The notes beneath the pieces are model-generated. The model saw nothing but the letters and a program-made list of their open reading frames with translations. It searched no databases and was not told the DNA's origin. This document shows, piece after piece, positions 1 to 28,563 of a stretch of 28,563 bases of DNA. The DNA is from a virus. Position numbers and translations under genes: made by a program. Every line of letters starts with the position of its first letter. The stretch's first letter is position 1. The stretch lies in the IMG/VR virus record IMGVR_UViG_3300042922_000659, positions 1 to 28,563 of that record; one strand, written 5' to 3'.

Positions 1-654
1 ATTATAAGCTCCATAAGTGACAATTTAGGAGGCATACCTAAACCACTGCAAAATATTTTAAAATTAATAGGATTAATAGGAATTGCACTTATGACAGGTC
101 CCATAGGGGCTATTTTTTTATTAATAATGGCACTAGATGATTTATTTACTTACTTAAGAGGTGGTAAATCTGTAATAGGTAGTTTCTTTGACAAATTTGC
201 TATAGGTGCAAAAATAATTGATGGCGTAAAAACTAAATTTAAAAGTATCAAAGGATGGATGCTAACGCCTATAGCAGAGATTAAAAAAGGATGGGATGCA
301 TTTTGGGGAGGAATATTAGGATTTATAGATAAAGTTGAAGATAAATTTGTTAAGCTTGAAAAGGCAATAAAGAATTCTCCTATAGGAAAACTATTAGCTA
401 AGTTTGTACCAGACATGTCTGAAAAAACAAAGAGTTTGGCTAAGAACAGTAAAAAGAATAGTGGCAGTTCTGTAGCAAATTACATAACACCACACAATAC
501 TAATAATAAAACTTCTAACTCAAATACAACCAAGAGTGCATCACAGACTAATAATTTTTATGTTACAGGTGGTTCTAATGCTAATACTACAGCTTCTACT
601 ATTGCCGATAAATTAGGATTAAAATCTCGTACTTTAGGGGGGATAATTAGCTAA
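1..654 (+). CDS. Phage tail tape measure protein, C-terminal part (5' truncated by window)
   Basis: The reading frame is open from base 1, so this is the 3' end of a longer gene; the ATG at 91 is internal. What is visible is a hydrophobic Gly/Ile-rich stretch (about residues 25-50, around GLIGIALMTGPIGAIF), a basic amphipathic middle, and a Ser/Thr/Asn-rich tail that ends in a short glycine-rich segment. Its place just before Dit-like, plug and hub genes is where a tape measure gene ends in contractile-tailed phages. Tape measure proteins set tail length and help DNA cross the host membrane. The call rests mainly on position and composition. The stop overlaps the next start (TAATG), so translation is coupled. 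Confidence 0.7.
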   Translation: MISSISDNLGGIPKPLQNILKLIGLIGIALMTGPIGAIFLLIMALDDLFTYLRGGKSVIGSFFDKFAIGAKIIDGVKTKFKSIKGWMLTPIAEIKKGWDAFWGGILGFIDKVEDKFVKLEKAIKNSPIGKLLAKFVPDMSEKTKSLAKNSKKNSGSSVANYITPHNTNNKTSNSNTTKSASQTNNFYVTGGSNANTTASTIADKLGLKSRTLGGIIS

Positions 655-1199
655 TGGATACTATAAAAGCCATGACTTATATAGATATATCTCCCTCTAC
701 TTCTGATGGCAAATATGTTTTTGATGCATTTTTTACAATACAGCACAATAGAGAGTTAACAATAACGGAATCACCAGTACAGACAGGAGCCAATATTTCG
801 GACCATGCTTATATGGAACCTAAAGAATTAACTATAGATATTGGAATGAGTGAGGTTATGAGGAAGATCGACGATTATCACTTTGGGATAACTGATGGAA
901 AAACACGTTCAACAAGTGCATATAGTATGCTTACTAAATTACAAGAGCAAAGAGTACCTTGTAATGTTGTAACTAGACTCGGGACTTATAAAAATATGCT
1001 TGTAGAGACCATAAGTGTTAATGACGATAATACCACAACAAATGGATTAAAAGCTACTATAACTTTTAAAGAAATATTGGTAGTAGCTGTTGAAACTGTT
1101 AAAATATCTGCTAGACCTCAAACATCTACTACAACCAATAATGGAGATCAGAAAGCAAAAAAAGCAGATCAAAGTTTACTATCCAAAATATTTAATTAG
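654..1199 (+). CDS. Dit-like baseplate/tail protein
   Basis: A 181-residue protein whose start overlaps the tape measure stop by one base. The body (residues about 10-150) is rich in beta strands and includes an ITESPVQTGANISDHAYMEP-type segment and a DNTTTNGLKATITFKEI segment, resembling the N-terminal domain of Dit-like phage proteins that sit between tail tube and hub. The last 30 residues are Thr/Asn/Lys-rich and look flexible. In related clostridial phages this gene lies between tape measure and baseplate plug, as here. It probably forms a ring or adaptor in the central baseplate. The family call is from remembered similarity and context. Confidence 0.65.
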   Translation: MDTIKAMTYIDISPSTSDGKYVFDAFFTIQHNRELTITESPVQTGANISDHAYMEPKELTIDIGMSEVMRKIDDYHFGITDGKTRSTSAYSMLTKLQEQRVPCNVVTRLGTYKNMLVETISVNDDNTTTNGLKATITFKEILVVAVETVKISARPQTSTTTNNGDQKAKKADQSLLSKIFN

Positions 1200-1209
1200 A
1201 GGTGATTTT

Positions 1210-1545
1210 ATGTTGAAAGATGGGACAATAGTGCCTCTATTAACTGACCCGAACGATATGTATTCAAGCACATTTGAAGTCAATGGCAAGAAAAAAACAT
1301 TCTATTTTTTTTTGAGGTATAACACAGAGGCTGATTATTGGGTGATGGATATATTAGATCAAAGTAAAAATCCCATATTAAATTCAATTCCTCTCATAAT
1401 GGGGATTAATATTTTTGAACAATATGAATATTTGAAAATAGGAAGAGCTTATATAGTCAAAACTGATGATAGTATTTTAGACGACATACCTAATGATAAA
1501 AATTTAGGAAGTGATTTTGTACTTATCTGGGGTGATAACGAATGA
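1210..1545 (+). CDS. Baseplate plug family protein
   Basis: A 111-residue protein. I start it at ATG 1210 because GAGGTG lies just upstream; a longer in-frame reading from 1090 would overlap the previous gene by about 110 bases and lacks a clear ribosome site. The sequence has the pattern FFLRYNTEADYWVMDI followed by a short strand-rich half, matching the small plug proteins (cyanophage Pam3 gp18-like) that sit inside the baseplate hub channel of contractile phages. Its stop overlaps the hub start (ATGA at 1542-1545), consistent with coupled, stoichiometric synthesis. Family assignment is moderately sure. Confidence 0.65.
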   Translation: MLKDGTIVPLLTDPNDMYSSTFEVNGKKKTFYFFLRYNTEADYWVMDILDQSKNPILNSIPLIMGINIFEQYEYLKIGRAYIVKTDDSILDDIPNDKNLGSDFVLIWGDNE

Positions 1546-3509
1546 GCATAGAAGAAGATACTTGGAAGTTCTTAAGGGGTAAAAACCTTCCCGAAAAAAG
1601 TGTTGCTGCAGCAATGGGAAACATTCAGGCTGAATCTGAATTTGATACAACACTGATCGAAAAAGGTAGTGGAGTCGGTCTTGGATTGTGCCAATGGAGC
1701 TATGAAAGACGTTCTCAGCTTGAAACATATGGCACTGATTTAACACATCAATTGAATTTTTTATGGGCTGAACTTTCTGGACAAATTGGAAGCACCGGAG
1801 CTAGTTTTCAATGGATTAATAAAAGTGGGTATTTATCTCATGATGAGTTTATGTCTGGAAACGGCAGCATAGCTGATTTAACAAAGGCAATGTGCTTTTG
1901 CTGGGAACGTCCTAATGCAAGTGTTGCACATTTAGAAAGAAGGCAACAAAAGGCACAAGAATATTATGCTCAATTTACAGGGACTCAAGGTACAGCTAGT
2001 TCACAAACTGAGGGTGTCACAATACCAACAACAAATTATCAAGTTGTTAAAGGAAGCCAAAAAGAAGGACAAATTCTTTTTGGTAGAAGATATAGGATAA
2101 CCGTATCTGATGATTCAGGAAATTCCATTGACGTATCTAATTTAAAATGTGAGTTTAATATAGTTAAAACTATACAAGCTGAGCCTAATTCAAGTACTGT
2201 GACTATATATAATTTAAATGCTGAAACTGAAAATTGGATTGAAATAAATGCAATGAGAGTAGCTGTGGAAGCAGGATATGAAGGAACTCAATTTGGATTG
2301 ATATTCGATGGAGATATACTACAGACAATAAGAGATAAATCAGATGGCGCTACATATAGGCTATCTATTATAGCTTTAGACAGTGACAGAGCTGTAAATT
2401 ATGAACTAGCTAATTTTTCTGTACTTAGAGGTCAAACGGCTCGTACAATAGTAGACCATATCGTAAATAAAGCCCAATATCCAGTATCATTAGGTTCTAT
2501 TTCAGAGGGATTGAATACTGCCGGCACATTAACCAGGGGAAAAGTTTTCTTTGGAAAGGCAAGCGATTATTTACAACAGATAGCTGATAGTAATAAATGC
2601 CAATACTATACAGAAGATGGCAAAGTTAATTTAGTAAAGTTAACTGAAATGCCTGAAAATGAAATTTTTGATTTGAGTCCTTCAAGTGGATTAATAGGAA
2701 CCCCAGAACAGAGTGATTATGGGATAACTGGTCAATGCTTATTAAATCCTAGAATAAAAGTTAATACATTGATACATGTTGATAATTCTCTTGTTAGAGC
2801 TAAGCAAATAAGCTTAACTGGTAGTTCTAATACAGTACCTAGCGTTGACAATACAAGTGCCGGGAGTGTATCAGGCGTAAGGCAAAAAATAATCGCAGAG
2901 GCAAAGAAACTATGCGATGATCCTAATGTTGGATATAGTCAACCACTTAGAGGACAAACAGTAAATGGGAAAACTTATTATGACTGTTCTTTATTTACTA
3001 AGCATTGTTATAATAATGCAAATATTAGCTTAGATGACATAACTAATCCGCAATGGGCGCAAGTTCAGCCAAGCAAAGGCGGTAAAGTCATTAGCCAAAG
3101 CGAAGCAAAAGCAGGAGACATTGTGTTTTGGTTTAATGGTAGCGATTGCCACCATGTAGCCATTTATGATGGCAACGGAGGTTTGTATGCAGCTAGAACT
3201 TCACAAGCACCTTTTACAGAGCAAGTTGAACATCAAAGTCTATATGGGAGTCCTAAATTCGGACGTCCTAAAGGATTGGTAGAAGCAGATTCAGGGAACG
3301 CTCCTAGTGCAAACAGCACTAATAATACAGATTCCTCAACAAGTGATTCAGGCACTACACAAACACCAACATACAGGTCATTGGATAAAGACGGTATATA
3401 TAGAATTATAAAAGTAACTTATGAAGGAAGTACACGTGGAGATAACTGGTATTGTGATTTTGAAACAATTACACAAGCTGGTGGAACTATTCCTATAGTC
3501 ACAAGTTAG
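1542..3509 (+). CDS. Baseplate hub protein with tail lysozyme and NlpC/P60 domains
   Basis: A 655-residue composite virion protein. Residues 1-145 resemble the phage tail lysozyme family: AAMGNIQAESEFD (candidate acid Glu31) and the GLCQWSYERR segment. Residues 160-425 are the strand-rich gp27/D-like hub. Residues about 445-575 are an NlpC/P60 peptidase with DCSLFTKHCY (Cys482) and a GDIVFW...HHVAIYDGNG segment (His538). After a Ser/Thr/Asn linker the chain returns to hub-like sequence (residues 617-655), so the peptidase appears inserted within the hub. The two domains would cut glycan and peptide parts of the wall during DNA injection. It overlaps the plug gene by 4 bases and is followed by the spike gene, which normally docks on the hub. 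Confidence 0.85.
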   Translation: MSIEEDTWKFLRGKNLPEKSVAAAMGNIQAESEFDTTLIEKGSGVGLGLCQWSYERRSQLETYGTDLTHQLNFLWAELSGQIGSTGASFQWINKSGYLSHDEFMSGNGSIADLTKAMCFCWERPNASVAHLERRQQKAQEYYAQFTGTQGTASSQTEGVTIPTTNYQVVKGSQKEGQILFGRRYRITVSDDSGNSIDVSNLKCEFNIVKTIQAEPNSSTVTIYNLNAETENWIEINAMRVAVEAGYEGTQFGLIFDGDILQTIRDKSDGATYRLSIIALDSDRAVNYELANFSVLRGQTARTIVDHIVNKAQYPVSLGSISEGLNTAGTLTRGKVFFGKASDYLQQIADSNKCQYYTEDGKVNLVKLTEMPENEIFDLSPSSGLIGTPEQSDYGITGQCLLNPRIKVNTLIHVDNSLVRAKQISLTGSSNTVPSVDNTSAGSVSGVRQKIIAEAKKLCDDPNVGYSQPLRGQTVNGKTYYDCSLFTKHCYNNANISLDDITNPQWAQVQPSKGGKVISQSEAKAGDIVFWFNGSDCHHVAIYDGNGGLYAARTSQAPFTEQVEHQSLYGSPKFGRPKGLVEADSGNAPSANSTNNTDSSTSDSGTTQTPTYRSLDKDGIYRIIKVTYEGSTRGDNWYCDFETITQAGGTIPIVTS

Positions 3510-3525
3510 AAAAGAGGAATGAACT

Positions 3526-4083
3526 ATGGAACAATCCAGACTTAATATTGCACAGATATTAAATAAGGACAATGATTATTCGGGTGAAATAATAAAAAAT
3601 GTAAGAAATAATTTAAGAGTAGCATTACCTGGAATAATCCAATCATTTAATCCTGTAGAGCAAACTGTTACTGTACAGCCTACATTAAGAGAAGAAATAA
3701 TAAAACCAGATCAGAGCACACGAGTAGTCCAATTACCATTGCTTTTAGATGTTCCCATTTATATGCCTCGTGGAGGAAATTATGTATTAACAATGCCTAT
3801 AAAACAAGGTGATGAATGTTTAGTAATATTCAGTGACATGTGTATAGATGCGTGGTGGACATATGGAGGCATCCAAAATCAAATTGAAAAAAGAAGGCAC
3901 GACTTATCCGATGCTATAGCTCTTATAGGGATATGGTCTCAACCTAATAGGATAAATGGTTATTCAACTAATGCTACAGAATTAAGGACATTAAGTGGTA
4001 AAACAAAGATATCCTTAAAGGAAGATGAAATAAATTTACAAGCTGAAAATGTAAAAATAAATGGGGAAAATATCTCTTTATAG
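3526..4083 (+). CDS. Gp138-type membrane-puncturing spike protein
   Basis: A 185-residue protein with the Gp138 N-terminal OB-like domain: ALPGIIQSFNPVEQTVTVQP near residues 33-52, then VPIYMPRGGNYVLTMPIKQG and the CIDAWWTYGG segment. The C-terminal 35 residues (LSGKTKISLKEDEINLQAEN) look like the start of a trimeric beta helix, as at the tip of phage spikes. The family forms the needle under the baseplate that pierces the host envelope. A good ribosome site (AGAGGAATG) precedes ATG 3526. It directly follows the hub gene, the expected partner. Confidence 0.85.
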   Translation: MEQSRLNIAQILNKDNDYSGEIIKNVRNNLRVALPGIIQSFNPVEQTVTVQPTLREEIIKPDQSTRVVQLPLLLDVPIYMPRGGNYVLTMPIKQGDECLVIFSDMCIDAWWTYGGIQNQIEKRRHDLSDAIALIGIWSQPNRINGYSTNATELRTLSGKTKISLKEDEINLQAENVKINGENISL

Positions 4084-4138
4084 TTTAAATTTACCTCCTT
4101 TTGTTGTATTATTTATATTGTGGAAAGGGGAACAAAAT

Positions 4139-5617
4139 ATGAAAAAGAAATATTTAAGCTTTGTATTTTTATTTGCTATTTGTTTAACTTTATTAATCAG
4201 TCACAATGCAAAGGCAGATTCATTGCAAAGTACAAGATTAGGTGGATTTGACAGGTACGAAACGAATACGAAGGTTATACAACAAGGATGGCAAAAATCA
4301 GATTATGCTATTGTAGTAGGAGGAGAAAATTTTCCAGATGCTTTAAGCGCGACTCCACTTGCTAAGAAGTATAATGCGCCTATATTTATGGTAAATCAGA
4401 TAGGAGTAGATGTATTTACAACAAATGAATTTAGAAGATTAGGAGTAAAGAAAGTTTTTATAATTGGAGGGCCTGGTGTAATATCTACACTTAGTGATGA
4501 CGAGCTTAAAAGTAATGGAATACCTTACGAAAGAATATATGGCAAAGATAGATACCAAACATCCATAGATATAGCTAACAAAATTGGGACTAAAAATGGT
4601 GTTGTAGTAGCTACTGGTACTGATTATTCAGATGCGCTATCCATTGCTCCTGTGGCAGGTAAATTACAAATGCCTATAATATTATCAAGACAAGATGTTT
4701 TGGATTCTATACAAAAGAAATTTATATCTACTAATACAATTCCAAAAACATATGTTGTAGGTGGTACAGACATAATAAGTAATAATGTGGCTTCTAAATT
4801 TCCAAAGGTTCAAAGAATAGCTACAGAAGATAATAGGTATGCTAGAAATTTAGACATAATAAATACTTTTGCAAATAATATTGATTTTAGTACTGCTATT
4901 TTAGCTTCTGGTGCAGACTTTCCAGATGCGTTAAGTGGTTCAGCATTAGGAGCTTTAAATGGTAATCCGATAATATTAACAGGGAGACACGAAGGATGGC
5001 AAAACACTGAGTATGCTGATAAAAGTCGTATAGAAACTTTATTAGGAAACAAGAGCACTAAAAACATATATGCTCTTGGACTTGAAGGAAGTATATCAGA
5101 TGATGATTTAAATGACATAGTAAATTCTACTGATGCTTTAAATACTATAAAATCAAAGGTTACACTTAGTACAAATTTAACTTTTGCGGTGAATTATGAT
5201 AAGTATAGTGATGATGGAAGCACTTATTATAGAATATCATTGCAAGAAGAAAGAAATGGATTAAAGTTGCATGGATTTTATCAATATGATTTTTTAGTGG
5301 ACACCGAAACAGGAGATACTTATAAAATAGATATAGATACTAAAGAAATAACTCCACTTGATACTATAAAAATAGATAGTAACAATGTAAAGCAGAGGGC
5401 AGTTGAATTAATTGCAGACAAAATTACTGAAAAAGATTCAAACACTGAAATTCAATATTGCGGAATTGAGAATATAAATAATAAAAAATATCATTATATT
5501 AAGGCTTATGATAATTTGTATGACCGAATTTCAACGGTAGGCTTTTATTATATTGATGTAAACACTAATACAATTTATCAAAAAGATATTAATGATGTTT
5601 TAAAGCCAATAGATTAA
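4139..5617 (+). CDS. Secreted CWB2 cell-wall-binding protein encoded inside the tail operon
   Basis: A 492-residue protein starting at ATG 4139 with AAAGGGG upstream; an upstream in-frame start at 4061 would overlap the spike gene and precede the signal peptide. Residues 1-26 form a signal peptide (KKK, hydrophobic core, cleavage after AKA). Three CWB2 repeats follow (about 32-330), each with RYET/DRYQT/NRYAR, xxPDALS or YSDALS, and VVGG/IIGG signatures. CWB2 repeats bind anionic wall polymers in clostridia and anchor S-layer-type proteins. The C-terminal 150 residues are strand-rich and unrecognised. It is flanked by the spike and sheath-initiator genes and ends in its own terminator, as expected of a moron. 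A secreted protein is unlikely to be a baseplate part, so surface modification of the infected cell is inferred. Confidence 0.85.
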   Translation: MKKKYLSFVFLFAICLTLLISHNAKADSLQSTRLGGFDRYETNTKVIQQGWQKSDYAIVVGGENFPDALSATPLAKKYNAPIFMVNQIGVDVFTTNEFRRLGVKKVFIIGGPGVISTLSDDELKSNGIPYERIYGKDRYQTSIDIANKIGTKNGVVVATGTDYSDALSIAPVAGKLQMPIILSRQDVLDSIQKKFISTNTIPKTYVVGGTDIISNNVASKFPKVQRIATEDNRYARNLDIINTFANNIDFSTAILASGADFPDALSGSALGALNGNPIILTGRHEGWQNTEYADKSRIETLLGNKSTKNIYALGLEGSISDDDLNDIVNSTDALNTIKSKVTLSTNLTFAVNYDKYSDDGSTYYRISLQEERNGLKLHGFYQYDFLVDTETGDTYKIDIDTKEITPLDTIKIDSNNVKQRAVELIADKITEKDSNTEIQYCGIENINNKKYHYIKAYDNLYDRISTVGFYYIDVNTNTIYQKDINDVLKPID

Positions 5618-5623
5618 AGAATA

Positions 5624-5657
5624 AAAAAAGAATCGCTTAATAAAGTGGTTCTTTTTT
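5624..5657 (+). terminator. Rho-independent terminator after CWB2 gene
   Basis: An A-rich left arm with AGAATCGCT (5629-5637) pairs with AGTGGTTCT (5644-5652), allowing two G-U pairs, with a 6-base loop and a run of six T at 5652-5657. It lies 7 bases after the CWB2 stop and would end or attenuate its transcript inside the tail operon. Confidence 0.75.
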
Positions 5658-5677
5658 AGTGCAAAGAAGGTGATAAT

Positions 5678-6040
5678 TTGAAATATCGCATGCTTGATAA
5701 AAACGGTGATTATCAATTTGGACACAGTTTACAAGATATTACATTTGGAACATATGCAGTCGCACAGGCAGTTAAAACAAACTTATTATTATTACAAGGA
5801 GAATGGTGGGAAGATATAGAAAATGGACTTCCATTATTTCAAAGGATTATTGGACAACGTTTTTCTCAACAAAACATCGATATAGTAGATTCACTTATAA
5901 AAGAAAGAATAATTACGACTGAAAATGTAACTGGTATAAGTGATTTCAAAAGTTCATATTCACCAGAAACAAGAGAGTATTATTTTGAGAGTACTGTCCA
6001 AACCCCTTTTGGTAATGTTGTTGTTACAAAAACCTTTTAG
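5678..6040 (+). CDS. Contractile sheath initiator / gp25-like baseplate protein
   Basis: A 120-residue protein starting with TTG at 5678, preceded by AGAAGGTGAT at good spacing; the next ATG at 5690 is a poorer choice. The sequence has the gp25/GPW fold signs: LQDITFGTYAVAQAVKTNLL, then LLQGEWWEDIENGLP, and a strand-rich end STVQTPFGNVVVTKTF. In contractile phages this family sits at the junction of inner baseplate and sheath and triggers sheath polymerisation. It lies between spike (separated by the CWB2 cargo) and baseplate J, the normal order. Confidence is good on family type. Confidence 0.75.
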   Translation: MKYRMLDKNGDYQFGHSLQDITFGTYAVAQAVKTNLLLLQGEWWEDIENGLPLFQRIIGQRFSQQNIDIVDSLIKERIITTENVTGISDFKSSYSPETREYYFESTVQTPFGNVVVTKTF

Positions 6041-6054
6041 AAGGGAGGTATACT

Positions 6055-7254
6055 ATGGCATATTTCCAACCTTATATTGATGCAACAGGAATGCATATTC
6101 CTATTTATGTAGATATAAGGGATAAATTAATAGAAGAATGTAAGAATATATTTGGTCAGGATTTGTATTTAGGAGAAGATACACAAGACTATCAATGGAT
6201 AGCTGTTAATGCTGAGAAAATATATCATGCTTATTTATTAGCTCAGTTAGCATACAACAATCGAGGTCCAGGTACTGCTATAGGTGGAGGCCTTGATGGA
6301 GTTGTAAAGATAAATGGGATAAAGAGAAAAAAAGAAGAATATAGTACATGCCATGCAGATATTACAGGAAATCCAGGTACTATAATAACTGGTGGAATTG
6401 TAGTAGATCAAGGAAATATACAATGGAATTTACCTTCATCCGTAATAATTCCAAGTGAAGGGAAAATAAACGTTACATTAACATGTTCTATACCTGGACC
6501 AATTCAAGCTAAGCCAGGAGATATTATTCAAATATATAATCCTACTTACGGATGGGTTGGAGTAATAAATACAGATACAGCAGAATTAGGCTCATATGCT
6601 GAAACAGATGCAGAGTTAAGAGCAAGACAACAAACTAGCGTAGCTTTACCTTCTCTAACTGAATTGGATGGAATAAAAGGTGCTATAGCTCAAATACAAA
6701 GGGTAACACGATATCAAGTATACGAGAATGACACAAATCAAGTAGATGATAAAGGTTTACCGCCACATTCAATCACATGTGTTGTGGAAGGTGGAGATAC
6801 CCAAACTATAGCAAATACAATAAACTTAAAGAAAACTCCTGGATGTTATACAAACGGTACAACAGAAGTACAAATAACAGATGACCAAGGTAATCTTGTT
6901 TGGGATGCTTTTAATAAACCTGTTATAAGAAGATTCTATAGACCAACTTATGTAGATATAGATGTCATTATAAGTGTTAAATCACTTCTGGCTTATACAG
7001 ATAAAAATACAGAGGATATAAAAGCAAATGTAGCAACATATTTAAGCAGCTTACAGATAGGTACGGATTTATCCATATCATCAATTTGGGGAGCTGCTCT
7101 TTCTGCAATGTCGGATTTAAAAAGTCCGGCTTTTTCTATTGTTTCTGTTACTGCTGGTAGAAATGGTCAAGCTCAAACAGTTAATGATATTAGCATTCTA
7201 TTCTATGAAGTTACACGTGGTAGTATTGAAAATATAACTGTAAATGTAAGTTAG
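6055..7254 (+). CDS. Baseplate J-like (gp47) wedge protein
   Basis: A 399-residue protein with GGGAGG at a good distance before ATG 6055. Features of the Baseplate_J family: an N-terminal helical segment, AYNNRGPGTAIGGGLDGVVKI near residue 68, ATGxPGT-like TGNPGTIITGG, the IPGPIQAKPGDI region, and ETDAELRARQQTSVALPS (about residues 182-200), the helix that is most conserved in the family. It forms the wedges that link hub to fibres and change shape when the tail contracts. The neighbours (sheath initiator before, DUF2612 protein after) fit exactly. Confidence 0.9.
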   Translation: MAYFQPYIDATGMHIPIYVDIRDKLIEECKNIFGQDLYLGEDTQDYQWIAVNAEKIYHAYLLAQLAYNNRGPGTAIGGGLDGVVKINGIKRKKEEYSTCHADITGNPGTIITGGIVVDQGNIQWNLPSSVIIPSEGKINVTLTCSIPGPIQAKPGDIIQIYNPTYGWVGVINTDTAELGSYAETDAELRARQQTSVALPSLTELDGIKGAIAQIQRVTRYQVYENDTNQVDDKGLPPHSITCVVEGGDTQTIANTINLKKTPGCYTNGTTEVQITDDQGNLVWDAFNKPVIRRFYRPTYVDIDVIISVKSLLAYTDKNTEDIKANVATYLSSLQIGTDLSISSIWGAALSAMSDLKSPAFSIVSVTAGRNGQAQTVNDISILFYEVTRGSIENITVNVS

Positions 7255-7265
7255 AAGGTGATTAA

Positions 7266-7901
7266 ATGGCTATGCAAGAGTATCTAGACAGAATAACAAG
7301 TGAACACAGAGATAAGCCTAAGTTTATAGCATGGCTGACAACAATATTAACCCCTGCAGATGATATATATAATTGCATTAATAAAATAGACGATGCTTTC
7401 GATTTAGACAAAGCTGTAGGAAATCAATTAAACGTATTAGGAGAATTGATTGGTGTTAGCAGAACATTAGTGTTCCAACCGCCAGACATGTCACCTCTGC
7501 TTGATGATGAAACTTATAGATTAGTACTAAGAGCTAAGATAGGCAAAAATATGTGGCAAGGTACAAAGCCAGAGATACAAGAAATATGGAAAGAAATGTT
7601 TTCAGATTTACAATTAGATTTAATTGACAATGAAGATATGAGCATGACAGGCGTAATTTACGGTGTGTTAGATGAATTAAGAGAACTCTTGATAGCTAAT
7701 GGATATATAATTCCAAAGCCGTCAGGGGTTCGTTTAAATTATGTAGGAAAATCACCAGTCACGTTCAAAACATATTCTTCCATGATTGTATGTGGTGATA
7801 TTACAAATGTAATAAATATGGAACAACCTAAAAATCCAATAAACATGCAGACATATTCTTCTATGGTTGTATGCGGGAACACAACAAATGTTATTTCTTA
7901 A
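7266..7901 (+). CDS. DUF2612-family tail protein
   Basis: A 211-residue protein preceded by AGAAGGTGATTAA. The core (residues 20-165) has LTTILTPADDIYNCINKIDD, a VGNQLNVLGELIGVSR helix and DDETYRLVLRAKIGKNMWQG, the usual pattern of DUF2612 proteins, which play the gpI role of joining baseplate J wedges to fibres. The last 45 residues hold two copies of TYSSMxVCGxxTNVI; see the repeat entry. A tail fibre gene follows directly. Confidence 0.8.
   Translation: MAMQEYLDRITSEHRDKPKFIAWLTTILTPADDIYNCINKIDDAFDLDKAVGNQLNVLGELIGVSRTLVFQPPDMSPLLDDETYRLVLRAKIGKNMWQGTKPEIQEIWKEMFSDLQLDLIDNEDMSMTGVIYGVLDELRELLIANGYIIPKPSGVRLNYVGKSPVTFKTYSSMIVCGDITNVINMEQPKNPINMQTYSSMVVCGNTTNVIS
7770..7893 (+). repeat. In-frame tandem duplication in the DUF2612 gene
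   Basis: ACATATTCTTC at 7770 recurs as ACATATTCTTC at 7851, an 81-base (27-codon) period. The copies encode TYSSMIVCGDITNVI and TYSSMVVCGNTTNVI, and the second is cut short by the stop codon. It looks like a C-terminal repeat unit that can expand or contract in frame. Confidence 0.8.
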
Positions 7902-7915
7902 AAGGAGTGAATAAA

Positions 7916-10444
7916 TTGGCAATATTTAAAAATATGGTTATAACAGATAAAGGAAAAGATTTATATAATAAAGTCCAAACTGGAATTAAATTAGAATTTA
8001 CCAAAATGGCTATAGGGTCTGGTCAATTAAACGATACAGATAATCCAGAAATATTTACAGAATTAAAGGAACACAAGTTTGATGTTGATATAAGCTCCGT
8101 AACTACCAATACACAATTACAAGTAGCCATTGTAAATGGAACTATAAATAACACCAATATAACCGAAGGTCAATATATATGTGAACTAGGTTTATATGCT
8201 AAAGACCCAGATTTAGGAGAAATTTTATATGGGTATACTAATGCAGGTACTCAAGGAGATTATATAGCCCCTAATAGTTCAGGAGCATTTGCGTGGAACT
8301 ATCAAGTTAATGCGGCTGTAGGAAATGCTGAAACAGTTACAGCAACAGTAAGTTCAACGACATTTGATTATGCGGTAGCAAGTTCAAGTTCAACATTTGC
8401 AGTAATTTCAGGCACAAATCAGAAAGAAATAAACGAGAGTATAGACAAAACTATTAGTCTTATAAAAAATACTGTTAACTTTGTGTCAGGAAGTTTTACT
8501 GCTAGTACAGATAATACATCTAGCTTCTTAATATTAGTTCCTTATAACCCATCAACTGACCATATAGAGTTATTCTATCATGGAAATACTAGAATGCAGG
8601 AAGGAATTAACTATACTAAAGAAGGTACTCAAATAAATTTAAATGATTGGTCTTTAAATAGTGGTGAAACAATTACGTATAACGTATGGCAGTTTGTAAA
8701 TAATGTACCTATTATGGCAGACGGCAAAAACTTACAAGATAATAGTGTTGCCAAAAGGAGTCTTACAGAAGATGTACAAAATACTTTAGATGAAGTACCG
8801 GAATTAAGTTCGCAAATGGCTGAAAATGTGACTTACTCAGAAAATAGTAATAAATTATACAATACAAAAAATAAATTGCAGTTAAAGCAGACCGTAAAAG
8901 GAGTTGCTTTTGGAGATAGCTTAACTTATTCTCAAGATGGAAATACAGGTAATCAAGCATCTAGTACCTACCCACAAATATTACAAGCTAAACTAGGGAA
9001 AACTTACGGATACAGCGATATAAGTATAATTAATGCCGGAACTCAAGGGCAAACAAGCACTTTTGCGTTAGCAAATGTAGACTCACAAGTAATTGAACAA
9101 AATCCTGACTTTTGTATAATGATGTGGGGTACAAATGATTGTAACCAAAATATTGATTTAAACACATTTAAAGATAATTTAAGACAAGTTATAAAAAAAT
9201 TAATTAAATCTAATATTGAAGTCATTTTACTTTCTCCGCCACCTAATTTTCATGCTGAAAATGATAGAACACATAGACAGCAATTGTATTCAAAAATAGT
9301 TTATGAATTAGCTAAAGAATTAGATGTTTGTTTTATAGATATGTATTTAGAAATATTTAATATAATAAATGATGAAATTGAAACACCAATATCTATAATG
9401 CCAGATAAAACACATTTTGCAGGAGACAAATATTTTTATTTAGCTGATATAATTATTTCAAAAGCACTTCTAATAAATAGTCTAGAAATAAAAAAAGAAA
9501 TAAGTATACCAGTATGGCATAGTCCATATATTTTGACAGATATACCAGAATCAGCAGAATTTGATACTCCTATTAGCCAATATACAAAATTATTAAAAAT
9601 GACCAAAGATGGGACAATGGGCACATATTTAAGATTTATATTTTTTAATAAATTAAACAATGTAGATTTAATAGCCATTAATAATAGGGGTATCAGGTCT
9701 GGAACGATTAAAGTTATTGATAATGGAGCAGAAGCAGAAACTGTCAATTTCTATTCTGGCGCAGATGCATCAATTGATGTTCCTTCCACGGTGATTAGAA
9801 ATTTAAATTATGGGCTTCATGTTGTAGAATTTTTAATTGAAAATATAGAATTAGGAAAATCAACTGTGGGGGACATTCATTTTGGCGGCTTCCAGCTTAA
9901 ACTACATTCTAAATTTAGTATAAAAAATATAGTAGGAAATGATACAGATATAACAAATTATCAAAAACTTATAGATGCTACTATAGAATTCCAGGATTTA
10001 GATACAATTAAAGAAAAACATTTTATATGTAATCAATTTGTTGAATTGCAACAAGATAAAATTTTAGCTATTAAATGCAAAGGCAAATTTTATGATGGAT
10101 TTGGGTTCACATGGTTTGTGAACCCAACTTATATACAAGGACAAAGCGGTAATTATTCGGGCTATATGGTTTCAATTATAAATGGTGCAGTAAAATTACA
10201 TCATTGCATTGGTGATGTTTATAGTATTATAGCTTCTTCAGATGCTATAACGATAGATTATTCTATCGAAAATGAATATAAAATACTGCACTCTAAAGAT
10301 GGAACAATAAAGTTTTATTTAAATGGTACTTTAATCTTAGAATTTCAGGATACTGCTGAAAGTGCTGGAAAATGTGGTTTATATAGTACGATAGCAGGCA
10401 CAGGAACTGCGCTTATTAATAATTTTGAGTTTGCTTATATTTAA
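7916..10444 (+). CDS. Tail fibre with internal SGNH/GDSL esterase and C-terminal lectin-like domain
   Basis: An 842-residue protein. I start it at TTG 7916, preceded by AAAGGAGTGA; an ATG 15 codons upstream lies inside the previous gene. Residues 1-170 are a tail-collar fibre N-terminus (FKNMVITDKGKDLYNKVQTG, FTKMAIGSGQL). Residues about 325-525 are an SGNH hydrolase: GDSL with Ser335, an INAG block, GTND with Asn407, and DKTH with Asp497/His500. The C-terminal region (about 690-842) is strand-rich with IKFYLNGTLILEFQD and resembles concanavalin-like glycan-binding folds. The protein probably binds host glycan and removes acyl groups from it during adsorption. Substrate cannot be told from sequence. 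Confidence 0.85.
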   Translation: MAIFKNMVITDKGKDLYNKVQTGIKLEFTKMAIGSGQLNDTDNPEIFTELKEHKFDVDISSVTTNTQLQVAIVNGTINNTNITEGQYICELGLYAKDPDLGEILYGYTNAGTQGDYIAPNSSGAFAWNYQVNAAVGNAETVTATVSSTTFDYAVASSSSTFAVISGTNQKEINESIDKTISLIKNTVNFVSGSFTASTDNTSSFLILVPYNPSTDHIELFYHGNTRMQEGINYTKEGTQINLNDWSLNSGETITYNVWQFVNNVPIMADGKNLQDNSVAKRSLTEDVQNTLDEVPELSSQMAENVTYSENSNKLYNTKNKLQLKQTVKGVAFGDSLTYSQDGNTGNQASSTYPQILQAKLGKTYGYSDISIINAGTQGQTSTFALANVDSQVIEQNPDFCIMMWGTNDCNQNIDLNTFKDNLRQVIKKLIKSNIEVILLSPPPNFHAENDRTHRQQLYSKIVYELAKELDVCFIDMYLEIFNIINDEIETPISIMPDKTHFAGDKYFYLADIIISKALLINSLEIKKEISIPVWHSPYILTDIPESAEFDTPISQYTKLLKMTKDGTMGTYLRFIFFNKLNNVDLIAINNRGIRSGTIKVIDNGAEAETVNFYSGADASIDVPSTVIRNLNYGLHVVEFLIENIELGKSTVGDIHFGGFQLKLHSKFSIKNIVGNDTDITNYQKLIDATIEFQDLDTIKEKHFICNQFVELQQDKILAIKCKGKFYDGFGFTWFVNPTYIQGQSGNYSGYMVSIINGAVKLHHCIGDVYSIIASSDAITIDYSIENEYKILHSKDGTIKFYLNGTLILEFQDTAESAGKCGLYSTIAGTGTALINNFEFAYI
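10102..10126. repeat. Perfect 10-bp inverted repeat inside fibre gene
   Basis: TGGGTTCACA and TGTGAACCCA flank a 5-base loop, within the C-terminal lectin-like domain. In the mRNA it would form a stable hairpin; it has no T run and is unlikely to terminate transcription. Confidence 0.7.
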
Positions 10445-10480
10445 AATTTCATTTATACATGTTATAATTTTATAGAAATA

Positions 10481-10511
10481 TATAGAGCCTTATGTAAAAT
10501 ATGGCTCTATA
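10481..10511 (+). terminator. Hairpin after tail fibre gene, possible weak terminator
   Basis: TATAGAGCC and GGCTCTATA form a perfect 9-bp stem with a 13-base loop, 37 bases after the fibre stop. There is no clear T run, so it may stabilise or process mRNA rather than terminate it. It separates the structural fibre from the membrane SGNH gene. Confidence 0.45.
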
Positions 10512-10533
10512 ATCTATACAAGGATGTGGAAAA

Positions 10534-11286
10534 ATGACAAAAAATAAAAGAAATATCATGACTATATTCTCAGCAATTTTAAATTTTATATTTATTATGC
10601 TCTTAGTTATCATATTAATTAAAAAAGGCCCAGAATGGTACCAACAAAAAATTCAAAGAGCATTACATATGGAACCTATTAATACAGCTATTACGCTTGA
10701 TGATAATACTTACAACATAAGAAAAAGTATGTTTTATACTGTTACAAATGCAAAAGAACAAAATAAAATCGTATTTTTAGGAGATAGTTTAACGCAAAAT
10801 TGTAATTGGGATGAATTGTTCCAAAACCAAAATATTATTAATCGTGGGATAATGAGTGATACTACAAAAGGTGTTTTAGAAAGATTAGATGATATTATAA
10901 AGCTAAAGCCTAAAAAGATTTTTTTAATGATAGGAATAAATGATTTGCATGATAAATCTATAGATGTAGTTTCTGAAAATTATAGTAAGATATTATCAGT
11001 TCTGGAGAAAAAACTACCTGGAACTAAAATATATGTACAAAGTGTTTTACCTATAAATAATAATATAAATAAATATGACATAAGGCCTGAAACTATAATA
11101 AATTTAAATGCTAAAATTAAGAAAACTTGTGGTGATAAGAAAATACAGTATATAAATTTATATGATAAATTTAAAGATAATGATAATATGCTTCTAAAGA
11201 AATATACTATTGATGGAACTCATTTGAACGGAAAAGGATATCTAGTATGGAAACAAACTATAGAAAAATATGTTAACATGCAATAA
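10534..11286 (+). CDS. Membrane-anchored SGNH/GDSL hydrolase
   Basis: A 250-residue protein with a basic N-terminus and one membrane helix (about residues 8-30), so the enzyme domain probably faces outside the cell. All SGNH blocks are present: FLGDSLT with Ser85, INRG with Gly105, GIND with Asn136, and DGTH with Asp227/His230. This family covers acetyl-esterases of peptidoglycan and other wall glycans, and lipases; the substrate is not predictable. It lies right after a fibre that carries its own SGNH domain, but the two are not close copies. A non-virion, cell-anchored esterase could change the receptor after infection or in the lysogen (inference). Confidence 0.85.
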   Translation: MTKNKRNIMTIFSAILNFIFIMLLVIILIKKGPEWYQQKIQRALHMEPINTAITLDDNTYNIRKSMFYTVTNAKEQNKIVFLGDSLTQNCNWDELFQNQNIINRGIMSDTTKGVLERLDDIIKLKPKKIFLMIGINDLHDKSIDVVSENYSKILSVLEKKLPGTKIYVQSVLPINNNINKYDIRPETIINLNAKIKKTCGDKKIQYINLYDKFKDNDNMLLKKYTIDGTHLNGKGYLVWKQTIEKYVNMQ

Positions 11287-11314
11287 AAATACTTAAACAA
11301 GGGAAGGGTGTTTT

Positions 11315-11494
11315 ATGGGTCGAATAGCAAAATGTCGCGATTGTAATCATTCTATTAGAACTGATATTGATATAGAAAAATGTCCTAAGTGTGGATCAAA
11401 AGAAATAACATATTCATTTAAAATTTCTAACAAGATTAATATTGGTGAAAGTCTAGACGGTAAATCTACTCCAAAGAATTATAATACGAACTAA
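11315..11494 (+). CDS. Small zinc-ribbon protein
   Basis: A 59-residue ORF starting at ATG 11315 with AAGGGTG upstream. The first half is CRDCNHSIRTDIDIEKCPKC, with Cys7, Cys10, Cys23 and Cys26 in CxxC...CxxC pairs, a typical rubredoxin-like or zinc-ribbon knuckle. The rest is polar. Nothing points to a definite partner. It is followed directly by a terminator and lies between the SGNH gene and a second fibre-like gene, so it belongs to the accessory part of the tail operon. Confidence 0.7.
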   Translation: MGRIAKCRDCNHSIRTDIDIEKCPKCGSKEITYSFKISNKINIGESLDGKSTPKNYNTN

Positions 11495-11500
11495 GTGGAC

Positions 11501-11532
11501 AAGGATTTAGACTAATTTCTAAGTCCTTTTTT
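11501..11532 (+). terminator. Rho-independent terminator
   Basis: AAGGATTTAGA (11501-11511) pairs with TCTAAGTCCTT (11518-11528) with one G-U pair and a 6-base loop, followed by T residues to 11532. It lies 6 bases after the zinc-ribbon stop. Confidence 0.8.
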
Positions 11533-11564
11533 AATACATAAAATCAAGAAAGGAAGTGCTATAT

Positions 11565-12548
11565 ATGTCAAAACCAGAACCATATGAAGAACTCGATAGT
11601 ATATCTATTTATGAAACAGCACAAGGTACTGGAAATGCAATAACTGTTAGCATACCTAGTTTAGTGGATGGTAAATCTAAAACATTTGTGGCTTCTGCTA
11701 ATAATAATGGTACTGCAACTACTGTAAATAGTAAAAATCTATATAAACCTAATACTACTACAGCACCTAATTTAATCGCAGGTAAAGCGTATACCATTTG
11801 GTATAACAAATCCAAAGATTGTTTTTTTATCAAAGCTAGTGCAGAAGGAAATACCGTTGCTGACCATGTACTAGCAGGAGATACGTTTAGCAATGATTCT
11901 GATACTGGTTTAATTGGGAACATGGATTTAAAATCAGAAAACATAAAAGAAGGAGTGACTTATGCTGGAATAACAGGAACTTTACATTATAAATATGATT
12001 TAAGTAAGGCATTATTTAATTTACCTAATGGATATCCTGCTGTTATATCACCATTGTTGGAGTTAGATGAATTATGGGTTAGTGCTAGTACGGGGCAGAA
12101 TACACCTATATTACAATTTGATGATTCAGGGAACATAATTAATACCTTAAACTTACTAGAAACAGAGAGAGTTCTTACTATTTCTGAAAATTATATTTTA
12201 ACTTATGACAGCAGTGATTCTTCGCCATGGTATATAAGACTGTATGATAAAACAGGACATTTATTAAATCAAGCTACATTTACTTTAGTCCCTGCAATGA
12301 GTTTTATAGATGAAAAACACAATAGAATAATACTGTGGGATGAACAAACAGGCTCTTATATAAGAATATATAATCTAAGCTTAGTAGAAATTACCAACCT
12401 AAGCGTTGATAATCAAATTAGGAGCATGGTTGTAAATGATGATTATATAGTTTTAATAGATGGAGAAGTGTCTAACATATATTTTATAGATAATAACAAC
12501 AATATAACAACGAAAACTAGTGTTGGATTTTTACAAAGAGTATTCTAA
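11565..12548 (+). CDS. Fibre-like protein with repeat-rich C-terminus
   Basis: A 327-residue protein. ATG 11565 is chosen over an upstream in-frame GTG at 11556 because the GTG overlaps the AAGGAAG ribosome site. Residues 1-105 are Thr/Asn-rich beta sequence; residues 106-140 contain VLAGDTFSNDSDTGLIGNM and YAGITGTL, a motif common in Gram-positive phage receptor-binding and neck proteins. Residues 150-327 are repeated strand blocks (LQFDDSGNIINTL, IRLYDKTGHLLNQ, IRIYNLSLVEITNL, IYFIDNNNNITT) that look like blades of a beta propeller. It probably forms or decorates a fibre. Distinct from the main fibre at 7916. Confidence 0.6.
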   Translation: MSKPEPYEELDSISIYETAQGTGNAITVSIPSLVDGKSKTFVASANNNGTATTVNSKNLYKPNTTTAPNLIAGKAYTIWYNKSKDCFFIKASAEGNTVADHVLAGDTFSNDSDTGLIGNMDLKSENIKEGVTYAGITGTLHYKYDLSKALFNLPNGYPAVISPLLELDELWVSASTGQNTPILQFDDSGNIINTLNLLETERVLTISENYILTYDSSDSSPWYIRLYDKTGHLLNQATFTLVPAMSFIDEKHNRIILWDEQTGSYIRIYNLSLVEITNLSVDNQIRSMVVNDDYIVLIDGEVSNIYFIDNNNNITTKTSVGFLQRVF

Positions 12549-12564
12549 GAAGGAGAGATAATAC

Positions 12565-12936
12565 ATGAAATATATAAAAATTAATAATTTCTTAAATGAA
12601 TTTGACCAGCCAGATTATAAAGGATTAGATTTAAATAAAGTAATTCCAGGAAGCCAAATATATTCACAAGATCTTAGTTACGCTGTATTAGCAACAGAAG
12701 AAGAATTTGTAACATTACCTACCGATACAAATGAATTGACACAAGAACAGTATTTGCAAGAAAAGGGAAGTGTAAAGAACCAAAACCAGCAACCTAATCA
12801 ACAGGAAATATTAATTAAAACGGTAGCACTTTTAAGTACTAACAGTGCTACACAAGCACAACAAATACAGACATTAGTTCAGACAGTAAATGATTTAAAT
12901 ACAGTAGTAACTCAATTGAAAGGAGGCACTAATTAA
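12565..12936 (+). CDS. Hypothetical tail-associated protein, coiled-coil C-terminus
   Basis: A 123-residue protein with AGAAGGAGAG before ATG 12565. The N-terminal 55 residues are mixed; a Gln/Asn-rich linker (about 70-82) leads to an alpha-helical heptad-like end (ILIKTVALLSTNSATQAQQI). Similar small genes commonly sit between fibre and XkdX genes in clostridial phages and PBSX-like elements. Its stop overlaps the XkdX start (TAATG). Function unknown. Confidence 0.65.
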   Translation: MKYIKINNFLNEFDQPDYKGLDLNKVIPGSQIYSQDLSYAVLATEEEFVTLPTDTNELTQEQYLQEKGSVKNQNQQPNQQEILIKTVALLSTNSATQAQQIQTLVQTVNDLNTVVTQLKGGTN

Positions 12937-13067
12937 TGTTTGATTTTTATAATTGTTTTTATAAAGTTGGATATTTATCTTTAGACGATCTCAAACAAGC
13001 AACTAAATTAAATATAATTACAGCAGACCAGTTTAAACAGATAACAGGACAAGACTATATAGCATAA
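12936..13067 (+). CDS. XkdX family protein
   Basis: A 43-residue protein starting at ATG 12936, overlapping the previous stop by one base, with AAAGGAGG upstream. The sequence has the XkdX pattern: aromatic N-terminus MFDFYNCFYKVGYLS, then LDDLKQATKLNIITADQF ending in an ITGQDY box. XkdX proteins are small PBSX-type phage proteins found just before holin genes; their exact role is not known. The place before the holin supports the call. Confidence 0.8.
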   Translation: MFDFYNCFYKVGYLSLDDLKQATKLNIITADQFKQITGQDYIA

Positions 13068-13073
13068 TAAAAT

Positions 13074-13110
13074 AAGGCAGGGACTAGAGATAGTCTTTTT
13101 ATTTTGCCTT
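13074..13110 (+). terminator. Nested hairpin terminator between tail and lysis genes
   Basis: GACTA-GAGA-TAGTC (13082-13095) is followed by TTTTT, and an outer pair AAGGCA (13074-13079) / TGCCTT (13105-13110) encloses both. It lies just after XkdX and before the holin ribosome site. Confidence 0.65.
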
Positions 13111-13127
13111 AAGACAGGAGGCTAGAC

Positions 13128-13514
13128 ATGAACAAACATGCATTCAACATTATAGTAGCAGGGTTAGGAGGTGTATGTACGTATATTTTTGGTGGGTGGG
13201 ACACTCCAATAATAGTTTTATTTTACTTTATGGGATTTGATTATTTAACAGGACTTATGAGCGCAGCAGTACAGAATAGATTAAATTCTAAAGCAGGATA
13301 TAAAGGCATTGCCAAGAAAGCATCTATTCTAGTAGTGCTTATAGTAGCAGTATTACTAGACAGACTCTTAAATAGTGGAATGTGGGTTTTCCGTACCCTT
13401 GTTTGTTATTTCTACATAGCAAATGAGGGTATTTCTATTTTAGAGAACTGTGGTAAATGTGGACTTCCACTTCCAGAAAAATTATTAAAAGCATTAGAAC
13501 AATTAAGAAAATAA
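13128..13514 (+). CDS. Phage holin, TcdE/holin-4 type
   Basis: A 128-residue membrane protein with GACAGGAGG before ATG 13128. Three to four hydrophobic segments can be seen: about residues 7-22, 26-45, 66-82 and 86-100. The FMGFDYLTGLMSAAVQNRLN segment (about 34-53) followed by SKAGYKGIAKK is the hallmark of the holin-4 / toxin secretion holin family. The C-terminus is short and charged. Holins of this family make the membrane lesion that releases endolysin. The endolysin gene follows 55 bases later. Confidence 0.9.
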   Translation: MNKHAFNIIVAGLGGVCTYIFGGWDTPIIVLFYFMGFDYLTGLMSAAVQNRLNSKAGYKGIAKKASILVVLIVAVLLDRLLNSGMWVFRTLVCYFYIANEGISILENCGKCGLPLPEKLLKALEQLRK

Positions 13515-13569
13515 GAAAGATGTCAGTTTTTGAGTCATCTAAATACAATAAAAACGAGGAGGTATTTGT

Positions 13570-14400
13570 ATGATTAAAGGTTCAGATATAAGCAATCTTA
13601 ATGGAAAAGTTGATATCAACTTGCTTAAAAATGCAGGACATCAGTTTGTTATATCAAAGGCAACCGAAGGTGGTACCTTTAAAGATAAATATTACAATGA
13701 CAATATTGCCAATACAAAGGCACTGGGATTGATTTCAGGAGGATATCATTTTGCTAACTTTCAGGATAAGGCCAAGGCCATTCGTGAAGCCAACTTTTTT
13801 AAAGAAGTTGCATCAGGAGCAAAACCTGACTTTGTAGTCCTAGACTTTGAACAACAGTGCAGTGGGGATATGACAGATGCATGTCTAGCATTTTTGGATA
13901 TTATATCCGATATAGCACCAGCAATCATCTACTGTAATCCAAGCCATATAAAAGCACACCTAAATAGTAAGATAACCAAATATCCACTGTGGGTGGCACA
14001 CTACGGAGTTAAAGCTCCAAGCTTTACTCTATGGGATAAGTATTCAATATGGCAGTTTACAGACAAGGGACAGATATCAGGTGTAAGTGGATATATAGAT
14101 CTCAATTATATGACAGAGGACTTTTATAATTCTCTAAAAGGGGGAAAGAAGAAAGTGAAGAATATAGTAGTTTACAATTATGGACCCGACCAGAATAGTG
14201 CTGAAATACTTGCTGACTATCTCAGCTGTCCTACTATTTCTAACAGCAGAAAGTTTGATTTTAGCCAGGTTGAGAATGTATACGCAGTTGGTGGAAATGA
14301 AAAGCAGTATACAAGTTATTTGACTAGATTAATTAGTGGTAAAGACAGATACGCAACAAATCAAGCTGTACTTGATTTTATTAAAAATGGAGGCAAGTAG
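13570..14400 (+). CDS. Endolysin: GH25 muramidase with C-terminal wall-binding domain
   Basis: A 276-residue protein with GAGGAGG before ATG 13570. Residues 1-190 are a GH25 lysozyme: GSDIS (Asp6), VVLDFEQ (Asp92, Glu94) and GYIDLNY (Asp177) line the active site. A GGKKK linker leads to residues 196-276, with VYNYGPDQNSAEILADYLSC, VYAVGGNEK and SGKDRYATN. This is a short CWB2-like binding domain very like that of the C. tyrobutyricum phage endolysin CTP1L and C. difficile phage CD27L. There is no signal peptide, as expected with a holin. An in-frame internal start at Val196 is entered separately. Confidence 0.92.
   Translation: MIKGSDISNLNGKVDINLLKNAGHQFVISKATEGGTFKDKYYNDNIANTKALGLISGGYHFANFQDKAKAIREANFFKEVASGAKPDFVVLDFEQQCSGDMTDACLAFLDIISDIAPAIIYCNPSHIKAHLNSKITKYPLWVAHYGVKAPSFTLWDKYSIWQFTDKGQISGVSGYIDLNYMTEDFYNSLKGGKKKVKNIVVYNYGPDQNSAEILADYLSCPTISNSRKFDFSQVENVYAVGGNEKQYTSYLTRLISGKDRYATNQAVLDFIKNGGK
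14137..14157 (+). promoter_or_regulatory. Internal ribosome site and GTG start for the endolysin binding domain
   Basis: AAAGGGGG (14137-14144) lies 10 bases before an in-frame GTG at 14155-14157, codon 196, exactly where the linker ends and the binding domain begins. Translation here would give an 81-residue wall-binding domain alone. A secondary translation product of this kind is described for the CTP1L endolysin, which regulates activity by association with full-length enzyme. That it is used here is inferred. Confidence 0.65.
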
Positions 14401-14411
14401 ACAAGACGTTG

Positions 14412-14431
14412 TTTACAACATGTATTGTAAA
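14412..14431 (+). repeat. Short inverted repeat after endolysin
   Basis: TTTACAA and TTGTAAA flank a 6-base CATGTA centre. The stem is AT-rich and has no T run, so terminator function is doubtful. Confidence 0.35.
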
Positions 14432-14492
14432 GTCAATGCGAAAGTTTAATGAAAATGTAAAGTAAAATAAAAATTTATGGAGGTAATTGATA

Positions 14493-14726
14493 ATGGATTA
14501 TGAAAAAGTAGTAAATGATATCAAAACAAATAACAAAGAGGAATTAATAAAAGATAATACTCAACTAAGACGAGAGCTAACAGAATTAGATACTGTGGGA
14601 AAGTTGGCAAATTATTTAAAAACTTTAGATCAGAGTAAAAAAGTTTATGTATCGTCAGGCTGTATGAATATTATTGTAAGACCCTGCGATGTAATTGAAA
14701 AAGATGATTCTGTTCATATAGGATAA
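14493..14726 (+). CDS. Hypothetical protein in lysis cassette
   Basis: A 77-residue protein. ATG 14493 is chosen because GGAGG at 14479-14483 gives 9-base spacing; an in-frame TTG two codons upstream is too close. The N-terminal half is a charged helix (NKEELIKDNTQLRRELTELD), probably coiled coil, and the C-terminal half is short strands with two Cys (SSGCMNIIVRPCDVIEKDD). There is no membrane segment or signal peptide. It lies between endolysin and LLH holin, and could be a lysis accessory, but I do not recognise it. Confidence 0.6.
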   Translation: MDYEKVVNDIKTNNKEELIKDNTQLRRELTELDTVGKLANYLKTLDQSKKVYVSSGCMNIIVRPCDVIEKDDSVHIG

Positions 14727-14734
14727 ATATTTAG

Positions 14735-14807
14735 ATTCTCATTTTGCTAAATAAAAAGTAAGATGAGAATTTTGCCTTATAAAGCTAGTAAAATAGCTGC
14801 TTTATAA
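14735..14807 (+). terminator. Two consecutive hairpins upstream of LLH holin
   Basis: ATTCTCATTTT (14735-14745) pairs with AAGATGAGAAT (14760-14770) with one G-U pair and is followed by TTTGCC; then TTATAAAGC (14777-14785) pairs perfectly with GCTTTATAA (14799-14807). The first may be a terminator. The second lies just before the holin ribosome site and may control its translation. Confidence 0.5.
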
Positions 14808-14835
14808 AATTATCAAAATAATGGAGGTAATAAAT

Positions 14836-15399
14836 ATGATAAATGTAAATGATATTGTAGCAGTAGGCGGAGTTTTGGTAGGCGTAATTGGAGGTATCTA
14901 TGGATTGGTACCTTATTTAAAGAAAAAGAATATTAACACTGAAAAGATACGTGATACTACAGGAGATGTACTCAAGGCAACAGAACCACTTATCCAGGTA
15001 GCAAAGACAATCCCAAGTTTAAAACCTGCAGCAACACTTGTAGATTGGATTGAACAAAAAGCAGTGGCAGGAGTTAAAGCAGCAGAGCAACTGGCTCATA
15101 CTGGAAGTCTACAGACAAATGAAGAAAAATTTAAATCAGCCCAGGAAACAGTTTACTCAGCATTAAAGGAAATCAATGTAACTCCAACAGATAATCAGAA
15201 AAAGCTTATTGATGATTTTATCCAGGAAGCAGTGAATGATCTTGGACATGCTCCTGTAAGTGAGGCTGAAAAGAATGCACAGATTGCTAAGATAAATCAG
15301 GATTTGGCAGCAGTACAGGCTGAGAATACTCAGTTGAAGCAGAAGTTGACTACTATTCAGAGTACTGCTGGAACAGTAGATAACACAGTTCAAGCATAA
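14836..15399 (+). CDS. LLH-family phage holin / membrane lysis protein
   Basis: A 187-residue protein starting at ATG 14836 with TGGAGGTAA upstream; an earlier in-frame ATG at 14821 overlaps that ribosome site. One N-terminal membrane helix (about residues 6-28, VGGVLVGVIGGIYGLV) is followed by Lys-rich KKKN and then a long helical cytoplasmic part, with coiled coil from about 145 to 175 (QIAKINQDLAAVQAENTQL). This single-helix plus long tail layout is that of LLH-type phage holins. As a TcdE-type holin is also present, this may be an antiholin or a second holin. Confidence 0.75.
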   Translation: MINVNDIVAVGGVLVGVIGGIYGLVPYLKKKNINTEKIRDTTGDVLKATEPLIQVAKTIPSLKPAATLVDWIEQKAVAGVKAAEQLAHTGSLQTNEEKFKSAQETVYSALKEINVTPTDNQKKLIDDFIQEAVNDLGHAPVSEAEKNAQIAKINQDLAAVQAENTQLKQKLTTIQSTAGTVDNTVQA

Positions 15400-15411
15400 C
15401 CAAAATAGTAA

Positions 15412-15450
15412 TTTAAAACCTAGAAGATTAACTACTTTCTAGGTTTTAAA
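15412..15450. terminator. Strong terminator closing the late operon
   Basis: A perfect 14-bp stem, TTTAAAACCTAGAA (15412-15425) with TTCTAGGTTTTAAA (15437-15450), loop 11 bases. T and A runs on either side make it workable in both directions. It lies 13 bases after the last late gene. Confidence 0.85.
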
Positions 15451-15676
15451 AAAGTATATATATTTATTAACAAACAGAGGTGCAACCATAAAACATTAAT
15501 AGTATTTCTATAAAGTAAAATTTTATTCTTTGCAACAATTTAAATATAAATCTATATAATGGATAGTGTAATAAAAATATAGACTCATAAATTTATTATG
15601 TAATTGCCAAACACCCTTTTCCATGATAAATTCCCAATTAAATTCAGGTCTTTATCTAAAAATAAGATTTTATTTA

Positions 15677-15705
15677 TTGCAATCGATATAATTATCATGT
15701 ATAGT
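15677..15705 (+). promoter_or_regulatory. Promoter of small-RNA unit 1
   Basis: TTGCAA at 15677-15682, 17-base spacer, TATAGT at 15700-15705. A start near 15712 is expected. Confidence 0.5.
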
Positions 15706-15711
15706 AATATC

Positions 15712-15790
15712 GGAGTGTTTTAGTGGATAGGTTTGGAGTGACTTCAAGAACCATATAATAGCCTCATGTGTTATGAGGCTATTGTTATAT
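15712..15790 (+). ncRNA. Candidate small RNA, unit 1
   Basis: About 75 bases between the promoter above and a perfect 11-bp hairpin, AATAGCCTCAT / ATGAGGCTATT at 15757-15783. The only ORF inside is 11 codons (GTG 15723). The hairpin is not followed by a strong T run, so the 3' end is uncertain and could run into the hairpins at 15798-15878. Confidence 0.35.
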
Positions 15791-15797
15791 AAAAAAA

Positions 15798-15878
15798 TAA
15801 CTGATAGTTAAGTCAGTTAAAAGAGGGCGACTCTTTAATTATAAGTAATGACAGAACACAACTGTGTTCTTTATAATT
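15798..15878 (+). repeat. Three more hairpins in a row
   Basis: TAACTGA/TCAGTTA (15798-15804, 15813-15819), AAAGAG/CTCTTT (15820-15825, 15831-15836), and a two-part stem AATTATAA..AGAACACA with TGTGTTCT TTATAATT (15837-15878, 8-base internal bulge on the left). Four hairpins end to end from 15757 suggest a structured RNA or a block of protein-binding sites. Confidence 0.5.
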
Positions 15879-15908
15879 ATATCATATTCTATAAATTTAT
15901 TCTATTTA

Positions 15909-15937
15909 TTGAAACAAATTACATAATTGTATATAAT
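15909..15937 (+). promoter_or_regulatory. Promoter of small-RNA unit 2
   Basis: TTGAAA at 15909-15914, 17-base spacer, perfect TATAAT at 15932-15937. One of the best sigma-A-type matches in the window, with no protein gene downstream before a terminator. Confidence 0.7.
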
Positions 15938-15943
15938 AGAACT

Positions 15944-16007
15944 ACAAGTATTTTTCATTTTAGAGTTTTCCCAAATCAAAAGCCCTAGTTTATCCTAGGG
16001 CTTTTAC
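15944..16007 (+). ncRNA. Candidate small RNA, unit 2
   Basis: About 64 bases from the expected start to the end of a perfect 11-bp terminator, AAAAGCCCTAG (15978-15988) / CTAGGGCTTTT (15995-16005). The 5' part is U-rich single strand ending in UUUUCCC, a C-rich motif like those by which Firmicute sRNAs of the RsaE/RoxS type pair with ribosome-binding sites. No ORF is present. Transcription is inferred from promoter and terminator only. Confidence 0.55.
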
Positions 16008-16009
16008 TG

Positions 16010-16038
16010 TTGAAATTATTTAATAAAACACATATAAT
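16010..16038 (+). promoter_or_regulatory. Promoter of small-RNA unit 3
   Basis: TTGAAA at 16010-16015, 17-base spacer, perfect TATAAT at 16033-16038, the same architecture as unit 2 and beginning 5 bases after its terminator stem. Confidence 0.65.
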
Positions 16039-16044
16039 TATACC

Positions 16045-16112
16045 ATAATGTTTTTTATGTTTTTCTAATAATTCCCCATTTTAAGTCTTGGCTACTGCTG
16101 AGGCTTATTCTT
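16045..16112 (+). ncRNA. Candidate small RNA, unit 3
   Basis: About 65 bases ending in the hairpin AAGTCTTGGC / GCTGAGGCTT (16083-16092, 16097-16106; 10 pairs, three of them G-U) and a U-rich tail. The 5' part again is U-rich and carries AUUCCCCAUU. The layout copies unit 2: promoter, U-rich segment, C-rich motif, hairpin. Confidence 0.45.
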
Positions 16113-16270
16113 ATATATTTTAATATAGAGGGCTCTATTTAGGATTTCCTTATTTAATTTAATAAAAGCCAAACTGAAAGCTAGTTAGAGGATGAACATA
16201 TTACAATATATGCTCACATTGCAAATTTATTACTTGAGTATTATATAACGAAAACTTAACATTGGCTTTA

Positions 16271-16298
16271 TTGTAATTATCAATAGATAGTATATAAT
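16271..16298 (+). promoter_or_regulatory. Promoter of small-RNA unit 4
   Basis: TTGTAA at 16271-16276, 16-base spacer, TATAAT at 16293-16298. A second, weaker pair lies upstream at 16219-16247. Confidence 0.5.
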
Positions 16299-16304
16299 AA
16301 AATT

Positions 16305-16384
16305 AAACAGCACCTTGTTTTCTTTGTTTTAATTGTCGACATTTTTTCAATAAAAGCCCTGGATTAAACCAAGGCTTTTATTCA
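16305..16384 (+). ncRNA. Candidate small RNA, unit 4
   Basis: About 80 bases from the expected start to the bidirectional terminator at 16349-16382. It holds a U-rich segment and TTGTCGACA (16333-16341), a near match to a Spo0A box. The terminator stem begins AAAAGCCCT like that of unit 2. Because the terminator is shared with the convergent Spo0E-like gene, the 3' end is antisense to that gene's last codons. Confidence 0.4.
16349..16382. terminator. Bidirectional terminator overlapping the Spo0E-like stop codon
   Basis: Fourteen-position stem with one mismatch, AATAAAAGCCCTGG / CCAAGGCTTTTATT, loop ATTAAA. The stop codon of the minus-strand gene (16378-16380) lies in the right arm. On the minus strand it is followed by an A/T-rich tail. 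Confidence 0.75.
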
Positions 16385-16554
16385 TTATCTATACTATTTT
16401 TAATTAATTTCCTGTATTCATTCAAGACCCTATCCAATTCTTGACTTACCTTAACTACATCCTTATCCATTAAATTTCCCTTGCTATTTATTAATCTGTA
16501 TAATTCACTTCTTAATTTCTCTATTTCTAGTAAGACTTCTTCTATGCCTTTCAT
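16378..16554 (-). CDS. Spo0E-like aspartyl-phosphate phosphatase
   Basis: A 58-residue protein. The start is placed at the ATG at 16554, just after GAGGTGG, instead of an in-frame ATG four codons upstream that overlaps that site. It has the two-helix Spo0E layout: IEKLRSELYRLINSKG, then MDKDVVKVSQELDRVLNEYR, with the SQELD signature at residues 37-41. Family members strip phosphate from Spo0A~P and delay sporulation. It stands alone on the minus strand with its own terminator, divergent from the GAF gene, as a lysogeny-expressed accessory gene would. Family assignment is strong; action on the host Spo0A is inferred. Confidence 0.85.
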   Translation of the reverse strand: MKGIEEVLLEIEKLRSELYRLINSKGNLMDKDVVKVSQELDRVLNEYRKLIKNSIDNE

Positions 16555-16749
16555 ATGCCACCTCATACAGCTAGTGTATAGAAATTACATTATACTGTAA
16601 GTAGTAGTATAACTATATTTTATTTGTATTGTAAAAATAAGCAGGAATTTAAATATATTTGTAGAATACTTAATCTTAACGAAGACATATTTGAATTATA
16701 ATAATTAAATGTATTTAACATATACTTATATAGGAGAATATTATATGAT

Positions 16750-17535
16750 ATGGAAGACACTATAAAAGCAGTTTTAGGCTCTTTTTCTCCAACAGGACTT
16801 CGCATTATTGAGGTAACTTTTATAATAGCTTTTATGGCTATCTGTGCACTCTTAATAACGTCGGCTTATAAATATACTAAGTCGGTTGCAAAGGAAACAA
16901 AAATTTTTGACTTATCCAAACAGAATCACGAATTGCATAATGATTTATCTAAAGCAGAAGCAATAAATAATAATATACTGAATTCTTTAAACACATTGAC
17001 AAATTTTTTGTATAGTTCTCAATCAGTTATATTTGATTCTATAGAAAATGAAAATGTAATTGAAATAGGGGAACAATTTAAGATAATAAATAATTTAATT
17101 TCAAATGATATTGTAGGAAGCAATCAAAAACGAGTGAGCTTATGGGCTTTACGTATAGAAAAAGATAAGAAACCTGTTCTCCAATCATTCTATAGAAGTG
17201 CAAATTATACCAGTTATAAAACTGATACAAAATATTTGCCTATTGATGATTCTATTGCAGGCAGAGCTTTCAGAAAAGAAAAAGAAGAATTTGTTTATGA
17301 TTTAGAAAATGACCCTGATTGGCATGGCTTTTCTGGGAAACAAACGTACAGTGCTATATTGGCAATACCAATTAAAAATTTTGGTGTTTTAACTGTTGAT
17401 TTTTCTAACAAACCATCCGAACATGAGATTAAGGTGATTGAAGTTTATTGCTATAACATGGCATTATTAAATGCAACTGCCTATCAATCTTATAAATATT
17501 GTGATAGAATTAATAATAATGAGGAGGAAGATTAA
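16750..17535 (+). CDS. Membrane-anchored GAF-domain protein
   Basis: A 261-residue protein. ATG 16750 has AGGAGA 12 bases upstream. A single membrane helix (about residues 18-40) is followed by a charged helical stretch likely to be coiled coil (about 45-85) and a GAF-like domain (about 90-245) with the pattern IDDSIAGRAFRKEKEEFVYD, then QTYSAILAIPI and FGVLTVDFS near its end. GAF domains bind small molecules or serve as dimer sensors. There is no kinase, cyclase or nuclease output domain, so output must come through a partner. The next ORF begins one base after its stop. The divergent neighbour is the Spo0E-like gene. Function unknown; a sensor or surface-exclusion/defence role is possible. 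Confidence 0.75.
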   Translation: MEDTIKAVLGSFSPTGLRIIEVTFIIAFMAICALLITSAYKYTKSVAKETKIFDLSKQNHELHNDLSKAEAINNNILNSLNTLTNFLYSSQSVIFDSIENENVIEIGEQFKIINNLISNDIVGSNQKRVSLWALRIEKDKKPVLQSFYRSANYTSYKTDTKYLPIDDSIAGRAFRKEKEEFVYDLENDPDWHGFSGKQTYSAILAIPIKNFGVLTVDFSNKPSEHEIKVIEVYCYNMALLNATAYQSYKYCDRINNNEEED

Positions 17536-17536
17536 C

Positions 17537-17722
17537 ATGGAAAAGGTATATAAAAATACCGAGCTCAATCTTGCAGATGTGTACAAAAGTTTCGACAAGC
17601 TAAACAGTAAATCTTCTAAAAACAAATGGACTAAAAGCATTACAATTATTGACAAGAATATTGACAAGGACAGTAAATTACAAAAATACAGAAATAGAGC
17701 TTTTAAGCTTGTGGCACGTTAA
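17537..17722 (+). CDS. Small basic protein coupled to the GAF gene
   Basis: A 61-residue protein starting at ATG 17537 with GAGGAGG inside the end of the GAF gene; the stop of that gene is at 17533-17535, so the two are almost certainly co-translated. The sequence is hydrophilic with many Lys and Asn (LNSKSSKNKWTKSITIIDKN) and no membrane helix. No family recognised. A longer reading of this frame from 17471 lies within the GAF gene and lacks a ribosome site. It may be the cytoplasmic partner or a regulator of the GAF protein. Confidence 0.6.
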   Translation: MEKVYKNTELNLADVYKSFDKLNSKSSKNKWTKSITIIDKNIDKDSKLQKYRNRAFKLVAR

Positions 17723-17786
17723 ATTGATTATGCAAAGGAGACAGAACATTTCGATTTAAAAGTGCGTATAGGATCCAAGGTTAACT

Positions 17787-17834
17787 TTAATATAAAGAGA
17801 GTTCTAATTAAGTTTAGAACTCTCTTTATATTAA
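17787..17834. terminator. 20-bp perfect stem, bidirectional terminator
   Basis: A 20-base arm at 17787-17806 (centre AAAGAGAGTTCTA) is exactly complementary to 17815-17834, with an 8-base loop. It lies between the plus-strand GAF pair and the minus-strand ribbon-helix-helix genes, and the stop codon of the latter (17831-17833) lies within its right arm. Confidence 0.8.
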
Positions 17835-17989
17835 TATTCCTTATCTCTCAATTCCATCTCTCTTATCCACTTACCTAATAATATATTTACTAAATTAGAT
17901 AGACTTTGTTTGTCTTCATCTTTTATTAACTCTACTTGTACTTTCTTTTTTAATTCTGGTTCTATATATAATGTAGTTTTTTCATTCAT
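17831..17989 (-). CDS. Small ribbon-helix-helix protein 1
   Basis: A 52-residue protein starting at the ATG at 17989, with AGAGGTG upstream. It opens with a strand, EKTTLYIEPELKKKVQVELI, and continues with two helices, DKQSLSNLVNILLGKWIREM, the Arc/CopG fold. Such proteins bind DNA as dimers and often act as small phage, plasmid or antitoxin repressors. Its stop lies in the terminator. The companion gene lies 21 bases upstream in the same operon. Confidence 0.75.
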   Translation of the reverse strand: MNEKTTLYIEPELKKKVQVELIKDEDKQSLSNLVNILLGKWIREMELRDKEY

Positions 17990-18010
17990 AAGATGCACCT
18001 CTTAAGGTTT

Positions 18011-18163
18011 TTATTCCTCATCTTTAACCTTATAATGATCCTTTATTATCTTACATACCATATTACTTATAGATCTATCTTCATACTCTGCTTCTTTAAC
18101 AAGCATTTCATAAACTTTTTTAGGAATTACAGATGCAATCATAGTATTTTCTTTTTTAATCAT
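18011..18163 (-). CDS. Small ribbon-helix-helix protein 2
   Basis: A 50-residue protein starting at the ATG at 18163 with AGGTGAGG upstream. The pattern is the same fold: strand NTMIASVIPKKVYEMLVKEA, a turn with DRSISNMV, then helix VCKIIKDHYKV. It differs enough in sequence from its neighbour that they are not a recent duplication; they might form a heterodimer or bind related sites. No toxin gene is seen next to them, so an antitoxin role is not supported. Confidence 0.75.
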   Translation of the reverse strand: MIKKENTMIASVIPKKVYEMLVKEAEYEDRSISNMVCKIIKDHYKVKDEE

Positions 18164-18211
18164 ATACCTCACCTACTTTTTTAAGTAAAGTATATAAAAA
18201 GTTATGAACTG

Positions 18212-18250
18212 TGTACTAAAAGTTATAAATAGTTTAGAACTTTTAGTACA
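18212..18250. terminator. Inverted repeat at the 3' end of the XRE gene
   Basis: TGTACTAAAAGTT (18212-18224) and AACTTTTAGTACA (18238-18250) form a 13-bp perfect stem with a 13-base loop. It covers the XRE stop codon and lies in the leader of the ribbon-helix-helix operon. It may terminate XRE transcription or serve as an operator for the small repressors. Confidence 0.5.
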
Positions 18251-18587
18251 AATAATTCCTGTATTTCAATTCAAATATTCTTGACAATTCAATAATTCTT
18301 GCTAACTCTATTTTGCCTTCAAGTGGTAATTTATAATAATATTTATTGTATTTATTATGATAATAAAAGCATCCAGGTGTACAAACAGCGTGCTTACATC
18401 CACCAAATAGTCTTATGGGGCATATATTTAGTGCATGTCCTATTCTATCTAATACATCTAAGTCTGGATTTTTCTTTTTATTATTTTCGAGTTCAGTTAT
18501 GTAACTATGAGAACATTCTGCGAGAGAAGCAAGTTTCCTCACTGTTAAGTTCTTTTCAAGGCGGTATTCCCTTATTAAAAGTATCAT
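18243..18587 (-). CDS. XRE-family regulator with Cys-rich C-terminus
   Basis: A 114-residue protein starting at the ATG at 18587 with AAGGGG upstream. Residues 5-60 are a HTH_3 domain: IREYRLEKNLTVRKLASLAE, then CSHSYITELENNKKKNPDLD. The rest holds Cys25, Cys56, Cys64, Cys69 and Cys73 and a HxxxC pattern (GGCKHAVCTPGCFYYH) that could bind a metal or Fe-S cluster or sense redox, followed by a Tyr-rich helix. It is separate from the lysogeny repressor. A perfect palindrome lies directly upstream and suggests autoregulation. Confidence 0.8.
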   Translation of the reverse strand: MILLIREYRLEKNLTVRKLASLAECSHSYITELENNKKKNPDLDVLDRIGHALNICPIRLFGGCKHAVCTPGCFYYHNKYNKYYYKLPLEGKIELARIIELSRIFELKYRNYLY

Positions 18588-18612
18588 GTAAACATTTCCC
18601 CTTAAAAATAGA

Positions 18613-18630
18613 TATAGTATTTATACTATA
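18613..18630. promoter_or_regulatory. Operator palindrome upstream of XRE gene
   Basis: TATAGTAT-TT-ATACTATA, an 18-bp perfect palindrome 26-43 bases before the XRE start, overlapping where its -10 region should be. A likely self-binding site for the XRE protein. Confidence 0.6.
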
Positions 18631-18638
18631 CAAAAATA

Positions 18639-18678
18639 TTGTCGAAAGATAAATATTAAATTGTTGGAAAATGTCGTA
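18639..18678 (+). promoter_or_regulatory. Two Spo0A-box-like sites
   Basis: TTGTCGAAA at 18639-18647 contains a full TGTCGAA box. TGTCGTA at 18672-18678 matches 6 of 7 and lies 32 bases on, about three helical turns. They lie upstream of the XRE promoter. Short matches occur by chance, so Spo0A control is only a possibility. Confidence 0.35.
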
Positions 18679-18690
18679 AAATTTTTCCTG

Positions 18691-18713
18691 CTTGGTCGCG
18701 GCCAGCGACCAGG
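18691..18713. repeat. GC-rich hairpin
   Basis: CTTGGTCGC and GCGACCAGG with loop GGCCA: 9 pairs, one G-U, with far higher GC than anything around it. Function not known. Confidence 0.6.
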
Positions 18714-18755
18714 AATGGGGTTATAATAGTTTCAGAAGTTGCGCAGCTTAAATTA

Positions 18756-18803
18756 TTGGATATATTTATTAAATTATGGTAATATAAATAAGAACATATG
18801 TTC
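18756..18803 (+). promoter_or_regulatory. Promoter with LexA (SOS) box
   Basis: TTGGAT at 18756-18761, 18-base spacer and TAATAT at 18780-18785 form a promoter-like pair. GAACATATGTTC at 18792-18803 is a perfect match to the Gram-positive LexA box GAAC-N4-GTTC and covers the expected start site. LexA would repress this promoter until DNA damage. Confidence 0.65.
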
Positions 18804-18834
18804 GTAATAAAATAGGACGTTTTAGGGAAGTATT

Positions 18835-18900
18835 ATGGAATTTTTTAAACTAGTACTATTGTATAATCATTTTTATAAATATATCTGTAGGGGGAACTAA
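18835..18900 (+). CDS. Possible 21-residue leader peptide
   Basis: ATG 18835 after TTAGGGAAG opens a 21-codon frame (MEFFKLVLLYNHFYKYICRG, plus one). Its stop (18898-18900) is followed one base later by the next ATG, and it overlaps that gene's ribosome site, so it could couple or regulate its translation. It may not be expressed. Confidence 0.3.
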   Translation: MEFFKLVLLYNHFYKYICRGN

Positions 18901-18901
18901 A

Positions 18902-19027
18902 ATGACAAAAGATCAGAATGAAAAATTTAAAAAAAAGAACATAAAATTTAGTGTAGAAAATTTGTTGACAAAGGAAAAAAATTATTTGATAAAGTTAAAA
19001 AGGCTTAAACGTATTAGAAGTGTTTAA
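18902..19027 (+). CDS. Small basic peptide under the SOS-box promoter
   Basis: A 41-residue ORF with a strong AGGGGG site before ATG 18902. It is very lysine-rich: MTKDQNEKFKKKNIKFSVEN, then a helical end with LIKLKRLKRIRSV. Its last codons lie in a hairpin terminator. It is the only gene between the SOS box and the candidate attP next to the integrase gene. Small basic proteins in this place can be excision factors or antirepressors, but there is no recognisable family. Gene status is likely given ribosome site, promoter and terminator. Confidence 0.5.
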   Translation: MTKDQNEKFKKKNIKFSVENLLTKEKNYLIKLKRLKRIRSV

Positions 19028-19030
19028 GCC
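19002..19030 (+). terminator. Hairpin at end of small SOS-linked gene
   Basis: GGCTTAAAC (19002-19010) / GTTTAAGCC (19022-19030), a perfect 9-bp stem with an 11-base loop. The stop codon lies in the right arm. There is no T run, so efficiency is uncertain. Confidence 0.5.
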
Positions 19031-19038
19031 ATACATAA

Positions 19039-19090
19039 ATGATATTGTTTATTTTGGTCAGGAGGTGCTATACACAATAAACAGTATCAT
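19039..19090. other. Candidate phage attachment site attP
   Basis: A 52-bp imperfect inverted repeat. Arms ATGATATTGTTTATT (19039-19053) and AATAAACAGTATCAT (19076-19090) match at 14 of 15 positions, with partial symmetry further in and out. The symmetry centre lies between 19064 and 19065, giving a GG central dinucleotide, which is non-palindromic as large serine integrases require. It overlaps the last bases of the integrase gene, the usual site for attP of this enzyme class. An alternative is a long-loop hairpin at the convergent gene ends. Confidence 0.6.
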
Positions 19091-20622
19091 ATATTTAACG
19101 TTATATGAAGTTCTTGAGTTACTGAATTCCAAACTATTTTATTAATTATTATCTTTATTAGTCTTTTTCTATCAGCTAGAGAACGAGCCTGTAAAAATTT
19201 TTTGATACTATTATATAATACATCTATATTAAAATTATCCAGTTCATTAAAAGCGTGCTTTCTTTCTAATTTTATCAACTCTTCTTTTAATAAAACATTT
19301 TGTTCTGTGAGTTTGTTTATTTTATCGGCTATTATCTTAGCAGCATCATCAGACAATAATATTAATTTTTCAACTAAACTATCTATTGATTTTTTATTTA
19401 CAGATAACTTATTTTTTATTTCTTTTATTGATTCATCTACGTTACATTTTTTCTTATTTTTATTTACATATTTAATTAAGACGTCTTTGTCGTATATAGA
19501 TTCTAAAAAATCAATTACAGCTTTTTCGGCTCTTTCAACCCTTATAGATTTATTACTACAATTGTTTTCCTTGTATCTGTTACCTCTACATTTAAAATAA
19601 TATCTTCTTGTACCATCAACACGTGGTCTGCTTACAGTTACTTCAAGTCCACTACCACAAGTACATTTCATAATTCCACCAGTAAGAAAAGAAAATTGGC
19701 TTTCTCTTGGACGCGGGTTCGATGCTTTAATTTTAAATTTTTCTTGGACACTAACCCATGCGTCTAAATCAATTACAGCCTCATGCTTAGATACTCCAAC
19801 TAGCATACTTTTATCTTTCCAACCTTTAATACCATTTTTCCTTGGTCTACGATTGTAAGGTAAAAAACCGCATCCATTAGGGCTACCGTATACAGTATAA
19901 CCTTGATTCTCAAGGTATTTAATGCTTTCCTTGGTAGATTTCAAATATGTAGGGTTTCTCAGCATACTATATATTGTATAAAATTTATACTCTTTCCCTT
20001 TAGACTTAAACAATCTTGAAATTTCTAGCGGGGTATATCCATTAATATACTTCTGAAATATTTCTTTTATGTCATTGCCTTGCTCTATATTTAATTTCAA
20101 ATAGGTTACGTTTTTAGCGCCTTCTTTTACTTTTTCAACTACATATCCAGTAGGCGGAGTTCCACCGCTCCATCTACCCATTTTAGCAAGTTCACACATA
20201 TTATCTTTTACACGTTGTATAGTGTTCATACGTTCCATTTCAGCAAAAGAAGCTAATAACATCATCATCATTTTACCAATTGGTGTTGAGGGGTCAAAAC
20301 CCTCGGTTACAGAAACAAGTTTAACCCCTAGTTTTTCTAATTTATCAAAAACATTTACAAAATCAACTATGTTTCTTGCAATACGATCTACCTTATAGAC
20401 GGCAACTACATCAAATTGCTTAATTTTTATTAATTGCATCATTCTTTGAAAATCAGGCCTTTTTATATTTCCACCACTGAATCCTTCATCTTCAAATATT
20501 TCAAATTTACACTTTCCATTTTCTCTTTTAAAATATGATTTACAAATCTGTATTTGGTTTTTTATACTTTCCCCAGTATCCGTTTCGATGGACTTACGAC
20601 TATAAATTGCTATTCTTAACAT
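19087..20622 (-). CDS. Large serine integrase
   Basis: A 511-residue protein. Residues 1-145 are the resolvase catalytic domain, with IAIYSRKSIETDTGES (nucleophile Ser11 in the YxRxS motif), EDEGFSGGNIKRPDFQRM and VYKVDRIAR. The recombinase domain follows (about 165-270, with GTPPTGYVV and LRNPTYL), then a zinc ribbon (KCTCGSG at about 316 with a second Cys pair near FKCRGN and NNCSN) and a coiled coil (about 375-450). The size and domains are those of TP901-1/A118-type phage integrases. These recombine attP with attB without a host factor and need a separate directionality protein for excision. The gene follows the repressor by 11 bases and may be co-transcribed with it. AGTAGGTG precedes its ATG. 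Confidence 0.95.
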   Translation of the reverse strand: MLRIAIYSRKSIETDTGESIKNQIQICKSYFKRENGKCKFEIFEDEGFSGGNIKRPDFQRMMQLIKIKQFDVVAVYKVDRIARNIVDFVNVFDKLEKLGVKLVSVTEGFDPSTPIGKMMMMLLASFAEMERMNTIQRVKDNMCELAKMGRWSGGTPPTGYVVEKVKEGAKNVTYLKLNIEQGNDIKEIFQKYINGYTPLEISRLFKSKGKEYKFYTIYSMLRNPTYLKSTKESIKYLENQGYTVYGSPNGCGFLPYNRRPRKNGIKGWKDKSMLVGVSKHEAVIDLDAWVSVQEKFKIKASNPRPRESQFSFLTGGIMKCTCGSGLEVTVSRPRVDGTRRYYFKCRGNRYKENNCSNKSIRVERAEKAVIDFLESIYDKDVLIKYVNKNKKKCNVDESIKEIKNKLSVNKKSIDSLVEKLILLSDDAAKIIADKINKLTEQNVLLKEELIKLERKHAFNELDNFNIDVLYNSIKKFLQARSLADRKRLIKIIINKIVWNSVTQELHITLNI

Positions 20623-20633
20623 ATATAAAACAC

Positions 20634-21014
20634 CTACTTATTATTTTTTTCAATTAAATGAATAACATCAGCTCTCATTGCAGCATCTAATACTTCATGG
20701 ACAGTTGGTTTGTCATAATCCTTTTCGCTTTTTAGCAAACCTATCTGCATTAACTGGTTAACTGCATCTTTCAAGCATTTAAATTCTTTTCTTTTACTTA
20801 TATATTCATCATCTTCGATTCCATACAGCCAATATTCTTCTGGCTTGCCGGATAATAGAAATAATTTTTCCAAAACATCCTTAGACGGCTCTCTAGTACC
20901 ATTTTCCAACATTGTATATAAAGTTCTCGCTATTCCTAATTTTTCTGACATAGCTACTTTTGTTTTAATATTTAAGCTTAATCTATAATTTTTTAATCTA
21001 TCTTTGAATTCCAA
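20634..21014 (-). CDS. CI-like lysogeny repressor (XRE family)
   Basis: About 126 residues. The start is ambiguous: ATG at 21020 or 21023 lie within 3 bases of the AAAGG site, while TTG at 21014 has 9-base spacing and is preferred. Residues 1-65 are a helix-turn-helix: FKDRLKNYRLSLNIKTKVAM, then SEKLGIARTLYTMLENGTRE. The C-terminal half is helical. There is no S24 peptidase domain, so RecA-stimulated self-cleavage is not expected. Divergent from the Cro-like gene, with operators between. Integrase follows in the same direction. Confidence 0.8.
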   Translation of the reverse strand: MEFKDRLKNYRLSLNIKTKVAMSEKLGIARTLYTMLENGTREPSKDVLEKLFLLSGKPEEYWLYGIEDDEYISKRKEFKCLKDAVNQLMQIGLLKSEKDYDKPTVHEVLDAAMRADVIHLIEKNNK

Positions 21015-21035
21015 TATCATCATCCTTTCAATTAT

Positions 21036-21064
21036 ATTATAGTCACAAAAACATGACATTGCAA
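21036..21064 (-). promoter_or_regulatory. Repressor promoter with operator-like spacer
   Basis: On the minus strand TTGCAA (21064-21059), 17-base spacer, perfect TATAAT (21041-21036). The spacer holds GTCACAAAAACATGAC (21042-21057), a degenerate version of the TTCACA/TGTGAA operators. The expected start near 21029 leaves a very short leader. Confidence 0.65.
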
Positions 21065-21080
21065 CATGAAAATGTAGCAT

Positions 21081-21102
21081 ATATTCACAAATTTGTGAAT
21101 AT
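21081..21102. promoter_or_regulatory. Operator O1, 22-bp perfect palindrome
   Basis: ATATTCACAAA and TTTGTGAATAT are exact complements about one centre. It lies between the divergent repressor and Cro-like genes, the standard site for a phage switch operator. Confidence 0.75.
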
Positions 21103-21167
21103 GAAAGAAATATCAAGCAATATCAAGTATATGCTATATATTTTAAGATATTGCTAAATTATTAAAA

Positions 21168-21201
21168 TTTACATGTTCACAGATTTGTGACACAATGTAA
21201 A
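21168..21201. promoter_or_regulatory. Operator O2, nested inverted repeat at the Cro-side promoter
   Basis: Inner half-sites TTCACA (21176-21181) and TGTGAC (21186-21191) match O1. Outer arms TTTACAT (21168-21174) and ATGTAAA (21195-21201) enclose them. A promoter-like TTTACA-N17-CACAAT (21168-21196) would have the operator in its spacer, so binding would block the early operon. Confidence 0.65.
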
Positions 21202-21222
21202 TGTAGAAAGGAGGAAAGCAAA

Positions 21223-21447
21223 GTGCAAGCAACATTAAAAGACTTACGTAAAAGCAAAGGAATACTAGCAAAAAAAATAGCAGAATGGCTTGGAATAACA
21301 TATAGGCAATACCATAGGATAGAACTTGGCAAGGTAAAACTAGACAAGCTTAAAGTTGAAAAACTGTCACAAATATATGATGTTGATGTGACAGATATAG
21401 AAGAAGTATGGGGGAAAGGACGCGAGATTTGTGAAAAGAGTAGTTGA
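21223..21447 (+). CDS. Cro-like XRE protein
   Basis: A 74-residue protein starting with GTG at 21223, with AAAGGAGG (21207-21214) upstream; an earlier in-frame ATG lies in the operator and lacks a ribosome site. The HTH covers residues 4-58: LKDLRKSKGILAKKIAEWLG, then ITYRQYHRIELGKVKLDKLK. It is the first early gene, divergent from the repressor, which is the position of Cro. It is likely to share the operators described above. Confidence 0.8.
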   Translation: MQATLKDLRKSKGILAKKIAEWLGITYRQYHRIELGKVKLDKLKVEKLSQIYDVDVTDIEEVWGKGREICEKSS

Positions 21448-21508
21448 ATTAGAAAAGCAGTTTACTAAAATGCTTAGAAATTTAAAAAAGCAAAATAAAA
21501 ATAATTAA
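21431..21508 (+). CDS. Possible 25-residue ORF overlapping the Cro-like gene
   Basis: GTG 21431 with AAAGGA 10 bases upstream opens a 25-codon frame (MKRVVELEKQFTKMLRNLKK plus five), overlapping the Cro-like gene by 17 bases. The product would be a basic amphipathic helix. It may be a coupled small gene or chance. Confidence 0.3.
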   Translation: MKRVVELEKQFTKMLRNLKKQNKNN

Positions 21509-21568
21509 CAAAATTAGTAGTGACTATATATTATAGAAATAGCAATCTATGTTGAGTGAGTGATATAT

Positions 21569-21724
21569 ATGGCAAAAAAAGGACAAGATAAAGAAATAAA
21601 GGTAATTATTGATAATCCTGAGTGTATTCCAATTGCAAAAGAGAGACTAGTTAAATTTCTTTATGATGAATATGTTAGAGAAATACCTAAAGAAGATATT
21701 AGCAAACTGCACAATAAACAATAA
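21569..21724 (+). CDS. Hypothetical small early protein
   Basis: A 51-residue ORF starting at ATG 21569; the upstream GAGTGAGTGA is a weak ribosome site. The sequence includes KVIIDNPECIPIAKERLVKF and LYDEYVREI, resembling small proteins frequent in the early region of clostridial phages. No function known. About 180 AT-rich bases without a gene follow before the antirepressor. Confidence 0.55.
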   Translation: MAKKGQDKEIKVIIDNPECIPIAKERLVKFLYDEYVREIPKEDISKLHNKQ

Positions 21725-21902
21725 CAGAGTAAAAACAAAAGCTAGAAAAGTAATTAACATAATGATGATAAAATGTCTAGAGGATTTTTAAAAATTTTTA
21801 GAAATAAAAAAGCAAATATATTTCAATATATTTTATGATAACCATTAAACATTAGTGCTAAATATAATAAAAATCAAACCTTTAAAAAGGAGGACAAGCT
21901 AT

Positions 21903-22676
21903 ATGGAGAATTTAATGGAAATAAAAAACACAATTAAGTCTACAGAAATTGTTGAAATAATTAATGAATTTAGAACACAGGAAGGGAACAATGTAGCACT
22001 GCAACATAAGACATTTATAGAAAAGATAAGAAAGGAAGTAGAAACTCTGAAATCACTAGGATTAGACAACCAGCAGAATTTTCTGCCCGTTAAATATAAG
22101 GATAAAAAAGGTGAATTACGAAATTGCTTTGAACTTAATCGTGACGGAATGCTAGAAATGTTGAATAGTGAATCAGCTTACGTAAGATACAAAACTATTG
22201 AGTATATCAATAAACTTGAGGAACAAATCAAACAGCCAAAACCAACTTGTATAGAAGATGTACTTATTAAATCACTGCAAGAAATGAAGGATGTAAAATA
22301 TAAACTGGCAGAGGTACAACAGGAAAGTAAAAATACTAAGCAGGAAGTACAGGACATGAGAGAAGTAATAGCCTTAAGTCCTAATCAATGGAGAAAAGAT
22401 ACTGCTAATATGATAAATAAAATGGCAGCCACTCTGGGAGGATTTGAACATATAAAACCTATTAGAGAGGAAAGTTATAAAATGCTCAATGAAAAATTAG
22501 GAGTATGTCTTAAGACTAGAGTCTTGAATAAGAAAAAGAAGATGGCTCTTGAAGGAGTACCAAAATATAAAATAGATAAGGTTAATCCTTTAGATGGTAT
22601 AGCAGATGATAAAAAGTTAATAAATGGATATGTAAATATAATTAAAGAATTGGCTATTAAATATAAGGTAGCTTAA
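21903..22676 (+). CDS. Phage antirepressor, Rha-like N-terminus with ORF6C domain
   Basis: A 257-residue protein starting at ATG 21903, with AAAAGGAGG upstream; an earlier in-frame start at 21855 precedes that site. Residues 15-108 resemble the Rha regulatory domain (VALQHKTFIEKIRKEVETL, FELNRDGMLEML, YVRYKTIEYINKLEEQ). Residues 110-152 are a helical linker. Residues about 152-257 match ORF6C (MREVIALSPNQWRKDTANMI, LGGFEHIKPIREESYKML), a domain found at the C-terminus of phage antirepressors. It may inactivate the repressor, which has no self-cleavage domain. Confidence 0.8.
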   Translation: MENLMEIKNTIKSTEIVEIINEFRTQEGNNVALQHKTFIEKIRKEVETLKSLGLDNQQNFLPVKYKDKKGELRNCFELNRDGMLEMLNSESAYVRYKTIEYINKLEEQIKQPKPTCIEDVLIKSLQEMKDVKYKLAEVQQESKNTKQEVQDMREVIALSPNQWRKDTANMINKMAATLGGFEHIKPIREESYKMLNEKLGVCLKTRVLNKKKKMALEGVPKYKIDKVNPLDGIADDKKLINGYVNIIKELAIKYKVA

Positions 22677-22692
22677 AGAGGAGGTTATATAA

Positions 22693-22881
22693 ATGGGAAA
22701 GAGCTTAGAAGAAAGGCTGGATGTACTTGAAAAGCAAGCACAAAAGCAAACTGACAGATTAGATACTAATACTGTTATACTAAAGCAAATCTATAAAAAA
22801 TATATACTATATAATCTGTTACATGCGGTAGAGCTTTTCTTTATTTTCTTGCTGACACTTTATAACATTTTCTCCGTTTAG
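22693..22881 (+). CDS. Small protein with coiled coil and C-terminal membrane helix
   Basis: A 62-residue ORF with GAGGAGG before ATG 22693. Residues 1-30 are a charged helix (SLEERLDVLEKQAQKQTDRL), residues about 41-60 a hydrophobic helix. It overlaps the convergent gene at 22819-23409 by 63 bases. The overlap suggests the original 3' end may have been replaced when the minus-strand gene arrived, the membrane tail being a by-product of reading its antisense. The N-terminal half is like other small phage helical proteins. Confidence 0.5.
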   Translation: MGKSLEERLDVLEKQAQKQTDRLDTNTVILKQIYKKYILYNLLHAVELFFIFLLTLYNIFSV

Positions 22882-23409
22882 CTCGAATACTTTAGTTTTG
22901 AATTTTAAACTTTTGTTTTGAGTAAATAAAGTTAAAACAATTTCTATAGGCTTATAATTGTTTTTAATGTAAGATTGGAACAATTTATCAGCAAGAGGAA
23001 ACACCAATGAGCAATTAATGATTTCCATCGGCTCAATTATTAATGGAAATGTAAGCTGTTTATCGATGGAATAGTAATCAACTGTTTTATTGTGTTTAAC
23101 CGAAATTTGTTTTATTTTATATCTAAAATCAGGTCTTAAAATTAAATCGTTGTATTTTATTAATGCACTTTTTAAAGATGCTGGAACGAGAGAAACATTA
23201 CTTATTCTTAAATTTATAATTAAGATTTTACTGCTTGTATATAATTCATTATCGTTATCACAGAAACCATTTAAATAAAGTTTATACTCTTCAAATTTTA
23301 TTTTAGGCTTTTCAGATAATATTTTATAAAAGTTTAGCACTAAACTACAGATACCAGTTATACAGCCAATTAATGCAATTATTTTTGTAAGTGGATCGTT
23401 GTTATCCAT
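22819..23409 (-). CDS. Inverted membrane-anchored protein of unknown function (moron)
   Basis: A 196-residue protein. The start is the ATG at 23409 with GAGGTG upstream. Residues 8-30 form one membrane helix (LTKIIALIGCITGICSLVLN). The rest is a strand-rich domain with no family I recognise (KILIINLRISNVSLVPASLK; IIEPMEIINCSLVFPL). It is the only minus-strand gene in the early operon, which is typical of accessory genes expressed by the prophage. A superinfection-exclusion role would fit a membrane protein here but is not shown by sequence. Confidence 0.65.
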   Translation of the reverse strand: MDNNDPLTKIIALIGCITGICSLVLNFYKILSEKPKIKFEEYKLYLNGFCDNDNELYTSSKILIINLRISNVSLVPASLKSALIKYNDLILRPDFRYKIKQISVKHNKTVDYYSIDKQLTFPLIIEPMEIINCSLVFPLADKLFQSYIKNNYKPIEIVLTLFTQNKSLKFKTKVFELNGENVIKCQQENKEKLYRM

Positions 23410-23486
23410 AATCAACACCTCATTTTAAAATAGTTCTATAAAAACAAGGGAAATCCTTTAGAAGATAATGGAAAGGAGAGGTATAA

Positions 23487-23738
23487 ATGAAAGCTACAGG
23501 TATAGTAAGAAAAGTAGATGCTTTAGGAAGGATTGTAATTCCAAAAGAATTAAGAAATACATTAAATATTCAGGAAGGTAGCTCGTTAGAAATATATACA
23601 GATGATGGACAAATCATATTAAAGAAGTATGAACCAGATTGTATCTTCTGTGGTGAGGTAGAAGGTGTAGTGAATTGGAAAGGTAAGAATATATGTAAGA
23701 AGTACTTACATGAGTTAAGAACGAAGGTGAGTAAGTAA
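23487..23738 (+). CDS. AbrB-like DNA-binding protein with C-terminal zinc motif
   Basis: An 83-residue protein with AAAGGAGAGG before ATG 23487. Residues 1-46 are the AbrB/SpoVT swapped-hairpin domain (MKATGIVRKVDALGRIVIPK, ELRNTLNIQEGSSLEIY). The C-terminal part has Cys52, Cys55, Cys70 and His75 and probably binds zinc. AbrB-type proteins are transition-state regulators in Bacillus and Clostridium, and related genes are common in clostridial phages. It may regulate the early operon or host genes. Confidence 0.85.
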   Translation: MKATGIVRKVDALGRIVIPKELRNTLNIQEGSSLEIYTDDGQIILKKYEPDCIFCGEVEGVVNWKGKNICKKYLHELRTKVSK

Positions 23739-23867
23739 ATGAAAGTACCACCTAGAAAGAGAAAAGAGGTTATCAAGCTTCGTAAACAGGGTAAGACCTA
23801 TACGGCAATAAGCTTATTCACAGGTGTACCTAGGGATGATGTACAGAAGATTATAAAAGGTAAATAA
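23739..23867 (+). CDS. Small helix-turn-helix protein
   Basis: A 42-residue ORF starting immediately after the AbrB stop (TAA-ATG). ACGAAGGTGAG in the end of the AbrB gene can serve as ribosome site. The sequence KEVIKLRKQGKTYTAISLFT, then GVPRDDVQKIIKG, has the trihelical HTH pattern seen in resolvase C-termini. Probably binds DNA; target unknown. Confidence 0.65.
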   Translation: MKVPPRKRKEVIKLRKQGKTYTAISLFTGVPRDDVQKIIKGK

Positions 23868-23910
23868 TACAGAATATTTTGAATTAAGTAAATATAATGG
23901 AGGACTTAAT

Positions 23911-24120
23911 ATGGATGCAGGATATGTATTTGATATTACTAAAGAAGGAGAAGTTATATTTGCAAAGGATGAAGAAGCACAATTTAGTACATTAGAAGAA
24001 TTAGAATTACAAATAGCAGAAAGTTTTACATACTCCTGTGTAGATGCAGAGGAATATGCTAGGAAATTAAAATATCTGTGTTTGACAGAATATTCAAATA
24101 AATTTAAAGGGGTGAGATAG
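23911..24120 (+). CDS. Hypothetical early protein
   Basis: A 69-residue acidic protein with ATGGAGGAC before ATG 23911. It has strands at the N-terminus (YVFDITKEGEVIFAKDEEAQ) and helices later (TLEELELQIAESF; DAEEYARKLKYL). No family recognised. A TTG start of the next gene follows directly. Confidence 0.65.
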   Translation: MDAGYVFDITKEGEVIFAKDEEAQFSTLEELELQIAESFTYSCVDAEEYARKLKYLCLTEYSNKFKGVR

Positions 24121-24261
24121 TTGAAACCAAAAACACATGAAAAGGAGTTGATAAGAAAGTTAGGACTAGCAGTTAAGAACTTTACAATAGTATACCGAGG
24201 ATATGACCATATAACTTGTAAGAACAATAAAACAGGCAAATTACTTGTTATTAGATACTAG
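24121..24261 (+). CDS. Hypothetical small basic protein, TTG start
   Basis: A 46-residue ORF starting with TTG at 24121, directly after the previous stop, with AAAGGGGTGA inside the previous gene. The sequence is basic: KPKTHEKELIRKLGLAVKNF, then a strand-rich end with a single Cys. It may bind nucleic acid. Tight packing on both sides supports that it is a gene. Confidence 0.55.
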   Translation: MKPKTHEKELIRKLGLAVKNFTIVYRGYDHITCKNNKTGKLLVIRY

Positions 24262-24270
24262 GAGGTTGAT

Positions 24271-24426
24271 ATGAAGGTATTAGGGATGTGTAGCTTATTA
24301 ATAGTAGTTGTATTAATTATAGTTACATTTAAGAAGTTTAATAAGAAAGACGATGCAGAGAATACTCTAAGCTTGGCAGGATTAACAGTAGTAGGGTTGT
24401 ATATAGCAAAATTAGTTATTGGATAG
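24271..24426 (+). CDS. Small membrane protein
   Basis: A 51-residue ORF with AGGAGG before ATG 24271. Two membrane helices: about residues 3-20 (VLGMCSLLIVVVLIIVTF) and 33-49 (SLAGLTVVGLYIAKLV), joined by a charged loop KKFNKKDDAEN. Function unknown. Confidence 0.6.
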   Translation: MKVLGMCSLLIVVVLIIVTFKKFNKKDDAENTLSLAGLTVVGLYIAKLVIG

Positions 24427-24438
24427 GAGGTGAATAAC

Positions 24439-24639
24439 ATGGATAAGTCTACAGAAACAGCCTTATATAAAGTGCAGGATTTAGTACAAAATACAGGACT
24501 ATATATCAGAGAAGCCGTGGGAAAGGTTGAGCATGACTTAAATATTGATAAAGGAGAATTTTATGACGAAGAAACTGGCGAGACTATTGGAGATATAGAA
24601 CATGCTAATGATGCACAGATTAAAAATTTACTTAGATAG
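24439..24639 (+). CDS. Hypothetical early protein
   Basis: A 66-residue protein. ATG 24439 is preferred; the GTG at 24430 overlaps TAGGAGG. It is acidic and mostly helical (TALYKVQDLVQNTGLYIREA; EHDLNIDKGEFYDEETGETI). No family recognised. Confidence 0.6.
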   Translation: MDKSTETALYKVQDLVQNTGLYIREAVGKVEHDLNIDKGEFYDEETGETIGDIEHANDAQIKNLLR

Positions 24640-24650
24640 GAGGATAAGAC

Positions 24651-24920
24651 ATGTGGGTTAGAAGTCAAAATGGCAAAACTTTAGTTAACGTCAATACTGT
24701 ATCTATTGAAAAACCAGAAATAATGATGTCTGTTGATGATGAACCAAGCATTAATATTGTAGGAGGCGATTATATTCTAGGATCATATGAATCAAATGGA
24801 AGAGCATTAGAAGTATTAAATGAAATACAGAAACATCTTGTGGTGGGAGTTTCCTATGACACTCTATACCATGGAAGGAGAGATATACATCAAAAGGTAT
24901 TTAATATGCCAGAGAAATAA
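24651..24920 (+). CDS. Hypothetical early protein
   Basis: An 89-residue protein with TAGGAGGAT before ATG 24651. The N-terminal 60 residues are short strands (MWVRSQNGKTLVNVNTVSIE, VGGDYILGSYESNGRALEVL); the C-terminal part is helical and ends in HQKVFNMPEK. Similar proteins occur in clostridial phage early regions. Function unknown. Confidence 0.6.
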   Translation: MWVRSQNGKTLVNVNTVSIEKPEIMMSVDDEPSINIVGGDYILGSYESNGRALEVLNEIQKHLVVGVSYDTLYHGRRDIHQKVFNMPEK

Positions 24921-24924
24921 AAAA

Positions 24925-24978
24925 GCCCTCAAAAGGGCATACACAAATTACGTTATCTCATTCTAACACAGGAATGAG
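24925..24978 (+). terminator. Two small hairpins in the early operon
   Basis: GCCCT-CAAA-AGGGC (24925-24938) and CTCATTC/GAATGAG (24957-24963, 24972-24978). Neither has a T run. They may attenuate transcription or protect mRNA between gene blocks. Confidence 0.4.
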
Positions 24979-25004
24979 GAATAAATCAAGTTGGAGGAAT
25001 TAAA

Positions 25005-25232
25005 ATGAAAAAGTTAAATATAGAATCAAATAGCTGTATATTAAGTGTTAATGATTATGAGGGAACTACTATAAATGAAAAAAGTTTAGGAGAAATAGTT
25101 AAAAATGCCTTGCCTAAGGGACTTGAGCAATATCATAAATACCCAGTGAAATTGAACTTATCTATAGAGCTTTTAGGTGATGATAAACTAAAAGTCGAAA
25201 CTGAGGGGTACGAAGTGAAAGAAGAGAATTAA
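25005..25232 (+). CDS. Hypothetical early protein
   Basis: A 75-residue protein with TTGGAGGAA before ATG 25005. Mixed composition with an acidic, strand-rich end (KLNLSIELLGDDKLKVETEG). No family recognised. It precedes the Gp157 gene by 26 bases and may act with the recombination genes. Confidence 0.6.
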   Translation: MKKLNIESNSCILSVNDYEGTTINEKSLGEIVKNALPKGLEQYHKYPVKLNLSIELLGDDKLKVETEGYEVKEEN

Positions 25233-25258
25233 GCTAAAGAAAGCGAGGAGGAAAAATA

Positions 25259-25753
25259 ATGGCAAAGTTATATGAGATAAGTGAGAGATATAGAAATCTA
25301 GAAAACTTGTTGGACAATCCAGATGTTGAGAATTTTAAGCAGGACTTAGATAGGTCTCTAAATGAAATAGACGAGGAATTTAATGTTAAAGTTGAGAATA
25401 TTGCAAAACTTATAAAGTCAACTGAGGCAGATATTGGAGGAATTGACGGAGAGATAAAAAGATTGCAGCAGCGTAAAAAAACTTACAGTAATATGATAGT
25501 TAGTTTAAAAGGCTATATATTTGACCAAATGGTGGCTTTAAAGAAGAAAAGCATCAATGGGCATCTATTTACTCTTACGGTCAGAAAAAATCCTCCTACG
25601 GTTAATATAAAGGACGAGGACAGTATACCAGAGAAATATAAAATAGCTCAGCCGCCCAAGTTAGATAAAAAAGCTATACTAGTAGATTTAAAACAAGACG
25701 TAGAGATAAATGGTGCAGAGATTAAGCAGAGTACAAGCTTACAAATTAGATAG
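25259..25753 (+). CDS. Gp157-family protein
   Basis: A 164-residue protein with GAGGAGG before ATG 25259. Residues 1-105 are long helices (KLYEISERYRNLENLLDNPD, the GEIKRLQQRKKTYSNMIVSL core), residues 106-164 strands with LTVRKNPPTVNIKDEDSIPE and YKIAQPPKLDKKAILVDLKQ. This is the siphovirus Gp157 pattern, named for a S. thermophilus phage protein linked to phage resistance. In many phages it lies next to recombination or ssDNA-binding genes, as here. Exact activity not known. Confidence 0.85.
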   Translation: MAKLYEISERYRNLENLLDNPDVENFKQDLDRSLNEIDEEFNVKVENIAKLIKSTEADIGGIDGEIKRLQQRKKTYSNMIVSLKGYIFDQMVALKKKSINGHLFTLTVRKNPPTVNIKDEDSIPEKYKIAQPPKLDKKAILVDLKQDVEINGAEIKQSTSLQIR

Positions 25754-25765
25754 GGAGGATATATT

Positions 25766-26632
25766 ATGGAAAACGTGATAGTACAGCAGGATAACCAGGT
25801 TATAAGCCTATTGGATAGTGTAGATATAGGACAGGTTAAAGATATGTTAAGTAAGATATCACAGTTTCAACAAGTAATTCAGAAAACATTAAAACAGGGA
25901 CATGATTATGGAGAAATTGGAGGAGTTACGAAACCAACTTTACTTAAACCAGGAGCAGAAAAAATTCTTATGCTAATGGGATTAAGTAGTGAATATGAAT
26001 TCATGGAAAAGATTGAAAATTATGATAAAGGAATATTTGCTTATACTATAAAGTGCATATTAAGAAAGAATGGGAACAAGATAACTGAGGGTGTTGGAAG
26101 CTGCAATTCGAAAGAGGACAAGTACCGTTGGAGGTGGATAAGAGAAGATGATTTACCTATAGGATCAGATATAACTACCTTAAAAAGTAAAACAGATAAC
26201 TGGGGACATACAAAATATAAGATTGAAAATGATGATATATATAGCCAAGCTAATACTATTTTGAAGATGGCAAAGAAAAGAGCACAGATAGATGCGACAC
26301 TTACAGTAGCAAGCCTTTCAGAGATATTTACGCAGGACATTGAAGACATGTCACAGTTCCAAGAAAAAGAGAATATGGACAATATGAAAGCTAATGAAGT
26401 AGTAAATATTCAAGTGAGATTTGGTAAGCATAAAGGAAAAACTTTAGGGCAGATAATGTCCGAAGCTCCAGACTATATAGAGTGGTTAGCTAAAAATGCA
26501 AAAGAGCTTCCTATGAGAAAAGCATGTTCTATGATTTTGAATAATAAAGATAGCAAACCTGCAAGTAATACTCCACCAGAACCGCCACAAGATGATGTTC
26601 CACCTGTAGATGATGCAGACTTACCTTTTTGA
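25766..26632 (+). CDS. Putative phage recombination protein with SSB-like tail
   Basis: A 288-residue protein with AGGGAGGAT before ATG 25766. Residues about 45-190 contain KPTLLKPGAEKILMLMGLSS, the GVGSCNSKEDKYRWRW block and ANTILKMAKKRAQIDATLTV; the helix with KKRAxxDA recalls Rad52-like single-strand annealing proteins, but this is a weak resemblance. Residues about 214-262 (VRFGKHKGKTLGQIMSEAPD) match the small ExoX-like C-terminal domain. A Pro-rich linker ends in DDADLPF, very like the acidic tip of bacterial SSB. Its neighbours are Gp157 and replication genes. It likely acts on ssDNA in replication or recombination. Confidence 0.6.
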   Translation: MENVIVQQDNQVISLLDSVDIGQVKDMLSKISQFQQVIQKTLKQGHDYGEIGGVTKPTLLKPGAEKILMLMGLSSEYEFMEKIENYDKGIFAYTIKCILRKNGNKITEGVGSCNSKEDKYRWRWIREDDLPIGSDITTLKSKTDNWGHTKYKIENDDIYSQANTILKMAKKRAQIDATLTVASLSEIFTQDIEDMSQFQEKENMDNMKANEVVNIQVRFGKHKGKTLGQIMSEAPDYIEWLAKNAKELPMRKACSMILNNKDSKPASNTPPEPPQDDVPPVDDADLPF

Positions 26633-26701
26633 GGAATTAAGACAAATGGAACTAGATACCTATAGAGATATATTAATTAGCACTAGATAGAAGGTGAATA
26701 A

Positions 26702-27508
26702 ATGGCAAAAAGATATTACTGGCTTAAACTAAATGAAAACTTCTTTGAAAGGGATGAAATTAAGGTTATAGAAAATAGTTCTAATGGTAAAGACTATATA
26801 ATTTTCTACTTGAAGCTTTTACTTAAATCTATCTCTAGTGAAGGAAAATTAAAATTCAGAAATGTTATTCCGTATACTCCCGATATGTTGTCAAGTATTA
26901 CAGGCACAAATATTGATACTGTCAGGGTTGCAATAAAGATGTTTACAGACTTGGGACTTATGGAGGTATGGGATGATGGAACAATTTTCATGATGGAAAC
27001 TCAAAACATGATAGGGTCTGAAACTGAATGGGCTAAAAAGAAGAGAGAATATAGAAGTAAGATTGAAAATACTGAAATTGAAGGACAAAGTCCTCAACTT
27101 GTCCTAGACAAAAAAGACGAAGTCCGACAAGAGAAAGAGAGAGAGAAAGATATAGATATAGATATAGATAATAAGAGAGAGAGTAAAGAGGAAAATTCCT
27201 CTCTCTCAAATCAGGGAATAGAGTTATGTAAATATTGGCAAGAGTTAAAGCCAAATGAGTCTATAACTAAAGACTTAACTACTCTAAAAACATTTATACA
27301 AGAGTATGGACTTGATTGGACTAAAGATGCTATGCAAATTACAGCACAGAAGAAAAATAGATTTATACCAAGTTACATTGCCAAGATACTTAAAAATTGG
27401 GCAACAGAAGGGAAGGAGGAAATCCATGGACAAAATACAGATACCAGCCCTAAAAAGAATAATGCAGGGTGTAAATATGACTTCAACAAACTCGACAGCA
27501 ACGAATGA
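26702..27508 (+). CDS. Phage replisome organizer / DnaD-like replication initiator
   Basis: A 268-residue protein with AGAAGGTGA before ATG 26702. Residues 1-115 match the phage replisome organizer N-terminal domain (KRYYWLKLNENFFERDEIKV, then DYIIFYLKLLLKSISSEGKL). Residues about 140-165 are a charged repeat linker. Residues about 172-235 are DnaD-like (CKYWQELKPNESITKDLTTL, SYIAKILKNW). Such proteins bind the phage origin and recruit the helicase loader, encoded next. The loader gene overlaps this one by 83 bases. Confidence 0.85.
   Translation: MAKRYYWLKLNENFFERDEIKVIENSSNGKDYIIFYLKLLLKSISSEGKLKFRNVIPYTPDMLSSITGTNIDTVRVAIKMFTDLGLMEVWDDGTIFMMETQNMIGSETEWAKKKREYRSKIENTEIEGQSPQLVLDKKDEVRQEKEREKDIDIDIDNKRESKEENSSLSNQGIELCKYWQELKPNESITKDLTTLKTFIQEYGLDWTKDAMQITAQKKNRFIPSYIAKILKNWATEGKEEIHGQNTDTSPKKNNAGCKYDFNKLDSNE
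27131..27204 (+). repeat. Microsatellite linker with following hairpin
   Basis: Runs of GA dinucleotides flank about three copies of GATATA (27150-27169). Then AGAGGAA (27187-27193) and TTCCTCT (27196-27202) form a tight inverted repeat. All lie in frame in the linker of the replisome organizer, coding for alternating Lys/Glu/Arg and Asp/Ile. Confidence 0.8.
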
Positions 27509-28241
27509 TGTATGTCCTATATGTAATGGCACGACATGGGTAGAAACGAAACAGGGATATAAAAGATGCCAATGTTATAAAAAAGAATTATCCCAAAGAC
27601 TTTGGAAAGGCTTTGGCGTGGATCCAAGTAAAGTAAAAAAGCTAAATGACTATAAAGTGTATAAAGAATTACCAGCTACACAAAAAGCCAAAGATAAAGC
27701 TTTAAACTATATAAAAAACTTTGAAAAAATAATACTTGAAGAAAAAAATAGTTTTGGATTATTCGGACAACCAGGAGCAGGTAAGAGCCACATTGTAATA
27801 GCCATAGGAACAGCACTGTTAAAGAAAAACATACAGGTTATATATATGCCTTATCTTGAAGCAATGAGAGAACTGAAAGCTAATACGAATGATGATGAAT
27901 ATTATTTAAAACTTTCAAACAGATACAAAAAAGCTAAAGTGTTGATTATAGATGATTTGTTTAAAGACAAAGTAAGAAATGGACAGCTTCTCAAAGATAG
28001 ATACGGAAACTGTGTAGGCTTAACCGAAGCAGATATGAAACATATAATGCCTATTCTGAACTACAGATACTTAAACCACATACCAACATTGATAAGTACT
28101 GAATGTACTCCAAGCATACTTGTAGAGCTTGATGAAGCATTATCAGGAAGAATAGTTGAATCTTGTGGAAGCAACAGAGTTGTATTTAATAAAAGCGAAT
28201 ACAATTACCGAATGAGAGAATTTATGAAAGGGGAGGAATAA
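27426..28241 (+). CDS. DnaC/DnaI-like helicase loader ATPase
   Basis: A 271-residue protein. I start it at ATG 27426, 6 bases after AAGGAGG; the N-terminus MDKIQIPALKRIMQGV is typical of phage DnaC-like proteins, and a longer frame from 27306 lacks a ribosome site. Cys30, Cys33, Cys48 and Cys50 form an N-terminal zinc knuckle (CPIC, CQC). The AAA+ part has Walker A GQPGAGKS (114-121), Walker B VLIIDDLF (172-179), and a sensor-like STE near 224. It loads the replicative helicase with the upstream organizer. Overlaps that gene by 83 bases in another frame. Confidence 0.9.
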   Translation: MDKIQIPALKRIMQGVNMTSTNSTATNDVCPICNGTTWVETKQGYKRCQCYKKELSQRLWKGFGVDPSKVKKLNDYKVYKELPATQKAKDKALNYIKNFEKIILEEKNSFGLFGQPGAGKSHIVIAIGTALLKKNIQVIYMPYLEAMRELKANTNDDEYYLKLSNRYKKAKVLIIDDLFKDKVRNGQLLKDRYGNCVGLTEADMKHIMPILNYRYLNHIPTLISTECTPSILVELDEALSGRIVESCGSNRVVFNKSEYNYRMREFMKGEE

Positions 28242-28243
28242 AA

Positions 28244-28563
28244 ATGTCATGGACACAATCAAAAATTGAATACTTTAAGGCTAATTATTATACTAAAACT
28301 AACGTACAAATGTCTGCAATACTTGGGGTGAGTTACAATTCTTTAAGATATAAAGCTAGAGCATTAGGCATGGCAGATAAAAGAAAACTAGGGTTGAGTA
28401 AAGGAATACCAAAAGGTAAATATACTAGAAATGCAATACCAAACGAAGTTATGAATTACAGACCTAGTCCAGATACAATGTTAGAGGCGGAAGGTAGAAA
28501 AAACATTCTCAGTATACAAGATATTAAAAATAAATTACAAAGAGGCAAGAAAATAAAGTTGCA
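28244..28563 (+). CDS. Hypothetical DNA-binding protein (3' truncated by window)
   Basis: Open from ATG 28244 to the window end (at least 106 residues), with GGGGAGG upstream. Residues about 3-45 look like a helix-turn-helix: QSKIEYFKANYYTKTNVQMS, then AILGVSYNSLRYKARALGM. A basic segment KRKLGLSKGIPKGKYTR follows. Similar HTH proteins occur beside replication genes in Gram-positive phages. The C-terminus and so the full role cannot be judged. Confidence 0.65.
   Translation, partial: MSWTQSKIEYFKANYYTKTNVQMSAILGVSYNSLRYKARALGMADKRKLGLSKGIPKGKYTRNAIPNEVMNYRPSPDTMLEAEGRKNILSIQDIKNKLQRGKKIKL

Follow-up and report, generated by a model that had tools for sequence, protein, structure and literature searches.

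The 52-bp element at positions 19039–19090 of the window (the whole 28,563-nucleotide stretch of viral DNA analyzed here) is very probably the attP site of the adjacent gene for a 511-aa serine integrase, lying in the unintegrated arrangement, and the bacterial partner site, attB, of the window phage, a virus of Clostridium type, is most likely a Trp-Ser-Gly-Gly-Pro-Pro codon block (TGGTCNGGNGGNCC) in a gene of the yaaH/sleL type. The repeat and the integrase gene are present in the window, the same junctions exist in related lysogens, and arms like those of the window lie at scars in the same gene (Table 1).

The element (ATGATATTGTTTATTTTGGTCAGGAGGTGCTATACACAATAAACAGTATCAT) is an imperfect inverted repeat, in which the outer 15-bp arms match at 14 of 15 positions, 19 of the 26 pairs match overall, and the pair at the dyad axis is GG (19064–19065). 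The length, arms and central pair had been listed in the original prediction and were confirmed by a recount; its further statement that the repeat overlaps the 3' end of int is also correct, as the TGA stop codon (19087–19089) lies within the outer arm. A scan of the window (arms of 15 bp, 14 or more matches, spacers of 18–30 bp) recovered only two repeats, namely this element and a terminator-like hairpin at 17786–17835. When the whole window was shuffled 60 times with dinucleotides preserved, no comparable repeat arose; of 1000 shuffles of the local 1 kb, 0.6% gave one. An attP of this class is an imperfect inverted repeat of about 50 bp centered on a non-palindromic dinucleotide, and the element, with its 52 bp, its central GG and its significance against shuffled sequence, has this form. 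Its inner arms are asymmetric (TGGTCAGGA versus TATAGCA), whereas the attPs of relatives are symmetric there; the window site is less palindromic than theirs because its inner right arm (CTATACAC) departs from their symmetric CTGACC. The second repeat, at 17786–17835, lies between convergent genes; with arms matching at 15/15, it is a strong inverted repeat and probably a bidirectional terminator.

Table 1. Attachment site, neighboring features and related scars (window positions unless a genome is named)
Feature	Position	Strand	Sequence	Basis
attP	19039–19090	n/a		outer arms agree at 14/15, all pairs at 19/26; homologous attPs, intact or rebuilt, in relatives
Left outer arm of attP (P)	19039–19053		ATGATATTGTTTATT	near-identical arms at yaaH scars in G168 and G190
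Right outer arm of attP (P')	19076–19090		AATAAACAGTATCAT	holds the int stop codon; nested TGA also in closest relatives
Core	19055–19066	+	TGGTCAGGAGGT	homologous to what attL and attR have in common in related lysogens; identical in some intact yaaH-like genes
Predicted crossover dinucleotide	19064–19065	+	GG	dyad axis of all attPs compared; inside every shared core
Large serine integrase (int), 511 aa	19087–20622	-		Pfam Resolvase, Recombinase and Zn_ribbon_recom above cut-off; groups with yaaH-inserted integrases
HTH (Cro/CI-type) regulator, probable repressor	20634–21116	-		adjoins int; Pfam HTH_19 and HTH_3
Putative intrinsic int terminator	18997–19030	-		9-bp stem, then TTTTT; fold -11.1 kcal/mol; far side of attP from int
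Intact yaaH-like gene plus 3' fragment	G168:C1:3380232-3383234; G190:C52:6650-12335; G002:C1:516003-524190			

The catalytic domain of the integrase is recognized by Pfam Resolvase (4.4e-36), with a YSRKS motif in the translation, and the C-terminal recombinase and zinc-ribbon domains (PF07508 and PF13408) both score above the cut-off. Tail/baseplate and lysis genes lie to the left of attP, and the HTH regulator, Gp157 and replication genes lie to the right, so the site adjoins int and has phage DNA on both sides. This gene order, from lysis genes through attP, int and repressor to early genes, is that of an unintegrated temperate phage. The putative int terminator was missed by a terminator scan with a loop limit of 8.

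Several other features were recognized near the site. A gene for a GAF-domain protein and a small ORF downstream of it (16750–17722) sit in the interval from the lysis genes to attP, where lysogenic-conversion genes are usually found. A perfect LexA-type box (GAACATATGTTC) at 18792–18803, of which the window has no other (chance expectation, 0.16), stands upstream of a 41-aa ORF (18902–19027) whose end is 11 bp before attP; this ORF, for which no relatives were found among the related loci examined, is possibly an SOS-controlled small gene or an excision factor. A GC-rich perfect hairpin (TGGTCGC-GGCCA-GCGACCA, 18693–18711) stands 330 bp away from attP in a very AT-rich stretch and has a TGGTC...GACCA motif in common with attP; it has no exact copy in viral contigs and no match in Rfam.

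Close relatives of the integrase are few and are found in C. ljungdahlii ERI-2 (67% identity), the Clostridiaceae genome G140 (67%), the virus records G003 and G004 (66–67%; the latter, from IMG/VR, ends at the int stop and offers no att information) and C. akagii (57%), and an order-level search for closer integrases led only to G140, C. ljungdahlii and C. akagii. The integrases of G140, C. ljungdahlii and G003 form a group with that of the window at 99/98 support, and the first two of these are the closest with flanking host DNA. Among annotated phages, no DNA similarity to the window was found, and no integrase that covers most of the query exceeds 37% identity; the closest, that of Terrisporobacter phage TPELB_ph1 (37% over 86%), is too distant for shared attachment sites to be deduced. 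A pattern derived from attP gave 20 matches in viral contigs, none of them recognizable as an attP of this type.

In G140, a 17,786-bp element interrupts a GH18 gene, and a single contig holds both junctions. Two LysM repeats and the start of the GH18 domain are encoded by an 882-bp ORF that ends just after ...MTYEWGWSGG and is followed by int in the opposite orientation, and the remainder of the GH18 gene is found 17.8 kb away on the same contig. The attL and attR of this element have GGTCAGGAGG in common; rejoining the phage halves yields a palindromic attP centered on GG, and rejoining the host halves yields an uninterrupted WSGGPPMAVAP reading frame. In C. ljungdahlii, a truncated gene with the same ending (...MTYEWGWSGG) lies beside int and 3' halves lie on two other contigs, the junctions having TGGTCAGGTGGT in common. 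Both shared blocks align with window positions 19055–19066, 19064–19065 included, so that the attL/attR core contains the center of the site in two Clostridiaceae prophages or prophage remnants with 67% identical integrases. The comparison of lysogen junctions that the original prediction had proposed as a check, carried out here on the relatives, thus supports its reading of the repeat as attP; the target gene had not been named in that prediction. Its placing of the crossover at 19064–19065 agrees with the position of this pair inside the shared cores and at the dyad axis, from which two properties we infer the exact base pair.

The virus record G003 has a 98-bp terminal repeat, and is therefore a circular form; it carries a complete attP (24 of 26 pairs) centered on GG and positioned with respect to the int stop as it is in the window. 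When five attPs (those of the window, G140, G003 and two C. ljungdahlii combinations) were aligned by the dyad axis, all had GG at the center and the TGA stop of int within an outer arm. In the serine-integrase model, the outer (ZD) motif of attB is shifted 5 bp inward (PMC3783163); by eye, one attB arm of G140 has an ATGA 5 bp further in than that of attP, and nothing clear is seen in the other arm. Two near-identical 3' halves, each after a phage arm, exist in C. ljungdahlii (G001 C11 and C40; L023 and L024) against one 5' half found, which suggests either two insertion events or a collapsed assembly.

By homology, the gene split in the related lysogens is a YaaH/SleL-like LysM and GH18 spore cortex-lytic/germination gene, the intact C. 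akagii homologue matching the spore germination protein YaaH and a cortical-lytic enzyme in PDB (E = 1.6e-104 and 2e-102, respectively). Across the family, 91 of 208 genomes contain a homologue (E <= 1e-30); the gene is unbroken in most of these and split near residue 240–248 in C. ljungdahlii and G140. The attB of both lysogens is the W-S-G-G-P-P codon block, WSGG is encoded at the site by all 30 intact alleles that were extracted, and the intact yaaH-like loci L071 and L077 carry exactly the window core. The predicted crossover GG supplies positions 1 and 2 of a glycine codon; because these cannot vary synonymously, the site may be stable as a target. Interruption of the spore gene is seen in the relatives and we infer it for the window phage, whose own attB is deduced from theirs because no lysogen of it was found (its own attL pattern had no matches in the 208 genomes).

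An intact copy of the gene together with an extra 3' fragment, which starts at the core 1.4–6.6 kb downstream, was found in G168, G190 and C. akagii. The DNA to the left of the core in G168 and G190 shares 14 of the 16 outer positions of the window P arm, compared with 10–11 of 16 for the 66–67% relatives, and a pattern combining the P arm with the host half matched only these two among the 208 genomes (reversed control, 0). The G168 fragment was first found by the target gene alone; that of G190 was found by the pattern, and its arm match is partly selected because the pattern contained part of the arm. We read both scars as attR remnants of window-like phages, which would tie the window's own arm type to the yaaH/sleL-type gene. 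The C. akagii fragment is less clear as a scar. Combinations of an intact gene and a 3' fragment perhaps result from elements carrying a replacement 3' end, or from tandem duplication after prophage decay.

Of the other explanations, the strongest accepts the site as an attP and supposes that the window phage targets a different gene, for example one for a flavoprotein, its core having diverged. Integrases at 44–57% identity sit, where the target is readable, in flavoprotein-type (flavin/NAD-binding) genes with similar cores such as TGGTCAGGTGTTGC, which points to target switching in the wider integrase family, and the lack of a window-phage lysogen among the 208 genomes fits this explanation as well. 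However, the window integrase groups with the yaaH-inserted enzymes, its core is identical to intact yaaH-like alleles, the scars with its type of arm sit in the yaaH-like gene, and the flavoprotein site of L052 has GT, not GG, as the aligned central pair; we therefore regard a different target as unlikely. The more distant integrases (L048, L052, L054, L056 and L012) lie at glycine-rich dinucleotide-binding motifs (GGGWSG, GGRPGG and similar) in genes of the flavoprotein type, and judging from these sequences, the clade looks as if it re-targets among TGG-TCA-GG-like codon blocks.

That the repeat is a transcription terminator or an operator of int, a role suggested by its position at the 3' end of the gene, where terminators lie, is very improbable: the arms are 22 bp apart, AT-rich and without a T-run, a separate stem with a T-run lies just beyond, and the same element forms the exact joint between phage and host DNA in the relatives. 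Many contigs of this kind in the virus collection are trimmed prophages, and the site could accordingly be the attL or attR of an integrated prophage or a degraded insertion, but the site has two outer arms of the P type that match each other, both flanks carry phage genes, and no fragment of the target gene was found beside the site in the window; there is hardly any likelihood left for this explanation.

Taken as an attP, the element would be used in the manner of other serine integrases, for which the A118/LI structure and models describe a dimer at each site, synapsis of attP and attB by a tetramer, cuts flanking the central dinucleotide, rotation and rejoining (PMC3783163); the biochemistry of the window integrase is assumed by analogy with these enzymes. 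A dimer would bind the two arms of the element and bring it into synapsis with attB in the host chromosome, and staggered cuts around the central GG, followed by rotation and religation, would place the phage at the second of the two glycine codons in WSGG, splitting the target gene. The putative terminator of int lies beyond attP, so that integration would also take it away from the int transcript and would leave int convergent with the split gene.

The enzyme and its site belong to a known kind. As in A118/LI, phiC31, Bxb1 and TP901-1, the integrase has the Resolvase, Recombinase and zinc-ribbon architecture, and attP is an imperfect inverted repeat of about 50 bp with a central dinucleotide that adjoins int and has a short shared core. 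The target gene is different from those of all four, and in the comparison with TP901-1 only the catalytic domain is clearly alike (E = 5e-16). The clade of large serine integrases to which the enzyme belongs is uncharacterized, and the present results predict, for this clade, both complete attachment sites (attP and attB) and the point of crossover. Large serine integrases serve as genome-engineering tools.

Sporulation genes are interrupted by skin (sigK), SPbeta (spsM), vfbin (spoVFB), vrin (spoVR), gin (gerE) and yin (yabG) (PMC10747680, PMC4191935, PMC5595907). The phage family described here resembles these in that a gene of the Firmicutes spore program is split by a phage or prophage-like element that carries a site-specific recombinase, and differs in that the target is of the yaaH/sleL type and the window phage is in the unintegrated form. 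Neither yaaH nor sleL is among the interrupted genes named in those three papers, and searches of open-access text gave no report of their interruption, although supplementary tables of integrase targets may include the gene.

A conserved spore cortex-lytic gene is a recurrent phage target in Clostridium, being split in two genomes and represented by attR-like scars with window-type arms in two more and by a third, less clear fragment. By analogy with SPbeta and spsM, the phage family might act as a developmental switch, in which lysogens would carry a silenced yaaH/sleL-type gene and excision of the prophage in the sporulating mother cell would rebuild it; we offer this as a rather doubtful proposal. 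Since several spore-gene targets are rebuilt by timed prophage excision, the same question can be tested in the yaaH/sleL-type gene, including that of C. ljungdahlii, an industrial acetogen. If the proposal is true, the class would gain a new target gene, and the state of the prophage would be tied to spore germination.
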